DNA from: Anaerovibrio lipolyticus LB2005
GTDB taxonomy: Bacteria; Bacillota; Negativicutes; Selenomonadales; Selenomonadaceae
Length of the DNA: 64,000 nt
Assembly (NCBI RefSeq): GCF_000621545.1
Contig: NZ_JHYA01000010.1
Location: 1-64,000, forward strand
Direction of reading: 5' to 3'
Positions 1-64,000 of this stretch are shown one piece after another. How positions within the stretch are numbered: position 1 is the first letter of the stretch; every line of letters starts with the position of its first letter. Below the pieces are notes generated by a model. It did not search any database. It worked only from the letters and a program-made list of their open reading frames with translations, and had not been told where the DNA came from. The position numbers and the translations under genes are program-made.

Positions 1-303
1 GGGATTGTTCTTCAGAGTGATTTGGGAACACAATACACCAGCGACATCTTTGAAAGATTTCTGGCCAGTAGAAAAATATGTCATTCGTACAGTCGTAAAG
101 GATGCCCATATGATAATGCCTGTATAGAGTCATTTCATGCTTTAATTAAAAAAGAGGAAATCTACAGGCATGTTTACAAAGATTCAAAAGAAGCTTATGA
201 TAGCATCTTTGAATATATTGAGTCCTGGTACAATCGCAAGCGGACTCATAGTAGCTTAGGCTACAAGACACCAGCTGCAGTTCATGCAGAATGTGCGGCG
301 TAA
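1..303 (+). CDS. IS3-family transposase (OrfB), C-terminal part
   Basis: C-terminal 100 residues of a DDE-type transposase; the start lies left of the window. The frame is open from base 1. Visible catalytic residues are the second Asp in QSDLGTQYTS (fragment residue 7) and the Glu in ACIESFH (residue 43), separated by 35 residues, the DD(35)E spacing of the rve domain of IS3 OrfB. The closing part WYNRKRTHSSLGYKTPAAV is typical of the family. The visible part is intact, so the element could be active if its 5' part is also intact. The IS3 subgroup (IS150-like or other) is not resolved from this fragment. Confidence 0.9.
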   Translation, partial: GIVLQSDLGTQYTSDIFERFLASRKICHSYSRKGCPYDNACIESFHALIKKEEIYRHVYKDSKEAYDSIFEYIESWYNRKRTHSSLGYKTPAAVHAECAA

Positions 304-334
304 AGTCGCACTTTCGGTGTCCACTTTATTGACA
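1..334 (+). mobile_element. IS3-family insertion sequence, right end only
   Basis: The window opens inside an insertion sequence. The transposase reading frame ends at 303 and a terminal repeat follows, with the likely outer end at base 334. Read inward from the outside it begins TGTCAATAAAGTGGACA, and IS3-family ends typically start with TG. The adjacent minus-strand gene is native up to this point and then reads into the element, which supports 334 as the junction. The left end lies outside the window, so the target duplication cannot be checked. Confidence 0.8.
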
Positions 335-659
335 TAAGACCAATGATTCCATTATGTTCTCGTTGAGCCAAAATTATACCGCCATTTTGTTTCATATATT
401 CTTTCAGGAGAACACTATCGCTCAAAAACATTTCAAGGTCAAATTGAGGATTATAGTAATATTTTTCCTTTATTTTTTTGCATAACACATTTAAGTCTTC
501 ATTTTCTATTGAACGATTATAAAAGAATTCTCTCCGAGCAAATACCCATTCAGCCAAGTTGTTATACCTAAATCTTATGGAAAAAGATAGGATTAATAAA
601 CATAGCGTAATGAAATAAACAACTATCGAAGTAAAATTTAATGCAGTAAATATTTCCAT
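282..659 (-). pseudogene. small membrane protein gene truncated by the IS3 element
   Basis: The start is ATG at 659, preceded by GGAGGA at 667-672; a longer in-frame start at 698 has no such site. The protein begins MEIFTALNF, has one hydrophobic segment at about residues 5-27, then a charged soluble part. Native sequence runs to about base 335. From there the frame continues into the insertion sequence and stops at 282, adding about 17 foreign residues (SIKWTPKVRLYAAHSA region). The gene has therefore lost its 3' end. No family is recognised and the function is unknown. Confidence 0.6.
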
Positions 660-770
660 ATCATCATCCTCCATGTACAAGATATTTTGCAATATCACAT
701 TGCCTAACTATTCGTCAATTATTGGCCTTTATCCTGCTTTATATAAAATGCTATGCCACTAAAGTTACAA

Positions 771-808
771 TTGACATTTCATTCTCCATGTAATACACTT
801 GTAATACA
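771..808 (+). promoter_or_regulatory. promoter and operator of the toxin-antitoxin operon
   Basis: A -35 box TTGACA (771-776) and a -10 box TACACT (794-799) are 17 bp apart. The 9-mer TGTAATACA occurs at 789-797 and again at 800-808, an 11-bp period or about one helical turn; the second lies in the palindrome TTGTAATACAA (799-809). Tandem short sites over the -10 are what ribbon-helix-helix antitoxins usually bind, so autorepression is likely. The sites are seen; the binding is inference. Confidence 0.6.
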
Positions 809-822
809 AGGAGGCGATTTAT

Positions 823-1047
823 ATGGCAACCATTAGTTTACGGGTACCAGATCGGGAATTAAATATCTTCAAAGACTATGCAAAAATCAATAACAGCAGT
901 TTGTCTGAAATTATACGCCGTACCATGATTGAACGAATCGAAGATGAATATGATATGAGCGTTTTTGATGAATACGAAAAAGACAAGGCTGCCGGAACTG
1001 TAAAGATCTACTCACATGAAGACGCCTGGAAAGAACTGGATTTATGA
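823..1047 (+). CDS. relB: RelB-type antitoxin (ribbon-helix-helix)
   Basis: A 74-residue protein. The N-terminal 45 residues fit a ribbon-helix-helix DNA-binding domain: beta strand ATISLRV, then two helices with SLSEIIRRTM. The acidic C-terminal tail (EYEKDKAAGTVKIYSHEDAW) is the kind that wraps and neutralises a RelE toxin. The start has a strong site (AAGGAGG at 808-814). The gene overlaps the toxin gene by 4 bases (ATGA), so translation is coupled. It is expected to repress its own promoter through the repeats at 789-808. Assignment rests on fold signature and the toxin partner. Confidence 0.85.
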   Translation: MATISLRVPDRELNIFKDYAKINNSSLSEIIRRTMIERIEDEYDMSVFDEYEKDKAAGTVKIYSHEDAWKELDL

Positions 1048-1310
1048 AATATACAGTAGAATATACAGATAAAGCTATAAAATCCCTCAAAAAACTGGAT
1101 AAATCCGTTCTTAAAATGATAAAATCATGGATAGAAAAGAATCTAGTGGGTACCGAAAATCCCAGACAGCACGGTAAAGGCCTAACATTCAACAAGAGTG
1201 GCCAATGGCGTTACCGTGTTGGCGATTATAGAATCTTAGCTGACATACAGGACGAAAAGCTTGTCATAATCCTTATTGGGATTGGCCACAGAAGCCAAAT
1301 TTATCAATAG
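1044..1310 (+). CDS. relE: RelE/ParE-superfamily toxin
   Basis: An 88-residue basic protein. Its features match RelE-type toxins: N-terminal KYTVEYTDKAIKSLKKLD, the central WRYRVGDYRILADI strand pair and the C-terminal IGHRSQIY. RelE toxins cleave mRNA on the ribosome; ParE members of the same fold poison gyrase. The GDYRI and HR-Y residues favour the RelE/mRNase branch, but this is inference. It is co-translated with the antitoxin by a 4-base overlap. A hairpin terminator follows at 1335-1382. The module sits beside an insertion sequence, in a region likely to be variable between strains. Confidence 0.85.
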   Translation: MKYTVEYTDKAIKSLKKLDKSVLKMIKSWIEKNLVGTENPRQHGKGLTFNKSGQWRYRVGDYRILADIQDEKLVIILIGIGHRSQIYQ

Positions 1311-1334
1311 AATATATAGGCACTGAATGCAGAA

Positions 1335-1390
1335 AAACCGTGGACTTTATTGCACCTTACTTGCAGTAAAAATCCACGGTTTCCTTTTTT
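1335..1390. terminator. bidirectional terminator
   Basis: A 10-bp stem AAACCGTGGA (1335-1344) pairs with TCCACGGTTT (1373-1382). T-rich runs follow on both strands. It ends the toxin-antitoxin operon on the plus strand and the gene at 1414-2076 on the minus strand. Confidence 0.8.
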
Positions 1391-1413
1391 ATTCAACTAT
1401 AAACATTCAGCAT

Positions 1414-2076
1414 TTAATCCATAAATCCAGCCACTTTGCCGTTTTGGAGGTAAATGATGATATTACGGCCTGGGGCGTAGTATACAAACTGCTTTGTTTC
1501 AGTGTCTCCCACCACGGCGCGGCCTACATGGTCAGGGGTACCGAAAAGTCTCCGTACCTTTTCTTCAGAGTCGCCTATATATACATTATTGGCCCGTTCT
1601 GCTTCCTCTGCCGCTTTTTTTGCAGCCTTGGCAGCCTCCTCCTGACGTTTGGCCTCAGCTTGGCGGGCCTTCATTTTCTCATAATCAGCATTGACCCGTT
1701 CACGGTCACGACGGATATCATCAGCCAACTCACCGGAATAGTCAGTGCTGATCTGTTCAAACCAATCATGGGCACTTTCAATACCAGCATTATCAGCCTG
1801 ACCATTTTTGTATTTGATCATAGCATAGGCATATAGCAAAAATGTATCACAATCTACACAACGATACTCATCCAGGGGTTCTAAGGTGTAGCTGGCATAA
1901 TCCCATTTTCCTGCCTTAAGATACTCCACAGCAGTACTATGCCCGGATTGATGAACCTCAGCGTGACGCTTTTCTTCCATTTTAGCCTTGTAGCCTTGAT
2001 AGCCGAAAAAGGCCACTATCACAGCTACAACTACCCCTATTGAAATCAGAAATATTTTCTTTCCATGATCCTGCAT
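1414..2076 (-). CDS. membrane-anchored protein with SmpA/BamE-like C-terminal segment
   Basis: A 220-residue protein of unknown function. One N-terminal transmembrane segment (about residues 8-27) would anchor it with the rest outside the cytoplasm. Residues 40-125 may form a short helical repeat, and residues 125-165 are an Ala/Glu/Lys-rich coiled coil. The last 60 residues (NVYIGDSEEKVRRLFGTPD..., then a strand-rich end) resemble the small SmpA/OmlA-like fold, where a G-D-S-x-x-x-V motif precedes a Gly-Pro turn. The start is backed by AAGGAG upstream. The gene stands alone, convergent with the toxin operon. The fold match is by eye only. Confidence 0.6.
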   Translation of the reverse strand: MQDHGKKIFLISIGVVVAVIVAFFGYQGYKAKMEEKRHAEVHQSGHSTAVEYLKAGKWDYASYTLEPLDEYRCVDCDTFLLYAYAMIKYKNGQADNAGIESAHDWFEQISTDYSGELADDIRRDRERVNADYEKMKARQAEAKRQEEAAKAAKKAAEEAERANNVYIGDSEEKVRRLFGTPDHVGRAVVGDTETKQFVYYAPGRNIIIYLQNGKVAGFMD

Positions 2077-2282
2077 TATCTACACTCCTTGTATTTTTTT
2101 GCACATAGCTTAGTGTAGCACCTACAAAGTCATCATGCAACTTTTGTACTATAAAAATATATTGTATACATTTTATTATATTTAATCTTACCTCACTGAT
2201 TTTACGATATACGGTTAGATAGGATTAGGTGTTCTGTCTTTGTATTTAATTTTTCTTTTAAGGATGAAGGAGGAAGATGAAC

Positions 2283-2936
2283 ATGGATGTTAAAATGATT
2301 TCTTCTTTGTCGCAACAGACAGCATCGGTGAAGGCCAGTATGACAAAAACTACCACCACCAATGAAGCGACAAATGAAACCACCACCACTGAGGCTTTTT
2401 CCCTGGATATTTCCACGGAAGTGCAAAAGGCCTCCACTGCAATTGGTAAGCTCACACCTGAACAGGTTGACGCCTTACAGGAGGGTATTGACAGAAGCTA
2501 TATGTTAATGATTCAGACCCTGACTGAGCAAAACGCCACCTTGCAGGGCTACCTTGACCAGGGTCTTTTCAAATTTGACTTTGACGGTGTAGAAATCGGT
2601 CTGGACAAGTTTGTACTGCCGGAAGTGGCAACTACCCCTGAGGAAGCAGCAGAAGCTGTTGCTGAGGGCGGCGAGTATTCCGTTGATGCGGTGGCAACCC
2701 GCATCATGGATATGGCAACCTCCATTGCAGGCGATGACCCAGAAAAATTAAAGATGATGCAGGAAGCTGTGGAAGAAGGATTCCGCCAGGCTGGAATCAC
2801 CTGGAAGGAAGCCATCGGACAGGATGAAATGCCACAGATTACCCAGGATACCCATGATGAAATCACAAAGCGCTTTAACGAGCTATTTGAGAAATTGGGC
2901 ATCAATGTACAACAGCCTGCCGATACAGAGGAGTAA
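2283..2936 (+). CDS. unrecognised soluble acidic protein with Thr-rich N-terminus
   Basis: A protein of 217 residues with no signal peptide or membrane segment. The start is taken as ATG 2283, 9 nt from AAGGAGG (2267-2273); the ATG at 2277 is only 3 nt from it. Residues about 17-37 are rich in Thr, Asn and Glu and probably unstructured. The rest is predicted mostly helical, with acidic runs such as TTPEEAAEAVAEGGEY, and ends in a long amphipathic helix. No known motif or catalytic residue is seen. It has its own strong terminator and appears monocistronic. Confidence 0.65.
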   Translation: MDVKMISSLSQQTASVKASMTKTTTTNEATNETTTTEAFSLDISTEVQKASTAIGKLTPEQVDALQEGIDRSYMLMIQTLTEQNATLQGYLDQGLFKFDFDGVEIGLDKFVLPEVATTPEEAAEAVAEGGEYSVDAVATRIMDMATSIAGDDPEKLKMMQEAVEEGFRQAGITWKEAIGQDEMPQITQDTHDEITKRFNELFEKLGINVQQPADTEE

Positions 2937-2951
2937 CACAACTAATCAAAA

Positions 2952-3002
2952 AAGGAGCTTTGATAAACCATCTTCATGGTCTGTCAAAGCTCCTTATCTT
3001 TT
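2952..3002. terminator. bidirectional terminator
   Basis: A perfect 12-bp stem AAGGAGCTTTGA (2952-2963) / TCAAAGCTCCTT (2984-2995). T-runs follow on both sides. It ends the gene at 2283-2936 (plus) and the pyrG operon (minus). Confidence 0.9.
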
Positions 3003-3020
3003 TGCGTTTATTTATGAGAA

Positions 3021-4631
<1,611 letters not shown>

Positions 4632-4655
4632 TTAATCCTCCTATACACTAAATAA

Positions 4656-5033
4656 TTACATATTTTCCTGAATGCTTTCGAACTTATGGGTATCGTTGGC
4701 CTTTTTCTTTTCAGAAGCAGCAGTTTCCTTGGATACGGTACGAACGCTGCGGGAAGTCTTTTTCTTCTCTACAGGGTACCACTCAGTAAGGCCCCACATA
4801 CCATCATTTCTATAGGTGAAGCGGCTGTCCATGTTAATCTGGGTGTAAATCTCAGAAATAGCCTCTGGCAGGGACTGAACAGGCTTCTTCTTTCTCTTGA
4901 TAACCTCAAGAATCAGATCCTTGAAATACATTGGCTCATAAGCGGAGGAATCCACTACATTGCCAAGATCAGCATTGTGCTCTGCAAGAATATAAGCGGC
5001 AACTTCTACATCGGTACTCTTTAAATAATCCAC
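4656..5033 (-). CDS. rpoE: RNA polymerase delta subunit-like protein
   Basis: A 125-residue protein whose N-terminal 75 residues fit the winged-helix HARE-HTH domain of the Firmicute delta subunit (TDVEVAAYILAEH, then YFKDLILEVI). In that family the N-domain binds core RNA polymerase and an acidic tail displaces nucleic acid. Here the tail (about 95-125) is mixed and Lys-rich rather than strongly acidic, so the classic delta activity may be weakened. The start codon is GTG at 5033, with AAGGAG 8 nt before it. Its place between argS and pyrG is the conserved Firmicute position of rpoE. Confidence 0.85.
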   Translation of the reverse strand: MDYLKSTDVEVAAYILAEHNADLGNVVDSSAYEPMYFKDLILEVIKRKKKPVQSLPEAISEIYTQINMDSRFTYRNDGMWGLTEWYPVEKKKTSRSVRTVSKETAASEKKKANDTHKFESIQENM

Positions 5034-5078
5034 GCTAAAGTCTCCTTAATTAGTATTATAGTATAAAAAATTGTTTCA

Positions 5079-6746
5079 TTACATCTTTTCTGGAGCAGAA
5101 ACTCCTAAAATTCCCAGAGCATGACGAATGGTATGAGCCGTAACGGTTACCAGCGCCAAACGGGCCTCTGCCAGCTTATCATCAACACCCAAGATACGGC
5201 ACTGATTATAGAAGCTGTGGAACTTGCCTGCTAGCTCATAAGCATAACGGGCAATACGCTGTGGTGCATACTCTGCCGCTGCGCGCTCGATTTCTTCCTC
5301 GTACTCCTGGAGCTTGTTAATAATATCAATCTCAGTCTCATCCTTAAGGAGAGAAAGATCAACCCCATCGGTAACCTTAAGGCCGGTCTCCTCCGCCTGA
5401 CGGAAAATACTGCAAATACGGGCATGGGCATACTGAATATAATAAACAGGATTCTCATTGCTCTTGGATTTTGCCAAATCCAAGTCAAAGTCCAGCTGGC
5501 TGTCCATGGAGCGCATAATGAAGAAATAGCGGGCAGCATCGGTGCCAACCTCCTCAATAAGCTCTGCCAGGGTTACAGTCTGGCCAGTACGCTTGCTGAG
5601 CTTAACCAGCTCGCCACCACGGAGAAGGCGAACCATCTGGAGAAGCAATACATCCAAATCATCAGCATTATATCCCAGAGCACTCATGGCTGCCTTGACA
5701 CGGCAAATATAACCATGGTGGTCTGCACCCCAAATATTAATCAGCTTACCGAAGCCACGCTCAAACTTATCCTTGTGATAAGCGATGTCTGCGGCTAAAT
5801 AAGTAGGAACACCATTATCGCGAATTACGACACGGTCCTTGTCATCGCCATAATCGGTAGACTTCAGCCAGAGAGCACCGCCCTCCTCGTAAATCTTGCC
5901 GTTCTTCTGCAATACCTCAACAGCTGCCTTAACCTTGTCCGGATGAAGGGTACGCTCGCTGTACCATACATCAAATTCACAATTGAAGGCCGCCAAATCT
6001 TCCTTCAGGGCTGCCAGCTTTTCCTTCAGGGCCAGCTCCTTGAAAATATTAAGGCGCTCCTCCTCGGACATATTAAGATACTTGTCACCATCCTTCTTGA
6101 TGATGCGCTGAGCAGTATCAATAATATCAGCACCATGGTAGCCATTTTCAGGGAAGGTATCCTCAGTGGCCTTGCCCAAAAGCTCAAGATAGCGGTGATC
6201 AACGGAAAGGGCCAGATTGTTAATCTGATTACCCGCATCATTAATGTAATACTCGGAGGTAACAGGATACCCCGCAGCTCTCATTACATTAACCAGAGCA
6301 CTGCCTGCTGCTGCACCACGACCATGACCAACATGAAGGGGGCCAGTAGGATTGGCACTTACATACTCCACCTGAACTGGCTTCATATCCTTCTTTGGCA
6401 GCTGACCGAAGCTCTCGCCACGGTCCATAATAGCCTTGAGGCCATCATAGAGGACATTAGCCTTCAGAAAGAAATTAATAAAGCCTGGGCCGGCTATCTC
6501 AACACGCTCCAGCCAATCGCCATTGATACGGCCAGTGACCTCTTCGGCAATCTTTCTTGGATTCATGCGAAATGCCTTGGCAGACTGCATTGCGAAGTTA
6601 GTGGCGAAATCGCCCATTTCCTTCTTTGGCGGAACCTCGAGAATAATATTTGGCAGCTGCGCCTCAGGAAAAACTCCATCGGCAATGGCAGCCTTGGCAG
6701 CCTCCTCAATAGCGGCCAATAACGTATCCTTAATATCCAAATTCAT
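5079..6746 (-). CDS. argS: arginyl-tRNA synthetase
   Basis: Class I synthetase that charges tRNA-Arg. The 555 residues show the N-terminal Add-1 domain (about 1-115), the HIGH-type motif HVGH (138-141), the KMSKS-type motif KLSKRTG and a C-terminal DALR anticodon-binding domain (about 435-555, ending HALGILGV). ArgRS enzymes often have a degenerate KMSKS, as here. A GGGAGG lies only 2-3 nt before the ATG at 6746; the TTG two codons on is better spaced, so the true start may be 6 nt later. Second gene of the ywiB-argS-rpoE-pyrG operon. Confidence 0.97.
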   Translation of the reverse strand: MNLDIKDTLLAAIEEAAKAAIADGVFPEAQLPNIILEVPPKKEMGDFATNFAMQSAKAFRMNPRKIAEEVTGRINGDWLERVEIAGPGFINFFLKANVLYDGLKAIMDRGESFGQLPKKDMKPVQVEYVSANPTGPLHVGHGRGAAAGSALVNVMRAAGYPVTSEYYINDAGNQINNLALSVDHRYLELLGKATEDTFPENGYHGADIIDTAQRIIKKDGDKYLNMSEEERLNIFKELALKEKLAALKEDLAAFNCEFDVWYSERTLHPDKVKAAVEVLQKNGKIYEEGGALWLKSTDYGDDKDRVVIRDNGVPTYLAADIAYHKDKFERGFGKLINIWGADHHGYICRVKAAMSALGYNADDLDVLLLQMVRLLRGGELVKLSKRTGQTVTLAELIEEVGTDAARYFFIMRSMDSQLDFDLDLAKSKSNENPVYYIQYAHARICSIFRQAEETGLKVTDGVDLSLLKDETEIDIINKLQEYEEEIERAAAEYAPQRIARYAYELAGKFHSFYNQCRILGVDDKLAEARLALVTVTAHTIRHALGILGVSAPEKM

Positions 6747-6788
6747 AGCCTCCCAAACTTTTTAATGTATATACATTTATAACAATAT

Positions 6789-7220
6789 CTATTTCCCAGC
6801 ATTGCTGATTTTTATATGAAGCTCATACTCCCCCACAGGGGACCCATTAACGGCCAAATCGTAAAAAAGATCAATTTCACCCTGGCCCCTGGCTTCATCC
6901 ATATTTATTTCCAGCTGGCTGGTATTTATTTCCAGCTCCATAGGCCCATAAGGAGTATGATAGCTGGTACGGGTCATTTCCCCATGCAAAAAAATCATTT
7001 CCGTATCAACGGCTCCACGACGGAAAATTGTCAGCTTCCCTCCGTCGGTTTTGATGGTGGTAGCAATAACATTTTCCTTGTCCAGGTCACTGTCATCATA
7101 TTTTACATAATGCTTGTTATTACGGAAATAATACTGGCCCTCAGCCAAATGGGCAACCTTTTCACGCTTGCCCTTCAGGTCCTTCTGAAAGCCGGAAGTA
7201 ACCACTTTAACCTTGTACAT
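6789..7220 (-). CDS. ywiB: DUF1934 (YwiB-like) beta-barrel protein
   Basis: A 143-residue cytoplasmic protein of the DUF1934/YwiB family, predicted to be an all-beta barrel resembling calycins. Visible family features are the N-terminal strand KVKVVTSGFQKD, the central RRGAVDTEMIF and the C-terminal LFYDLAVNG with ELHIKI. Its biochemical role is not known in any organism I can cite. It starts the argS operon, a place it also holds in other Firmicutes, with AAAGGA before the ATG and a promoter at 7289-7317. Confidence 0.9.
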   Translation of the reverse strand: MYKVKVVTSGFQKDLKGKREKVAHLAEGQYYFRNNKHYVKYDDSDLDKENVIATTIKTDGGKLTIFRRGAVDTEMIFLHGEMTRTSYHTPYGPMELEINTSQLEINMDEARGQGEIDLFYDLAVNGSPVGEYELHIKISNAGK

Positions 7221-7288
7221 AATGGTCCTTTTCTTCCCTATTTTTATCGAACATTTATTTGGTTCTGTGTTTAAACAAAACTGTGTAT

Positions 7289-7317
7289 AGTATAACCCAA
7301 AAATGGATTATTGCCAA
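7289..7317 (-). promoter_or_regulatory. promoter of the ywiB-argS-rpoE-pyrG operon
   Basis: On the minus strand, -35 TTGGCA (7312-7317) and -10 TATACT (7289-7294) are 17 bp apart, about 60 bp upstream of ywiB. This is a good match to a housekeeping sigma-A promoter. Confidence 0.7.
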
Positions 7318-7334
7318 CAAAATAATTAATAAAA

Positions 7335-7364
7335 ATTGAAAAGGGACTGCCGAGGCAATCCCTT
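7335..7364 (-). terminator. terminator after the cheX pair
   Basis: An 11-bp stem with one mismatch, AAGGGACTGCC (7341-7351) / GGCAATCCCTT (7354-7364), is followed on the minus strand by a short T-rich stretch. It lies directly downstream of the cheX stop codon. Confidence 0.65.
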
Positions 7365-7385
7365 AAATCACTTTATTTGATGAAG

Positions 7386-7847
7386 TTACTGCTGAACTGC
7401 AATATCAATCTCCACCTGATGACCGCTGACGTCCATAACAACGCAGAGATATTGCTCGTTGCTGATCTTGATCTGGAAGTCGGAGCCCACAGTCAGCGAC
7501 GGAGTGGAAATATCCACCTCCAGCCCAAGAGCTGTGAGATTGGTGGCGGCATTAGCAGTCAGCATATTGGACATCTCAGAAATAGCACTCTGGGCCATCT
7601 CATCAAAGGACTCCACTGGCATCCCCATCATCATGGTGGATGCAATGAACTTTGCGGTGTCTTCACTCATATTATAAACGACGTTTCCCCTTATCTCCTT
7701 GGTAAAACCAACGATAACAGCTACGCCCTGACTTACTGCATTTTGATTATTTACAGTCATACCTGTACGCTGTGGTGTTGGAAAGCCCATCTGGGGAAGT
7801 ACAGTCGTAAATGCATCGATAAACGGATTAACCAGTTTTACATCCAT
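7386..7847 (-). CDS. cheX: CheX-type chemotaxis phosphatase
   Basis: A 153-residue single-domain protein of the CheX/CheC fold. CheX removes phosphate from CheY-P and so shortens the chemotactic signal. The active-site helix is visible as AISEMSNMLTANAA, with the conserved Glu and Asn (E-x-x-N) used to bind CheY-P. The ribosome site (GGGGAG) lies inside the end of the upstream receiver gene, 3 nt away, so the two are translationally coupled. No cheA, cheY or flagellar genes are nearby; the partner could be the receiver-CheX fusion encoded just upstream. Confidence 0.85.
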   Translation of the reverse strand: MDVKLVNPFIDAFTTVLPQMGFPTPQRTGMTVNNQNAVSQGVAVIVGFTKEIRGNVVYNMSEDTAKFIASTMMMGMPVESFDEMAQSAISEMSNMLTANAATNLTALGLEVDISTPSLTVGSDFQIKISNEQYLCVVMDVSGHQVEIDIAVQQ

Positions 7848-7850
7848 AAG

Positions 7851-8714
7851 TTATACTCCCCTCGCAAACCCTACATTCATGAATACATTCCCGTAAGAGG
7901 TCTTGGCTACAACATTAAAAGAAATTAGCTCAGGATTGGACAGAATTATATCTGAACCAATAACTGTTCCAGGAGGCGTAATACGCATTTCCTTGTCCTT
8001 GAACACATCATTGATACGGGAAACAGCACGACCAGTAATAATATTACCTGCCTCCTCTATGGCAGCCTCCGCCTCATCAGCAGACAAATCATCCTGTGGA
8101 TCCATTCCCAGCATGGCCTTACTGAGACTATACATGGTTTCAGAATCCATATAAAGCGCAACGCGCCCCTTAGGCTCACCAACGATACCAATCACAGCTG
8201 CCACGCCGTCAACATGAAGAACAGACTCCTCATTTTGAGAAATCTCAACTTCACTCTGGATACCAAAAATGGACACCAGACTCTGCTGGAGTACCTTGGC
8301 AAAGGTAGTCACATAGGACTCCCTATAAACAGCTACTGCACCAACATTTTCATTGCACATAATCATCAGCGTATCAATAAGCTCATTGGTGCTGACAGGC
8401 TTCTGCAAGAAGGAGCCAATACCGGCCATACGGCCCTGCATAATCAGCTTGGCATCCTTCATGGCACTAATCATAACAATCTTTGCCTTTGGATCTATCG
8501 CATGAATACGACGGGTGCACTCAATACCATCTGCATCCGGCAAATTCATGTCCATGGTTACAACATCCGGTTTAGTCTTAGCATAAAGAGCCACTGCCTC
8601 AGCAGAATTCTCAGCCATTGCGCAAACTTCAAAATTAGTCTTGGCCAGCATGGAGCTAACCATCATACGGCTAATTCTCGAATCATCAACCACCATAACC
8701 TTGACTTTTTCCAC
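7851..8714 (-). CDS. response regulator with C-terminal CheX-like domain
   Basis: A receiver domain (about residues 1-120) joined to a CheX-type phosphatase-fold domain (about 130-287). Numbered from the TTG at 8720, receiver residues are Asp12/Asp13, phospho-acceptor Asp57 in TMDMNLPD, Ser85 and Lys107 in LQKP. The CheX half carries the E-x-x-N type helix EEAGNIITGRAVSR. The start is set at GTG 8714, 7 nt after AGGTG; the TTG at 8720 is too close. Such a fusion may dephosphorylate its own receiver or act as a phosphate sink; this is inference. It is co-transcribed with the single-domain CheX. Confidence 0.85.
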   Translation of the reverse strand: MEKVKVMVVDDSRISRMMVSSMLAKTNFEVCAMAENSAEAVALYAKTKPDVVTMDMNLPDADGIECTRRIHAIDPKAKIVMISAMKDAKLIMQGRMAGIGSFLQKPVSTNELIDTLMIMCNENVGAVAVYRESYVTTFAKVLQQSLVSIFGIQSEVEISQNEESVLHVDGVAAVIGIVGEPKGRVALYMDSETMYSLSKAMLGMDPQDDLSADEAEAAIEEAGNIITGRAVSRINDVFKDKEMRITPPGTVIGSDIILSNPELISFNVVAKTSYGNVFMNVGFARGV

Positions 8715-8720
8715 AAACAA

Positions 8721-9029
8721 TCACCTGCGCTTTTCGTGTATTTTTCTCTCACTATAAATATTCGCCAAAAAAGTGAAAATCCTTCTAAAATACGAAAAAA
8801 CTATATGTGTTTCTTCTAGTATACAAAAATTGGTAGAGCAATTCAAGGAAAAACGTCCCAGGCGCCCTATCCTTCGAAGGGTTACTAACTAATAGAATTC
8901 TTTAAAAATGACAAAAATCCTTCTTAAATTTTATTTTTATTTTACGAGATTCAATTTCCCATTTGCCAAAATTCCATCCTTCTTTGTATAATGTTTAAGT
9001 ATTATGCTTTGATATAGGAGGAATAACAT
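8721..9029. other. divergent intergenic region, receiver-cheX / putP
   Basis: No gene is seen in these 309 bases. The right part holds the putP promoter. Around 8851-8890 there is a small GC-richer patch with the palindrome CCTTCGAAGG (8871-8880), with no T-run, so it is not a terminator. I do not recognise a riboswitch here. Confidence 0.5.
8963..8992 (+). promoter_or_regulatory. putP promoter
   Basis: -35 TTGCCA (8963-8968) and -10 TATAAT (8987-8992) with an 18-bp spacer, about 38 bp before the putP start. Confidence 0.7.
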
Positions 9030-10505
9030 TTGGATAATATATTGATTATTTTGGCCTTTGTTATTTATTTGGGCCTGATGATGTTTATCGGACTGTATTA
9101 TTATAGGAAGACAAACAACATGGACGATTACATCATTGGCAACAGAAAGCTGGGGGCCTGGGTTACCTCCCTCAGTGCTGAGGCCTCTGATATGAGTGGC
9201 TGGATGCTGATGGGACTTCCAGGGGCTGCTTATCTGGCGGGGCTGAACGCTGGCTGGATTGCAGTGGGGCTTGCCTTGGGTACCTATGCCAACTGGAAAT
9301 TTATTGCGGCAAGACTGAGAAAATTTACGGAAATTGCCAACAATTCCCTTACCCTGCCGGATTTTTTACAGAACCGTTACAATGACAGCAGCAACATTTT
9401 GCGAGTTGCTCCGGCAATTTTCATCATTATTTTCTTCGTAATTTATACCTCCTCCGGCTTTGTCAGCGGTGGCAAGCTGTTCAGTACCCTCTTTGGGCTG
9501 GACTATACCACAGCTGTTCTTTTGGGAGCCTTCGTGGTAGTATTCTATACCCTTACCGGTGGTTTTATGGCTGTATGCTGGACTGATTTTATTCAGGGTG
9601 TCATGATGTTCTTTGCCATTATTATGGTGCCTGCTGTAGCTGTTTATGCCCTTGGCGGTGTTTCCAACACTGTCACTGCTGTGGATATTGTGAATCCTAC
9701 CTTCTTTAATCCATTCTTAGGGCCTGATGGCTCCACCATTTCCGCCATTGAGTTCATTTCCCTTATGGGCTGGGGCCTAGGCTACTTTGGGCAGCCTCAC
9801 ATTCTGATTCGCTTCATGGCCATCAAATCCTCCAAGGAGCTGAGCCATGCCATGCACATTGCCATGGTATGGGTCGCCATTTCCCTGGCTGCTGCAGTTG
9901 CTGTTGGTATTGTGGGCAGCGTTTATCTCACCGAAACTCTTATGGGGCCAAAAGTGGAAACCGTATTTTTGGTGATGACAGGAGAGCTGTTCACTCCATT
10001 TGTGAGTGGTCTTATAATGTCAGCTGTATTGGCTGCAATAATGAGTACCGCATCAGCCCAGCTGCTGGTGGCTGCTTCTGCTTTCTCCCAGGATTTTTAC
10101 CACTCTGTTTTCCGCAAAGAGGCAGGACAGAATGAGCTTATATGGGTAAGCCGCACTGCGGTGCTGGTTATTTCCGCCATGGCCATCGGCTTGGCTATGA
10201 ATCCTAACAGCTTTATTCTTGATATGGTTTCCTACGCCTGGGCCGGCTTTGGTGCTGCCTTTGGTCCTGCCCTTATTATGTCCTTATTCTGGAGAAGGGC
10301 CACCAGAAACGGTGCGCTGGCAGGTATTGTGGTGGGAGGTCTTACAGTTCTTATCTGGAAGCAGTTCGCCTTCTTTGGTCTTTATGAAATCATTCCGGGC
10401 TTCCTGTTCTCCCTGCTGGCAATTTATGTTGTGAGCCTTTTGGACAAGGAACCAGATAAGGAAATTACAGATATGTTTGATTCAGTAAAGCATTCGGAAA
10501 TCTAA
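9030..10505 (+). CDS. putP: sodium/proline symporter
   Basis: A 491-residue inner-membrane transporter of the sodium:solute symporter family. About 13 hydrophobic segments are visible. Family features include the N-terminal GNRKLGAWVTSLSAEASDMS stretch, in which PutP binds sodium and substrate, and GQPHILIRFMAIKS. The start is TTG at 9030, with AGGAGG 8 nt upstream, and no better ATG lies nearby. Proline import serves as a nitrogen or carbon source or as osmoprotection. It is monocistronic, with its own promoter and terminator. Proline specificity is inferred from overall PutP likeness; a pantothenate-type relative is less likely. Confidence 0.93.
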   Translation: MDNILIILAFVIYLGLMMFIGLYYYRKTNNMDDYIIGNRKLGAWVTSLSAEASDMSGWMLMGLPGAAYLAGLNAGWIAVGLALGTYANWKFIAARLRKFTEIANNSLTLPDFLQNRYNDSSNILRVAPAIFIIIFFVIYTSSGFVSGGKLFSTLFGLDYTTAVLLGAFVVVFYTLTGGFMAVCWTDFIQGVMMFFAIIMVPAVAVYALGGVSNTVTAVDIVNPTFFNPFLGPDGSTISAIEFISLMGWGLGYFGQPHILIRFMAIKSSKELSHAMHIAMVWVAISLAAAVAVGIVGSVYLTETLMGPKVETVFLVMTGELFTPFVSGLIMSAVLAAIMSTASAQLLVAASAFSQDFYHSVFRKEAGQNELIWVSRTAVLVISAMAIGLAMNPNSFILDMVSYAWAGFGAAFGPALIMSLFWRRATRNGALAGIVVGGLTVLIWKQFAFFGLYEIIPGFLFSLLAIYVVSLLDKEPDKEITDMFDSVKHSEI

Positions 10506-10514
10506 TATGATATG

Positions 10515-10559
10515 ATGGCTGACACTGGGTACTTACCTTCTCGGTCAGCCATTTTTTTA
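10515..10559 (+). terminator. putP terminator
   Basis: A 9-bp stem ATGGCTGAC (10515-10523) / GTCAGCCAT (10544-10552) followed by seven T. Confidence 0.9.
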
Positions 10560-10596
10560 CTTCTAAAAAAAATTGAAAATTTTTCTCATTTAGGTA

Positions 10597-10625
10597 TTGA
10601 AAATCATTTTCAGTTATGCTATATT
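10597..10625 (+). promoter_or_regulatory. Fur-box promoter with no protein gene behind it
   Basis: -35 TTGAAA (10597-10602) and -10 TATATT (10620-10625) are 17 bp apart. A perfect 7-1-7 inverted repeat TGAAAATCATTTTCA (10598-10612) overlaps the -35 box and spacer. This matches the 7-1-7 Fur consensus form TGATAAT-N-ATTATCA with two changes that keep the symmetry. It reads rightward into a stretch that contains no reading frame. Confidence 0.65.
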
Positions 10626-10631
10626 ATATTC

Positions 10632-10720
10632 AAGCTTTGAAAAAAGCGTAACTCTCCTAAATATAATACACACACACTAGAAAAGGGATTCCCAGAGGAC
10701 AGGGAATCCCTTTTCTAGTG
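10632..10720 (+). ncRNA. candidate iron-regulated small RNA
   Basis: The predicted transcript from the Fur-box promoter starts near 10632 and ends at a strong hairpin with 19-bp perfect arms (10675-10693 / 10702-10720). The inner 9-bp stem GGGATTCCC/GGGAATCCC is followed by TTTT, like a terminator. The single-stranded part contains CTCTCCT (10652-10658), complementary to a Shine-Dalgarno sequence. That is the layout of RyhB/FsrA-type iron-sparing RNAs, but no sequence match to either is claimed. The alternative is a remnant promoter whose gene has been lost. Confidence 0.4.
10675..10720. terminator. 19-bp perfect inverted repeat, likely bidirectional terminator
   Basis: The arms begin CACTAGAAAAGGGATTCCC (10675-10693) and are repeated in reverse complement at 10702-10720, with an 8-nt loop. 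A-rich and T-rich parts inside the arms flank a 9-bp GC-rich core, so either strand could terminate here. Confidence 0.65.
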
Positions 10721-10747
10721 CAAATAACAATGTTAAAGCAAAAACTG

Positions 10748-10804
10748 GGCAGAAACTGTTGCCTTTCGCTCAGTTCTGCACTTTAAGTATAGTTACTGCC
10801 TGCT
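10748..10804. repeat. short palindromic remnant related to the 11056-11240 element
   Basis: Bases 10748-10775 (GGCAGAAACTGTTGCC...) match the reverse complement of 11210-11237 at 25 of 28 positions. The opposite arm AGTTACTGCC follows near 10795. It looks like a shortened copy of the same element family without the core. Confidence 0.55.
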
Positions 10805-10810
10805 GACCAC

Positions 10811-11025
10811 AAAGTGCCGGGACAACCGTCTGTCACACGTCACACGTCGCTAAAGTTTTTCTTGTCCTAAACAATAGCGAAAAAAATCATAACTCGCGTC
10901 GCCTTTACAAGACCATCTTTGCGTCGCTCAAACAAATGATTTTTTCCACTAAAGCAGAAGAACGACAAGAAAAGACTTCTTAACGCTCCGTGGACTATTG
11001 TTCCATACAATTATCCCGGCACTTT
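10811..11025 (-). repeat. large palindromic element, copy A (inverted)
   Basis: The outer arms AAAGTGCCGGGA (10811-10822) and TCCCGGCACTTT (11014-11025) are a perfect 12-bp inverted repeat. The inner stem is AAAAAATCAT (10881-10890) / ATGATTTTTT (10936-10945). The apex carries the reverse complement of the family core, split by a longer loop between two GCGTCGC copies. No reading frame of interest lies within. It belongs with the elements at 11056-11240 and 19581-19769. Confidence 0.65.
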
Positions 11026-11055
11026 TTAAATGTAGTATATATCCAATATCAATAT

Positions 11056-11240
11056 AAAGGCAGATACTGATTGGCTTGAGCATTAAGTTATGGGGCGTAA
11101 AAAAGCATTTTTTGCTAACCTGCACAGTAAGAAAACATCGTTGTTTGAGCGAAGCGAGTTCGATTTTTCTTGCTGCTAATTACGTAGTAAAAAATGCTTT
11201 TAGCACCATAACTGGGCGAAAGCCAACAGTTACTGCCTTT
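11056..11240 (+). repeat. large palindromic element, copy B
   Basis: An imperfect palindrome of 185 bp. The outer arms are 11056-11077 and 11220-11240, the middle arms are 11087-11115 and 11186-11211, and the inner stem is AAGAAAACATCG (11129-11140) / CGATTTTTCTT (11161-11171). The apex is the core TTGTTTGAGCGAAGCGAGTT (11141-11160), identical to the core at 19671-19690. The right arm nearly reaches the stop codon of the glycosyltransferase gene, so it could act in the 3' end of that transcript. Confidence 0.7.
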
Positions 11241-11249
11241 TTATGTGAA

Positions 11250-12188
11250 TTAATCCTGTTCGTCCTTAGGGCGGCCGCGGCCTATGAGATATAGCGGCCT
11301 ATTTTTAACTTCCTCATAAATGCGGGATATATATTCTCCCATGATACCCAGCACTGTGAGCTGCACACCACCAAAGAACAGTATGCAGGCGGTTATGGTA
11401 GCCCAGCCGGCCACTGCATCATTGAACACATATTTAGATACCAGCACATGGAGGAATAACAGGAAGCTCAGGAAGCCACAGCATACACCGATGTATAATC
11501 CCATGCGGAGAGGCAAGGTTGAGAAGGCCATTACCCCATCTACTGCCAGGTGAAGCATCTTCCGCGGAGAGAATTTTGAAACTCCTGCGAACCGCTTTGG
11601 CGCCACAAACTCAATGTAGGTCTGCTTAAAGCCCATGGAACCTATCATACCGCGAATAAACCGGGCATGTTCACGATACCGACGGAAGGCCTTTACCACC
11701 TTCTGATCCATCAGACGGAAATCAGCTCCACCCTCCTGAATATGAACGGTGGACAATGTATTTAAAACCTTATAATAATAGGCTGAAGTGAGCTTCTTAA
11801 AGGCCGAAACGCCTTCAGTGTTCTTGCGGATGGTATGAACCACCTCATAGCCTTCCTCCCATTTGGAAATGAGGGTAGGAATCAGCTCCGGTGGATGCTG
11901 CATATCCCCGTCCATCATTATTACCGCATCTCCATCTGCATGGTCAAGACCACAGGTGAGAGCCAGCTGATGGCCAGAATTTTTTGCAAGAAAAATAGAC
12001 TGAACCCGGGAATCCTTTTCCTCCAGTTCCCGCAGTATTTCACGGCTGCGGTCCTTGGAGCCGTCATCCACAAAATCCAGCTCAAACTCATAGTCCAGCT
12101 TATCAAAAACTTCAACAATGGACTTATAAAAATGCTCTATATTTTCTTCTTCATTGTATACAGGAACAACAACTGATATAATCTTCAT
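11250..12188 (-). CDS. GtrB/DPM1-like family 2 glycosyltransferase
   Basis: Probably transfers a sugar from a nucleotide donor onto undecaprenyl phosphate at the inner face of the membrane. About 312 residues: a GT-A domain (1-230) with VVPVYNEEENI at the start, the DDGS motif, and MDGDMQHPPE carrying the metal-binding D-x-D, then two C-terminal transmembrane helices (about 235-258 and 268-290) as in GtrB and ArnC. The start is ATG 12188; a TTG 30 nt upstream has no ribosome site. It is divergent from a GtrA-like gene with which it probably works. The sugar is unknown. Confidence 0.88.
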   Translation of the reverse strand: MKIISVVVPVYNEEENIEHFYKSIVEVFDKLDYEFELDFVDDGSKDRSREILRELEEKDSRVQSIFLAKNSGHQLALTCGLDHADGDAVIMMDGDMQHPPELIPTLISKWEEGYEVVHTIRKNTEGVSAFKKLTSAYYYKVLNTLSTVHIQEGGADFRLMDQKVVKAFRRYREHARFIRGMIGSMGFKQTYIEFVAPKRFAGVSKFSPRKMLHLAVDGVMAFSTLPLRMGLYIGVCCGFLSFLLFLHVLVSKYVFNDAVAGWATITACILFFGGVQLTVLGIMGEYISRIYEEVKNRPLYLIGRGRPKDEQD

Positions 12189-12234
12189 GGTTATCTCTTT
12201 TCTCAAAATTTTATCCAATGTAAAATACTATAAT

Positions 12235-12263
12235 ATTATACGCGTTGGGGAATTTTTTCTCAA
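12235..12263 (-). promoter_or_regulatory. promoter of the GtrB-like gene
   Basis: On the minus strand, -35 TTGAGA (12258-12263) and -10 TATAAT (12235-12240) lie 17 bp apart, about 45 bp before the start codon. Confidence 0.7.
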
Positions 12264-12287
12264 TACTAAATTCCAAAGGGGAGCATA

Positions 12288-12689
12288 ATGAATTTAATAG
12301 AAAAAACTAAACATCACTTCTTAACTAAGGAATTCTTCCTATTTTTAGTTATTGGCTGTATCAACACCTTTAACTGCACCTTTATGGCCTGGCTCTGTTC
12401 CTTCTTTATAGCAGATGCCAATCTCACCTTCAACATTGGCTACATTCTGGCAAATCTCTGCGCCTGCTGGATGAACAGCCGCTTTGTATTCCACGATACA
12501 TTGTCTGTGAGCCGCTTTATAAAATTCTTTGTATCATATATTCCAAACTATATCATTCAAAATATTATCGTTATTATATTCTACAACTGGCTGGGGTATC
12601 CTCCAATAGTAAGCTACCTGATAGCTGCGATTTTAGGTATTCCGGTAACTTTTCTTTTGGTAAAGCTATTCGCCTTTGGCAAAAAATAA
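12288..12689 (+). CDS. GtrA-family membrane protein (putative lipid-linked sugar flippase)
   Basis: A 133-residue integral membrane protein with four hydrophobic helices (about residues 17-37, 43-64, 80-100 and 103-127). The pattern FFLFLVIGCINTFN at the start and the NSRFVF element between helices 2 and 3 are typical of the GtrA family. GtrA proteins are thought to flip undecaprenyl-phosphate sugar made by GtrB across the inner membrane. The ATG has GGGGAG 6 nt upstream. The divergent neighbour is a GtrB-like transferase, so the two genes make a plausible pair for cell-surface glycosylation. Confidence 0.88.
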   Translation: MNLIEKTKHHFLTKEFFLFLVIGCINTFNCTFMAWLCSFFIADANLTFNIGYILANLCACWMNSRFVFHDTLSVSRFIKFFVSYIPNYIIQNIIVIIFYNWLGYPPIVSYLIAAILGIPVTFLLVKLFAFGKK

Positions 12690-12704
12690 AAACGGGCACA
12701 AAAA

Positions 12705-12735
12705 TACGGGACTGCGTTTGCAGTCCCGCTTTTTA
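12705..12735. terminator. bidirectional terminator
   Basis: Perfect 9-bp stem CGGGACTGC (12707-12715) / GCAGTCCCG (12720-12728), T-runs on both sides. It ends the gtrA-like gene and the opposing gene at 12747. Confidence 0.9.
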
Positions 12736-12746
12736 TGTACCGTTAT

Positions 12747-13115
12747 TTACCTCAGTCTATTGCGTCTCGCCTTGGGCTTGCCTAAAATCTCTGCCCAGAT
12801 GACAGCCTGGGCCAGACCACTCAAGGGTTTTCTTTTGTGCTCAGTGGTATAGGACGGATCCTGTGGCGGCTCCTCATGCTTTTCCTCATAATCATCCGTA
12901 TGACGGGTAAGATACTCCTGATAGGGATTATGAACCTGTGCATACTCATCTGGATGATGAGGCCTGTGCTGAGGAGGTGGTGGCTCCTGTGGCCCCCTAA
13001 TATCCGGCGGTGTCCAGTCCTTTGGAATAGGCTGAGCTGGTGGCTTCTTTTTGTCCAGCACATTGCCCAGTATCACCATCAAAGCAAATACCACTATTGG
13101 AATAACATAATCCAT
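12747..13115 (-). CDS. small proline-rich membrane-anchored protein
   Basis: A 122-residue protein of unknown function. An N-terminal hydrophobic segment (about residues 3-18, YVIPIVVFALMVILG) is followed by a Pro/His/Glu-rich, probably disordered region (about 25-90) and a basic end (GKPKARRNRLR). The start has AGGTGAAA upstream. It lies 15 nt after floA on the same strand and is probably co-transcribed with nfeD and floA, so a role at the FloA membrane domains is possible but unproven. Confidence 0.65.
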   Translation of the reverse strand: MDYVIPIVVFALMVILGNVLDKKKPPAQPIPKDWTPPDIRGPQEPPPPQHRPHHPDEYAQVHNPYQEYLTRHTDDYEEKHEEPPQDPSYTTEHKRKPLSGLAQAVIWAEILGKPKARRNRLR

Positions 13116-13130
13116 AGCTTTTCACCTGCC

Positions 13131-14141
13131 TTACTTAATAGGCGGTGGAGTGAGAGGGCTGTCATCAGCACTGCGGCTGATGCTGTCACGCATATCAGTA
13201 TCAGCCTTTACATTGTTCAGGTTGTAATAATCCATTACCCCTAAATTACCATTCTTCAGGGCTTCAGCCATAGCATGAGGTACTTCGGCCTGGGCCTCAA
13301 CTACCTTGGCCTCCATCTCCTGAGTATATGCCTTCATCTCCTGCTCCTTGGCAACGGCCATAGCACGGCGTTCCTCAGCCTTGGCCTGGGCAATACGCTT
13401 GTCTGCCTCGGCCTGGTCGGTTAAGAGCTCAGCACCGATGTTTCTGCCCACATCAACGTCAGCAATATCAATGGAGAGGATTTCAAAGGCTGTACCTGCA
13501 TCCAGTCCCTTGCCCAACACTGTCTTGGAAATGTCATCCGGATTTGCCAGCACATCAGTGTGACTTACAGAGGAACCAACAGTGGTAACAATACCCTCAC
13601 CTACGCGGGCAATGATGGTTGGCTCACCGGCACCACCCACCAGACGGTCAATGTTGGCACGAACAGTTACTCTGGCCTTAATACGCAGCTCAATACCATT
13701 CTTGGCCACAGCGGAAACCACAGGAGTCTCAATAACCTTTGGATTAACGCTCATCTGTACAGCCTCCAGTACATCACGGCCTGCCAAATCAATGGCGGCA
13801 GAGCGCTCAAAAGGAAGTGGAATCTGGGCTCTGTGGGCGGCGATAAGGGCATCTACCACCTTATCCACATTACCTCCTGCCAGAAAATGGGCCTCCAGCT
13901 GATTAACCTCCACGCTAAGACCAGCCTTGTTTGCCTTAATAAGCGGATATACGATACGGGACGGAATAACCTGGCGCAGGCGCATACCTACCAGAGTAAA
14001 TATTCCCACCGGCACATTGGCTGCCTTGGCTGCAATCCACAGACGAAGGGGCACAAAGTGCAAAAATACAAAGAGAAATACTATGGCCAAAAATATCCAT
14101 AGGCCACTGAAATCCATAAAAAACTCTAAAATTTCATCCAT
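13131..14141 (-). CDS. floA: flotillin-like protein FloA
   Basis: A scaffold of membrane microdomains of the YqfA/FloA type. About 336 residues: an N-terminal membrane hairpin (about 10-35), an SPFH/PHB-like domain (about 40-235, with [18 protein letters not shown] and [15 protein letters not shown]) and an Ala/Glu-rich coiled coil (about 235-300) used for oligomerisation. ATG 14141 has GGG 8 nt before it; GTG 14150 would add three residues with no better site. nfeD lies immediately upstream, the usual partner in Firmicutes. Confidence 0.93.
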
Positions 14142-14164
14142 CAAATACACCCTTTCAACATTTA

Positions 14165-14419
14165 TTATCTAACAACCACATGGTTGCCATTAACAGCAAT
14201 AACTTTAACCTCCTGTCCCTTGGGGATGTAATCCCCCTCGGATACCACATCCACAGGCTCACCGTTGATAATGACAGTACCTGCCGGCCTAAGCTCACGG
14301 GACACAATGCCCTTACAGCCCACCAGCTCCGGCTTTTCAACGGCACTGACATAGCCCTTTTCAGTTGAGGTCTGGTCCTTCAGCACAAAGCTGTGCCACA
14401 AGTCACTCCAAAAGGACAT
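14165..14419 (-). CDS. short NfeD-type OB-fold protein
   Basis: Only 84 residues, corresponding to the soluble C-terminal OB-fold domain of NfeD proteins: [35 protein letters not shown] is split here by its turns, and the end [14 protein letters not shown] is the closing strand. The membrane segments and protease part of long NfeD proteins are absent. In other bacteria short NfeD proteins pair with flotillins or stomatins and assist their assembly. It is the first gene of the nfeD-floA group, 23 nt before floA. Confidence 0.85.
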
Positions 14420-14499
14420 CCTTATCCCTCCTTATCTATCAGGGTGACAAGGGCTGGTGCCTTTCACGCCGTCCCAGTCCCCCTTGCATATTGTAGCAA

Positions 14500-15036
14500 T
14501 CACTTCTGATTATTAGCTGAAAGATTGGCACAGATGCCCTCTTCCCTTAGCTTCTTTTTGATTCGGTCCAGAGAATCCTGATCCGGCACCTCAATGGTGT
14601 GGAGATGTACCCCCTGGGTCACAATGGAAAGGGGCATTCCGTCACATTCCTTCATGCGGTTGTCAAACACCTCCACATCATGGCGGTTCCTCAGCATCAA
14701 ATCAGCTCTTATTTCACCATAAAGGGGATGCTCAACAATTACATCCCGGACATAGCCACCATTATCCACGATGATTTCCAGCTCACGGCGCATCATATCC
14801 GAACCATGCTTGCAGGCAATTATCCCCACAATACCGTGAATCTCCTCATCCTCCGGCAGCACATAGCCCCTTGGGGTAGCATATACAGTAACACCACCAG
14901 CTCTAATTACGCTTATATCCCCAACGATAATCTGGCGGCTTACATTAAACTTTTTTGAAAGATATCCTCCCGTAAGAGGACACTTGGCCCGCTTTAGTGC
15001 TTCCAGCAGCAGGGCCCGACGTTCCTGAGTGTCCAT
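14500..15036 (-). CDS. niaR: niacin-responsive repressor NiaR
   Basis: A transcription repressor of NAD synthesis and niacin uptake genes in Firmicutes (YrxA type). 178 residues: an N-terminal winged helix (about 5-60, LSKKFNVSRQIIVGDISVIR) and a C-terminal 3H domain with its conserved histidines in ACKHGSD, VEHPLYGEIRADL and GVHLHTIEVPD, which bind metal and nicotinic acid. No NAD-synthesis gene is nearby, so it acts in trans or on its own promoter; no operator was identified in the short upstream region. It precedes nfeD-floA on the same strand, with an 80-nt gap. Confidence 0.93.
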   Translation of the reverse strand: MDTQERRALLLEALKRAKCPLTGGYLSKKFNVSRQIIVGDISVIRAGGVTVYATPRGYVLPEDEEIHGIVGIIACKHGSDMMRRELEIIVDNGGYVRDVIVEHPLYGEIRADLMLRNRHDVEVFDNRMKECDGMPLSIVTQGVHLHTIEVPDQDSLDRIKKKLREEGICANLSANNQK

Positions 15037-15098
15037 AAAAACTCCCCCCTCCTTCCTTCATTGTATTAGAGCTGTAGAAAAAAAGCAAACGAACAAAC

Positions 15099-15127
15099 AA
15101 AAAAAGACTACTAAAAACTTAGTAGTC
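15099..15127 (-). terminator. terminator of the tRNA cluster
   Basis: On the minus strand a perfect 9-bp stem (15106-15114 / 15119-15127) with a 4-nt loop is followed by seven T, directly after tRNA-Val. Confidence 0.9.
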
Positions 15128-15139
15128 TCAATTTCCAAA

Positions 15140-15215
15140 TGGTGGGCGCTAACGGGATCGAACCGCTGACATTCTGCTTGTAAGGCAGACGCTCTCCCAG
15201 CTGAGCTAAGCGCCC
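15140..15215 (-). tRNA. tRNA-Val (anticodon UAC)
   Basis: 76 nt including an encoded CCA. The acceptor arms GGGCGCT/AGCGCCC pair fully, the T-loop reads GGTTCGATCCC-like, and the anticodon loop CTTACAA gives anticodon TAC, reading GTA-family valine codons. Last of three tRNAs in one transcript. Confidence 0.97.
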
Positions 15216-15253
15216 GTATAAAAGGGAATTTGTTAATTCCCTATTTTTCTAAA

Positions 15254-15328
15254 TGGTGACGCGTACGGGATTCGAACCCGTGAAGCCGCCGTGAAAGGGC
15301 GGTGTCTTAACCACTTGACCAACGCGCC
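15254..15328 (-). tRNA. tRNA-Glu (anticodon UUC)
   Basis: 75 nt with encoded CCA. Acceptor GGCGCGT/ACGCGTC contains one G-U pair, anticodon stem CCGCC/GGCGG, and loop CTTTCAC gives TTC. Middle gene of the tRNA cluster. Confidence 0.97.
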
Positions 15329-15330
15329 AT

Positions 15331-15406
15331 TGGCTCCTCGAGCAGGACTCGAACCTGCGACATACGGATTAACAGTCCGTCGTTCTACCGGCTGAACTAT
15401 CGAGGA
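15331..15406 (-). tRNA. tRNA-Asn (anticodon GUU)
   Basis: 76 nt with encoded CCA. Acceptor TCCTCGA/TCGAGGA, anticodon stem ACGGA/TCCGT, and loop CTGTTAA gives GTT. First gene of the cluster, with only two bases before tRNA-Glu. Confidence 0.97.
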
Positions 15407-15437
15407 ATCATTTGTGTCGGTGATGTCGACAAGTGAT

Positions 15438-15466
15438 ATAATACTGCATTTCAAAATAAAATGCAA
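15438..15466 (-). promoter_or_regulatory. promoter of the tRNA cluster
   Basis: On the minus strand, -35 TTGCAT (15461-15466) and -10 TATTAT (15438-15443) are 17 bp apart, about 30 bp before tRNA-Asn. Confidence 0.7.
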
Positions 15467-15484
15467 GCATTTTTTAAAAATTTT

Positions 15485-16669
15485 TTAGTAATTTTTATCG
15501 AGGCAGCAATTCTTGTACTTTTTACCGCTGCCACAAGGACATGGATCGTTACGGCCAATCTTCTTGCCTACCCGTACCACGGACTGACGAGGCATATTAG
15601 CCAGCTCATCCTCAGTATGACCCTTTAATACCCATTTAGGCAGGGTATTGTTGTAGCGTCCAATAAGGCCGTACAGCTCCTGGGTCTCCTCCATCTTAGG
15701 TAATACCAGCTTCTGATCCTTCAAGAAGCCAACGATTTCCTTCATGCCATAACCATTCTGAATAATGATATTAATGGAACGGACAGCCTCTGCTGCCTGC
15801 AGAACGTCCAGATTACACTTGTTCATCAGGAACTGGGCCAATGCCCTGTAGGCACCAGTTGACTCCACATAGGATTCCTGGCCAGCGTCCCACACCTTAT
15901 CATATGGCAAATCAGCGTAATCAATGGATGTATTCTTCATCTGCTCTGCCTGAAGGGCATCCACATTCATGAGCTCAGAATACATCAGCTCATGCTTGCC
16001 GGCCTGAATATTGTCATACCAGCAGCCACCGTTGAGGATAATGCCGATAAAATCAGCAAATTCCAGTTCATCGTCAATATATTCACTGACCTTGGCATAG
16101 AGCTGGTCGTAATCCATTACACCATAATAGAATACCAGACCGGAGGCCAGACGGATAACCTCAGTATTTAGTGCAGTAGCCTGCTGGAAGGCAGCATTGT
16201 TAATTTTGCCGTATTCCTTCTGAATTTCCTTTGGCATATACCAAACCAGCTTGCCATCAGAAAGGCCGCAATACATGATACCAATGCCACGGAGATAGTC
16301 CAGACGGCCATCATCAAGCTGCAAATCACCAGCCAGACCCTTGTGCTTGCAAGCATAGTCAAAAATATCCTTCTGATCCTCAAAGGCACTGACAAACCAG
16401 CGCTGGGCGAATTTAATAACCTCCGGCAACACTGCCTCCACCATTTCGGCCTTCTTGACACGATTAATGTTAGTGGCAACAGGAAGATTCAGATTGTACT
16501 GAATATCCTCCAGCTCTGTCTTGGTAAGTGCATTAAGTGCCTCCTCCAAGGTGAGCTTTTCCGGCAGCTTATGACGGCGAAGGCTCTTCATGCGCTCTGC
16601 CTTTTGCTCTGCAATTACTTTATTAAACTGTTCATCAGAAAAACTAAATTCCAAATCACTCAACCTCAC
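15485..16669 (-). CDS. SEC-C motif protein of unknown function
   Basis: A 394-residue cytoplasmic protein. The last 22 residues form a SEC-C zinc motif ([18 protein letters not shown]), the same as the tail of SecA in this window, which in SecA binds zinc and contacts SecB or ribosomes. Residues about 38-90 ([18 protein letters not shown], then [15 protein letters not shown]) resemble a small SAP/Rho-N-like helical unit. The long helical middle has no family I recognise. It ends only 19 nt before the tRNA promoter. A role in translation or nascent-chain handling is a guess from the SEC-C tail. Confidence 0.8.
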
Positions 16670-16711
16670 ATATTTTCATATTCAAGATATTGTCAAAATA
16701 CTATTTTTTCA

Positions 16712-17926
16712 TCAACCAAAGAATTTCTTTATTCCCTTCAAAATACCGGAAGCCGCCTTTTTGATACCAGCCTCAGAATTCAGCAGCCGCTCCTCCTTCT
16801 CGTTGGAAATAAAGGCTGTTTCCAAAAGAATTGCCGGCATATTTGTATGTCTGACAACATAGAAATTACAGCTCTTAACGCCTCTATGGCCTGTAGACAG
16901 GGCCGATACCACCCCATCAGAAACATACTGGGCCAAACGGACAGAAGCCTTGGTACCCTTTCCGTAGTAATAGCCCGTGGTACCGCTTGGACTGCTGCTG
17001 GTGAAGGAATCCATGTGAATAGAAATAAAGATATCCGAATCATTTCTGTTGGCTATATCACAACGGGCCTGAAGCTCCTCAATATCTGTTGCATTGGCCT
17101 TCTTTGGAGATACCTCAGTATCCTTGTTGCGGGTCATAATGACCTCAGCCCCTTCAGCAGCCAAAATACGCTGCAGCTCCAAGGCTATACGAAGGGTGAC
17201 ACTTTTCTCTGTAACACCTGTTGGGCCAATGGCACCAACGTCGCTGCCACCATGACCGGCATCAATAGTAATCTTTTTCCCCTTAATGCCAGGAGTAAAT
17301 TCTGGCTCAACCACTGGGGTAGCCTCTTCCTTCTTATCAGAATCACCCTCAGAAGTGGTGACAGGAGTGCTGGTCTGTTCATCAGTGGATGGCTGTGGCT
17401 TTTCAGTATTACCAGAGCTGGAGCCAGTCTTGCCAAAATCTATGGCTGCTCCCCCGGAGCCCTTACCCACATTACCAAAATCCAAAACCAGACGATGACC
17501 AGTATTACCACCGGCCAATGTGAAAAAATTACGGTTACTCTCATTCATGGTGCTTTCAATAACTACACGCACCGTATTCGGGTCAAACTGAGCCAGACGC
17601 ACGGATTTGGCAAACTGGCTGCCTATGTTAATTGTCTTTTTGGCCTCAGGACTTATCCAGGCCCCCTGAATATCCACCACAACCCGTGATGGATTACTTA
17701 AAACACTGGTTTTAATTGCAACATCCTTGGTGGTATCCAATACGATACGGGCCTTGTCCTTATCAGAGCTCACCCTTACGGCGGTAACCTCCGCCATATT
17801 TGCCATACGTTGGGCAAAGGTGGCTGCCTGAGCCTCCTGGGTGGACCAAAACATAAGAAAACCAGCCAAAAGCAGCATTATACCCGCAAAATGCAAATAA
17901 ATGGCCTTAGCTTTAAGAAAGTACAT
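16712..17926 (-). CDS. N-acetylmuramoyl-L-alanine amidase (AMIN + Amidase_3)
   Basis: A cell-wall hydrolase that cuts the bond between muramic acid and the stem peptide. About 404 residues: signal peptide (about 8-35, ending AQA), AMIN domain (about 45-145) that binds peptidoglycan, a Ser/Thr/Glu-rich linker (about 150-220) and a zinc-dependent Amidase_3 domain. Zinc and catalytic residues are seen in DAGHGGSDVGA, SIHMDS (usually SIHAN/D-x) and LLETAFISN. ATG 17926, after GGGGGA, is preferred; an ATG 36 nt upstream has no ribosome site. AmiC-like amidases split daughter cells and are activated by EnvC, encoded at 27776-28909. Confidence 0.92.
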   Translation of the reverse strand: MYFLKAKAIYLHFAGIMLLLAGFLMFWSTQEAQAATFAQRMANMAEVTAVRVSSDKDKARIVLDTTKDVAIKTSVLSNPSRVVVDIQGAWISPEAKKTINIGSQFAKSVRLAQFDPNTVRVVIESTMNESNRNFFTLAGGNTGHRLVLDFGNVGKGSGGAAIDFGKTGSSSGNTEKPQPSTDEQTSTPVTTSEGDSDKKEEATPVVEPEFTPGIKGKKITIDAGHGGSDVGAIGPTGVTEKSVTLRIALELQRILAAEGAEVIMTRNKDTEVSPKKANATDIEELQARCDIANRNDSDIFISIHMDSFTSSSPSGTTGYYYGKGTKASVRLAQYVSDGVVSALSTGHRGVKSCNFYVVRHTNMPAILLETAFISNEKEERLLNSEAGIKKAASGILKGIKKFFG

Positions 17927-18048
17927 ATATATATTCCCCCAAAAACGGGCTTTTAAACCCATAGAACTAGCTTAAAAAATTCAATTTCTTCCAAATTATA
18001 TAAAGAATAAATTTCTAAGTAGAAATTCTATCATATAATTATGAAAAT

Positions 18049-18828
18049 TTAAAGCATGTTCTTGAGGAAGGCCTGGGTTCGCTCTTCCTGTGGATGATCA
18101 ATAACCTGCTGGGCAGGCCCCTGTTCCACAATAACCCCATCAGCCATAAATACCACCTGATTGGCAGCCTCTCTGGCAAAAGCCATTTCATGGGTAACCA
18201 CCAGCATGGTCATGTGCTCTGCCGCCAGCTCCCGCATGGTTTTCAATACCTCGCCGGTAAGCTCCGGATCCAAGGCAGATGTTGGCTCATCAAACAGCAT
18301 AATATCCGGCTTCATACAAAGAGCTCTGGCAATAGCCACCCGCTGTTGCTGACCGCCAGAAAGACGGGAGGGATAATTATCCCTTTTCTCGAAAAGGCCT
18401 ACTTTGCGCAGCAGCTCCTCTGCCTCGGGGATTACCTCCTCCTTTTTGCGCTTCTGCACCTGAACCGGTGCCTCCAGCAAGTTCTGCATCACAGTCATGT
18501 GGGGAAAAAGATTAAACTGCTGAAACACCATACCAGTGCAGGACAAAATATCCCTGGCTTCCTTTTCCGAAACGTATTCTGCCACATTTTCACTATTATT
18601 TTGGGCCAAAGCACGCCCCTTTATTTCTATTTTTCCGGAATCGATTATTTCCAAACGATTAATACAACGGAGCAGGGTACTCTTGCCGGAACCGGATGGG
18701 CCAATAATTGCTTTGGTCTCACCTTTTTTCAAATCAAGGTCAATGCCCCGCAAAACCTCAAGCTCATCGAATTTTTTATGAATCTGCGTCAAACGCAGCA
18801 TTACCTGATTATTGGTCATATTTTCCAT
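18049..18828 (-). CDS. polar amino-acid ABC transporter ATPase
   Basis: Cytoplasmic ATPase of a GlnQ/HisP-type importer. 259 residues with Walker [11 protein letters not shown]-loop [13 protein letters not shown], signature LSGGQQQR and Walker [15 protein letters not shown]. Typical GlnQ length is about 240; the extra residues form a short insertion near residue 75 (NNSENVAEYVSEKEA). It overlaps the end of the permease gene by 20 nt, with GGAGG inside that gene, so translation is coupled. Substrate is set by the binding protein at 19778-20572. Confidence 0.93.
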   Translation of the reverse strand: MENMTNNQVMLRLTQIHKKFDELEVLRGIDLDLKKGETKAIIGPSGSGKSTLLRCINRLEIIDSGKIEIKGRALAQNNSENVAEYVSEKEARDILSCTGMVFQQFNLFPHMTVMQNLLEAPVQVQKRKKEEVIPEAEELLRKVGLFEKRDNYPSRLSGGQQQRVAIARALCMKPDIMLFDEPTSALDPELTGEVLKTMRELAAEHMTMLVVTHEMAFAREAANQVVFMADGVIVEQGPAQQVIDHPQEERTQAFLKNML

Positions 18829-19453
18829 AATATGCCTCCAGCTTCTTGAAGCCCCATGTAAGTACGGCTGTCATAATTAAGTAGAAAACGGCTGCCACCA
18901 CAAATGGTGTCATATCAAACTCACGCTGTACGATGGTACGGGCCACTCTCAGCAGGTCATTCATGGCAAGTATATAAATAAGGGAAGTATCCTTTACAAG
19001 ATTAATAGTCTCATTACTTACCGGTGGCAAAACGTAGCGAATCATCTGAGGTATAATAATGCGGCGCATGGTCTGCTTGTGGGTCATGCCAAGGGTTTTG
19101 GCAGCCTCATACTGGCCACGGGAAATTGACTGAATGCCCGCACGGAAAATCTCAGCAAAATATGCAGCATAGTTTAATGTAAATGCCAACAGGGCAGCCA
19201 CCAGATCAGGCAGCATAATACCCACCATTGGCAGGGCAAAGTAAACGAAGAGCAGCTGCAGCATCAAAGGCGTGCCACGCATAAGCCAGATGTAAAATTC
19301 CATGAAACGGCTCACCAGCTTCAAGGAAGACAGGCGGCCAAAGGCAGCCAGCAGACCCAGTGGCAATGAAAAAATCAACGTAATAAAGAATATCTGCAAT
19401 GTGACCTGGGTGCCTTCCAGCATCAGGACAACTGTATGCAATAAGCTATCCAT
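18809..19453 (-). CDS. polar amino-acid ABC transporter permease
   Basis: Inner-membrane subunit of a His/Glu/Gln/Arg-type importer, 214 residues with about five transmembrane helices. The start TQVTLQIFFITLIFSLPLG, the family motif WLMRGTPLMLQLLFVYF and the EAA-type loop EAAKTLGMTHKQTMRRIIIPQ that docks on the ATPase are all visible. It is followed by its ATPase with overlap, but is separated from the binding-protein gene by 324 nt holding a terminator and a large palindrome. Confidence 0.93.
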   Translation of the reverse strand: MDSLLHTVVLMLEGTQVTLQIFFITLIFSLPLGLLAAFGRLSSLKLVSRFMEFYIWLMRGTPLMLQLLFVYFALPMVGIMLPDLVAALLAFTLNYAAYFAEIFRAGIQSISRGQYEAAKTLGMTHKQTMRRIIIPQMIRYVLPPVSNETINLVKDTSLIYILAMNDLLRVARTIVQREFDMTPFVVAAVFYLIMTAVLTWGFKKLEAYYGKYDQ

Positions 19454-19536
19454 ATAAGTAGTAATCCCCTTCTGTAAACATTTTATTAATTTCCCGCTTT
19501 ACCGTAGCAAAGCACTAAGCCTATATATTTTACATC

Positions 19537-19570
19537 AAAAAAAGGACTATTGCAAACGATGCAACAGTCC
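19537..19570 (-). terminator. terminator between binding protein and permease genes
   Basis: On the minus strand, stem arms 19560-19570 and 19544-19554 (11 bp, one mismatch) with a 5-nt loop are followed by seven T. It would end most transcripts of the binding-protein gene before the permease gene. Confidence 0.8.
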
Positions 19571-19580
19571 ATAAAGTAAC

Positions 19581-19769
19581 TGAGGTGAGGTGCAGTTAGA
19601 TTGAGCAATTAGGGCACGGTTCGTTAAGAAACTTTTTGTTGCGTACTTTAATATTAGTGGAAAAAATCATTTGTTTGAGCGAAGCGAGTTATGATTTTTT
19701 ACACTATATAAATGCAAGAAAAAGTTTTAGAACCGGGACCGTCGCGAAAGCTAACTGCACCTCACCTCA
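19581..19769 (+). repeat. large palindromic element, copy C
   Basis: A 189-bp palindrome with perfect 19-bp outer arms: TGAGGTGAGGTGCAGTTAG (19581-19599) and its complement at 19751-19769. The inner stem is AAAAAATCAT (19661-19670) / ATGATTTTTT (19691-19700) and the apex is the core TTGTTTGAGCGAAGCGAGTT (19671-19690), identical to that at 11141-11160. The outer arms are unrelated in sequence to those of the other copies. It lies 8 nt after the binding-protein stop codon. Confidence 0.7.
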
Positions 19770-19777
19770 TAACTATT

Positions 19778-20572
19778 TTACTTTTTGAGGGTGATGTCCT
19801 TTGCAAACCACTTCTCGGAAATCTTTGCTACAGTGCCATCCTTGATCATTTCATCAAATACCTTCTGTACCTTGTCACGGAGAGCCTGATCATCCTTGCG
19901 GAAGGCAAAGCCGAACTGGCTTACATCGCCGATTACAGTGTCAATAGCAGTAATCTTTTCAGGGTGCTTGCTGATGTAGTAACGGCCAATAATCTCATCG
20001 CCTACAACTGCATCAATACGGCCATTTTCCAGATCCATAAATGCATTGATGAAATCAGGATAATACTTTACTTCCTTCATGGAAGCCTTCAGATCCTTCT
20101 TGCTCTCAAAATATTCCTCAGAGGTGCCACCGCTCTGGGTACCGATTACCTTGCCGGCGAGATCAGCCTCAGAGGAGATTTTCACGCCCTTATTGGAAGC
20201 AACAAATACAATCTGACGGTTGTTCATGTAAGGATCAGAGAACAGCATATTTTCCTTACGCTTCTCGGTGATATCCAGACCATTCCAGAGAACGTCTACG
20301 CGGCCGCTCTTCAGCTCAGCCTCCTTGGAGTTCCAGTCGATTGCCTTAAACTCCACCTCACAGCCTAAACGCTTGGAGGCCTCCTTGGCCAAATCAATAT
20401 CAAAGCCTACGATTTCATTCTTTTCATCCTTGAAGCCCATAGGTGGGAAATTGTCATCCAGACCTACCACTATTTTCTGTGCAGTATCCTTCTTCGCTGT
20501 ATCATTGCCACAGCCAGCCAAAGCCGCCACAGCCAAAACCAGCATCATACAAACAGCCAAAATCTTCTTCAT
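19778..20572 (-). CDS. amino-acid ABC transporter binding lipoprotein
   Basis: Family 3 periplasmic binding protein of about 264 residues. A lipoprotein signal (MKKILAVCMMLVLAVAALAGC) sets the mature N-terminal Cys near residue 21. The family signature GFDIDLAKEASKRLGCEVEF and the substrate pocket stretch GTQSGGTSEEYF are visible. The start is ATG 20572, after AAGGAG; the GTG 12 nt earlier sits on the ribosome site itself. The ligand is a polar amino acid; which one cannot be told. A terminator after the gene should give more of it than of the membrane subunits. Confidence 0.93.
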   Translation of the reverse strand: MKKILAVCMMLVLAVAALAGCGNDTAKKDTAQKIVVGLDDNFPPMGFKDEKNEIVGFDIDLAKEASKRLGCEVEFKAIDWNSKEAELKSGRVDVLWNGLDITEKRKENMLFSDPYMNNRQIVFVASNKGVKISSEADLAGKVIGTQSGGTSEEYFESKKDLKASMKEVKYYPDFINAFMDLENGRIDAVVGDEIIGRYYISKHPEKITAIDTVIGDVSQFGFAFRKDDQALRDKVQKVFDEMIKDGTVAKISEKWFAKDITLKK

Positions 20573-20804
20573 AGAACTATACACTCCTTTTTGAATAAGT
20601 TATTGCAATTTCAATACGCATATTATACTTTAGTTCGTTAATGTATTGCAAGAGAAAAATGATAAAATATTAAAATTTACATTTTTCTTATCAGACTTTT
20701 GTCCTTTTTCTATATTTTTTTCATATTTTTTTACTTAATGGTAGGATTTTTACAGTATCATATAGAATGTTACAATGGTAAATAGTGAATTGGAGGGGCT
20801 ATGT

Positions 20805-21869
20805 ATGAAAGAATTAACAATAGATGAGTTAGAACCGGGGATGGAGCTTGCTCGTACAATACTCAACGACGATATGGTGGTGGTACTGTCAGAAAATACC
20901 TTGCTGACAAAGGCCCACATCACCAGACTGGAATTCCTTAATGTTCCTTATGTATATGTTAAAGATGAATATGAACTTAGTCCAAACTACCAGAATGTCA
21001 TGGCCATGTTTAACCGCAGCAATGCGTTTGCGGCCCAATACCGTGAGGTAGTGCACGAGGTAAATGACATTTTTACATCCACTCTGAAGGATGACAAGGT
21101 GCCAGCGGAAAAGACAAAGGAACTGGTAAAGGAAGACCTGATGCCCATGTCCAAGCAAAGTGGTGCCATCGATTACCTTTACGAGCTCAACCACATGGCT
21201 GACGACGTATATAACCACTCCATACGAGTTTCCATTTTGGCAGGTGTAATTGGCAAATGGCTGCTTATGCCATCAAGACAGGTTACTGATCTTATCACTG
21301 CCGGTTTCCTCCATGATATTGGTAAGGTTCATTTCCCTGAACGATTGCAGAATCGTCAGGTGGAGACTTTGAAGGGTGAGGATTTCGAAACATATTTACA
21401 GCATACCTATGATGGCTACAAGATTCTGGCCACCAGTCCGGAGCTGTCCGAGGGAATAAAGCTGGCAGCCCTGCAGCATCACGAAGCATTGGACGGCAGT
21501 GGTATTCCTGACGGTCTTAGTGGTGACAAGATTCATCAGTTCTCCCGTATTATTGCCATTGCAGATCTTTACGATAACATCACCACAGAGCGTGAGGGCT
21601 TTGTGCGTCAGACTCCGTTTGCGGCCATTGCCAAAATTACTGAGCTGATGTACAGCAAGCTGGATCCTGAGATTTGCGTTGTAATCCTCAAGAGAATCAA
21701 GGATGCCTTCCTGGGCTCCACTGTAGTTCTCAACAATGGTCTCACCGGTACCATTCTTCGCTATCCTGATGACCTGGCTATTCATCCGCTCATTAAGATT
21801 GACCAGGATAATATCATTGACTTGAATGAGCATCGTGGTATTAAGATAGTAGAATACAACGCAAAATAA
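20805..21869 (+). CDS. HD-GYP domain phosphodiesterase with variant GYP motif
   Basis: Probably degrades cyclic di-GMP. About 354 residues: an N-terminal DUF3391-like region (1-110, starting TIDELEPGMELARTI) and an HD-GYP domain (about 125-330). Metal-site residues include His138 and His170-Asp171 (FLHDIGKVHFPERL), HHE at 225-227 and the AIADLYDNIT helix. The usual G-Y-P is G-I-P at 233-235. The start ATG 20805 follows GGAGGGG; an upstream ATG at 20775 lacks a site. It is monocistronic and divergent from the binding-protein gene. Since Tyr of GYP varies in some active enzymes, activity cannot be ruled in or out. Confidence 0.88.
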   Translation: MKELTIDELEPGMELARTILNDDMVVVLSENTLLTKAHITRLEFLNVPYVYVKDEYELSPNYQNVMAMFNRSNAFAAQYREVVHEVNDIFTSTLKDDKVPAEKTKELVKEDLMPMSKQSGAIDYLYELNHMADDVYNHSIRVSILAGVIGKWLLMPSRQVTDLITAGFLHDIGKVHFPERLQNRQVETLKGEDFETYLQHTYDGYKILATSPELSEGIKLAALQHHEALDGSGIPDGLSGDKIHQFSRIIAIADLYDNITTEREGFVRQTPFAAIAKITELMYSKLDPEICVVILKRIKDAFLGSTVVLNNGLTGTILRYPDDLAIHPLIKIDQDNIIDLNEHRGIKIVEYNAK

Positions 21870-21886
21870 AGCTTTAATCATGACGT

Positions 21887-21921
21887 AAAAAACCTGTTGC
21901 AGCAACGCAACAGGTTTTTTT
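21887..21921. terminator. bidirectional terminator
   Basis: A perfect 10-bp stem AACCTGTTGC (21891-21900) / GCAACAGGTT (21907-21916) with T-runs on both strands. It ends the HD-GYP gene and the MacAB operon. Confidence 0.9.
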
Positions 21922-21958
21922 GATGTCATCCTTTCCCTCTGGGGAAGGTGATCCTATT

Positions 21959-23176
21959 TTATTCATAACGTAATGCTTCAATAGGGTCCAGCTTGGCAGC
22001 CTTTCTGGCTGGATAAATTCCAAAGAACAGACCAATGCCCACAGAGAAGCTGAAGGACACAAATACCGGCAAAGGCGTGATAACCGTGGTGAAATTACCA
22101 AACTTGCCCACCAGCATGGACAAGCCGCAGCCCAGCCCAATGCCTATAATACCGCCAATAACGCCGATAACAACAGACTCTATCAGAAACTGCATCATGA
22201 TGTTCTGGAAGGTGGCCCCCAGTGCTTTGCGGATACCTATCTCACGGGTACGCTCCGTAACTGACACCATCATTATATTCATAATGCCGATGCCACCTAC
22301 CACCAAAGATATGCCGGCGATACTTCCCAAAAGTATGGTGAGCATGGTAGTGGTCTGACTCATGGTTTCCATAAGACTGGTCATATTACGAACGTTAAAG
22401 TCATCCTCTTTGCCACCGATTATCTTGTGGCGCTGACGCAGCAGAACCTCAATATCCTCCTGAACCTGATCCATCTTATTGGCATCAGATACCTGAATAT
22501 TAACAGAGGATACATAATCCATGGCCATAAGGCGTTCCATGGCTGTAGTGAGCGGCACAATAACCACATCATCCTGATCCTGTCCCATAGAGGACTGGCC
22601 CTTGCTTTCCAGCACGCCAATAACCTTGAAGGGCTGATTATTAACGCGGATGTTCTGCCCCACAGGATTAGTTGTACCAAAAAGATTTGTGGCTACAGTG
22701 CTGCCAATTACGGCCACGCGATTTCTCTTATTATTGTCGCTTTCAGTGACAAAGGAGCCTGTGCTAACCTCCAGGGAACGGATGGACATATACTCAGGAG
22801 TCACACCCATTACCGAGGAATTCCAGTTCTGATTGCCGTAAACAATCTGGTAAGACCGGGATACAGATGGTGATACGAAATCAATATTCTTTATTTTTTC
22901 CTTAATGGCCTTAGCGTCATCGTATTTCAGATTGGTACGGGAGCCAGCTGCTCCACGGACACCGCCCCTGTTGGTGGAGCCAGGAGATACAATTAGCATA
23001 TTACTTCCCAGGGAAGAAATGCTGTTTACCACATCGCTTTTAACACCCATACCTACAGATACCATGGCAATAACGGCACCAACGCCGATGATTATGCCCA
23101 GCATTGTGAGGAGGGACCGCATTTTATTGGCCAAAAGGGCAGTAAAGGCCATGGAAAAGCTTTCCTTAAACAACAT
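21959..23176 (-). CDS. MacB-type ABC transporter permease
   Basis: Membrane subunit of a tripartite exporter, about 405 residues. One N-terminal helix (about 15-40, LLANKMRSLLTMLGIIIGVG), a large periplasmic MacB_PCD domain (about 45-260), then three C-terminal helices with the FtsX-like motif TERTREIGIRKALGA in the first cytoplasmic loop. In E. coli MacB, ATPase and permease are one chain; here they are two genes, as is usual in Firmicutes. ATG 23176 overlaps the ATPase stop by 11 nt and has GAAGGGAAGGG upstream. It works with the ATPase, adaptor and TolC genes of this operon. Confidence 0.93.
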   Translation of the reverse strand: MLFKESFSMAFTALLANKMRSLLTMLGIIIGVGAVIAMVSVGMGVKSDVVNSISSLGSNMLIVSPGSTNRGGVRGAAGSRTNLKYDDAKAIKEKIKNIDFVSPSVSRSYQIVYGNQNWNSSVMGVTPEYMSIRSLEVSTGSFVTESDNNKRNRVAVIGSTVATNLFGTTNPVGQNIRVNNQPFKVIGVLESKGQSSMGQDQDDVVIVPLTTAMERLMAMDYVSSVNIQVSDANKMDQVQEDIEVLLRQRHKIIGGKEDDFNVRNMTSLMETMSQTTTMLTILLGSIAGISLVVGGIGIMNIMMVSVTERTREIGIRKALGATFQNIMMQFLIESVVIGVIGGIIGIGLGCGLSMLVGKFGNFTTVITPLPVFVSFSFSVGIGLFFGIYPARKAAKLDPIEALRYE

Positions 23177-23882
23177 CCAAAACCACGCCCTTCCCTTCAT
23201 CTCTGGTAATAACACCATCACGGACCAGCAGCTGACGGCTGGCACAAACCGCTATATCCGGCTCATGGGTTACCAAAATAATGGTACGCCCCTTTTCGTG
23301 CATGGACTGGAATATTTCCATTATTTCCTTGGTGGACTTGGTATCAAGGTTGCCTGTTGGCTCATCCGCCATAATAATCTGGGGATCATTTACCAAGGCC
23401 CGGGCAATGGCCACACGCTGCCGCTGACCACCTGAAAGCTCATTGGGCTGATGATCTGCCCTGTCTGCCAGACCCACCTGCTCCAGAAAATACATAGCCC
23501 GTTCCTCACGCTCATCAGAGTCTACTCCAGCATAAACCAAGGGCAATGCCACATTTTCCAGAGCAGAAATTCTGGACAAAAGATTAAAGTTCTGAAAAAC
23601 AAAGCCGATTTTCTGATTTCTGGTTCTGGCCAGCATATCATCGCTAAGGTGAGCCACCTCCTGGCCATCCAGCTTATAGGAACCAATGCTTGGTCGATCA
23701 AGGCATCCTAAAATATTCATCAGGGTGGACTTACCAGAGCCAGACGGCCCCATAAGAGCGGCAAATTCCCCCTCTTTAATATCCAGATCTATGCCATTGA
23801 GGGCCGCCACCTCCTGATCACCAACCTTGTACAGCTTTTTTATCCCCCTAAGGCTAATAGTAATTTTTTCGATATTACTCAT
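23166..23882 (-). CDS. MacB-type ABC transporter ATPase
   Basis: A LolD/MacB-class ATPase of 238 residues with Walker [11 protein letters not shown]-loop VFQNFNLL, signature LSGGQRQR and Walker [13 protein letters not shown]. It powers the split MacB permease encoded with an 11-nt overlap downstream. GGAGG precedes the ATG. Substrates of such pumps are macrolides, peptides, siderophores or lipids; nothing in the sequence narrows this. Third gene of the four-gene export operon. Confidence 0.94.
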   Translation of the reverse strand: MSNIEKITISLRGIKKLYKVGDQEVAALNGIDLDIKEGEFAALMGPSGSGKSTLMNILGCLDRPSIGSYKLDGQEVAHLSDDMLARTRNQKIGFVFQNFNLLSRISALENVALPLVYAGVDSDEREERAMYFLEQVGLADRADHQPNELSGGQRQRVAIARALVNDPQIIMADEPTGNLDTKSTKEIMEIFQSMHEKGRTIILVTHEPDIAVCASRQLLVRDGVITRDEGKGVVLDVV

Positions 23883-23901
23883 TAATTATCAACCTCCGCT
23901 C

Positions 23902-25038
23902 TTAAATTGGAGGTCCGCCTGGGCCGCCGCCTCTGGTGTTTTTGGAAGTGGTTGCAGTGCTGCTCTTGGCCTTGTAGGTAATGGCTACAGTATCACCATC
24001 GGAAAGGCCATCCTCAATTTCCACATATTCATCACTATATATTCCGGTGGATACATAGCGCTTTTCAGTAGTGCCGTCCGGCAGGCTAAGCTGAACATAG
24101 GAGCCCTTGGTATCCGTCTTCAAGGCAGAGATTGGAACCACAAGGGCATTTTCCTTTTCAGAGGTAACAATGTCCACACGGGCTGTCATAGCCGGCAGCA
24201 ACAGATTATCAGGATCATCCACATCCAGCACCACATAATAGTAAATAACACTGGCAGTGGAAGATGAGGAAGCTGAGCTGTTGCTGGAATTAGTGTTCCA
24301 GCTATTGGTAACGTCTGTCTGGGAAATCTTGGAAACCCTTGCTGTGAAGGTCTTTCCCGTATAGGTATCAACGGTAAAGGTGGCATTCTGCCCCACCTTA
24401 ACGCTGCCAATATCGGTTTCATCCACCTTGGCCAGAATCTGCTTTGTACTCATATTAGCAATGGTCATAATAACGGTAGGATTGCTGTTGCCCTGTACCG
24501 CCATGGTTCCGGCACTCTTAGGCTCACCCACCACAATGCCATCCATAGGAGCCACAATAACAGTCTCGCTTAAATCAGACTGGGTTTTCTCCAGATTACT
24601 GGCAGCTGTATCATAGGTGAGCTGGGCGTCCTCCATTTCCTCCTGGGACTTGGCACCAATAGAATTAAGGTAGGAAACACGATTGTACTTGGACTTGGCA
24701 TTAATCAGCTTATATTCTGCTTGATCATTGGAGGCCTCATAGTCCTTGCCATCCAAAATAGCCACAGTCTGCCCTGCTGTTACATGGTCATTTTCCTTTA
24801 CCAGCACCGACTTGATACGGGCTGTAATCTTGGAGCTAACCTCTACGGAATCCACTGGGCGAATTGTTCCCGTGGCAGATACAGTGGATTTTATCTTCAT
24901 ACGCTGAACCTGGGCCATTTCAGTGGAGGCAGCGTTTTTTTCTGCATTGGAGCTGCTGAAATACATGTACCCGCCAAATATTACCACCAAAATTGCGATT
25001 AGGATGCCAGCTATAGTGAAAGTTTTTTTCTTTCTCAT
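23902..25038 (-). CDS. MacA-type periplasmic adaptor (membrane fusion protein)
   Basis: Links the MacB permease to the TolC channel. 378 residues: N-terminal membrane anchor (about 7-27), barrel-sandwich (lipoyl) halves around TARIKSVLVKENDHVTAGQTVA and TVIVAPMDGIVVGEPKSAG, a helical hairpin (about 105-155), a beta-barrel and a membrane-proximal domain. A low-complexity Asn/Ser-rich insert (about 240-262) sits in the barrel, and the end is a Gly/Pro-rich tail. The hairpin is short compared with AcrA. It is 19 nt before the ATPase gene. Confidence 0.93.
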   Translation of the reverse strand: MRKKKTFTIAGILIAILVVIFGGYMYFSSSNAEKNAASTEMAQVQRMKIKSTVSATGTIRPVDSVEVSSKITARIKSVLVKENDHVTAGQTVAILDGKDYEASNDQAEYKLINAKSKYNRVSYLNSIGAKSQEEMEDAQLTYDTAASNLEKTQSDLSETVIVAPMDGIVVGEPKSAGTMAVQGNSNPTVIMTIANMSTKQILAKVDETDIGSVKVGQNATFTVDTYTGKTFTARVSKISQTDVTNSWNTNSSNSSASSSSTASVIYYYVVLDVDDPDNLLLPAMTARVDIVTSEKENALVVPISALKTDTKGSYVQLSLPDGTTEKRYVSTGIYSDEYVEIEDGLSDGDTVAITYKAKSSTATTSKNTRGGGPGGPPI

Positions 25039-25072
25039 ATCTTTGCCTCTTTTCTCACTTCAGAATAGCCCA

Positions 25073-26380
25073 TCACTTTTCTGATGGCGCATTGGAAACT
25101 GTGGAGGTGGAAGGATGAACATCCAGCCCCATATCGCTTTCCACCGCTGCTCTATGTCTTGCATAGTCGTACTGGGCACTTAAGAAATTATGCTGAGCCG
25201 TTTCCAGGGCATTCTGGGCATCAATAATATCCAGCATGATACCCTCGCCAGCCTTGTATTTCTCATTGGCAATAAAGTAATCCTCCTGGGCCTCTCTCAC
25301 GGCTTCCTTGGTGGATTCAAAGCGCTTTTCTGCTTCGCGCATACTGTTATAATCTGTGCGGACATTCATATCCACAGTGCTTTTATCCTTATTAAGGGTC
25401 AGCTTTGCCGTCTCCAGCTCCACCTTGGCGGCATTTACCTTTCCCTTGGTAACACCGCTGTCCCAAATGTTCCAGTTTACACCAATGGTTCCCGAAACGC
25501 TGTGATTCTCACGGCTTGGTGTCACCTGCTTATTCCAGCCGGTGCTTACACTAAGGTCCACCGTTGGCATATATCCAGCCAAGGCATTTTTCAGTGCCAG
25601 CTCCTTTTGCTTCACCTGATATGTATCCACTATTAAATCCTTGCGATTTTCCAAAGCATAGGAGACGCAGGTATTAACATCATCATTGAAGGGTTCGTAT
25701 ACGAAATCATCCGTAAGCTCCACCGGCTCATTCTGATCCATATACAGAAGGTTTTTCAAAATACTTTTACTGTTCTCATAAGCATTTTCCCCCTTAATCA
25801 GGCTCTGACGGGCATTAGCCAGCTCCACCTGAGAACGGAGCACATCAATTTTGGCCTTGCTGCCGGCGTTATACAGCTGTTCAACATTAGTCAAATGCAG
25901 CTGATACTTGTCAACGGCATCCTGATAAACTGCCGTCTGCTTCTTGGCCTGTAATACGTCATAGTAGGCCTTGATAACTGACAGCTTGGTGGTTTCCCAC
26001 TTGCGCTGGGTCTGTAGCTTGGCAATATCCACTCCTATTTCCGCACTTTCAATATTTCGGCCAGTTATGTTTCCGTTAAACAATGGCATTGAAGCAGAAA
26101 TAGTTGTGGCGTTATTATTGTCCCACCCCATGTCATTCTTTTCGGACTTGCCGAAATTAGTGCCAGCCTTTACAGAGATGCTGTTACTTCCCCGGGCCTG
26201 GCTCAGCTTGGCCTGGGCAGTATCTTCAGCCAATCTGGTTATATTCACGTCAGGATTATTAACCAGAGCCGTCTGTATAGCTTCCTCCAATGACAGCGAT
26301 GCACACTGACCAGCCGTGTGCCCTGTCAAAAAGCCACTGGCAGCCAGCAATATGGCTCCTATTAAAAATCTCTTTCTCAT
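25073..26380 (-). CDS. TolC-family outer membrane channel
   Basis: Outer-membrane exit duct of the export pump, about 435 residues. A signal peptide (about 1-24) is followed by two homologous OEP repeats, each starting with a LSLEEAIQTALVNNPDVNI-like helix (the second around NTCVSYALENRKDLIV). Long amphipathic helices fit the periplasmic alpha-barrel. The start ATG 26380 follows GAAAGGA. Presence of this gene shows that the cell has an outer membrane. First gene of the tolC-macA-macB operon, 147 nt after ctpA, which may be co-transcribed. Confidence 0.93.
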   Translation of the reverse strand: MRKRFLIGAILLAASGFLTGHTAGQCASLSLEEAIQTALVNNPDVNITRLAEDTAQAKLSQARGSNSISVKAGTNFGKSEKNDMGWDNNNATTISASMPLFNGNITGRNIESAEIGVDIAKLQTQRKWETTKLSVIKAYYDVLQAKKQTAVYQDAVDKYQLHLTNVEQLYNAGSKAKIDVLRSQVELANARQSLIKGENAYENSKSILKNLLYMDQNEPVELTDDFVYEPFNDDVNTCVSYALENRKDLIVDTYQVKQKELALKNALAGYMPTVDLSVSTGWNKQVTPSRENHSVSGTIGVNWNIWDSGVTKGKVNAAKVELETAKLTLNKDKSTVDMNVRTDYNSMREAEKRFESTKEAVREAQEDYFIANEKYKAGEGIMLDIIDAQNALETAQHNFLSAQYDYARHRAAVESDMGLDVHPSTSTVSNAPSEK

Positions 26381-26527
26381 AACAAACATCCTTTCAAAGG
26401 TCCTGCCCTTCAGCAGGAGGAAATCATCTAAATGCACATAGCTGTGCCTTAATTTCTTGTAACATTGTATGACCTGAATATAAACATTCTATAAACTAAT
26501 CATTAAAATACCATTAGTTTGGTAGGG

Positions 26528-27679
26528 TTACTGGATTTTTCCCTTCATTACCTCTATTGCTTTCAAAAGCTGAACGTCCTCAACAGGATTTTCCGGCATA
26601 GCTATTTCCACATCGGGCTGAATTCCGATACCGTCAATGCTAGTGCCTGATGGAGTATAATACTTGGCCACAGTAAGCTTTATACCATCTCCACGGAACA
26701 ACGGCAAAATAGTCTGTACAGAGCCCTTGCCGTAGGATTTCATCCCCACCAGTGTAGCCGCCCCTCTGTCCTTTAATGCTCCCGCCAAAATCTCAGAAGC
26801 GCTGGCACTATTGCCGTCTATAAGTACCACAATAGGCATGCTTGCCCCTGTCAGACTGGAAGTAAACACCTGCTTATCACCGGACTTGTCAATGAGAGAC
26901 ACCACTTCTCCCTCCGGCACCACCATATTGGCGATTTCCATACAAGAAGTAACCAGTCCACCTGGATTTGCCCTCAAATCAATGATAAGCCCCTTGGCAT
27001 TCTGGGACTTTTCCTTTTCCAGGGCATCCTTAAATTCCCTGCCCGTGTTTTCGCTGAAGGAAGCAATGCGGATATAGCCGATTTCAGTATCCGGAATCAT
27101 TTCTCCCGCTGCTGTAGTCATGGGAATGCTGGAACGGGTAAGGGTATAGTCCTTATCCTCCTCCCCCTGACGGCGAATAGTGATTACCACCTGAGTTCCC
27201 TCAACGCCACGGATTTTTCCTACCACTTCCTCTGGCTGAAGCTCAGAAACTGGGGTGCCTTCCACCGCAATTACCTCATCACCATCCTGAAGGCCCGCCT
27301 GCTGTCCTGGGGTATTTTCCATTACGGACATAATCTTGCAATGTCCCGGCTCAGCAAAGCTCATAACTACGCCAATGCCACCAAAGGTTCCATTATTTAC
27401 ATTATTAAGCTGGCGAAATTTATCCTCATCAAGATAGATGGAATACTTATCCCCCAAGGACTTCATCATGCCATCAATGGAGCCATTAATAAGTGCTGTC
27501 TGATCCACCTCACCGTCAAAGTGATTTTCCACAAAGCGCACCGTGGCAATAAAGCGGATCATATCTCCTGCCTTCGACAAATTTCCACCCATAAGATAAA
27601 GGGCGGCACAGCCTGTCACTACCAAAGTAACCAGTACGGTGCTGATTACAAGAAGAATATTTTTCTTAGTCTGACTCAT
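26528..27679 (-). CDS. ctpA: carboxy-terminal processing protease (S41)
   Basis: A periplasmic serine protease of the CtpA/Prc family, about 383 residues. N-terminal membrane or lipoprotein-like segment (TVLVTLVVTGCAALYLMGG contains a possible lipobox), PDZ domain (about 75-165) and peptidase core with DLRANPGG, the nucleophile Ser in DGNSASASEI and the general-base Lys in GMKSYGKGSVQ. The start is ATG 27679, 8 nt after GGAG; an upstream frame exists without a site. Such proteases trim periplasmic proteins and control peptidoglycan hydrolases, which fits the ftsEX-envC genes directly upstream. Confidence 0.92.
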   Translation of the reverse strand: MSQTKKNILLVISTVLVTLVVTGCAALYLMGGNLSKAGDMIRFIATVRFVENHFDGEVDQTALINGSIDGMMKSLGDKYSIYLDEDKFRQLNNVNNGTFGGIGVVMSFAEPGHCKIMSVMENTPGQQAGLQDGDEVIAVEGTPVSELQPEEVVGKIRGVEGTQVVITIRRQGEEDKDYTLTRSSIPMTTAAGEMIPDTEIGYIRIASFSENTGREFKDALEKEKSQNAKGLIIDLRANPGGLVTSCMEIANMVVPEGEVVSLIDKSGDKQVFTSSLTGASMPIVVLIDGNSASASEILAGALKDRGAATLVGMKSYGKGSVQTILPLFRGDGIKLTVAKYYTPSGTSIDGIGIQPDVEIAMPENPVEDVQLLKAIEVMKGKIQ

Positions 27680-27775
27680 GAACATTCTCCAATCATTTCC
27701 AAAATAACCCCAAATCAAATTAGAGCCCTTTCACCTGCCACTACGGGCAGGCAAAAGAGCACGTGTTTAAGCAAC

Positions 27776-28909
27776 TTACAAATAACTATATGGACTTACC
27801 GGCTCACCGTTTTCACGAACCTCGAAATGGCAATGAGGACCGGTGGAATTACCAGTAGAACCGCACATGGCAATAGTCTGGCCCTGGGATACGGACTCTC
27901 CCTCACCCACCAAAAGCGACTCATTATGGCCATACAGGGTAGTGATTCCGCCACCATGGTCAATAATGACAGTGTAGCCATAACCACTAATCCAGCCGGA
28001 GTGAATAACAGTTCCGCTGGCCGCTGCAACAATAGGCAGACCGTAATCACCGCCAATATCAAGGCCGCTATGATAACGCTGGGTGCCAAAAATAGGATGG
28101 GTACGCCAACCAAACTCAGAGGTGATAGGACCATTCAATGGCCATATCATGGCACCAGAACCGCCGGCCACATAACTGCCGCCAACCATCTGACTGCGCT
28201 GAATCATGCGGGTAATCTCCTCAGATGCCGCCATAATTTCCTCATAGGCCTGCTGGGAAACATCTCTGTCATACTCCGCCTTATCCAAAAGCACCTGCTG
28301 GGCCTGCTTCTTATCAAGCATATTTTTCTGCTTGATTTCTGCATCCGCCACAAGAAGCTCCACATCCGCCTTATCCTTTTCCAGCTTGGCCTTGGTGTTC
28401 ATAACAATCTCACGGTCAGCCTTCACCTTCATAATAAGGTCGTAATCATGCTTGATAATTCGCTTCAGAATGTCCATACGGGTAAGGAAATCCGAGAAAT
28501 CCTTGGCCCCGAAAAGCACATCCACATAGCTGATCTGACCATTAATGTAAATATCCCTTACACGCTTGGCCAACTTCTTGTTCTTTACCTTCAGCTCCTT
28601 CTCTGTTTTATTGAGGAGCTCGGTATTCTCGTATATATCAGACTGAACCTTATCCAATCTGCCCTTTACATCATTGTACTCGGAAGTGGCAGCATCCACC
28701 TCTTCCTGCAAAACCCGCAGCTTTTCGGACAAATTCTCCACCCGGGCCTGGGCCTCGTTGGTAATCTCCTGCTGCTGGGCCGCCTTTTCCTGCAAATCCT
28801 GAAGCTGTTCCTCAAGGTCATCAGCCAGGGCAGTTCCTGCCACGGAAATGGACATGAGAGCAGCCATTATAAGACTAGCCATCTTGTGCTTGGTAGTAAA
28901 AAAACTCAT
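27776..28909 (-). CDS. envC: EnvC-type murein hydrolase / M23 peptidase with coiled coil
   Basis: A 377-residue secreted protein: signal peptide (about 1-29, ending ALA), a long coiled coil (about 30-245) and a C-terminal LytM/M23 domain (about 262-375). Unlike E. coli EnvC, the zinc residues are present: H and D in RYHSGLDIGG and the H-x-H in GPHCHFEVRENG. It may therefore cut peptidoglycan itself rather than only activate amidases. In Gram-positives the FtsEX partner (PcsB, CwlO) is likewise a hydrolase with a coiled coil. It lies between ftsX and ctpA, with 9 nt to ftsX. Confidence 0.9.
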   Translation of the reverse strand: MSFFTTKHKMASLIMAALMSISVAGTALADDLEEQLQDLQEKAAQQQEITNEAQARVENLSEKLRVLQEEVDAATSEYNDVKGRLDKVQSDIYENTELLNKTEKELKVKNKKLAKRVRDIYINGQISYVDVLFGAKDFSDFLTRMDILKRIIKHDYDLIMKVKADREIVMNTKAKLEKDKADVELLVADAEIKQKNMLDKKQAQQVLLDKAEYDRDVSQQAYEEIMAASEEITRMIQRSQMVGGSYVAGGSGAMIWPLNGPITSEFGWRTHPIFGTQRYHSGLDIGGDYGLPIVAAASGTVIHSGWISGYGYTVIIDHGGGITTLYGHNESLLVGEGESVSQGQTIAMCGSTGNSTGPHCHFEVRENGEPVSPYSYL

Positions 28910-28918
28910 AACAGCACC

Positions 28919-29806
28919 TCAGACCTTCAGGAAACGCTTGATGGAAACTGTACTGCCAATGGCCCCCATAATCATGCCGCCAATAACCACAATCATTGTA
29001 ACATAATTAAGGAAAGGCTCCTCCGGAATCAGCGGGAAGAAGGCCAAGGTGTCATAAATCTTGGCAGTAATGCCGGAATAGGTGAGGCGCAGGACAACGG
29101 AAGCAATCAGACTTCCCAAAAAGCCCATCACTATACCCTCCAGCACAAATGGCCAGCGAATGAACCAGTCAGTGGCACCAACGTATTTCATAATGGCAAT
29201 CTCCTTGCGGCGGGCAAACACCGTAAGGCGAATGGTATTGGAAATAATAAAGAGAGTAGCCAAGGCCAGCACCATCATCAAGGCAAAGCCGAAAATACGA
29301 ATCAGTCGGGTAATATCAAAGAGATGCTCCATAACATCCTGACCGTACTTGGCACTGTTAACACCCTCGAACTTCTCGATGTTTTCAGCGGCGGTTTTAA
29401 CCATTTCCGGCTGCAGCACCATAACCTCAAAGGAATCCGGCAAAGGATTGGTTTCGTCCAAAGCATCCAGCAGAGTCTTTTGGTCCCCCAAACGCTCCTT
29501 GAATTTCTCCATGGCCTCTTCCTTTGGCACGAAGGTAACCTTTTCTACCCCCTGCATTTTCTTCAAATCCACTTCCAGATCACGGGCATCATCACGGGAA
29601 AAATCATCCTCCAGATAAACCATGATCTGCACCTGGGATTCCATGGCATCCACCATTTTGTTCATATTCATAACCAGCATAAGGAACATACCGAATATGA
29701 ACAGAGATACCGCAACAGTACCGATGGAAGCAACGGACATCCAGTTGTTACGCCTTAAGGAGTGAATAACCTCCCGAATAAAATACTCCACAGTATTAAT
29801 GCTCAT
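28919..29806 (-). CDS. ftsX: cell-division ABC permease FtsX
   Basis: About 295 residues with one N-terminal helix (about 23-45), an extracytoplasmic domain (about 50-155) that contacts the EnvC-type hydrolase, and three C-terminal helices with FARRKEIAIMKYVGATDWFIR in the cytoplasmic loop. FtsEX uses ATP to gate wall hydrolysis at division. The start ATG 29806 follows GGAGG inside the end of ftsE and overlaps it by 11 nt; an upstream in-frame start lacks a site. The group ftsE-ftsX-envC-ctpA is one operon. Confidence 0.95.
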   Translation of the reverse strand: MSINTVEYFIREVIHSLRRNNWMSVASIGTVAVSLFIFGMFLMLVMNMNKMVDAMESQVQIMVYLEDDFSRDDARDLEVDLKKMQGVEKVTFVPKEEAMEKFKERLGDQKTLLDALDETNPLPDSFEVMVLQPEMVKTAAENIEKFEGVNSAKYGQDVMEHLFDITRLIRIFGFALMMVLALATLFIISNTIRLTVFARRKEIAIMKYVGATDWFIRWPFVLEGIVMGFLGSLIASVVLRLTYSGITAKIYDTLAFFPLIPEEPFLNYVTMIVVIGGMIMGAIGSTVSIKRFLKV

Positions 29807-30482
29807 AGCCGTAACCTCCTCGTGCCTCGTCACGGACTATTTCGCCATGCTCAATGGCAATAACCCGCTTCTGCATGGCATCCACAATGGTCTTGTCATG
29901 GGTTGCCATTACGATAGTGGTGCCGGAAGCATTAATGTTTTTGAAAATATCCATAATCCCCCATGAAGTCTCCGGGTCAAGGTTACCCGTAGGCTCATCA
30001 GCAATAACGATGGCAGGATTGTTTACAATAGCCCGGGCAATGGCCACACGCTGCTGCTCACCACCAGAGAGCTGATTTGGGAAGCATTTATACTTGTCAC
30101 GAAGTCCTACAATATCCAGCACATTATTAACATTGCGCTGCATCATGCGACGGGGTGCCTCGATAACCTGCATAGCAAAGGCAATGTTCTCGTACACTGT
30201 CTTGTCCGGCAGCAGGCGGTAATCCTGGAATATAACCCCCAGGGAACGACGCAAATAAGGCACATCCTTATTGGACATGTGGATAATATCACGGCCGTTA
30301 ACGGTGAGAATGCCAGAGGATGGCAACACCTCACGGAACAGCATCTTAATAAAGGTGGATTTGCCGGCGCCACTAGGGCCTACCAAAAACACAAACTCAC
30401 CTTTCTTAATATCGACATTGATATGATTGAGGGCAATGGCACCATTGTCATATACCTTCATAACATCATTCATATGAATCAT
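29796..30482 (-). CDS. ftsE: cell-division ATPase FtsE
   Basis: ABC ATPase of the FtsEX complex, 228 residues. Walker [28 protein letters not shown] after the Q-loop, signature LSGGEQQR and Walker [15 protein letters not shown]. It opens the division operon; the sequence upstream contains a 23-bp tandem repeat (30558-30622) and no other gene. The ATG follows TGGAGG. Confidence 0.96.
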
Positions 30483-30557
30483 CGAGAAACCTCCATTTCT
30501 ACACTAAATTTAATTTTATCACAAATGGAGATATTCTAAAAGAAATATGTTATGGCT

Positions 30558-30622
30558 CATTCCCTCACATTTCACAATTTCATTCCCTTATATTTCATAA
30601 TTTCATTCCCTCATTTTTCATG
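30558..30622. repeat. 23-bp tandem repeat upstream of ftsE
   Basis: Two full units (30558-30580 and 30581-30603) and a partial third (30604-30622), each starting CATTCCCT and differing at a few bases. They lie between the ftsE start and the terminator of the Fe-S gene. They may be slippage product or a regulator-binding array; no known binding site is recognised. Confidence 0.6.
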
Positions 30623-30625
30623 TAC

Positions 30626-30665
30626 AAAAATACCCTTAGTACACAACTGAGTGTACCAAGGGTAT
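30626..30665 (-). terminator. terminator of the Fe-S protein gene
   Basis: On the minus strand a 15-bp stem with one mismatch (arms 30651-30665 and 30630-30644) and a 6-nt loop is followed by five T. Confidence 0.85.
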
Positions 30666-30679
30666 CTTTACATCAATAT

Positions 30680-31414
30680 TTATTCCAAAATCCTGCCATC
30701 ACGGGAGATGGTTACCACCTGCCACGGGAGGAATTTGCCGCTGTTTTTCAGGGCTGTTTCTGCGGCTCTTTGGAGGCCACCGCAGCATGGCACCTCCATA
30801 CGGAGAATAGTTACGCTCTTTATATCATTCTTGCTGATGATTTCCGTCAGCTTCTCACTGTAATCTCCCTCATCCAGCTTTGGACAGCCAATCATGGTTA
30901 TTTTCCCTTTCATGAAATCCTCATGGACATTGGCATAGGCATAGGCGGTACAATCCGCTGCAATCAGCAGCTTAGCCCCATCATAGAATGGTGCCTGGGT
31001 TGGGAGCAGCTTTATCTGGCATGGCCACTGATTAAGCTGGGACACTGGACGGGCAGAAGTCATTGGCTGATTATCCGCCTGTGACTCTGTCACCTCTGAC
31101 TTTTTTAGCTGCATGGCTCTTGAGCCTGGGCAGCCCATACCCATTGGTGGCATCATGGTCGCAAAAGCCGCCTTCTTGGCACTTTGGGCCGCCTTTACCG
31201 CAGCCTCATCATAGGCAGGAGCTTCCCGCTTCTCAAAGGTAATAGCCCCAGTAGGACAGCCCGGCAGGCAGTCACCAAGTCCATCACAGAAATGCTCCCT
31301 CATCAGCTTGGCTTTACCATCTACAATATCTATGGCTCCCTCATGGCAAGCCTTGGCACACAGTCCACAGCCGTTACATTTTTCCTCATCAATATGAATA
31401 ATCTGTCTAAGCAT
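30680..31414 (-). CDS. 4Fe-4S ferredoxin-type protein
   Basis: 244 residues. An N-terminal double cluster domain shows C-N-G-C-G-L-C-x3-C (residues about 13-23) and a second set CDGLGDCLPGCPTGAI (about 43-58). A long middle region follows with GMGCPGSRAM. A C-terminal domain (about 145-244) carries further cysteines in IAADCTAYA, MIGCPKLD and MEVPCCGGLQ. This full form is known from anaerobes, but its partner is not established. It is likely an electron carrier or metal-binding protein in the cytoplasm. Single gene with its own terminator, next to a ketopantoate reductase-like gene. Confidence 0.85.
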   Translation of the reverse strand: MLRQIIHIDEEKCNGCGLCAKACHEGAIDIVDGKAKLMREHFCDGLGDCLPGCPTGAITFEKREAPAYDEAAVKAAQSAKKAAFATMMPPMGMGCPGSRAMQLKKSEVTESQADNQPMTSARPVSQLNQWPCQIKLLPTQAPFYDGAKLLIAADCTAYAYANVHEDFMKGKITMIGCPKLDEGDYSEKLTEIISKNDIKSVTILRMEVPCCGGLQRAAETALKNSGKFLPWQVVTISRDGRILE

Positions 31415-31549
31415 ATTTATTGCCTCCTATTGTTCACACACCTTAACTTCATGGCATGATTATATATTAATCATCCTAAATATTATGTTGCAAAAACAAC
31501 ATTTTAGAAGTTTTTCACAGTTTTTCAGGAGAAATATGCCAGATTATCA

Positions 31550-32476
31550 TTATTTTATTGACTTAGCAGCTCCCCAGTCATTTATCTTCTCATAAAGTGG
31601 CACTGAAACGCCATATTCCTTGCCTAGACTCACCACTCTGGTTACCAGACCGCTGAATTCTGACTGACGGCCCCGCTGAATATCCCTCTGCATAGACATG
31701 GTGGAATCCGGCTTTAGGGCATCCATCATCTTGAGACCCACTTCCACCAGATCCTGCTCAAATTCAACACCCATAGCCTTGCCCAAGGCCACTACTTCCT
31801 TTATAAGGCCCGTGAAGGTATCCCGTTCCTCCCCCGAGTGCTGGAAATTTTCACAAGTGACATCAAAATATGACCCTGCTGCTGCCGCCGGGGAGACAAA
31901 GGCAAATTTCTGCAGGGCATCACGGATAATGTTATTGCTGAAATGGGCTTTGATTTCTGCATCACGCAAAATCTGCTCCAGCTGCCGTGCCTTGTCTATT
32001 AGCTTTTCATCCTGCTTTGGCCGATAGCCAAAAATCACCCGCAAAATTTTATTGGACTGGTATATAACTCCAGGAGCTTCTATTTCACTCATTACATAAA
32101 TACAGCCATCAAGGCAGGTCAACTCAGTAAGCTTTTCCTGCATCACACCGCCAGTTCCAAAGACATTCAGAATAGGTACAATCAGAGTATCCTGCCCCGC
32201 CTTTTCACGGGCAAATGCAATAGCATCCTCAATATTGTAGTATTTCACACAAACAAAGAGCACATCCGGCGTATCCACATACTCGTCTGCCGTAACGGCC
32301 TTTATATTGTCCACCGTAATGGTACCACGATGATTGGTATGTAGCACCAGTCCTTTTTCCTGTATTTCCTTTAAATGCTGCCCCCGGGCAATAAGCGTCA
32401 CATCATTGTTCGCCATAGCCAAATAAGCCGCCAATGTTCCGCCAGTTCCCCCGGCACCAAATACACAAAATTTCAT
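31550..32476 (-). CDS. ketopantoate reductase family protein (ApbA/PanE)
   Basis: An NADP-dependent 2-dehydropantoate 2-reductase-like enzyme of 308 residues. The Rossmann motif FGAGGTGG (residues about 6-13), LIARGQHLKEI and the C-terminal ApbA_C helix bundle (about 175-300, with MQRDIQRGRQSEFSGL) are present. True PanE makes pantoate for coenzyme A; several paralogues of this fold act on other 2-keto acids. No other pantothenate gene is nearby, so the family name is safer than the enzyme name. GGGAGGG precedes the ATG. Confidence 0.8.
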   Translation of the reverse strand: MKFCVFGAGGTGGTLAAYLAMANNDVTLIARGQHLKEIQEKGLVLHTNHRGTITVDNIKAVTADEYVDTPDVLFVCVKYYNIEDAIAFAREKAGQDTLIVPILNVFGTGGVMQEKLTELTCLDGCIYVMSEIEAPGVIYQSNKILRVIFGYRPKQDEKLIDKARQLEQILRDAEIKAHFSNNIIRDALQKFAFVSPAAAAGSYFDVTCENFQHSGEERDTFTGLIKEVVALGKAMGVEFEQDLVEVGLKMMDALKPDSTMSMQRDIQRGRQSEFSGLVTRVVSLGKEYGVSVPLYEKINDWGAAKSIK

Positions 32477-32608
32477 GTGAGGCCCTCCCTCTCTCTACTT
32501 TCCTTGATTGTACATGTCACTAGTAACCTTCATTGATTGTTATACTATTATTTTATCTGTTTTGTAGTATTTATACAATTTGACCTTCCATATATCGCTA
32601 AGACACGT

Positions 32609-32654
32609 AAGGCTGGATACCGATGATACACACCATCGGCTCCAGCCTTTTTCA
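32609..32654 (+). terminator. hairpin in the gap before the corrinoid cluster end
   Basis: AAGGCTGGA (32609-32617) pairs with TCCAGCCTT (32641-32649), extended inward by CCGATG/CATCGG. The T-run follows on the plus strand only, yet the gene that ends here (DUF1847) is on the minus strand. It may still stop or protect that transcript's end. Confidence 0.5.
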
Positions 32655-32675
32655 CTACAATATATAATATGACTT

Positions 32676-33281
32676 TTACAAATCCTGTGCCGCCAGGCCC
32701 AGTTTTTTCTTCCAATAACCGGAATATACCACCGCCATTGGATTGTTCCCCAGCACCCGATCCTTAACCACCAAGGTAGTAACCGGACCATCACAGGCCT
32801 TGGAAAAGAGAGCATCATGTCCCACACATAGCCCAGCAGACACGAAAAGCTCCACACCATGCTCATTAAGGTACTTGGCCTGAGCCTTTGGATTACACAT
32901 TGGCTCTACTGCACTCTTTGGATTTACCTTCTTTAACTTCAGCACATCCTTGGGAATACTGCAATTCTTACAGCAAACGGAAACGACTTCAAAGCCCTGA
33001 TCAGCAAAAAACTTGGCAAATAGCTTTGCTTCATCCCGAATACCCATGCAAAACCCGATACCAATGGTCTTATATCCCATTTTTCTGGCAAACTCAGCAG
33101 TTTCCTGCAAACGGGTATATTTCATATAAAAGGTGCCTTCCACATAGGCGGCCGCCTTCATTATACGTCTTTCCTCTTTATCGTATAGGGCCAATACCTC
33201 GCTCTGCTCCACAGGAACACAGCTTTTCCCCTTCATAAAACACATATGATTAGCATTGCAATTAGCGCAATCTCCCAACAT
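32676..33281 (-). CDS. DUF1847 cysteine-rich protein
   Basis: 201 residues of the DUF1847 family, predicted metal-binding. Cysteines: GDCANCNANHMCFMKGKSC at the N-terminus (about residues 4-21), IGFCMGIRDE, VCCKNCSIPK, EPMCNPKAQA and SAGLCVGHDA. The alpha/beta core (GYKTIGIGFC, DQGFEVVSVCC) suggests a ligand or cofactor-handling role. It is the last gene of the corrinoid methyl-transfer cluster, 32 nt after a URO-D-fold gene. Such proteins recur beside corrinoid methyltransferases in anaerobes, but their function is not known. Confidence 0.85.
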   Translation of the reverse strand: MLGDCANCNANHMCFMKGKSCVPVEQSEVLALYDKEERRIMKAAAYVEGTFYMKYTRLQETAEFARKMGYKTIGIGFCMGIRDEAKLFAKFFADQGFEVVSVCCKNCSIPKDVLKLKKVNPKSAVEPMCNPKAQAKYLNEHGVELFVSAGLCVGHDALFSKACDGPVTTLVVKDRVLGNNPMAVVYSGYWKKKLGLAAQDL

Positions 33282-33313
33282 TGTTCACACACTCCCTTCT
33301 ATATCGTTCATCC

Positions 33314-34189
33314 TTAGCATAACTTCAGTTCATATACCACTGGCTTGGCCATCTTGCAGCAAGAATGCTGTAAGCAGCCATGGCCCACCAGCTGGACACC
33401 CGCCTGATGACGGGCAAAGCACAGGGCCTCACCATAGCACATTCCCTTAGGCACGACGAAAGGACGACATTGACAAAAGCCAGCCCGTTGAAAGGCGGCT
33501 GAGGTGGCACTACATACATGAACTGTCACATCGGGTACAGCCACCGTAATCCGCTGCAAGGCCTCACGAATAATATCACCACACAGCGTTGTATAAACTT
33601 TCGGAGATACCATATTACAGGAAATCAGCGGATCGGCATAGGAAATCACATCCGCCCCCGCCTCAGCCACATAGGCCGCCTCCAGCACAATATTATCTAT
33701 AAGTTGCTCGCACAGCCTTCTAAGAAGCTCTGGTTGAGCCCGCATCCCTTTGTAAATTTCCTTGGATGGTACCAATAGACTCAGCAGGGTAAAGGGTCCT
33801 TCAATATTAAAGCTGACCCGTTCTCCCTTGTGCTTCAGCAGGCGTATTGCCTGTAAATTCTCCTGCATAAGGCCATAGTCAAAGGAAAAGGTCGGTATTT
33901 TCACCTCAATCAGCTTCTCATAGGGCAAGGCTCCTGGCATCGGTTGTGACTTATCTGAGATGAAATTCCACTTAGCTCCCAGCTGTTCGGCCTCAGCCAT
34001 GGTTGCAAAGGGCAGCTTGCACAGCATATCCCCTTCCAGCTGACAAATAGTATGGGCCATGGCAGCCATGGCCTCACTGTGGCAATATACATCACCGACC
34101 TCCACACCAGCCCGCTGACACAATTCAGTGGCAATATGCCGCTCCGGTTCACCACCGCATTGAAAATGTTCCATGAAGCCCTTCGCCAT
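33314..34189 (-). CDS. URO-D-fold protein, MtaA/CmuA-like methyltransferase 1 (short, divergent)
   Basis: A TIM-barrel protein of the uroporphyrinogen decarboxylase/methylcobamide methyltransferase superfamily, 291 residues versus about 340-370 for its two paralogues in this cluster. The barrel strands FNIEGPFTLLSLL, ADVISYADPL and VTVHVCSATSAAF are seen. The H-x-C zinc pair is HVC; the distal Cys could be in GHGCLQHSCC near the end. It starts without the usual N-terminal helix pair, so it could be a shortened or specialised form. A methyl-group acceptor or donor cannot be named. Confidence 0.78.
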   Translation of the reverse strand: MAKGFMEHFQCGGEPERHIATELCQRAGVEVGDVYCHSEAMAAMAHTICQLEGDMLCKLPFATMAEAEQLGAKWNFISDKSQPMPGALPYEKLIEVKIPTFSFDYGLMQENLQAIRLLKHKGERVSFNIEGPFTLLSLLVPSKEIYKGMRAQPELLRRLCEQLIDNIVLEAAYVAEAGADVISYADPLISCNMVSPKVYTTLCGDIIREALQRITVAVPDVTVHVCSATSAAFQRAGFCQCRPFVVPKGMCYGEALCFARHQAGVQLVGHGCLQHSCCKMAKPVVYELKLC

Positions 34190-34225
34190 ATTGCCACCAC
34201 CTTTCCCAGTTTACTCTAAAACGAT

Positions 34226-34996
34226 TTAAATATAGTATTCCACTTCCTGCTTACGCACCAGCTGGAAGGCCTGCATGATTTTATCCTCATACAGATGGAA
34301 ATCCTCACTGGTACGATCCCGCACCAAGCCCTTATTAATATCTAAAATTGAATGAACCGTTCCTGGATGAGCATTCATTACCACCACCCGGTCCCCCAGA
34401 TAAATTGCTTCACTGATATCATGGGTTACAAATACCACACTTAGCTTGTTTTTGCTGTAAATATCCAGCAACAGCTCCTGCAGCTCCATGCGGGTAAAGT
34501 TGTCCAAGGCCCCAAAGGGCTCATCCATGAATAATATTTCCGGCTCCAAGGCCAAGCTCCTGGCAATAGCTGTCCGCTGACGCATACCACCAGACAATTC
34601 GTGGATATATGAATTCTCATATTTTTCCAAATGCATGAGCTTCAAGTATTCCTTAGCCTTCTCTACCCGGGTTTTCTTATCATACATACCGTGAACATCC
34701 ATACCATAAACCACATTTTCCAATACGGTTTTCCAAGGAAACAGGGCATAGTCCTGAAATACAAAGGCGCATTTAGGCTGAGGCTCATTCACCAGCTTGT
34801 CATCCAGATATACACCACCGGATTCAGCACTATCCAGGCCAGCCATAATTCTAAGAAGGGTACTTTTACCACAGCCAGATGGTCCTAAAAGGCAAACAAA
34901 CTCTCTGGCCCCTACTGCCAGATTAAGGTCCGACAGTACCAGCTGGGACTGTCCATCCTTGGAGAAGGACTTACTAACATGTTTCACTTCCAACAT
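34226..34996 (-). CDS. SsuB/TauB-type ABC transporter ATPase
   Basis: ATPase of a nitrate/sulfonate/taurine-class importer, about 256 residues. Walker A GPSGCGKST, Q-loop VFQDYALFPWKTV, signature LSGGMRQR and Walker B ILFMDEPFGALD are all typical of SsuB. The ATG at 34996 follows GGGAGGG; an upstream frame lacks a site. It sits between the permease gene (13 nt) and the URO-D gene (36 nt) of the corrinoid cluster, so it likely imports the methylated substrate or a precursor. The ligand is not known. Confidence 0.92.
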   Translation of the reverse strand: MLEVKHVSKSFSKDGQSQLVLSDLNLAVGAREFVCLLGPSGCGKSTLLRIMAGLDSAESGGVYLDDKLVNEPQPKCAFVFQDYALFPWKTVLENVVYGMDVHGMYDKKTRVEKAKEYLKLMHLEKYENSYIHELSGGMRQRTAIARSLALEPEILFMDEPFGALDNFTRMELQELLLDIYSKNKLSVVFVTHDISEAIYLGDRVVVMNAHPGTVHSILDINKGLVRDRTSEDFHLYEDKIMQAFQLVRKQEVEYYI

Positions 34997-35009
34997 AATT
35001 GTCCCTCCC

Positions 35010-35801
35010 TTAATCCGCCGAATACTTGGCCTGCCACCGCAGCAGATGACGCTGTATCCTGTCAAAAACAGCCATTACAGCAGTTACCACCAGACCAATA
35101 AACAGAATACCTACGATAACCTTGCCATAATCGCCAAAATCAGAATAATACTTTACATACCAGCCTATACCTGAAGTGGCTCCAATCATCTCAGCCGATG
35201 CCAGCAGGATAAAGGAGAAAATCAATCCCACACTGCATCCAGTCAGTACCTGGGGCATAATAGCCGGCAGGATAATCTCAAAGAGCAAGCGCCGTTCCTT
35301 GATGCGGAGCATTCGGGCCGAATCAATCAAGGTTTTATCTATCTGCACCGTAGCATTTAGCGTACTCACGAATATTGGCCAAAAGGCCCCCACAAAAATT
35401 ACCAGAATAGACGCCAACTGAAAGGTTGGTAAAATAGCAATGGCGTAGGGTATATACACAATTGGTGGCACTGCACTCATAATCTTTGAAATGGGATGAA
35501 CAGCATTAAACAATCTGCGTCGCCAGCCCACAAATAAGCCTAAAGGAATGGCCGTGGCCAGTGCCAGGGTATAGGCCGCTGACAATAATACCAGGGAGCT
35601 GCCCAAACCACGGAATATGGTTGGCAGGTCACCGATAAACAGCTCCAGTACCTGCTGAGGAGATGGGAACAAGAATGCATCCAATACCTCCAGCTGCACC
35701 GTCAGCACTTCCCACACCACCAGAATCCCCAGAAAAATAGCTGTAACATCCACCACCTGTTGAGTCTTGGCCGACTTAGTAAAATTGAATTTATAAATCA
35801 T
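35010..35801 (-). CDS. SsuC/TauC-type ABC transporter permease
   Basis: Inner-membrane importer subunit, about 263 residues with six helices. The EAA loop DSARMLRIKERRLLFEIILPA is the ATPase contact (shown here in part as DSARMLRIKERRLLF). The ATG at 35801 lies in the last codons of the binding-protein gene (11-nt overlap), which suggests translational coupling and fixes the start; a longer upstream frame would overlap that gene by over 130 nt. Co-operonic with the SsuB-type ATPase. Confidence 0.9.
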   Translation of the reverse strand: MIYKFNFTKSAKTQQVVDVTAIFLGILVVWEVLTVQLEVLDAFLFPSPQQVLELFIGDLPTIFRGLGSSLVLLSAAYTLALATAIPLGLFVGWRRRLFNAVHPISKIMSAVPPIVYIPYAIAILPTFQLASILVIFVGAFWPIFVSTLNATVQIDKTLIDSARMLRIKERRLLFEIILPAIMPQVLTGCSVGLIFSFILLASAEMIGATSGIGWYVKYYSDFGDYGKVIVGILFIGLVVTAVMAVFDRIQRHLLRWQAKYSAD

Positions 35802-36840
35802 TTTTCTCAAAATCTGCTTTAAGCTGCTTGTAAATGCTATCCTGCGGCTCAGCTTCAAGAAGCTTGTCCAGGGCCTTCTGATAGAGCTGGATATTGATGT
35901 GCTCTGCAATGTCAAAGTCCTTTTCAATATAACCCACTTCCTTCATGTACTTATAAAAGTCAATTACGGCATTACGATTTGGATCTGGATTGGATTCCAC
36001 ATATTTACCATAGGTCTCCTCATACAGTGTATCCTTATCAATATTCACATACTTGGATAATATCTCTATGGATTCATCCTTATTTGTCTTGTAGAATCGA
36101 TACGCCTTAATCATGGCCCGGAGAAACGCCTCATAATTTTCTGGATGCTTCTGGATATTGGCGGTAGAGGCAATTTGACGGCAGCATGGATGATTTTCAA
36201 AGCCAGGCACCTCCGGACTGTACTTAACAATCTTTAAGCCCTGTTGTTCTGCCATTTTACGGAATGGAGTCCATACAACAGAAGCATCTGCTGCACCATT
36301 CTTCACTGCCTCCATAGCCGCAGAAGCTGATTCCATTTCCTTAAAGGTTACATCCTCGCCGATTTTTAGGCCCTGCTTAATAGCTGCCTCACGGAATACA
36401 ATATCACCGGTGGCCAAACGAATGGTGGCCACAGTCTTTCCCTTAAGATTCTTTAAATCAGCTAATTCAGCAGCCTTCTCCGGCTTTGCCACCAGAGCAT
36501 GGCCCATGGACATCTGCCCGGCAAAAATCGTTATCGGGCTTCCCTTGGACATATACACCATTGGTGCCGAGCTGCCAAAAGCTCCCACATCCAGCTTACC
36601 ATTGGCCACAGCGGTAATGCCCTCACCGGAATTATTGAATAATACCAACTCTGAATTTAACCCTTCTTCAGCAAAATAACCCTTCTCCTGGGCAATAAAA
36701 TATAAAATATGTCCAGTGGAAGCCAGATAACCAATCTTAAAATCCGTCTTTTTATCTGTTCCTGCGGACTTTTCAGAACCACCGCAGGCTGTTGTAATCA
36801 TAGCAATTACAATTAATAATGCTGCTAATATCTTCTTCAT
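35791..36840 (-). CDS. SsuA/NMT1-type ABC binding lipoprotein
   Basis: 349 residues. A lipoprotein signal ends in TTACGG (mature Cys near residue 19). The mature part has the nitrate/sulfonate/thiamine-precursor binding fold: IGYLASTGHILYFIAQEKGY at the start, then NGKLDVGAFGSSAPMVYMSKG and a VWTPFRKMAEQQG stretch. Ligands in this class are anions or aromatic/sulfonate compounds; here the neighbours suggest a methylated compound. It lies 17 nt after the URO-D gene at 36858-37961. Confidence 0.9.
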   Translation of the reverse strand: MKKILAALLIVIAMITTACGGSEKSAGTDKKTDFKIGYLASTGHILYFIAQEKGYFAEEGLNSELVLFNNSGEGITAVANGKLDVGAFGSSAPMVYMSKGSPITIFAGQMSMGHALVAKPEKAAELADLKNLKGKTVATIRLATGDIVFREAAIKQGLKIGEDVTFKEMESASAAMEAVKNGAADASVVWTPFRKMAEQQGLKIVKYSPEVPGFENHPCCRQIASTANIQKHPENYEAFLRAMIKAYRFYKTNKDESIEILSKYVNIDKDTLYEETYGKYVESNPDPNRNAVIDFYKYMKEVGYIEKDFDIAEHINIQLYQKALDKLLEAEPQDSIYKQLKADFEKNDL

Positions 36841-36857
36841 ACCCTATCATCCCTCTT

Positions 36858-37961
36858 TCATGCCACAATAGAGGTGGCATCCTTAATCGCAAACGGATTG
36901 CCGATACGACGTACCGTATTTAACATTTCGTGAATATTTTCAAATGGGGTTTCCGTTGGCAGGCTACACCCAGAGGCTACAATAAAGCCCTTTGGTGAAT
37001 CGTAAACCTTGCGGACAACTTCCACCGTGGCTTTACGCACATCCTCCACCGTGCCCTCCAGCATTGTTTCCGATGGCCGTACATTGCCCATAAGCATTAC
37101 CCTGTCCCCTACCAGCTCCTTGGCCTTTAGGATATCCGCATCATTGTCAATACTCAGGCAGTCCGCCCCGGCCTTTACCATATCCTCCCAAATACCATCA
37201 GTTTTCCCGCAAATGTGCAGGGTTACCTTCTTACCCTTGTCATGAATATGGTCAATTAGCTTTTTCAAATATGGCAAGGAGAATTTACGGAACAATCTTG
37301 GGCTTATAACTGTGCTTGATGACATGGCGTCTGTAAGACTTGGGGTAACTCCCGCATCAATTACTGCATCCACATAACGAAGATTACTCTCCAATGACAC
37401 CTGACATAGCTTATGAACAGCTTCCGGATTCTTCAAGGTTAAACGCACCAGATTTTCTGCTCCCACCAAAAAAGATGAGTTGGTAAATGGTCCGGTGACT
37501 GCACCACCCACGGGGACTTCCTCGCCTACTGCATCCACCACTATCCTCATGGCCTTTAAATGCTCAGGCAAATTGCCGTCCTTATAGGGATCCGCCGGAC
37601 GCAGCTTATCGATCTCATCCAAATTGGACAATCGTGGATCCAGCTTTATTACCGGCTGACCGAGATATGCTGTTTCATCCTCGGGGTATATTACCTCGGA
37701 CCCCATGGCCTCAGCTTGGGTATATAGATCGGTAAACACCCGAATATTGTCATAATGAAACAATTTATAGGCCGCAATATGGGCCTTGGCTATCAGCTCT
37801 CCATTGCCGCGGAAATCCGATACCTTTACCCCGATTACCCGGGCAGCGGTATTTCCTACAATTGGTACACATGGCAGCCGATCTATGTCTTCGCCCTTAG
37901 CGTAGGCTGTCATACGCTCAATGGCCGTCATCTCATCCTTCCATTCCGTCATGAAATTCAT
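36858..37961 (-). CDS. URO-D-fold methyltransferase, MtaA/CmuA-like 2
   Basis: 367 residues, the longest of three URO-D-fold paralogues here. The N-terminal helices TAIERMTAYAKGEDIDRLPC are the family start; zinc ligands are the H-x-C in LHICGKTDGI and the Cys in VASGCSLPTETP, the pattern of MtaA, MtbA and CmuA. Those enzymes move a methyl group between a corrinoid protein and a thiol or tetrahydrofolate, or from substrate to corrinoid. Which half-reaction applies is not decided by sequence. It is 22 nt after the activator gene. Confidence 0.9.
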   Translation of the reverse strand: MNFMTEWKDEMTAIERMTAYAKGEDIDRLPCVPIVGNTAARVIGVKVSDFRGNGELIAKAHIAAYKLFHYDNIRVFTDLYTQAEAMGSEVIYPEDETAYLGQPVIKLDPRLSNLDEIDKLRPADPYKDGNLPEHLKAMRIVVDAVGEEVPVGGAVTGPFTNSSFLVGAENLVRLTLKNPEAVHKLCQVSLESNLRYVDAVIDAGVTPSLTDAMSSSTVISPRLFRKFSLPYLKKLIDHIHDKGKKVTLHICGKTDGIWEDMVKAGADCLSIDNDADILKAKELVGDRVMLMGNVRPSETMLEGTVEDVRKATVEVVRKVYDSPKGFIVASGCSLPTETPFENIHEMLNTVRRIGNPFAIKDATSIVA

Positions 37962-37983
37962 CTGCCTTTCTTGCTCAACATTT

Positions 37984-39912
37984 TCATTGCTTCGTCACAT
38001 GATGAAACCTTGCTTTGGCGTGGGGAATGGCAATAGCTTCCATAAAATGCTCCTGAAAATCAGGTTCCGCCGCCGTCTCCACAAATTCCACCTTTCTGGC
38101 AATTTCATCCGCCTCATGGCGTTTATCGATATTTAATAAGGCAATACGGGCACCATCACCTGCAGCATTGCCCACAGCATGAATATTATCAAGATCGCAA
38201 TCTGGGAACATGCCCATTACCAAAGCACTGCGCTTATTTATATAGCTGCCGAAGGCCCCAGCCAGAATTACCTCATCCACATGGTCAATGCCATATTTAT
38301 TCAATAAGTACTCAGCCCCCACATAGATAGCGCCCTTGGCCAGCTGAATGGCCCGAATATCGGCCTGGGTAACTACTATGTCCTGTCCTATTCCTGTTTC
38401 CTTGGCATAGGCCAGCACATATTCCCACTTGCCATTTTCATCCCTTCTAATGCGGGGAGTGTCCAATTTATTATTAATGCGGCCACTCTTTCCCACGATT
38501 CCCGCCTCATAAAGGGCGGCAAATACATCGATTATCCCTGAACCACAGATGCCTAAGGCTCCAGTAACCTCCAGCTCCGGATACCAGGTATCATTGCCGA
38601 TAACCTTGTAGGATGGCTCCAGGGTTTCCTTGTCAATTTTCACGCCTTCAATGGCACCAGGAGCAGCCCGCATACCAAATTTTATCTGAGCCCCTTCCAA
38701 TGCTGGGCCAGTGGCACAGGAGGTACACAGCAGTCTGTCCCGGTTTCCCAGGTCAATCTCCCCGTTGGTACCAATATCGATAATCAGCTTTATCTTATCG
38801 CTGTTATATGGTTCCTCGGCTATGACCACCGCCATATTATCTGCCCCTACAAAGCCAGCCTCAATAGGTAATGAATGTACCCAGCCAGCGGGATTTATAT
38901 TTATGCCCAAATCCCTGGCCTTTATGTCCAAGGCATGTGCCGCCACTGGCGCAAAGGGGGAGCGCCCCACATAACCAGGGTACAGCTTTAGGGCCAAATG
39001 ATGCATTACAGTATTGTAGACCAGCACCATTTCATCCACATCCTCCGGGGTACCACCAATACCAGCCGTCAGCTCCGTGGCCAGCTCATTGACATCATTT
39101 ATGATAATGTCATGCAAGGTCTGAAGCCCATCGGGGTTACTGGTGGCATAGGATACTCTTGATAGAATATCCTCACCATAGCCAATCTGGGAATTCATAC
39201 GGGAGGCCTTTTGAAGCAGCTCCCCTGTATCCAAATCACAGAGATAGGCCGCCAGTGTAGTAGTACCAATATCAATGGCAATACCCAGCTTACGGCTGTA
39301 ATCACCGCCCCGCACCCTAACGATTTCCTGCTTGTCCTCCCGCACTGTTACGGTAACCTCCCAGTTATTTTCCCTAAGCACCTGGGACAGATTACATAAA
39401 ACTGTATAGTCAAGGGTTATATCACCTAAGCCCGTTGACTCGTATAAAGCCCGTAATAGTCGTTGCTGATCATCCATAGGGTCCTCTAAGGTTGGTGGCG
39501 TAAGTCTTAAAAAATAGGATTTTACCGCTGGCTTTATGGCAATTTGTCTGGAACTGCCTGCCTCCAGTACCACCTGCTTGGCACTTTGGCTCTTCTTAGG
39601 AACACTGACCACCAAATCGCCCTTTATGTGGACACAGCAAGCTAAGCGCACACCCTTATGAATTTCTTCAGCAGTCAGAATTTTTTCTTCCACCGTACTT
39701 AGAGGAGAAATATGTTCCTTAGTTGAACTTAAATCCAATTTATCGAAATTTCCAAATTCTGGAATAATCTTACATTTCCCACAGACCATGGCCCCGCCGC
39801 AGGCCGCTTCAATACCAACCCCCAAGCTTTGTGCAGCTTGTAAAATAGTTGCTCCTTCCTCTACCTCACCGCGCCGGCCAGAGGGCTGAAATACAATCTG
39901 ATATTTGCTCAT
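37984..39912 (-). CDS. RACo-type reductive activator of corrinoid proteins (ASKHA domain)
   Basis: Returns oxidised cob(II)alamin to active cob(I)alamin using ATP. 642 residues: an N-terminal 2Fe-2S ferredoxin domain with Cys38, Cys44, Cys47 (AACGGAMVCGKCK) and a fourth near 92 (RLACCVHI), a linker domain (about 110-205) and a C-terminal ASKHA ATPase domain with IAIDIGTTTLAAYLCDL, IIDIGTNGEI and ILAGAFGSYI. Its presence shows that the cluster's corrinoid protein turns over by Co(I)/methyl-Co(III) chemistry. The ATG has GGGGG upstream; the next gene upstream is 12 nt away. Confidence 0.93.
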   Translation of the reverse strand: MSKYQIVFQPSGRRGEVEEGATILQAAQSLGVGIEAACGGAMVCGKCKIIPEFGNFDKLDLSSTKEHISPLSTVEEKILTAEEIHKGVRLACCVHIKGDLVVSVPKKSQSAKQVVLEAGSSRQIAIKPAVKSYFLRLTPPTLEDPMDDQQRLLRALYESTGLGDITLDYTVLCNLSQVLRENNWEVTVTVREDKQEIVRVRGGDYSRKLGIAIDIGTTTLAAYLCDLDTGELLQKASRMNSQIGYGEDILSRVSYATSNPDGLQTLHDIIINDVNELATELTAGIGGTPEDVDEMVLVYNTVMHHLALKLYPGYVGRSPFAPVAAHALDIKARDLGININPAGWVHSLPIEAGFVGADNMAVVIAEEPYNSDKIKLIIDIGTNGEIDLGNRDRLLCTSCATGPALEGAQIKFGMRAAPGAIEGVKIDKETLEPSYKVIGNDTWYPELEVTGALGICGSGIIDVFAALYEAGIVGKSGRINNKLDTPRIRRDENGKWEYVLAYAKETGIGQDIVVTQADIRAIQLAKGAIYVGAEYLLNKYGIDHVDEVILAGAFGSYINKRSALVMGMFPDCDLDNIHAVGNAAGDGARIALLNIDKRHEADEIARKVEFVETAAEPDFQEHFMEAIAIPHAKARFHHVTKQ

Positions 39913-39924
39913 TTATACGCCCCC

Positions 39925-40947
39925 TTACACAGCTTTGGCGGCACCAGTAAAGGTTTGGATATTGCTTAGTGGCGTTGAGGTACTCAACCCACAGGCCGGT
40001 GCCAATATATTAATCTCATCCCGGATAAGCTGCTCAGTGCCGCGCTGTATATTTGGTTCTTCCCCAAATTCCAGCAGGAAGGTACTAAGATTTCCCATGG
40101 TTGTAAGCTGAGGGTACGCTTCCTTCAGCTTTTTAAGACTTACCAACGCATCCACACTTATGGCATCCGCATGAAGATTGGCTATATGATGCGTCACGGC
40201 CTGCATGCGACCACATATATGAACGATAACTGGTACCCCCATTTCATGAATGGCATCCACCAGCTTATTTATATAAACCACTGCATAATCGCCGAACATC
40301 CTTGGACCTAATATTTCACCGGTGGCTGTTGGGTCAGCAATGGAAATTACGCTGGCGCCATTATCCACCATGTATCGGGCATAGCCAATCAGCTGATTGG
40401 TTACATAATCCACAAATCTGTGGGATTCATCCTTGACCTTACGCAGCTCCTTCAGGAAATTCATTGGATCCACCACCGAAGCGGCGGTACTCAATGGACC
40501 AGTTATGCTGCCTATAACCGGTATGTCAGGAGAGTGGCCGGCAGCATTATATATTGCCTGAAAAACTGTACCCGCTCTAGGGCTCTTCACTAGGGCATCA
40601 TCAGCCTTATAAATTACATCCTTTACCGAAGGAAATATTTCCTTGGCAATCTTTGGTTCACATTTTAGGGTACCAAAGTCGATATCACTGCCCAGCGCTT
40701 CAGCCTCCACGGTCATGCAAAAGGGAATACCCACATTTTCAAAGCCCGTATCCGCCTGCACATCCAAGGCCAAGTCTGCCATTATCTTCGAGTCACGATG
40801 TCCATCGGGTAATACATTTCCATGGTTTTTCATTACATCAACAATAGCTGAATTCATCATGCCCCCGGGACAAATCACTGGAGCCCTGTCAACTGCTTCG
40901 CCCTTTAGAGAACGTAGCAACCGCTCCTTGGGAGATAACACATCCAT
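39925..40947 (-). CDS. URO-D-fold methyltransferase, MtaA/CmuA-like 3
   Basis: 340 residues with MtaA features: LSPKERLLRSLKGEAVDRAP at the start, PVIGSITGPLSTAA in the barrel, zinc ligands H-x-C in VHICGRMQAV and Cys in APACGLSTSTPL. It lies 4 nt after the corrinoid protein gene, the closest coupling of the three paralogues, so it is the likeliest direct partner of that protein. MtaA-type enzymes accept the methyl group from methyl-corrinoid; the final acceptor in Negativicutes is unlikely to be coenzyme M and may be tetrahydrofolate or homocysteine (inference). Confidence 0.92.
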   Translation of the reverse strand: MDVLSPKERLLRSLKGEAVDRAPVICPGGMMNSAIVDVMKNHGNVLPDGHRDSKIMADLALDVQADTGFENVGIPFCMTVEAEALGSDIDFGTLKCEPKIAKEIFPSVKDVIYKADDALVKSPRAGTVFQAIYNAAGHSPDIPVIGSITGPLSTAASVVDPMNFLKELRKVKDESHRFVDYVTNQLIGYARYMVDNGASVISIADPTATGEILGPRMFGDYAVVYINKLVDAIHEMGVPVIVHICGRMQAVTHHIANLHADAISVDALVSLKKLKEAYPQLTTMGNLSTFLLEFGEEPNIQRGTEQLIRDEINILAPACGLSTSTPLSNIQTFTGAAKAV

Positions 40948-40951
40948 ATAC

Positions 40952-41617
40952 TCACGCTCCTAACGCCAAATCGGTATTCCCCAGCAGCTTTTCCGCCACT
41001 TTTACGGCATCAGCAGCATTCCTGGCATATCCGTCAGCACCAATCTTTTTGGCAAAGGCTGGAGAAATTGGGCCGCCACCCACAATAACCTTATATTTAT
41101 CACGAATACCCTTATTAGCGAGGATGTCTACCACTTCCTTCATCCCCGGCATCGTAGTAGTCATAAGAGTGGCAATACCAATAATATCTGCTCCATATTC
41201 CTCTGCTTTACTTACGAATTCAGCTGGGGGAATATCCCGGCCCAAATCCAGCACCTCAAAGCCACCAGTTTCCATCATCAGGCGAACCAGATTTTTACCG
41301 ATATCATGGGTATCACCCTCAACCACACCAATGACAACCTTGCCCTTCTTGGATACATTTTCACTCTTTAAATGGGGCTTTAATACATCAATCCCCACAT
41401 TCATAGCGTCAGAACACATCAACAGCTCTGGAACAAAATATTCTTCTTCATCAAATAATTGGCCGGCCCGTTCCATTCCCTTGGCCAGCCCCAAGTCTAT
41501 AGTTTCATAGGCATCAATACCAGCGGTAAGGGATTGTTGAGCCAGCTCCTCCACAGTATCCTCTTCCATTTCCACTACAGCATCGGCTATTTGTCTTAAT
41601 AATTCTTCCTTTTCCAT
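40952..41617 (-). CDS. corrinoid (cobalamin-binding) methyl carrier protein
   Basis: Shuttle protein that carries the methyl group on cobalt. 221 residues: an N-terminal helical cap (about 1-85) and a B12-binding Rossmann domain (about 90-215). The cobalt ligand His lies in GDTHDIGKN (D-x-H-x-x-G), followed by VLDLGRDIPPAEF and the closing IVGGGPI. It matches MtaC, MtbC and MttC. First gene of the cluster, with AGGAGG before the ATG and an operator-containing promoter upstream. Confidence 0.95.
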   Translation of the reverse strand: MEKEELLRQIADAVVEMEEDTVEELAQQSLTAGIDAYETIDLGLAKGMERAGQLFDEEEYFVPELLMCSDAMNVGIDVLKPHLKSENVSKKGKVVIGVVEGDTHDIGKNLVRLMMETGGFEVLDLGRDIPPAEFVSKAEEYGADIIGIATLMTTTMPGMKEVVDILANKGIRDKYKVIVGGGPISPAFAKKIGADGYARNAADAVKVAEKLLGNTDLALGA

Positions 41618-41660
41618 AGCTGTCTACCTCCTGCTCACAATTCATCATATTACATCTATA

Positions 41661-41679
41661 ACATACTTGTTTAGTATGT
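41661..41679 (-). promoter_or_regulatory. operator site A of the corrinoid cluster
   Basis: The 19-bp site ACATACTTGTTTAGTATGT (outer 7 bp ACATACT/AGTATGT symmetrical) lies downstream of the predicted start of transcription, in the leader. It shares the ACATAC...GTATGT ends and total length with site B; the centres are 47 bp apart. Confidence 0.65.
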
Positions 41680-41699
41680 TTATGGTTATGTTGAGATAG

Positions 41700-41729
41700 A
41701 TATTACAACATACCATAATGGTATGTCAA
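41700..41729 (-). promoter_or_regulatory. corrinoid-cluster promoter with operator B in its spacer
   Basis: On the minus strand a perfect -35 TTGACA (41724-41729) and -10 TAATAT (41700-41705) lie 18 bp apart. A perfect 9-1-9 palindrome ACATACCATAATGGTATGT (41708-41726) occupies the spacer and the edge of the -35 box. This arrangement fits a TetR-type repressor that blocks RNA polymerase. No regulator gene is present in the window. Confidence 0.75.
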
Positions 41730-41760
41730 TAGAAAATTTTATTAATTTTTGATATAGCAA

Positions 41761-41803
41761 AAAAACACCGGAAAATGATTTACTCATTTTCCAGTGTTTT
41801 TAA
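41761..41803 (-). terminator. csaB terminator
   Basis: On the minus strand a 14-bp stem with one mismatch (arms 41784-41797 and 41765-41778) is followed by seven T. It separates csaB from the corrinoid promoter. Confidence 0.9.
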
Positions 41804-41816
41804 CTGAATAACTGCA

Positions 41817-42938
41817 TTACTGCTTTTCTTTTTTCTTTTTATCAATGAGCTCAATGGCCAGCTCAGCATTGTGCATGGCCAGGCGGCGAAGCTCAGCGAA
41901 AAGCTGCTCGTTTTTCTTACTAAAGCCCGCTTTATCATTCCACTTGGCACGAACCTTGCTTACCAGCTCGTCATACTTGACATTTTCCAGGTCCCCCACA
42001 GGGCTTTCCCCTACAGACTCCAGAAATCTGTCAATCTTAGGATCATAGGAAACACCAATCATCGGCACTCCCATAACCGCTGCAAAAATCAATGCATGAA
42101 GACGAACGCCAATGAGCAGATCCATATTTCCAACTATGGACAGCAGCTCCTTGGTGGTGTATTCCTTATGAAGCACCACCGCATTACAGCTTGTCATGGA
42201 TGCCACCATTTCAGCACAATGTACATCCTCTGGATATTGCATTGGTAAAAATACAATGCGGGCATCAAATTCCTGGGCTATCTGGTCTGCGGCCCTGGCA
42301 ATTACTGCCTTGTAATGGGTCCAGTCCTGCCACTCCCGAACGGAAATGCCCACCAATGGCTTGGCACCATAGGCATTGTTTTCCTTCAAAATAGTCCTGC
42401 CGATATTTCTGTCCACAGGATGAATGGCGTGAACCGGGTCAGAGGTACACTCAATGGCAGGATGACGAATCTTCATCTGTGCCAATTCCCCTAATGAGCC
42501 CTTATCGCGAACCGTAATCTGCTTAATGCCATTACCAACTATGCGCATAATCCAGCGGGCCATGCGCCCCTGAATTGGACCTATACCCTGAGCATACAGC
42601 ATAACAGGGGTCCGCAGAAGCTCTGCCAGCACAATTATCATGAGATAATAATAAAGGCTGCGACGGGAAGTAACATTCTGCAAAAGACTGCCACCACCAC
42701 TTATAAGGAGGTCTGCCTTGTACAGGGCACCTATAATACTTCCAATATCCAGCCAACCAATGGAATTCACCTGATGGCGTTCCCTGGTGTCAGCAGGATC
42801 AGCGGAAATAACCGTAATATTTAAATTTGGATCCAAATCCGACAATACTTCTACCATAGCTGCCAGCATTGCTTCATCGCCGGCATTTCTGGAACCGTAA
42901 TACCCGGAAATTACAACATTACTCATGTCTGTTGTCAT
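41817..42938 (-). CDS. csaB: polysaccharide pyruvyl transferase CsaB
   Basis: Adds pyruvate ketal groups to a cell-wall polysaccharide, which then holds SLH-domain proteins. 373 residues of the polysaccharide pyruvyl transferase fold: ISGYYGSRNAGDEAML at the start, LLISGGGSLLQNVTSRRSLYYY, PVMLYAQGIGP, LIGVRLHALIFAAVMGVP and ISYDPKI-like GVSYDPKIDRFL. The start is unclear: GGA touches the ATG at 42938 and is 12 nt from the ATG at 42926. It lies 9 nt after the DUF5693 gene, a pairing common in Firmicutes that bear SLH proteins. In Negativicutes such proteins tether the outer membrane to the wall. Confidence 0.92.
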   Translation of the reverse strand: MTTDMSNVVISGYYGSRNAGDEAMLAAMVEVLSDLDPNLNITVISADPADTRERHQVNSIGWLDIGSIIGALYKADLLISGGGSLLQNVTSRRSLYYYLMIIVLAELLRTPVMLYAQGIGPIQGRMARWIMRIVGNGIKQITVRDKGSLGELAQMKIRHPAIECTSDPVHAIHPVDRNIGRTILKENNAYGAKPLVGISVREWQDWTHYKAVIARAADQIAQEFDARIVFLPMQYPEDVHCAEMVASMTSCNAVVLHKEYTTKELLSIVGNMDLLIGVRLHALIFAAVMGVPMIGVSYDPKIDRFLESVGESPVGDLENVKYDELVSKVRAKWNDKAGFSKKNEQLFAELRRLAMHNAELAIELIDKKKKEKQ

Positions 42939-42947
42939 TCCTTATCT

Positions 42948-44996
42948 TTACTTATTTTTACAACTCAGCTTTGGGGCAACGAACCTGCTCCAGAGCTGAA
43001 TGAGAATCATACAGATAGCACCCACGCCGGCACCCAATACAATGCCACCAATACCACGGGCAAAGGACATAAATACAGGAGAGCGCATGTGAGCGAAGGT
43101 CTCAACCATGGAGCCCTGACCGATGGTAGCCACCAGCACCAGAGCAAAGAGAACCATAGTCGGCCACTTACGGAACCAGCCCATTACAGCCAACATAAAT
43201 GCCGGATGACCAATGAGAAGCTCCTTGGAACGAGGACGGGCATACATGGCCTGCTCCAAAAATGCTCTGAACTTAAGCTCAGTGGCAGAAACAGGCATAC
43301 CCATGGTATGACCGGAACGGGCCACAAAGACCACGCCAGCAACCAAAACCAAAAAGAGAATCAGCAAGGACTTCACCTTCACAGGCATATCCAGCATCTT
43401 ACGGAACTGGTCCATAAAGCCCTCAGTATCGTCCATTTTGCCATCGAAAACATCAAATCGCTGCAGGAAGGCAATGGCCACCAAAATAATTGGCAATACA
43501 AAAGTGAGCTTAATGCCGCGGAAGATATTAACCTCCAGCAGGTACTCCGTATCAGCAAGAGAACCGGAAAGATAGGAAGCCCCCACATATGACATGATAC
43601 CACAAGTAAAGAGAGCTATCACGCCAGTGGCAATCATTTTTGGCAACGATGCCTTTTCATCGGCACTCTTTGCCCGGAAGCGGTCCATCTGCCAGATTAC
43701 TGCAATAACTGGGAATACGTTGGCACTTAAGAGAGCAGCCACCACGCGAATTTTGTTACCGTGACCCATGATAACAGGCCCCGCAGCAGCAATAATGCCA
43801 ATTATCAGCAATCCATAAATGTACTTTTTCTTAAGCCCTGGAATTACCAGGCAAAGATACAATACACAGGCAGCAGCCACACCTATCATTACCAGAGCAC
43901 GAAGCCAGCTGGCAGGATAGAAATGGTCAAACACACCCGCCTTGCCGATGGTATAGCCCTGGGCCTCCAGCTTATCCCTTACAGCTGAAAAATATGTCAT
44001 ATTAGTTTCCAGCAGGGTCATGCCAGGAGCTGGCTTGTCAAATATCTTCAAGAGATTGTAGCGGATGTTGCGCTCAGCATCTGTATTTGCCCAGCGCTCC
44101 ACACACTCACCGATTTTCATCTTCTTCTGCTCATCCTTAGGAATGGAATAGAGGCGAGCAGAATGATAATCATTGGCCTTGGCAATATCCAGCATACCAT
44201 CCTGATGGAAGAACTGAAGCTGGGTTACCCCCTCAATCATACCAAGAGTGAGGTCACGCTCTGCCATTTTTTTGGCAGTATATTCGGAGCAATCCGGAGC
44301 TCCCAAGGTCTGGGAACCAGAAAATACAATACCGGAAACCTTGTAGTTATCGATGCGCTTGAAGAAGGCATCCACATCGTCTTCGGTACACTTGTTGTAA
44401 TTGGTTGGACGGGCCAAAACATAGAAGCCCCCCTTATTTACAGCCTCCATCTCATCAGTAGGCATGCCCAAATCCATCTTCTCAAAGGACTCGAACTGGG
44501 CCTTTACTGCCAGCACAGTGGAGCCACCTACATTAAGAGCAGTAACCCGATCCTTGCCCAAGCGGCGCACCAAATCCTCATGGACCTCCTTGAAGGTCTG
44601 GTCATGATGCCCGGTAACATAAATCTCAGTGCCCTTAATGGTGCCGTCCTCCACCAGCTTACGCCAGTTAGGATCTGTCATAGCACCAGTATAATAGCTG
44701 GTGAGAACATCACTGCCATTAACAGCAGTGGTCTTGCCATTTACATTCAGCTTCTTGAAGGTGGTTTCATAAACCGCCAGAGAAGTGATGCCAGCGTCCT
44801 TGGCCTGCTTCATGACCTCTTCCACAGGCACGCCTTCGCATTCAGCCAAGGCCACCAGATCCTCATAGTCCACAATAAGCTCTATGGAATTATTGCGAAC
44901 CTCCACCTGATGACGCTGAATATTAATAAACAGTGAAGCAAAAAGGCCGATAATTATCAGCACTATTAATAATTTATTATACGCAAACTGCTTCAT
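42948..44996 (-). CDS. DUF5693 polytopic membrane protein
   Basis: 682 residues. One N-terminal helix (about 8-25), a large extracytoplasmic domain (about 30-365) with NGGSTVLAV-like and TYFSAVRDKLEAQGYT stretches, then about nine helices (about 370-670). The soluble part starts with IELIVDYEDLVALAECEG, which can also be read as the start of a TIM-barrel-like polysaccharide deacetylase relative (inference). The family is found next to csaB and is thought to serve wall-polymer assembly or export; no enzyme activity is known. Co-transcribed with csaB. Confidence 0.85.
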   Translation of the reverse strand: MKQFAYNKLLIVLIIIGLFASLFINIQRHQVEVRNNSIELIVDYEDLVALAECEGVPVEEVMKQAKDAGITSLAVYETTFKKLNVNGKTTAVNGSDVLTSYYTGAMTDPNWRKLVEDGTIKGTEIYVTGHHDQTFKEVHEDLVRRLGKDRVTALNVGGSTVLAVKAQFESFEKMDLGMPTDEMEAVNKGGFYVLARPTNYNKCTEDDVDAFFKRIDNYKVSGIVFSGSQTLGAPDCSEYTAKKMAERDLTLGMIEGVTQLQFFHQDGMLDIAKANDYHSARLYSIPKDEQKKMKIGECVERWANTDAERNIRYNLLKIFDKPAPGMTLLETNMTYFSAVRDKLEAQGYTIGKAGVFDHFYPASWLRALVMIGVAAACVLYLCLVIPGLKKKYIYGLLIIGIIAAAGPVIMGHGNKIRVVAALLSANVFPVIAVIWQMDRFRAKSADEKASLPKMIATGVIALFTCGIMSYVGASYLSGSLADTEYLLEVNIFRGIKLTFVLPIILVAIAFLQRFDVFDGKMDDTEGFMDQFRKMLDMPVKVKSLLILFLVLVAGVVFVARSGHTMGMPVSATELKFRAFLEQAMYARPRSKELLIGHPAFMLAVMGWFRKWPTMVLFALVLVATIGQGSMVETFAHMRSPVFMSFARGIGGIVLGAGVGAICMILIQLWSRFVAPKLSCKNK

Positions 44997-45010
44997 CGCA
45001 ATTTAACTCC

Positions 45011-45709
45011 TTATTTACCAGTTGTCCGACGGCTGGCCTTAATAATAACCCGACCGTCCTGCATCTCCACATCATCCACCTCGGCCCGTACAGGCATTTT
45101 CTGCAAATCAAAGAGAAGAATATCCCCAAAGAAATTGCCCACCACGGCCTTTCCAAATACGGCATTTTTGATATCCAAATGGGTCATGTGAAAATAAACA
45201 CCACCATTTTCCTCGAATACAGTCCCTTCCAGGGTAAGGTCTGCCGTGCGCCCCAGCAGCTTTACGGTGCCGGTGGCAGACAGTTTTTCCTTGTTCATGG
45301 TGGCAGTAATATTATCAACCTTTTCCAGCTTGTCCTGCAAAAGCATCTGAAGGGATTCCTGGGAAATAATGCCAGTCATTTCCAGCTTGTCTGCAGACCT
45401 TACTGCAGAACCATCCCGGGCATCCAGCTTGGTAAGGTCACCGTTGACATTTTCCCCGTCAAGGGTCAGCTTATCAACGCGGACCTGTCCCACCATGGCA
45501 TTATCAGCATCAATATGAATACTGTCCATGTGGCCTGCCAAAAGCATGAATCCCGCCATGCTGGAAACCTTCACATTTACATTATCCGCCTTGGTGGCAT
45601 CCTCAATACTATGGGCAATGGAGCCCTGCACCACAAAGGGCAGAATCAGCTGGCAGAACACCAGCAGTACAACTATTGCCGCTATACCAAACTTTAATGC
45701 TTTGCTCAC
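45011..45709 (-). CDS. DUF2993 (LmeA-like) lipid-binding-fold protein
   Basis: 232 residues: one N-terminal hydrophobic helix (about 7-28), then a strand-rich domain with repeating patterns (VNVKVSSMAGFMLLAGHMDSI, VDKLTLDGENVNGDL), ending MQDGRVIIKASR. DUF2993 has a tubular lipid-binding fold related to AsmA/LEA-type proteins; in actinobacteria LmeA acts in envelope glycolipid synthesis. In a diderm Firmicute a role in lipid traffic between membranes is conceivable. The start is GTG 45709 after GGGTGA. It precedes DUF5693 and csaB by 14 nt. Confidence 0.8.
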   Translation of the reverse strand: MSKALKFGIAAIVVLLVFCQLILPFVVQGSIAHSIEDATKADNVNVKVSSMAGFMLLAGHMDSIHIDADNAMVGQVRVDKLTLDGENVNGDLTKLDARDGSAVRSADKLEMTGIISQESLQMLLQDKLEKVDNITATMNKEKLSATGTVKLLGRTADLTLEGTVFEENGGVYFHMTHLDIKNAVFGKAVVGNFFGDILLFDLQKMPVRAEVDDVEMQDGRVIIKASRRTTGK

Positions 45710-45722
45710 TTAAATCACCCTA

Positions 45723-46829
45723 TTAAAGCTGATGGTTGGCCTTGGCCCGAAGGAAGGCCTCAATGAACATATCGATTTCACCGTCCATAACTGCACCGGT
45801 GTTACCAGTTTCAGCATTGGTACGATGATCCTTAACCATGTTGTATGGATGGAATACATAGGAACGAATCTGGCTGCCCCACTCAATCTTCTGCTGATCA
45901 CCCTCAAGAGCAGCGATTTCCTTTTCCTTCTTTTCCTCCTCCAGCTCAAAAAGCTTGGCACGAAGCATCTTCAGACACTGCTCGCGGTTCTGGAGCTGGG
46001 AGCGCTCATTCTGACACTGAACCACAATTCCTGTAGGCTCATGGGTCATACGAACAGCGGAGGAAGTCTTATTGATGTGCTGACCACCGGCACCAGATGC
46101 GCGGTAGGTATCAACACGAACCTCATCCATATTAATCTTAACCTCTTCAGTGTCATCCAACTCCGGCATAATATCACAAGCACAGAAGGAGGTATGACGA
46201 CGGGCTGCAGAATCGAATGGAGAAATACGTACCAGACGATGCACGCCCTTTTCGGACTTCAAAAAGCCATAAGCGTTGTGTCCCTTGATAAAGAGAGTAA
46301 CAGACTTAACGCCGGCCTCATCACCTGGGAGGAAGTCGGCAGTTTCCACAGTAAAGCCATGACGCTCAGCATAACGGCCATACATTCTAAGGAGCATGCT
46401 GGTCCAGTCCTGAGCCTCAGTGCCGCCGGCACCTGCATGAAGGGTAAGAATTGCATTGTTGGCATCATACTTGCCGGAAAGCATAACCTCCAGCTGAAGC
46501 TCCTCCAATGCCTTGTCAATCTCAGCCATATCGGCCTTGATATCCTCCTCCACGCTTTCATCCTTGTCATCCATGCCGATTTCCCACATCACCTGCACAT
46601 CATCGTACTTGGCTACAAGGGCCTTGTATTTATCAACACTGATCTTAACATCGTTAAGCTCCTGGTTGATTTTCTGGGCGCTTTCAGGATCATCCCAAAA
46701 AGTAGGCTCACCCATTTTATATTCCAATTCTGCAATTTTTTCTTCTTTATGAGCCACATCCAGAGCCTTTTCCATCTCGTTCAGTCGCTCCTGGAGTGCC
46801 GCAATACCTGGCTTCAAATCCTCCAGCAT
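45723..46829 (-). CDS. prfB: peptide chain release factor 2, no frameshift site
   Basis: Releases finished proteins at UGA and UAA codons. 368 residues with the catalytic GAGGQHINKT (about residue 250) and a class 2 recognition loop. In most bacteria prfB carries an in-frame UGA near codon 26 read by a +1 shift. Here the matching place is GCT CTG GAT (46758-46766, residues ALD), with no CTTTGA, so the gene is read in one frame and lacks that self-regulation. The ATG follows AGGA. Downstream DUF2993 starts 13 nt later; secA lies upstream across a repeat. Confidence 0.97.
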   Translation of the reverse strand: MLEDLKPGIAALQERLNEMEKALDVAHKEEKIAELEYKMGEPTFWDDPESAQKINQELNDVKISVDKYKALVAKYDDVQVMWEIGMDDKDESVEEDIKADMAEIDKALEELQLEVMLSGKYDANNAILTLHAGAGGTEAQDWTSMLLRMYGRYAERHGFTVETADFLPGDEAGVKSVTLFIKGHNAYGFLKSEKGVHRLVRISPFDSAARRHTSFCACDIMPELDDTEEVKINMDEVRVDTYRASGAGGQHINKTSSAVRMTHEPTGIVVQCQNERSQLQNREQCLKMLRAKLFELEEEKKEKEIAALEGDQQKIEWGSQIRSYVFHPYNMVKDHRTNAETGNTGAVMDGEIDMFIEAFLRAKANHQL

Positions 46830-46867
46830 GTTCTCACATCCTATTTAAAATTTATATTAATTAATGG

Positions 46868-46982
46868 ACCTCATCCCCCTCCTATGGAGGGACCTTCCCC
46901 AAGGGAGAAGGCTTGTAGCTAGTTGAGCTGCATCAATTGCCTTCCCCGCTGGGGAAGGTGTCAACAAAGTTGACGGATGAGG
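46868..46982. repeat. palindromic intergenic repeat between secA and prfB
   Basis: The ends CCTCATCC (46869-46876) and GGATGAGG (46975-46982) are inverted. Inside are two related modules with CCTTCCCC (left) and CTTCCCCGCTGGGGAAGG (46941-46958). The right end abuts the secA stop codon. A similar module, CTTTCCCTCTGGGGAAGG, occurs alone at 21931-21948. Repeats of this look are common between genes in Negativicutes; that is from memory, not a search. Confidence 0.65.
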
Positions 46983-49532
46983 TTATTTATCACGACCACA
47001 GCAATTTTTGTACTTTTTCCCGCTGCCACATGGGCATGGGTCGTTACGGCCAATCTTCTCGCCCTTTACAACAGGCTGCTTTTTGGCTGGCTCCTGGTCC
47101 CCTTCCCCTGAGGAATGGGAGCTCTTGGCCTGGGCCAGACGCTGCTTTGCCTGCTCCTCCATGGCACGCTGCTGCTCTGGAGTTATGATATTTACGCGAT
47201 ACATCATGGTGGCAATATCAGTCTGAATGGCGTCAATCATGGACTGGAACATATCATGGCCCTTGATTTTGTACTCAACCAGTGGGTTACGCTGACCATA
47301 GGACAGGAGGCCAATACCCTCACGGAGCATATCCATATCATCAAGGTGCTCCATCCAATGATTATCAATAACACGAAGCATAACTATGCGCTCCAGCTCA
47401 CGCATATTAGTCTCGCCAAACATCTTCTCACGAAGCTCATAGGCCTCAGTAGCCAAGTTCATCAGAGTCTCCTGAACCTCATCGCGGCTCATTTCCTCCA
47501 GCTCCTCCAGCTTCAGTCTGCCGGCTGGTGCATAAATCTGCTCTGCATCCTTAATGAGGTCCCCAAGGGTCCACTGCTCAGGATACAGCTTGGCATTGGC
47601 ATACTGGTCCATTTCGGACTCGATAATCTGGCCAATCATGTGCATGATGTGCTCCTTCAGGTCCTCACCCTTCAGCACCTGCTTGCGCTCCTTGTAGATA
47701 ACCTCGCGCTGCTGGTTCATAACATCATCATATTCAAGGACATGCTTACGCATATCGAAGTTACGTCCTTCAACCTTCTTCTGGGCATTCTCGATGGATT
47801 TGGTAATCATCTTGTGCTCAATAGGGTCATCCTCACCCATGCCAAGACGGTCCATAATAGAGGAAATATTCTTGGCACCGAAAAGACGGAGGAGGTCATC
47901 CTCCAAGGACAGATAGAATCTGGAATTACCAGGGTCACCCTGACGGCCGGCACGACCGCGGAGCTGATTATCAATACGGCGAGACTCGTGGCGCTCAGTA
48001 CCTACGATAAAGAGACCACCAAGCTCTGGTACGCCTTCACCCAGCTTAATATCAGTACCACGACCAGCCATGTTGGTGGCAATGGTAACAGCATTCTTCT
48101 GACCAGCGTCAGCGATAATTTCTGCTTCCTTCTCATGGAACTTTGCATTCAGTACGTTATGGGAAATTCCACGCTTTCTCAGTATAGCACTGATTTCCTC
48201 AGACTGGGCAATGGATGTGGTACCAATGAGAATTGGCTGACCAGTGGCATGAATCTTCTCCACATCGTTAGCCACAGCCTTCAGCTTGGCACGACGGGTC
48301 TTATAAATAACATCCGGGAAATCCACGCGCTTAACTGGCATATTGGTAGGAACAACCACTACAGGAAGGTTATAAATCTTGATAAACTCGTCTTCCTCAG
48401 TCTTGGCAGTACCAGTCATGCCACCCAGCTTCTTGTACATACGGAAGTAGTTCTGGAAGGTGATGGAAGCCAGAGTCTGGGACTGACGGCGAACCTCCAG
48501 ACCTTCCTTGGCCTCAATAGCCTGATGCAAGCCATCGGAATAACGGCGGCCCTCCATAAGACGGCCTGTAAATTCATCAACGATAACGATTTCGTCATCC
48601 TTAACCACATAATCACGGTCACGCTTCATAAGAGCCTTGGCACGAAGAGCAGCAGTGAAGCAGTGGGACATTTCAATATTCTCGGAATCGTACATATTAT
48701 TTACGCCCAGGAACTTCTCCACCTTGGAAACTGCACCCTCAGATGGAGCAACAGTCTTCTGCTTCTCATCCACGGTGTAGTCCTCACCGGCCTTCAGGAT
48801 TTCAACAGCCTTGGCCATACGGGTATACATATCAGTAGACTTGGTACCGGCACCGGAAATAATCAGTGGGGTTCTGGCCTCATCGATAAGGATACTATCC
48901 ACCTCATCCACAATGGCAAAGTTCAGCTCACGCTGTACCATCTGATTAATATCTACCACCATGTTATCACGGAGGTAATCAAAGCCATACTCGTTGTTGG
49001 TACCAAAGGTAATATCACAGCTATATGCGAATTTACGCTCAGGGAAGTCCATATCATGCTTGATAAGACCTACACTAAGACCCAGGAAGTTATAAAGACG
49101 TCCCATCCACTCACTATCGCGCTTTGCCAAATAGTCGTTGACGGTAACCATGTGAACGCCCTTGCCAGTAAGTGCATTAAGATATACTGGCAATGTTGCC
49201 ACCAGTGTCTTACCTTCACCGGTACGCATCTCTGCAATTTTGCCCTCATGAAGGCAGATACCACCAATCATCTGAACATCAAAATGTCTCATGCCCAGCA
49301 CACGACGGGAGGCCTCACGAACTACGGCAAATGCCTCAGGAAGAATATCATCCAGGGTCTCACCATTGGCAAGACGCTCCTTAAATTTCTCTGTATGTTT
49401 AACAAGGGAGGAGTCGCTAAGCTCGGTCAATTCTTCTTCATAAGAATTAATCTGGTCCACGATTGCTCTCATTCGTTTTATTTCTTTTTCATTATTGTCG
49501 CCTAAAAATCTTTTAAAGATGCCTAACAACAA
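46983..49532 (-). CDS. secA: protein translocase ATPase SecA
   Basis: Motor of the Sec pathway; drives unfolded preproteins through SecYEG. 849 residues. Walker [15 protein letters not shown] (about 100-113), the [15 protein letters not shown] box, the [12 protein letters not shown] motif of the second helicase domain, and a C-terminal SEC-C zinc tail ([18 protein letters not shown]). The length is typical. The gene is followed by a palindromic repeat and prfB; secA-prfB adjacency is a standard Firmicute arrangement. Confidence 0.98.
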
Positions 49533-49654
49533 AACTCACTCCTAACAAATTGGATATGTGCGCATAAAAACACCTTTTAACAGTTTATCAAACTATCCTA
49601 TATAAGTCAAAAGAAAGGATTATATTTTATATATGTAAGAAAACAAATAACAGT

Positions 49655-49692
49655 AAAAAGGCCGCTGCCCGCACGACCTACGAGCAACGGCC
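49655..49692 (-). terminator. hpf terminator
   Basis: On the minus strand a 9-bp GC-rich stem with one wobble (arms 49684-49692 and 49660-49668) is followed by TTTTT. Confidence 0.75.
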
Positions 49693-49756
49693 CCTTCTAT
49701 GATTTACCGATCCTACAACCGGCAAAAATCTTTGTTAAGCTCTTGTCCGCTATTCT

Positions 49757-50305
49757 CTATCTGTTATCGGACTCGATCAAGCCATACTTACCATCGGAAC
49801 GACGATAAACTACGTTGACTTCCTCAGTATCAGCGTCACGGAATACAAAGAAGTCATGGTTCAAAAGGTTCATCTGCATAATAGCCTCTTGGACGTCCAT
49901 AGGCTTTACAATAAACTTCTTGCGCTTAACGATTGGATAATCGTCTTCCTCATCCTCTACACGAGCCTGAGCAGCATTGGCAGCGAATGCTTCATCCAGC
50001 AGAGTGCCATCACGGAAGCGGCGCTGCATCTTGGTCTTATGCTTATGTATCTGGCGTTCCAGCTTTTCAATGACCAAGTCAATAGAGGCATACATGTCAT
50101 GGGAGGCTTCCTCGCCCCGGAGGAGTACGCCCTGGACAGGAACGGTAACCTCAACGAGATGACGGTCCTTTAAGACGCTGAGTAATACAGAAATTTCGCC
50201 AACCGAATCGAAGTATCTGGTAATCTTACCGATTCTCTTTTCCACATAATCTCTCAGGGCTGGGGTAATCTCTACATTTTTACCTCTGATAGTGAATGTT
50301 GTCAT
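49757..50305 (-). CDS. hpf: long-form ribosome hibernation promoting factor
   Basis: Pairs idle ribosomes into 100S dimers in stationary phase. 182 residues: N-terminal S30AE domain (about 1-100, starting TFTIRGKNVEITPALRDYVEKR without a break in the family pattern) and C-terminal dimerisation domain (about 125-180, FIVKPMDVQEAIMQMNLL and VVYRRSDGKYGLIE), joined by an acidic linker. The long form with both domains is the usual Firmicute type. Located just upstream of secA as in many Firmicutes. Confidence 0.95.
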   Translation of the reverse strand: MTTFTIRGKNVEITPALRDYVEKRIGKITRYFDSVGEISVLLSVLKDRHLVEVTVPVQGVLLRGEEASHDMYASIDLVIEKLERQIHKHKTKMQRRFRDGTLLDEAFAANAAQARVEDEEDDYPIVKRKKFIVKPMDVQEAIMQMNLLNHDFFVFRDADTEEVNVVYRRSDGKYGLIESDNR

Positions 50306-50406
50306 ACTAACATCCCCTTTCCATTTTCTATGATTATATTATTCGCCATTGTAAGGAAAAACCCTTTTATTTAATTTCAAAATTCAATTAACTATATTTT
50401 TTCCAC

Positions 50407-50443
50407 TTTAAAAGGTGTCCCGGAATCACTTCCAGAACACCTT
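50407..50443 (-). terminator. cold-shock gene terminator
   Basis: On the minus strand a 14-bp stem with two mismatches (arms 50430-50443 and 50412-50425) and a 4-nt loop is followed by TTTT. Confidence 0.75.
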
Positions 50444-50464
50444 GTGATTTGCAGTATATAAGAA

Positions 50465-50665
50465 TTAGGCCTGCTTAACAACATTGGCTGCCTGAGGACC
50501 ACGAGCACCCTCAACGATCTCGAATTCCACAGCCTGACCCTCGTTGAGAGTCTTGAAGCCTTCATCTACAATTGCGGAGAAATGTACGAAGATATCGTCG
50601 CCACCCTCGCGCTCGATAAATCCATAACCCTTTTCAGCACTAAACCACTTAACCTTACCTGTCAT
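50465..50665 (-). CDS. cspA: cold-shock protein
   Basis: A 66-residue single OB-fold nucleic-acid chaperone. RNA-binding motifs RNP1 (KGYGFIE) and RNP2 (DIFVHFSA) are intact, and length is standard. It melts mRNA structure in the cold or during growth. The promoter at 50719-50747 predicts a leader of about 45-50 nt, shorter than the thermosensor leader of E. coli cspA. AGGAGG precedes the ATG. Confidence 0.96.
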
Positions 50666-50718
50666 TTTTGAAACCTCCTAGAAATCCACGGTTAAAAACC
50701 GTTAAAACTTACTCTTTC

Positions 50719-50747
50719 AATATATCACCTATAGTTGGCAGGCGCAA
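50719..50747 (-). promoter_or_regulatory. cold-shock gene promoter
   Basis: On the minus strand, -35 TTGCGC (50742-50747) and -10 TATATT (50719-50724) with a 17-bp spacer. Confidence 0.65.
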
Positions 50748-50786
50748 CTATTTTAGCAAGAAGAATTTAACCCCCGAATACTCTTT

Positions 50787-50850
50787 TTGCAAAAAAAAAT
50801 TAATGGCTAATCAATATTATATAATTAATATAGGCTTAGCCATTAATTTT
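50787..50850 (-). terminator. terminator of the second amino-acid ABC locus
   Basis: On the minus strand the arms 50836-50850 and 50796-50810 form a perfect 15-bp stem (AAAATTAATGGCTAA) with a 25-nt loop, followed by a run of T. It lies 40 nt after the ATPase stop codon. Confidence 0.8.
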
Positions 50851-50890
50851 AAATTTTTTATATGGTTCTGCAAGAATTTTTGTAAAATTC

Positions 50891-51610
50891 TCACAAAATT
50901 TTTGAGAAGAATAATCTGGTTCTTTCTTCCTTTGGATTATCAAAGACTTCCTTTGGAGGTCCCTGCTCAATAATCTGCCCCTCATCCACAAAGAGGAGTC
51001 TGTCCCCCACCTCCCGGGCAAAGCCCATCTCATGGGTGACAATAGCCATGGTCATGCCCTTATCTGCCAATGACTTCATAACATCCAGTACCTCTTTTAC
51101 CATCTCAGGATCAAGGGCTGAGGTTGGCTCATCAAACAGCATTACCTTAGGCTTCATGGCCAAGGCTCTGGCAATGGCCACACGCTGCTGCTGACCGCCG
51201 GAAAGCTGTGGTGGATAAGCCCCAGCCTTATCGGCAAGGCCAACCTGGTTTAACAGCTCCATGGCAGTCTTTTCTGCCTCTTCCTTGGAAATCTTGCGAA
51301 CCTTCATCGGTGCAAGGGTAATATTCTGCAAAACCGTCATGTGGGGAAACAGATTAAAGCGCTGGAAAACCATGCCTATTTCCTCACGGGCCTTGTTAAT
51401 ATTTGCCTCACCATTCAGCTCGATACCGTCCACAACCACCTTGCCGGAGGTTGGCTCCTCCAACATGTTCATGCAACGAAGAAGGGTACTTTTACCGGAG
51501 CCTGACGGGCCGATAATAACCACAACTTCCTTTGGATTAATATGCAAATTTATTCCTTTTAATACTTCGTGATCCTCAAAGGATTTCCGCAAATCTTTAA
51601 TATCTATCAT
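50891..51610 (-). CDS. glnQ: polar amino-acid ABC transporter ATPase (GlnQ-like)
   Basis: 239 residues with Walker [23 protein letters not shown], signature LSGGQQQR and Walker [15 protein letters not shown]: a standard GlnQ/ArtP-type ATPase, nearer to the family's common length than the one at 18049-18828. Overlaps the permease gene by 4 nt. Glutamine is the most common substrate of the family but is not proven here. Confidence 0.92.
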
Positions 51611-52263
51611 GATGTCTTCAACCTCTTCTCCATATATGCCACCAGACGGGAAATTGCCAGAGTCATTACCAAATAAATAACGGCTACACTAAGCCAGATC
51701 TCCAGGGAACCGTAAGTTCTGGCAATAATGAGCTGACCGCGACGGGTGAGCTCCTCAAAGCCGATAACGGAAACCAAGGAGGAATCCTTCAGCAGGGCAA
51801 TAAACTCATTGCCCAGAGGTGGAACAATATTCTTGAAGGCCTGAGGCACAATAATATAGCGCATGGTCTGAACCCAGGTCATACCCAAGGAACGCCCAGC
51901 TTCCATCTGTCCCTTGTCAATGGCCTGAATACCAGCACGGAAGATTTCTGCCACATAAGCGCCAGAGTTAATACCACAGGCAGTTATGGCTGCCACAAAT
52001 GGGTCCACACGCTGATCCAGCATTAAAGGCAGGGCAAAATAAATCAGGAAAATTTGCACCAAAAGAGGTGTGCCCCGCAAAAAGTCAATATACACTGCTG
52101 CCAGCATACGGAGAGGAGTCACATGGGAAATGCGGGCAATACCCACAAACATACCGATAATCATACCCAGTCCCACTGACAGGGCTGTAATCTTAATAGT
52201 AATACCCGCACCCAACAAAAGCAGCGGGAAGGATTGTATTACCAAGTCAAAATTAAAACTCAT
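51607..52263 (-). CDS. glnP: polar amino-acid ABC transporter permease (GlnP-like)
   Basis: 218 residues, about five membrane helices, with [19 protein letters not shown] and the EAA loop [21 protein letters not shown] in shortened form ([17 protein letters not shown]). ATPase contact and fold are typical of the His/Gln/Glu permease family. It is coupled to its ATPase by a 4-nt overlap and separated from the binding-protein gene by 177 nt with a terminator. Confidence 0.92.
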
Positions 52264-52382
52264 GTTAATTCACCCGACCAATCTAAAAATGTATTTTTGC
52301 AAAATCATAAAATAATTATACATTGTTTGTGAATATTTTTCCATACTTGGTCAAAAAATATTTTCACTTAATCATATCAAAG

Positions 52383-52426
52383 AAAAAGGCTGCCGCATAT
52401 GATATGCACGCCATACGCAACAGCCT
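52383..52426 (-). terminator. terminator between binding protein and permease genes
   Basis: On the minus strand AGGCTG and GTATG pair with CATATG and CAGCCT around a small internal loop, followed by TTTTTC. It lies 14 nt after the binding-protein stop codon, the same arrangement as at 19537-19570. Confidence 0.75.
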
Positions 52427-52440
52427 CTGTAAATATTTAA

Positions 52441-53214
52441 TTATTTTTTGTTGCCAAACCACTTAGCGTAAATCTGGTCGTACTTGCCGTTATCCTTCAG
52501 CTTCTTCAAAGCCTCGTTAATCTTGGTCTGGAGCTCAGCATTATTCTTGTTGATAGCCATACCATAATCCTCAGAGGTTAAAAGCTCGGAAAGAACCTTT
52601 ACATTCTCATTCTTGGACTCAACAATATATCTGTCGTTTACAGGGCGGTCATTGATAACTGCATCAACGCCCTTGGCATTCAGCTCAATAAAGGTATCAG
52701 CAGAGGAGTTCAGCTCCTTTACCTCAGCACTTCCCAGCTTCTTGGCCTCAGTAGCGGAGGTGGTACCAATCTGAACTGCAATCTTCTTGCCCTTCAAATC
52801 CTGGAAGCCCTTGATGGAATCATCACTCTTGGCAACCATAATGGAAAGACCGGATTTATAATAAGGATCGGAGAAAAGAACCTTCTGCTTACGCTCATCG
52901 TTGATGGTCATACCAGAAATGATAACATCAATGTTGCCTGCCTCCAGGGATGGAATCAGACCATCGAATGCTACATTGTTAATCTCAACCTTGTAGCCCA
53001 TTTCCTCACCGATAGCACGGATGAGATCCATATCGAAGCCCTCATAGGCACTAGGATCAGCACCCTGGAACTCAAATGGAGCAAAGTCAGCGTTGGTGCC
53101 AACCTTCAGAACCTTCTCACCTTCAGCAGCCTTTTTTTCACCGCCGCAACCTGCTACCATAGCCATAACAGCCATCAAGGCAGCCATGCAAAGCACTAAA
53201 ATTTTCTTTGACAT
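52441..53214 (-). CDS. amino-acid ABC transporter binding lipoprotein (GlnH-like)
   Basis: About 257 residues. Lipoprotein signal with MVAGCGG (mature Cys near residue 22). Family 3 binding protein features are GFDMDLIRAIGEEMGYKVEI, the pocket stretch QIGTTSATEAKKLGSAEV and VINDRPVNDRYI. The start is ATG 53214 after AAGGAGG; the longer frame upstream has no site. It is a polar amino-acid binder of unknown specificity. The terminator downstream should raise its level over the permease and ATPase. Confidence 0.92.
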   Translation of the reverse strand: MSKKILVLCMAALMAVMAMVAGCGGEKKAAEGEKVLKVGTNADFAPFEFQGADPSAYEGFDMDLIRAIGEEMGYKVEINNVAFDGLIPSLEAGNIDVIISGMTINDERKQKVLFSDPYYKSGLSIMVAKSDDSIKGFQDLKGKKIAVQIGTTSATEAKKLGSAEVKELNSSADTFIELNAKGVDAVINDRPVNDRYIVESKNENVKVLSELLTSEDYGMAINKNNAELQTKINEALKKLKDNGKYDQIYAKWFGNKK

Positions 53215-53262
53215 GTTTAAATTTCCTCCTTGTGAATCAAAGTTAAACATTTTATGTACAAG

Positions 53263-53294
53263 AGAAGCCCGAAGAAATATATTCCCGGGCTTCT
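53263..53294 (-). terminator. terminator of the zinc-ribbon gene
   Basis: A perfect 9-bp stem AGAAGCCCG (53263-53271) / CGGGCTTCT (53286-53294). The T-run is weak (CTTG), so it may be a poor terminator or only a 3' stabiliser. Confidence 0.5.
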
Positions 53295-53319
53295 TCGCCA
53301 TAACAAATTCAGTTAAAAA

Positions 53320-53613
53320 TTAAGCATTCTTTTTTGCCTGGAAGCAGTCACGGCAATATACTGGACGGTCGTTCTTTGGCTCGAATGGAACCTCAGTCTC
53401 CTTACCGCACTCAGCGCATACTACAGTGAACATCTGACGCTGCTCTCTGGCGCCCTCGCCATCACGGCTGCGACGTCTCTTGTCGCGGCAATCGCGGCAA
53501 CGTACAGGCTTGTTCTCAAAGCCCTTCTCTGCATAAAATTCCTGCTCCCCTGCGCTAAAGATGAACTCCTTGCCACAGTCCTTACATGTTAAAGTCTCGT
53601 CTACAAAAGCCAT
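53320..53613 (-). CDS. double zinc-ribbon protein
   Basis: A 97-residue protein with four C-x-x-C pairs: TCKDCGKEF and RCRDCRDKRR in the first half, VCAECGKETEV and YCRDCFQAKK in the second. Each half should bind one zinc. The first half resembles the zf-trcl 'treble clef' domain, the second the CxxC zinc ribbon with the NDRPVYCRDCF motif. Such proteins are common in Firmicutes; function is unknown, possibly nucleic-acid binding given the Arg/Lys-rich linker. A monocistronic gene. Confidence 0.85.
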   Translation of the reverse strand: MAFVDETLTCKDCGKEFIFSAGEQEFYAEKGFENKPVRCRDCRDKRRRSRDGEGAREQRQMFTVVCAECGKETEVPFEPKNDRPVYCRDCFQAKKNA

Positions 53614-53736
53614 TAAAAAAATCCCCCATAATTCTGATTTGACATCCCACTGTACTCTTACTACTTACCTAATTTCAGGTGGTCAAAGAGACATCCTTAC
53701 CCGTCAAGTATATATGTAAAAAAGAAAAAAAGCAAG

Positions 53737-55458
53737 CTAAACTTTACAATAGCAATCCCAAATTTGCTTAAATTTATTCTCCATATCCGCCATATACGAC
53801 TTATTGTCCATTAGAGGCGATATTCGTATCATTTTTGGCAAATCATTGTGCAATTCATTCAATTTGTCCGCCTGCCGCCCCAGCTGCACCGCCTTGCTGA
53901 CATAAGCCCGCTGTCCATCGCTTATAAGCTCCGGCAACCCGGCTGCCTTAAGAATGGTTTCTCCGTATCTGGAGCCATGGCTGTGTCCCTTAAGGGAAAT
54001 AACCGGCACTCCCATATACAGGGCATCACAAGTAGTAAGGCCACCACAATATGGCGAAGTATCCAAAGCAATGTCTATATCGCGATACTGGGCGAGATAG
54101 TCCGGACTAAAGGGCCGCAACTCCAGCTTTTCCGGATTTCCCCCAATGCGACGGAACCGCTCACGAATAATATTCTGTCCGGATTCCACACTACAGGTCT
54201 TGTTCTTGATTACCAGCTTGGAGGGAACACTCTCCAATATATTGCGCCACATCAGCAGTATATCATCGGTAACCTTGGCAAAATTATTGAAACAGCCATA
54301 AGTCACATAGCCATTGGTTTTAACTGGGGCATCACAGCCCTCTGCCTTTATGCTCCGCAATATCTCAGGAGCAAAGCACAGGTGACACCCATCCAGCTTC
54401 AGCAGCTTTTCCCTAAAATTAAGCTGATCCCCCACATCGGGACAACAGGTGGTATCCGTCAGAAAATAATCTACAGCACTAAGGCCGGTGGTATTAATGT
54501 ACCCAATGCCGGAAATCTGCACAGGAGCAGGACGATATCCCAAAACAGGCAGGCAATTATTCTGACTGTGACCGGACAAATCTACCAAAATATCAATTCG
54601 GTCATCAAAAATCTGCTTTGCCACATGGCGACTACTCTTGCCATGCATATCACGCCAAACATCAGGCATTTTTTTAAACCGCTGTGTAATATGATCAGCC
54701 TTGCCGGTGGAATATGCGTATATTTTAAATTCATTGCGGTTGGCATCCCTTAAAAGGGGCGTAAAAAAATATGCCGCCGCATGCTGACGAAAGTCCGGAG
54801 AAATATACCCTATCCTCAGAGAATGATTTTTCCGCCGTTTCTCCCGATCATGAGGAAACTTAACTTCCGTTCTCAGAAGATGCTCAAACTGTTTATGCTG
54901 CTCAAGCTGCTGCTTGTTTCCACTGTCCCGATAGTTTGTCAAAAACAGGGCCTTACTGTGATACATAGCCTTTTTCTTAATATCTGACACCGTACGGCTG
55001 GCATTAAAGGTAGCTGCTGCCGCCTTATCCGCATAGCCCGCCAGCAAACAGGTGTCGGCATAAAAAGCATAGCCTCTTTCAATTATCCTATTGCTGATTT
55101 CTCCCCATATTCCCTTGCCTACACTGACATTAAACCGCTTAAAGAGCTGCTCGTAGGCCTCCATGGCCTTGTCCAGAATAAATTGGGCACCATAAAAGGC
55201 CGCCGTGGCAAAAAGGCCTCTCAGATTTGCCCTAAGGGCATTTTGCTGAGAATCAAGGTGCCACAGCTGGTTCAGTGCCGCTTCGGCGGTATCAAAGTCC
55301 TCCATATAAACTGAAGCCTCTGCTACCAAAGCCCAGCCTTCAGGATTATTCAGATTTGCATCCAAAAGCTCCCGGCCACAGGCCCTCATGTTGGAAAAAT
55401 TACCTTCCTCCAAAAAATTCTCTGCCTGCCTGGACCAGGAAAAATCCTTTTCATTCAT
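53737..55458 (-). CDS. GT41-type (OGT/SPINDLY-like) glycosyltransferase 1
   Basis: About 573 residues. The N-terminal third is helical with TPR-like repeats (about 5-190). The C-terminal part has the GT41 double-Rossmann features: LRIGYISPDFRQHAAAYF, the DILVDLSGHSQNNCLPVLGYRPAPVQ stretch (here given by its ends), GYVTYGCFNNFAKVTDD and DIALDTSPYCGGLTTCDALY. Bacterial members transfer GlcNAc or other sugars to Ser/Thr of proteins, flagellin or adhesins among them. The start is ATG 55458. It has a clear paralogue at 57299-58864 with a StrF-type gene between, so the three may glycosylate one target. Confidence 0.88.
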   Translation of the reverse strand: MNEKDFSWSRQAENFLEEGNFSNMRACGRELLDANLNNPEGWALVAEASVYMEDFDTAEAALNQLWHLDSQQNALRANLRGLFATAAFYGAQFILDKAMEAYEQLFKRFNVSVGKGIWGEISNRIIERGYAFYADTCLLAGYADKAAAATFNASRTVSDIKKKAMYHSKALFLTNYRDSGNKQQLEQHKQFEHLLRTEVKFPHDREKRRKNHSLRIGYISPDFRQHAAAYFFTPLLRDANRNEFKIYAYSTGKADHITQRFKKMPDVWRDMHGKSSRHVAKQIFDDRIDILVDLSGHSQNNCLPVLGYRPAPVQISGIGYINTTGLSAVDYFLTDTTCCPDVGDQLNFREKLLKLDGCHLCFAPEILRSIKAEGCDAPVKTNGYVTYGCFNNFAKVTDDILLMWRNILESVPSKLVIKNKTCSVESGQNIIRERFRRIGGNPEKLELRPFSPDYLAQYRDIDIALDTSPYCGGLTTCDALYMGVPVISLKGHSHGSRYGETILKAAGLPELISDGQRAYVSKAVQLGRQADKLNELHNDLPKMIRISPLMDNKSYMADMENKFKQIWDCYCKV

Positions 55459-55592
55459 GCCCAAGTTCTACACCATCCAAATAATGCACTAAAACAACAT
55501 TTTCATAAGAATATTGTCATCAATTTTTTTATTCACTAAAAATATTATTCGCTGAAAACTAATAAAATCCTTTATCATCTTTATCACATTCT

Positions 55593-57290
55593 TCAAATTT
55601 CAGGATTTAACTCTCCACCGTACTCCTTCAAGAATATTTTCTGGTATTTTTTATATGATGGATCCAGAGGCTTCTCCTTTGGACAATGAATACACCAAAA
55701 ATCATCCTCCTGCTGTGGTACCACCACCCTATAGCCGTGACGCCACATTTCCATGGATTGGGCAATTTCATAAAAATGCCAGCCAGTAAACAAATCCTCC
55801 CGCCATGGCAAATCCACCTGGGTGGCAAAGAGCAATCCATCCACAGCATCCACATCCACATAAGCTCCGTCAATATCCCGACAGGTGCTGTCCACCACGC
55901 TTTCAGCCTCACAGGCGTGAAGCACTCGTCCCACGGTACGCAGGCCATCCCACCATATACCGCTCTTTGGCAGCTTCCTTGCGCCAATAACCCCCAGGGC
56001 CCCAACAGCTTTATCCTTAAATATATTGAGCAAATCACCAATAAAATTCTTGTTGGCAATAAAGGTATCCTGATGGATATAAACCTTGTATTTGGCATCC
56101 GTCTGCTTCATCCCCATGTTGTAGCCATGGCACATGGACTCGGCCCCCCGTACAGGTATAAGCTCCACCTTCATTCCTTCAGGCACCTTTAAATTTTTAA
56201 TATACAGCTGGCACTCATCGTACCAGTCTTCTTTGTTTACACAAGTAATAAAGGCAATCTTTTGTTCAGGAGAAATATCCGCTATAGCGGAAGACTCTGT
56301 TATCGGTGCCTTATTCCGTACTGCTGAACACTCAGCTGACTTTTCCGTTGAAGCTCCCACTGACTTTTCCGCTAAGCATTCTTCACCAGGAGGAATATAC
56401 AGCACCTCCAGTGCTCTTACAAAGGTATCTGCCCATTCCCCATGGCCCATACGCTGAAGCTGAAAAACAAAGTTTTCTGCAAAAGCCGTTCTATGAATAA
56501 TAGCCTGCTTTACAAAATCTGCCACATATTCCGGGAAAATCATATTTTGCTCAAAGAGCTGCCACAGCCTTTCCGTATTTTCCGCCACATCAATGCCATA
56601 CTCAATGCGACGAAGGCGATTAGACAGCTCCCGACGTATTTCCTTGGTATAGAGCTTTTTCAGGGCAATAATCTCCCCAATGGATTTAGTGGCCTGTACC
56701 AGCCATGTCCGCACCCCTAAATCATTGGAATGATTTTCAAACCCCATATTTTCCAGTCTGCCTATAAAATCCACATCCACCTTAGAGCCGTCATCAGCCG
56801 GCAAGAAAGAGGCATCCTTATAAAAGGAAGCCGCCAAGAGGGACAGCATTTCGTCCCTGGTAAATACATGGGTGCATACATGATAAAAATGCCCCCCCAT
56901 TAAGTCGCGGATATTTTTCCAATAGCGGGCATTGGTAAAGGAGGTCAAAAGACGTCCCGTGTCCTTTAAATAAAGTCCCAGCCCCGAAGCAATATCCTGA
57001 GGATTCCAGGCCTCCAAAAACAGCTCCTCACCTAAAATAATATCGAAATATTCTTCCTCCAAAGGCAGCTTCTCACCGAGGTAATTCACCGTAACCCAAC
57101 GAATTTCCATATCCTGAAATTCTTCATCCTGGGGCAGGTCCTCATCTGCTGCCACCACAAAAAGCTCCGCCCGTGGCATCAGCGAGCGAAGCTTATGAAT
57201 GTATTCCACATTTTCAATGAGTAGTACCTTCAGAGGTTCCTCCGTCTCATGTATAAAGTTAAGTAAGCAAAGTGCCTTTTCTTCAGTCAT
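55593..57290 (-). CDS. two-domain protein: methyltransferase-like N-terminus, StrF-type glycosyltransferase C-terminus
   Basis: 565 residues. The N-terminal half (about 1-165) has a Rossmann-like pattern KVLLIENVEY, ELFVVAADEDL and YFDIILGEELFL, as in SAM methyltransferases, but the glycine-rich SAM loop (G-x-G) is not evident, so it may be inactive. The C-terminal part (about 345-565) is a GT-A fold of the StrF type: KIAFITCVNKEDWYDEC, ESMCHGYNMGMKQ, KYKVYIHQDTFI and GALGVIGARKLP. A Ser/Glu-rich linker (about 310-340) joins them. It sits between two GT41 genes, 8 nt before the first. Confidence 0.78.
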   Translation of the reverse strand: MTEEKALCLLNFIHETEEPLKVLLIENVEYIHKLRSLMPRAELFVVAADEDLPQDEEFQDMEIRWVTVNYLGEKLPLEEEYFDIILGEELFLEAWNPQDIASGLGLYLKDTGRLLTSFTNARYWKNIRDLMGGHFYHVCTHVFTRDEMLSLLAASFYKDASFLPADDGSKVDVDFIGRLENMGFENHSNDLGVRTWLVQATKSIGEIIALKKLYTKEIRRELSNRLRRIEYGIDVAENTERLWQLFEQNMIFPEYVADFVKQAIIHRTAFAENFVFQLQRMGHGEWADTFVRALEVLYIPPGEECLAEKSVGASTEKSAECSAVRNKAPITESSAIADISPEQKIAFITCVNKEDWYDECQLYIKNLKVPEGMKVELIPVRGAESMCHGYNMGMKQTDAKYKVYIHQDTFIANKNFIGDLLNIFKDKAVGALGVIGARKLPKSGIWWDGLRTVGRVLHACEAESVVDSTCRDIDGAYVDVDAVDGLLFATQVDLPWREDLFTGWHFYEIAQSMEMWRHGYRVVVPQQEDDFWCIHCPKEKPLDPSYKKYQKIFLKEYGGELNPEI

Positions 57291-57298
57291 TTTTCTAC

Positions 57299-58864
57299 CT
57301 ATTCCATTAAGCGGTGGTATAACTTCTCCACCTGGGCAGCATATCCCTGTTCATCCATCAAAGGGGAGTTCTTCACCATATCCCGCAGCTGAAAGCGCAA
57401 ATCGCACAAAATATCAGGATTATTGCCCAAAGCCGCAGCAATTTCCACATATTCCTCGGCATTATCCGCAGCCATATCCCCAAGGCCCACGTTCATCAAC
57501 ATACTATAGCCAAAGCGCTGGCCCCTGCTGGCACCGTATAGGCTTACCACAGGAACCCCCATGTACATGGCTTCAAAGGTGGTCATTCCCCCAGTATAAG
57601 GAAAGGTATCCAAAGCTATATCCATATCGCCATATTGGTTAAGATAATCCTGGCTAAAAGGACGAAGCTCCACCCGCTTAGGTGAAATACCACATTTTTC
57701 CAGCCGTTTCTCCATATATACACGACCGCTCTCACTATCAAACAGCTTATGCTTTAAGAGAAGTTTGCTATGGGGTACCTTATTTAAAATATTACCCCAA
57801 AGCTGAAGCATATCATCAGTAACCTTGCTGAAATTATTAAAGCAGCCAAAGGTTATAAAGCCATTTTTCTTCCACGGACTCTCCACAACCTCCGGCATTT
57901 TTTTAAATAAATGGAAGCAGAAATGACTTCCCTTTACAGCCAGAAGTCGTTCCACATAAGCATCCTGCTTTTCAGAGATGCAGCAATACTCATCCCCCAG
58001 CACGTAATCCACGGCCTTCATACCGGTACTTCCCACCCAGCCAATGGCTGACAGCTGAATTTTAGCCGGCTTGTAGGCCAGAACCGGCAACATATTATTG
58101 GAGGTATGCCCCCCCAAATCCACCAATATGTCTATTTCATCAATATAAATCTGACGGGCGATTTTATCATGGCTCCAGCCATAAACCTGGCGCCACACGT
58201 CAGCCTTTTCACGGAAGGCCTTGGTCACTGAATCCTCACCCTTATTTCCGCAGTAGCAGAAAATCTGGAAATCCTTGCCATTGGCCTTATCCACCAAGGG
58301 CCACAGCAATGATGACACAGGATGCTGCTGATAATCACTGGAAAGATAGCCTATGCGGATGCGATGATGGTTCCAACGCTTTTCAGAAACGGAGCCCACA
58401 TCCCCCTCGGACAGCAATGCATCATAGCCGGAGTAAAGGACACGCCAAAACTCCCTGTCAGTATTTGGCAGGGATGCCGCCGCAAATATGGCGTTACTGT
58501 ATTCCACCAGCCGCTGACGCCAATCTGTTTCCGTCTCCACCGATTGCAGAAAGCTCTCCACAGCCTTATCTGCCCGGCCGACGGTATTATAGGCCTGTCC
58601 CAGCAAGCTGTACATCGTACCCTTTAATTCAGGCTCATCCTCACAGCCACTTTTCTCCAGCTGCTCCAATATGGACAGCTCCCCCAGCACATCCTCAAGG
58701 GAACGCTTTATATACGCCCCCAAAAGCTGTGCCTTGGAAACCTGGGAGCCCCCTGCATCCAGCAGAGCCCCCATGGCATTATCCGCCTCCTGGAACCGCC
58801 CCATTTTCCATAGGTCATGAATCTTGATATAAAGTTTCCAACATTCCTTGCTCATTTCCGCCAT
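57299..58864 (-). CDS. GT41-type (OGT/SPINDLY-like) glycosyltransferase 2
   Basis: About 521 residues, paralogue of the gene at 53737-55458. TPR-like N-terminus (about 1-150: LLGQAYNTVGRADKAVESFL is one unit), then the catalytic part: IRIGYLSSDYQQHPVSSLL, DILVDLGGHTSNNMLPVLAYK, GFITFGCFNNFSKVTDD and DIALDTFPYTGGMTTFEAMY. ATG 58864 has GGGTGA upstream; GTG 58873 is an alternative. GT41 proteins use UDP-GlcNAc or similar donors on proteins. Target is not known; genes for flagellin or adhesins are not in the window. Confidence 0.9.
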   Translation of the reverse strand: MAEMSKECWKLYIKIHDLWKMGRFQEADNAMGALLDAGGSQVSKAQLLGAYIKRSLEDVLGELSILEQLEKSGCEDEPELKGTMYSLLGQAYNTVGRADKAVESFLQSVETETDWRQRLVEYSNAIFAAASLPNTDREFWRVLYSGYDALLSEGDVGSVSEKRWNHHRIRIGYLSSDYQQHPVSSLLWPLVDKANGKDFQIFCYCGNKGEDSVTKAFREKADVWRQVYGWSHDKIARQIYIDEIDILVDLGGHTSNNMLPVLAYKPAKIQLSAIGWVGSTGMKAVDYVLGDEYCCISEKQDAYVERLLAVKGSHFCFHLFKKMPEVVESPWKKNGFITFGCFNNFSKVTDDMLQLWGNILNKVPHSKLLLKHKLFDSESGRVYMEKRLEKCGISPKRVELRPFSQDYLNQYGDMDIALDTFPYTGGMTTFEAMYMGVPVVSLYGASRGQRFGYSMLMNVGLGDMAADNAEEYVEIAAALGNNPDILCDLRFQLRDMVKNSPLMDEQGYAAQVEKLYHRLME

Positions 58865-58895
58865 AAAATTCACCCATCACAAAATGATTTCAAAA

Positions 58896-60593
58896 CTAAA
58901 CCGAAGCCACCAGCTTTCCGCAGGCCTCAGCTATCTCCTTCTCCACAACCTCTGCCAATTCCCTGTTATCTGCACTGACACTAAGGTAAATCTTCAGTTT
59001 AGGCTCCGTACCGCTAGGACGTACCACAAAGGAAATATTATTTTCCAGCTTAATCTTCAGCACATTGGATTTAGGAAGTCCATTCAGTCCATGGCTGTAA
59101 TCCTCAACCCTAACCACCTTCCTGCCAGCAAACTCATCGCCTTCACCAATATGCTGACGGGTATAGTCCATAATGGCTTTCATTCTGTCCATGCCCGTTG
59201 GCCCCTCAAATTTGTAGCTATGGAGAGTATTCAGGCAATAGCCGTATTTAGCATACAATTCTGCCAGCTTATCCAAAAGGGATATGCCCTGACTCTTGTA
59301 GAAGCTGAACATCTCACAAATCATGTAGGCACCGTCCACGCCGTCCTTGTCCCGGACGTAACCACCGGTTAGATAGCCATAGCTTTCCTCAAAGCCAAAT
59401 ACATATCTGTCTTCTTCTCCACGCCCCTCTAAAATTCCTATCTGTTCGCCAATAAATTTAAAACCAGTTAAAACATTTATGGTTTCAAGGCCATAATCCG
59501 CTGCAATTCTGTCTGCCATATCAATGGTAACAATGGTCTTTAAAAGTAGTGGTTTTTCAGGCATGGTGCCGTGCTTTTTCCGCTGGGAGCAAATGTAATC
59601 CAGCAAAAGCAGCCCTACCTCATTGCCGCTAAGGAGCTGATAATCTCCATTTTTATCCTTCACTGCAATCCCCACACGGTCGCAATCCGGATCCGTAGCC
59701 AACATTAGATCCGCCCCCGTCTTCTGGCAATACTCAATGCCTAAAGCCAAGGCCTCCTTGATTTCAGGATTTGGATATGGGCAGGTTGGGAAGCTGCCAT
59801 CTGGCTTTTTCTGTTCCTCCACCAAGGTAATATTGGTGTAGCCCTCCTCCTTTAAAATGCGGGTCACTGGCTCAAGGCCAGTACCATTTAAAGGAGAATA
59901 AACAATGGATACATTTTTGTCTATGGCATCCCCATAAAGAACGGACTGATTCTTCACTTCCTGCAGGAAGCTGTCAAAAACCGCTTCATCTATATAAGTA
60001 ATTTTTCGTGAATCCAAACCGCTGTCAAATGACTCGTTATGCACTCCGTCAAAAATATCCACCTCTTCAATGGCTTCCAAAATTTCAGCAGCTGCTTTAG
60101 TAGTAATCTGACAACCATCATGGCCGTAGACCTTATAGCCATTATACTGAGATGGATTGTGGGATGCAGTTATCATAACCCCTGCACTGGTTCCCAAATA
60201 CCGCACAGCATAGGAAACAGTAGGCACTGGTAATAGACGGTTCCAGATAAAGACCTTCACCCCGTTGGCAGCAAAAACCCCAGCCGCCACCTTGGCAAAA
60301 AGCTCTGAATTTATACGTGAATCATAACCAATAGCCACACTGGCCTCTTTGCCGTACTCTTTACGCAAATAAGCCGCCAATCCCTGACTTGCCTTGGACA
60401 CAGTATGAATATTCATGCGGTTGGTGCCTGCACCGATTACCCCACGAAGTCCCCCTGTTCCAAAGGCCAGATTCTTGTAAAAGCTGTCCTCAATCTGTGC
60501 CTCATCATAGCCCTTCAGCTCACTCTGTAAACTATCGTCAGCCCTCTCCAGCCAACGCTCATATTCTGCTTTGTAATCTTTTTTTGTTGTCAT
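58896..60593 (-). CDS. pgcA: phosphoglucomutase/phosphomannomutase
   Basis: Interconverts hexose 1- and 6-phosphates. 565 residues of the alpha-D-phosphohexomutase family, PgcA-type length. The phosphoserine is Ser144 in ITASHNPSQYNGYKVYG, the metal loop is DPDCDR (about residue 300), the sugar-binding loop is GFEESYGYL and the phosphate-binding loop RPSGTEPKLKIY. Product glucose 1-phosphate feeds UDP-glucose/galactose synthesis, which fits glf and the glycosyltransferases nearby. It overlaps the upstream HAD gene by 1 nt (TAATG). Confidence 0.94.
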   Translation of the reverse strand: MTTKKDYKAEYERWLERADDSLQSELKGYDEAQIEDSFYKNLAFGTGGLRGVIGAGTNRMNIHTVSKASQGLAAYLRKEYGKEASVAIGYDSRINSELFAKVAAGVFAANGVKVFIWNRLLPVPTVSYAVRYLGTSAGVMITASHNPSQYNGYKVYGHDGCQITTKAAAEILEAIEEVDIFDGVHNESFDSGLDSRKITYIDEAVFDSFLQEVKNQSVLYGDAIDKNVSIVYSPLNGTGLEPVTRILKEEGYTNITLVEEQKKPDGSFPTCPYPNPEIKEALALGIEYCQKTGADLMLATDPDCDRVGIAVKDKNGDYQLLSGNEVGLLLLDYICSQRKKHGTMPEKPLLLKTIVTIDMADRIAADYGLETINVLTGFKFIGEQIGILEGRGEEDRYVFGFEESYGYLTGGYVRDKDGVDGAYMICEMFSFYKSQGISLLDKLAELYAKYGYCLNTLHSYKFEGPTGMDRMKAIMDYTRQHIGEGDEFAGRKVVRVEDYSHGLNGLPKSNVLKIKLENNISFVVRPSGTEPKLKIYLSVSADNRELAEVVEKEIAEACGKLVASV

Positions 60594-61204
60594 TAAAATC
60601 TTCCTTTACACAACTGCCTAAGCAGCACACACAATTCCTTTTCCTCAAATACCACATAATCTGCCACAGCCACAGCAGCCGGAGCCGGACTATGGGTAAG
60701 TCCGGAAGCAATCGCCACATCTGCCATGCGCATAGCCTCCACATCATTGTTGCCATCCCCCACAAAAACGACCCTATGGCCCTCTGCTTTGTACCGCTGC
60801 ACCAAATCTTCCTTCTTTAAAATTTCAACAATCCTTGCAACCTGATTATTTTCCGTTTCTCCCAAGGAACAAAAGCATTCACAGCCAATTTTCTTAGCCA
60901 AATCTTCTATCCAGCAGTTCAGATTCCCTGTGGCAATGCTGCACATATCCACATTATTTTGAATAAATCTCACCAGATCACCATATACTTCCACCTGGCT
61001 AAGCAACTGATTTATTTTACTTACAGGCAGCTTCCCCAATATATCCACCCGCTGAATAAAGGATTCAATAAAGGGCACCTCACCAGCCACTGTGGCTCGA
61101 GTCAATTCTTCTATTTTTTCCTCAACCTTAAAATGCCTTGCTATAAGCGGCAAGGTTTCTTCCTTGGTAATCGTACCATCCAAATCAAAAATGAATTTTG
61201 TCAT
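60593..61204 (-). CDS. HAD-family phosphatase, SerB-like
   Basis: 203 residues of HAD subfamily IB. Motif I is DLDGT with nucleophile Asp7 and acid Asp9, motif II SIATGNL, motif III/IV GDGNNDVEAMRMAD. Motif I with T-I-T-K and the cap resemble SerB-like phosphoserine phosphatases and MtnX relatives. Being 1 nt upstream of the phosphohexomutase gene, it may act on a sugar phosphate instead. Substrate cannot be fixed from sequence. Confidence 0.85.
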   Translation of the reverse strand: MTKFIFDLDGTITKEETLPLIARHFKVEEKIEELTRATVAGEVPFIESFIQRVDILGKLPVSKINQLLSQVEVYGDLVRFIQNNVDMCSIATGNLNCWIEDLAKKIGCECFCSLGETENNQVARIVEILKKEDLVQRYKAEGHRVVFVGDGNNDVEAMRMADVAIASGLTHSPAPAAVAVADYVVFEEKELCVLLRQLCKGRF

Positions 61205-61228
61205 TAATACCTCGACTTAAATTTAGGT

Positions 61229-62698
61229 TTATTCACTATAAAACAACTGATTAGAACTCTTAGGCTTATCTGGAATAGTCATTTTTATTATTCCTCTGTC
61301 CACCAATGGCATTACATGGGTCTGAATTGCATAAGTCACCGAGCTCAACCCCAAAAATTCACATATTTCCCGCCTGGTTCTGGGTGTTTTACAAAACAAA
61401 ATAAGGTTACTATTACCAAGGTCCCCATCATCTTTAAGTCCCACATTTTGATTGGAATAGGCACTTTTTCCATCCCTATATAATTTTACAACAAAACTGC
61501 CTCTTTCATCCAAAAATTCAGGTTGAGGTAATTTATATTGCTGCATTGCCTTTCGAATAGTAGGAATACCAGAATAGCGGTTTTCTGTAATTTTTAATGT
61601 TTCCAGTACAGAGGCAATAACCGGATTTCTTGTATCTGGTTGTACTTTTCCCAGTTGGCCAACTTTAATTCTCCCATATAATCCACCAGGATTTTTGATT
61701 TCCATTCTATCTGCGTACATTACAATTTGGATGGGCATTCCCTCTGTGTGAAAGCTATAATCTCTGTGTACCAATGCGTTGACAATCGCTTCCCTTACTG
61801 CTGTAAGCGGATAATCTGTTTTATCCTCACGCTTTCCAGTTTCAGGATTGATAATCGTTTTTTCCCGCATATTTCTATGCACAAACTGCATAGCACCATC
61901 CAACATCTCCGAAATATTCCCCTCTATGCGCTGATTATCAATAAAGCGTTCTCCCTGTTCCCCCACTTCACCCACTTCACCCATTTCTGTACCAGGAACA
62001 ACAGTGGCAATGATACATAATTGTGGGAAATACGCCTGGGGATATGGACTGAAATTCATCACCGTACTAAATGTTATTTTATCATTTCTCTTTATACTCA
62101 TTAACTCATATATTTCCTCATCCGGTATTGCCGACAAATGAGGCTTATTTTTTTTCAGCAAATTAATATATTCAGCTACGCGCTCTTGATTTAATGAAGC
62201 AAAAGTGGCTCTTTCAATAACTCTAATATCATCCTGATATTTTTTTCGATAGGCTTCATAGCTATAGATTCCATATTCAGTCATTGGCTCGTCACTATCC
62301 CCCACCCTGATAAACGAACCTTTTAATCTGCCTTTTCCTTTATAAAACACAGGCCTTTCTGTAATATCTGCTCCCGGTATTTCAGCGGACAGAAATATTT
62401 TTTCGTTTTTTTCAACGACTGTAAATAGCGGCCTCACAGCCGGTTCCATCTGCAAGCACTGCTCGTTCACTTTTTTCTGCAAATCCTGTGGGTCGTATAT
62501 ACCAACTTCTTTAAATCCCTGTGTTTCATCAACACCAAAAATAATTATTCCGCCCTCATCCTGATTGGAAAAACTTGACAATGTATCATACAAACGCTTA
62601 GGGCATCCACCTGCGGCACTCTTGACTTCCAAATTTGATGTTTCACATTTTATTTTCTGCAACATCTCTAATTTTTCAAATAATTCTTCAGTTGTCAT
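61229..62698 (-). CDS. AlbA_2 domain ATP-binding regulator
   Basis: 489 residues. The N-terminal AlbA_2 (Schlafen-like) domain (about 10-130) has NLEVKSAAGGCPKRLYDTLS and GGIIIFGVDE; the middle holds a HATPase-type segment with AVREAIVNALVHRDYS and RMEIKNPGGLYG; the C-terminal (about 430-489) winged helix (TRREICEFLGLSSVTYAI) likely binds DNA. Annotated in many genomes as putative transcription regulator or helicase-like; in some cases linked to defence. A Gly-Glu-Val tandem repeat (GEVGEVGEQGE, 61950-61985) lies mid-protein. AAGGAG precedes the ATG. Confidence 0.85.
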   Translation of the reverse strand: MTTEELFEKLEMLQKIKCETSNLEVKSAAGGCPKRLYDTLSSFSNQDEGGIIIFGVDETQGFKEVGIYDPQDLQKKVNEQCLQMEPAVRPLFTVVEKNEKIFLSAEIPGADITERPVFYKGKGRLKGSFIRVGDSDEPMTEYGIYSYEAYRKKYQDDIRVIERATFASLNQERVAEYINLLKKNKPHLSAIPDEEIYELMSIKRNDKITFSTVMNFSPYPQAYFPQLCIIATVVPGTEMGEVGEVGEQGERFIDNQRIEGNISEMLDGAMQFVHRNMREKTIINPETGKREDKTDYPLTAVREAIVNALVHRDYSFHTEGMPIQIVMYADRMEIKNPGGLYGRIKVGQLGKVQPDTRNPVIASVLETLKITENRYSGIPTIRKAMQQYKLPQPEFLDERGSFVVKLYRDGKSAYSNQNVGLKDDGDLGNSNLILFCKTPRTRREICEFLGLSSVTYAIQTHVMPLVDRGIIKMTIPDKPKSSNQLFYSE

Positions 62699-62777
62699 TT
62701 TAGTTTCTCCTTTCTCTATTTGCTATTCTATCAATATTTTTAAGTTTAATCAAGAATCTAAAATGACTTTTCAAAAA

Positions 62778-62808
62778 TAAAAAGAGGAACTCAAATGATT
62801 TGAGTTCC
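62778..62808 (-). terminator. glf terminator
   Basis: On the minus strand a perfect 10-bp stem GGAACTCAAA/TTTGAGTTCC (62799-62808 with 62786-62795) followed by TCTTTTTATTTTT, about 105 nt after the glf stop codon. Confidence 0.85.
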
Positions 62809-62914
62809 CTACACTCTTCGTTTTAACCTTTATTGCAGCAAGCTCAATACAGCCTGATAATATTACTTGGTTCTATCCGAGTCGAGTTTGGCCGGGTAAA
62901 CTAACTCAGTTATA

Positions 62915-64000
62915 CTATTTCTTCCCCAGCTCAGCCTCTGCCGTTTCCAAGGCCTTAGCGATAGTCACATCCATATCGTAATAGGAATATGTACCCAGGC
63001 GGCCGCCGAATACTACATTAGTCAGCTTAGCTGCCTCTTCCTTATAACGGGCGTATAATACACTGTTCTTCTCATCATTAACAGGATAATAAGGCTCATC
63101 ACCCTTTTTCCATTCGGAGGAGTATTCCCTTGAAATAACAGTCTTCGGCAATTCGTTGCCATTTTCATCTTTGCCAAATTCAAACCACTTATGCTCAATT
63201 ATTCTGGTCCAAGCCGTCTCCCGGTCGGTGTAATTCACTGCCGCATTTCCCTGAAAGCTTGGCTTATTAAGCAGCTCATTTTCAAAGCGAACAGAACGAT
63301 ACTCCAAGGTTCCCAGCTTGTAATCGAAAAATTCATCTATTGGACCTGTGTAAATAATCTTTTCAGCCACCTGCTCATAGTCGGAGCGATGCCTCAGATA
63401 ATCCACTCCAAGACGCACCTCAATACCATCAAGAAGCTTTTTTATGAGCTTGGTATAGCCACCCATAGGAATCCCCTGATAGAGGGCATTGAAATAATTA
63501 TTGTCGTAGGTGTAGCGCACTGGAAGTCGCTTAATTATGAAAGCAGGCAAATCCTTGCAATCACGCCCCCACTGCTTTTCCGTATAGCCTTTAATGAGCT
63601 TTTCAAAAATATCACGGCCCACCAGGGAAATGGCCTGTTCCTCCAGATTTTTAGGCTCACCCTTTATCTCCTGACGCTGCTCAGCAATTTTTGCCGCCGC
63701 TTCCTCAGGAGTCACCACACCCCACATTTTATTGAAGGTGTACATGTTAAACGGCAGAGAATAAATCTCCCCCTTGTAGTTAGCCACCGGAGAATTGGTG
63801 AAGCGGTTAAACTCCCCAAATTTTGTTATATACTGCCAAACCTTTTTATCATTGGTGTGAAAAATATGGGCGCCGTACTTATGGACATTAATGCCCTCCA
63901 CCTTTTCAGTGTATACATTGCCCCCAATATGATCCCGCCGGTCGATAACCAATACCTTTTTCCCTGCTTCCTTGGCCTGCTGGGCAAACACAGCCCCAAA
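62915..64000 (-). CDS. glf: UDP-galactopyranose mutase, N-terminus beyond the window
   Basis: A flavoenzyme that converts UDP-galactopyranose to UDP-galactofuranose for surface glycans. 361 residues are visible; the frame is open to base 64000 (FGAVFAQQ), so the start and FAD-binding G-x-G-x-x-G are outside. Present are RRDHIGGNVYTEKVEG, HKYGAHIFHTND, the substrate residues in NRFTNSPVANYKG, and the C-terminal FGGRLGTYSYYDMD that contacts FAD. Galactofuranose is absent from animals and common in O-antigen and other bacterial glycans. Confidence 0.96.
   Translation of the reverse strand, partial: FGAVFAQQAKEAGKKVLVIDRRDHIGGNVYTEKVEGINVHKYGAHIFHTNDKKVWQYITKFGEFNRFTNSPVANYKGEIYSLPFNMYTFNKMWGVVTPEEAAAKIAEQRQEIKGEPKNLEEQAISLVGRDIFEKLIKGYTEKQWGRDCKDLPAFIIKRLPVRYTYDNNYFNALYQGIPMGGYTKLIKKLLDGIEVRLGVDYLRHRSDYEQVAEKIIYTGPIDEFFDYKLGTLEYRSVRFENELLNKPSFQGNAAVNYTDRETAWTRIIEHKWFEFGKDENGNELPKTVISREYSSEWKKGDEPYYPVNDEKNSVLYARYKEEAAKLTNVVFGGRLGTYSYYDMDVTIAKALETAEAELGKK

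What the first reader, a model, noticed from the sequence alone, without database searches (positions are those of the whole stretch)
19581..19769. Same 20-nt core, different arms: structure is conserved while arm sequence is not
Copy C shares the exact core TTGTTTGAGCGAAGCGAGTT with copy B, yet its arms (perfect 19-bp outer pair) are unrelated to those of B while still fully self-complementary. Ordinary MITEs share terminal sequences and vary inside; here the apex is fixed and the arms vary. This points to selection on folding or to a copying mechanism that makes new arms.
Basis: partly seen in the sequence, partly recalled or inferred. Interest (0 to 1): 0.62.

Follow-up and report, generated by a model that had tools for sequence, protein, structure and literature searches.

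The report
Hairpin repeats with one fixed tip
The window holds three members of a family of repeated DNA hairpins whose tip hardly changes while the two sides of the stem change together; hairpins with the same tip turn up in several other bacterial phyla, so an unknown factor may recognise the folded shape rather than the stem sequence.

Summary
Hairpin C (19581-19769) is real; A (10813-11021, minus) and B (11060-11239, plus) are relatives, and the genome holds about 42 copies. "Arms unrelated" is overstated: copies align along their whole length. The core observation holds: the apex is nearly fixed, and stems change on both sides together (230 two-sided cells, 75 in shuffles). Stem mismatches are G.T far more often than A.C (161 to 34 in 99 elements), even where neighbouring genes run the other way, so one strand seems selected to fold, as RNA or ssDNA. 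Copies are gained and lost between species; C lies inverted at the same site in a sister assembly. Neighbouring copies stand back to back (21 of 23 pairs seen). Best reading: REP/BIME-like extragenic hairpins recognised by apex and internal loops. Target-site duplications and GTAG/CGTC tags were not found; no Y1 transposase or reverse transcriptase was found in this genome. The mover is unknown.

The parts
19581..19769 (+). copy C, whole element (model match 19585-19767)
19581..19599 (.). C outer arm, 5' side (perfect 19 bp with 19751-19769)
19751..19769 (.). C outer arm, 3' side
19600..19612 (+). conserved outer internal loop, 5' side (ATTGAGCAATTAG)
   Evidence: alignment of 33 copies
19741..19750 (+). 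conserved outer internal loop, 3' side (GTCGCGAAAG)
19622..19632 (+). conserved second internal loop, 5' side (CGTTAAGAAAC)
   Evidence: CGTNAA recurs in hairpins of other phyla
19725..19730 (+). conserved second internal loop, 3' side (TTTTAG)
19671..19690 (+). C apex TTGTTTGAGCGAAGCGAGTT; its GCGAAGC (19679-19685) is, from memory, the extraordinarily stable DNA mini-hairpin
   Evidence: the type of hairpin is described in PMC10527192, passages
11060..11239 (+). copy B, whole element (apex 11141-11160)
10813..11021 (-). copy A, whole element, with a longer apical hairpin; forms a back-to-back doublet with B (38 bp apart)

Best explanation
C is one member of a family of repetitive extragenic hairpin elements. 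Shown: the family is dispersed and varies in presence between species; stems stay paired by two-sided changes; mismatches are of the kind tolerated on one defined strand; apex and internal loops are conserved in sequence; neighbouring copies form back-to-back doublets. Inferred: the element is recognised in single-stranded, folded form (ssDNA, for instance at a replication fork, or its RNA) through the GA-rich apex and the CGTNAA/TAG-type internal loops, so that any arm sequence is acceptable as long as it pairs and arms drift fast by compensatory change. Replication template switching across the palindrome probably helps, by repairing arms and by inverting the element in place. Inferred and weakest: the copies spread as non-autonomous, REP/BIME-like units through a trans-acting factor that was not identified and that is neither a Y1 transposase nor a reverse transcriptase detectable in this genome.
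For: About 42 copies in the genome (40 model hits over 100 bits plus two at 74 and 81). Among 300 genomes of the class 46 have hits at E 0.01. Model hits at E 1e-8 are 37, 33, 35, 6 and 60 in the congeners G008, G002, G013, G014, G006. The C site holds the element in G000, G002 and G008 and lacks it in the six other congeners whose site I read. Covariation: 26 of 39 pairs change on both sides, 230 cells against 75.4 in shuffles, none of 500 as high. Orthologous copies: 55 double changes that keep the pair, about 12 doubles expected if the sides were independent (36 of 54 pair rows). G.T to A.C in stems with a scoring that treats all mismatches alike: 161 to 34 in 99 of 101 elements; 75 elements have more G.T, 6 more A.C, 18 tie; 18 to 2 where both neighbouring genes run opposite to the element. 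Doublets: 21 of 23 adjacent pairs back to back, 2 tandem, none face to face. Hairpins with the same apex elsewhere: proximal pairing above the control's 99th percentile in 53 of 103; arms unrelated between clusters (0.282, shuffled 0.261); G.T to A.C 50 to 13 with one hairpin per cluster; doublets 13 of 15 back to back.
Against: No mover was found: no PF01797 and no PF00078 hit in this genome or in G013, which have about 42 and 35 copies. No target-site duplication (38 of 42 copies). I have no clean, exactly bounded empty site: presence/absence often comes with 20-40 nt of flank change. Movement was inferred, not observed. G.T over A.C cannot tell RNA from ssDNA, and a strand-asymmetric mutation process is not excluded. 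Elements inherit pairs from one another, so counts are not independent, and no tree-aware test was run. If single copies flip freely, the strict doublet orientation is unexplained. About half of the other-phyla hits fail the strict hairpin test (50 of 103).
Confidence: 0.5

Rival explanations
1. Each copy is a cis-acting RNA hairpin in the 3' part of transcripts (terminator or mRNA stabiliser), kept by selection at its own locus.
For: By simple ORF calling, 37 of 38 copies examined lie downstream of at least one neighbouring gene (14 convergent, 23 co-directional, 1 divergent). C lies between a substrate-binding-protein gene and a permease gene of an ABC transporter (names by eye), a classical place for such hairpins. 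18 of 38 have a T-rich 3' flank.
Against: Co-directional copies are 12 in sense and 11 in antisense to the genes, and the G.T bias stays on the element's own strand in the antisense ones (18 to 2). Orientation differs between two sister species at 8 of 18 shared loci. A terminator needs no fixed apex.
Confidence: 0.2
2. Mutation alone: the palindromes are old repeats kept paired by replication template switching, without selection on folding.
For: Template switching homogenises arms and inverts spacers (PMC8604942, abstract) and makes multibase compensatory changes (PMC8794818, abstract and passages). C is inverted in place in G008 at 99% identity.
Against: Internal loops stay asymmetric, although switching would tend to remove them. 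G.T and A.C should be about equal for a double-strand process but are 161 and 34. The apex is fixed in unrelated bacteria.
Confidence: 0.12
3. A plain MITE family with shared terminal inverted repeats and a lost DDE-type autonomous partner.
For: Dispersed, non-coding, palindromic, variable between species. Outer ends often read like GGGCAG...CTGCC (by eye). In genus g17 a version sits in a longer repeat ending in TACAAACTGCAATTTA.
Against: The ends are the least conserved part (median identity 0.48-0.50). No flanking direct repeats (mean 3.87 nt, control 4.02). I saw no autonomous copy, but did not search for DDE transposases.
Confidence: 0.1
4. The hairpins of other phyla are not one class with these: GCGAAGC is simply the most favourable cap for a long DNA palindrome, so the apex arose many times.
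For: Hairpins of this type are extraordinarily stable in DNA (PMC10527192, passages). Arms are unrelated between clusters.
Against: 19 identical letters extend beyond the stable 7-mer. The back-to-back rule (13 of 15), the CGTNAA loop on the 5' arm (39 of 103, against 10 on the other arm) and the G.T bias recur.
Confidence: 0.2

Closest known systems
REP / BIME / REPIN with GTAG or CGTC tags (PMC3733652, abstract and passages; PMC8049555 and PMC6006769, passages)
   Same: Extragenic palindromes in many copies, downstream of genes, singlets and oriented doublets, often of unlike partners; single-strand hairpin logic; the CGTC superfamily has no dedicated transposase; several phyla.
   Different: About 180-210 nt here instead of 20-40; fixed apex and internal loops instead of a tagged foot; GT[AG]G at the foot in 5 of 38 and [CT]GTC in 0 of 38; no Y1 transposase in this genome.
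Stem-loop sequence (SLS) repeat families of bacterial genomes (PMC2267715, abstract)
   Same: Intergenic repeat families sharing a predicted fold.
   Different: Those families were built by sequence clustering and HMMs in 40 genomes; here one apex runs through unrelated arm sequences in several phyla. Whether any of the 92 families overlaps this one was not checked.
MITEs such as ERIC, NEMIS, YPAL (names in PMC3733652, passages)
   Same: Palindromic, dispersed, transcribable; sizes of about 100-200 bp recalled.
   Different: Here the ends vary most, and no duplication flanks them.
Template-switch hairpin evolution (PMC8794818, abstract and passages; PMC8604942, abstract)
   Same: Paired arm changes and in-place inversion.
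   Different: A mutational process, not an element; does not fix the apex.

Membership tests
REP/REPIN | GT[AG]G tetranucleotide at the 5' foot of the hairpin | tested here: not met
   5 of 38 own copies (38 of 42) within a 12-nt foot window; about 3 expected by chance, my estimate
REP (CGTC superfamily) | [CT]GTC motif at the foot | tested here: not met
   0 of 38
REP/REPIN | RAYT (Y1 transposase) in the genome | tested here: not met
   PF01797 finds none in G000, G013, G014; 10 of 16 genomes of the genus have a match; the E. coli control rings
REP/REPIN | inverted doublets of preferred orientation | tested here: met
   21 of 23 in the family, partial lists; 13 of 15 elsewhere
MITE | target-site duplication | tested here: not met
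   flanking direct repeats mean 3.87 nt against 4.02 in the swapped-flank control, 38 copies
MITE | conserved terminal inverted repeats | tested here: not met
   outer arms are the least conserved segments, though still above shuffles
Any Rfam RNA family | match at gathering score | tested here: not met
   none on A, B, C; none at the hairpins of eight other loci
Retroelement | reverse transcriptase in the genome | tested here: not met
   PF00078 finds none in G000 and G013; 7 of 16 genomes of the genus have a match
Structured RNA | transcript of the conserved strand | not testable with these tools
   no expression data

The most novel reading that the evidence does not exclude
A pan-bacterial class of apex-anchored hairpin elements: one 19-nt apex and CGTNAA/TAG internal loops are read by a widespread trans-acting factor on a folded single strand, while arms of any sequence are allowed and are continually rewritten in pairs; the elements occur as singlets and strictly back-to-back doublets in at least five phyla.
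Probability: 0.4. Interest if true: 0.85.

Novelty: new variant of a known kind. Interest (0 to 1): 0.66.

Why it matters
Repeat surveys look for conserved sequence, so a class conserved in shape and apex but not in arms would be missed. Orthologous copies in sister species make it a natural experiment on whether paired stem changes come from selection or from template switching. It also points to an unidentified factor, perhaps shared across phyla, that reads a folded single strand.

Tried and rejected
Rfam, strict and permissive, on the window and strict on eight other loci: nothing at the hairpins. RAYT-type mobility: no Y1 transposase in this genome. Reverse-transcriptase mobility: none in this genome. 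Phage origin: of 54 viral-contig stretches with the 18-mer most repeat two phage contexts without hairpin arms, and about five look like host hairpins (by eye). Integron attC, bridge RNA and ribozymes were considered from memory only and dropped. REPtron-like gene between doublets: the ORFs between two widely spaced doublets (L326, L384) show nothing I recognise (no family search). Literature: gagcgaagcgag and its complement are held by three papers each, all on unrelated subjects by title (listings only); other searches.

Weaker or contrary controls: the whole-arm test for the other-phyla hairpins gave 78 of 103 above a swapped-arm 99th percentile in one run but 47 of 103 in another, where the swapped arms could come from near relatives that still pair. 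The proximal test with cross-cluster controls gave 53 of 103, and I rely on that. 21 of 124 places lacked flank and were not tested. Inversion: only C itself is a clean in-place flip (99% identity, near flanks kept), and it rests on one assembly. Of 18 unambiguous G000-G008 loci 8 are inverted, but in the other 7 element and near flanks are also more diverged, so replacement is possible there.

Full report
What is there. The 20-mer apex occurs at 11141-11160 and 19671-19690 only. Around the second lies a 189-nt hairpin with a perfect 19-bp outer stem, folding at -51.1 kcal/mol as DNA (z -12.0), -81.4 as RNA of the plus strand (z -10.3) and -69.3 as RNA of the minus strand (z -10.9). The genome has 13 exact TTTGAGCGAAGCGAG words. 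A covariance model from 33 copies finds 40 places above 100 bits and two more at 74 and 81 bits; most of the other 40 hits are reverse-strand echoes of the same places. Only A, B and C lie in the window. Copy A carries an extra apical hairpin; some other copies carry apical hairpins of their own.

Arms. The copies are homologous throughout. Conserved in sequence are the apex, the loop TTGAGCAATTAG / GCGAAAG and the loop CGTTAAGAAA / TTTTAG; the stems between them vary. On the consensus structure 90.7% of cells pair (74.8% in shuffles, 41-52% when slid), 26 of 39 pairs show two-sided change and 230 cells do (75.4 in shuffles); none of 500 shuffles reached these values. The tool warns that related sequences can exceed shuffles without structure, so I lean more on the next tests.

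Strand. I aligned each left arm to the reverse complement of the right arm with a scoring that treats all mismatches alike. G.T mismatches in stems outnumber A.C 161 to 34 in 99 of 101 elements of three genomes (first pass: 96 to 17 in 55 elements). A double-strand process would give about equal numbers. In copies whose two neighbouring genes run the other way the ratio is 18 to 2, in sense copies 28 to 7, in convergent settings 23 to 5, so read-through from neighbouring genes is not the cause. G.A exceeds C.T as well (144 to 27), partly through inherited loops. This cannot separate RNA from ssDNA. The apex holds GCGAAGC, which I recall as the extraordinarily stable DNA mini-hairpin; that type is described in PMC10527192 (passages).

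Dynamics. The C site holds the element in G000, G002 and G008 and not in G013, G014, G006, G011, G010 and G009; the site in the remaining congeners was not read. In G008 it is the same element (99% identical) turned around. By flanks, 18 unambiguous loci are shared by G000 and G008: 10 in the same and 8 in the opposite orientation. Of the 8 with element identity 0.98 or more, 7 are in the same orientation and one (C) is inverted; of the other 10, 7 are inverted, and in those 7 the nearest 40 nt of flank are also diverged. C is thus a clean inversion; the others may be replacement. Orthologous copies show 55 double changes that keep the pair and 11 that break it, against about 12 doubles expected, with 117 single changes, 61 keeping and 56 breaking the pair (36 of 54 pair rows, not independent). 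Neighbouring genes are convergent in 14, co-directional in 23 and divergent in 1 of 38 copies examined (simple ORF calling). No flanking direct repeats stand out.

Doublets. Of 23 adjacent pairs less than 400 bp apart among 211 listed elements, 21 are back to back (minus then plus), two are tandem, none face each other. Within the genus alone it is 15 of 17; the six pairs from other genera were picked by eye, and some pairs are orthologous between species. A and B of the window are such a doublet.

Other phyla. By those titles, with phyla assigned from memory, hairpins that pass the strict test come from Bacteroidota, Pseudomonadota, Bacillota, Patescibacteria and a Desulfuromusa MAG; a Gastranaerophilales MAG and Halanaerobium pass only the whole-arm test. 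Of 103 with enough flank, 53 pair next to the apex better than the 99th percentile of cross-cluster swaps (32 of 60 clusters), and the 20 nt beside the apex are hardly more alike between clusters than shuffles (0.282, 0.261). G.T to A.C is 81 to 28, or 50 to 13 with one per cluster. CGTNAA lies in the 5' arm of 39 of 103 and on the other arm of 10; with a mirrored TAG in 27 against a mean of 14.2 and a maximum of 22 in 200 swaps. Doublets within 800 bp, allowing one mismatch, are 13 back to back and 2 tandem. Of five plasmid records with the word I looked at three; in PLSDB's gene table, which is incomplete, the spot is intergenic and bears no feature. Viral contigs mostly carry the word without a hairpin.

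Comparison. REP/BIME elements are the nearest kind (PMC3733652, abstract and passages): extragenic, dimeric, downstream of genes, one superfamily without a known transposase. The tested defining features, tag at the foot and Y1 transposase in this genome, are not met. The family seems to work like a REP, but I do not file it as one. I found no print record of the apex in the searches, which cover open-licence full texts only.

Noticed in passing
window 10675-10720: Perfect 19-bp hairpin containing ATTCCC-8 nt-GGGAAT, close to copies A and B; it resembles the dRS3 consensus of Neisseria (consensus recalled).
   Followed up: no
window 46868-46983: A different palindromic repeat (ACCTCATCC...GGGGAAGG...GGATGAGGT); a sequence that looks similar by eye occupies the C site in G014 and G006 (L205, L206), as if the site were a hot spot for extragenic repeats.
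   Followed up: partly
L231, L232: Another palindromic-looking repeat (GCGGGGGAATTTTTTCGCC...AAAAAGTTTCACCGC) sits at several of the same orthologous intergenic sites.
   Followed up: no
L127, L133-L136 (genomes G125, G252, G102): In genus g17 a hairpin of this family lies inside a longer repeat that ends in TACAAACTGCAATTTA, in G252 repeatedly at contig ends; in G125 it abuts what looks by eye like an IS3-type transposase.
   Followed up: partly
L319, L332, L361, L368 and others: Many Bacteroidota hairpins are followed by a stretch like CTTGATTTTTTGGTTACTTTTG and its complement, a second small hairpin of unknown role.
   Followed up: no
L415-L468 (viral contigs): The 18-mer GTTTGAGCGAAGCGAGTT recurs in many viral contigs beside what look like phage repressor and replication genes, without hairpin arms.
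   Followed up: no
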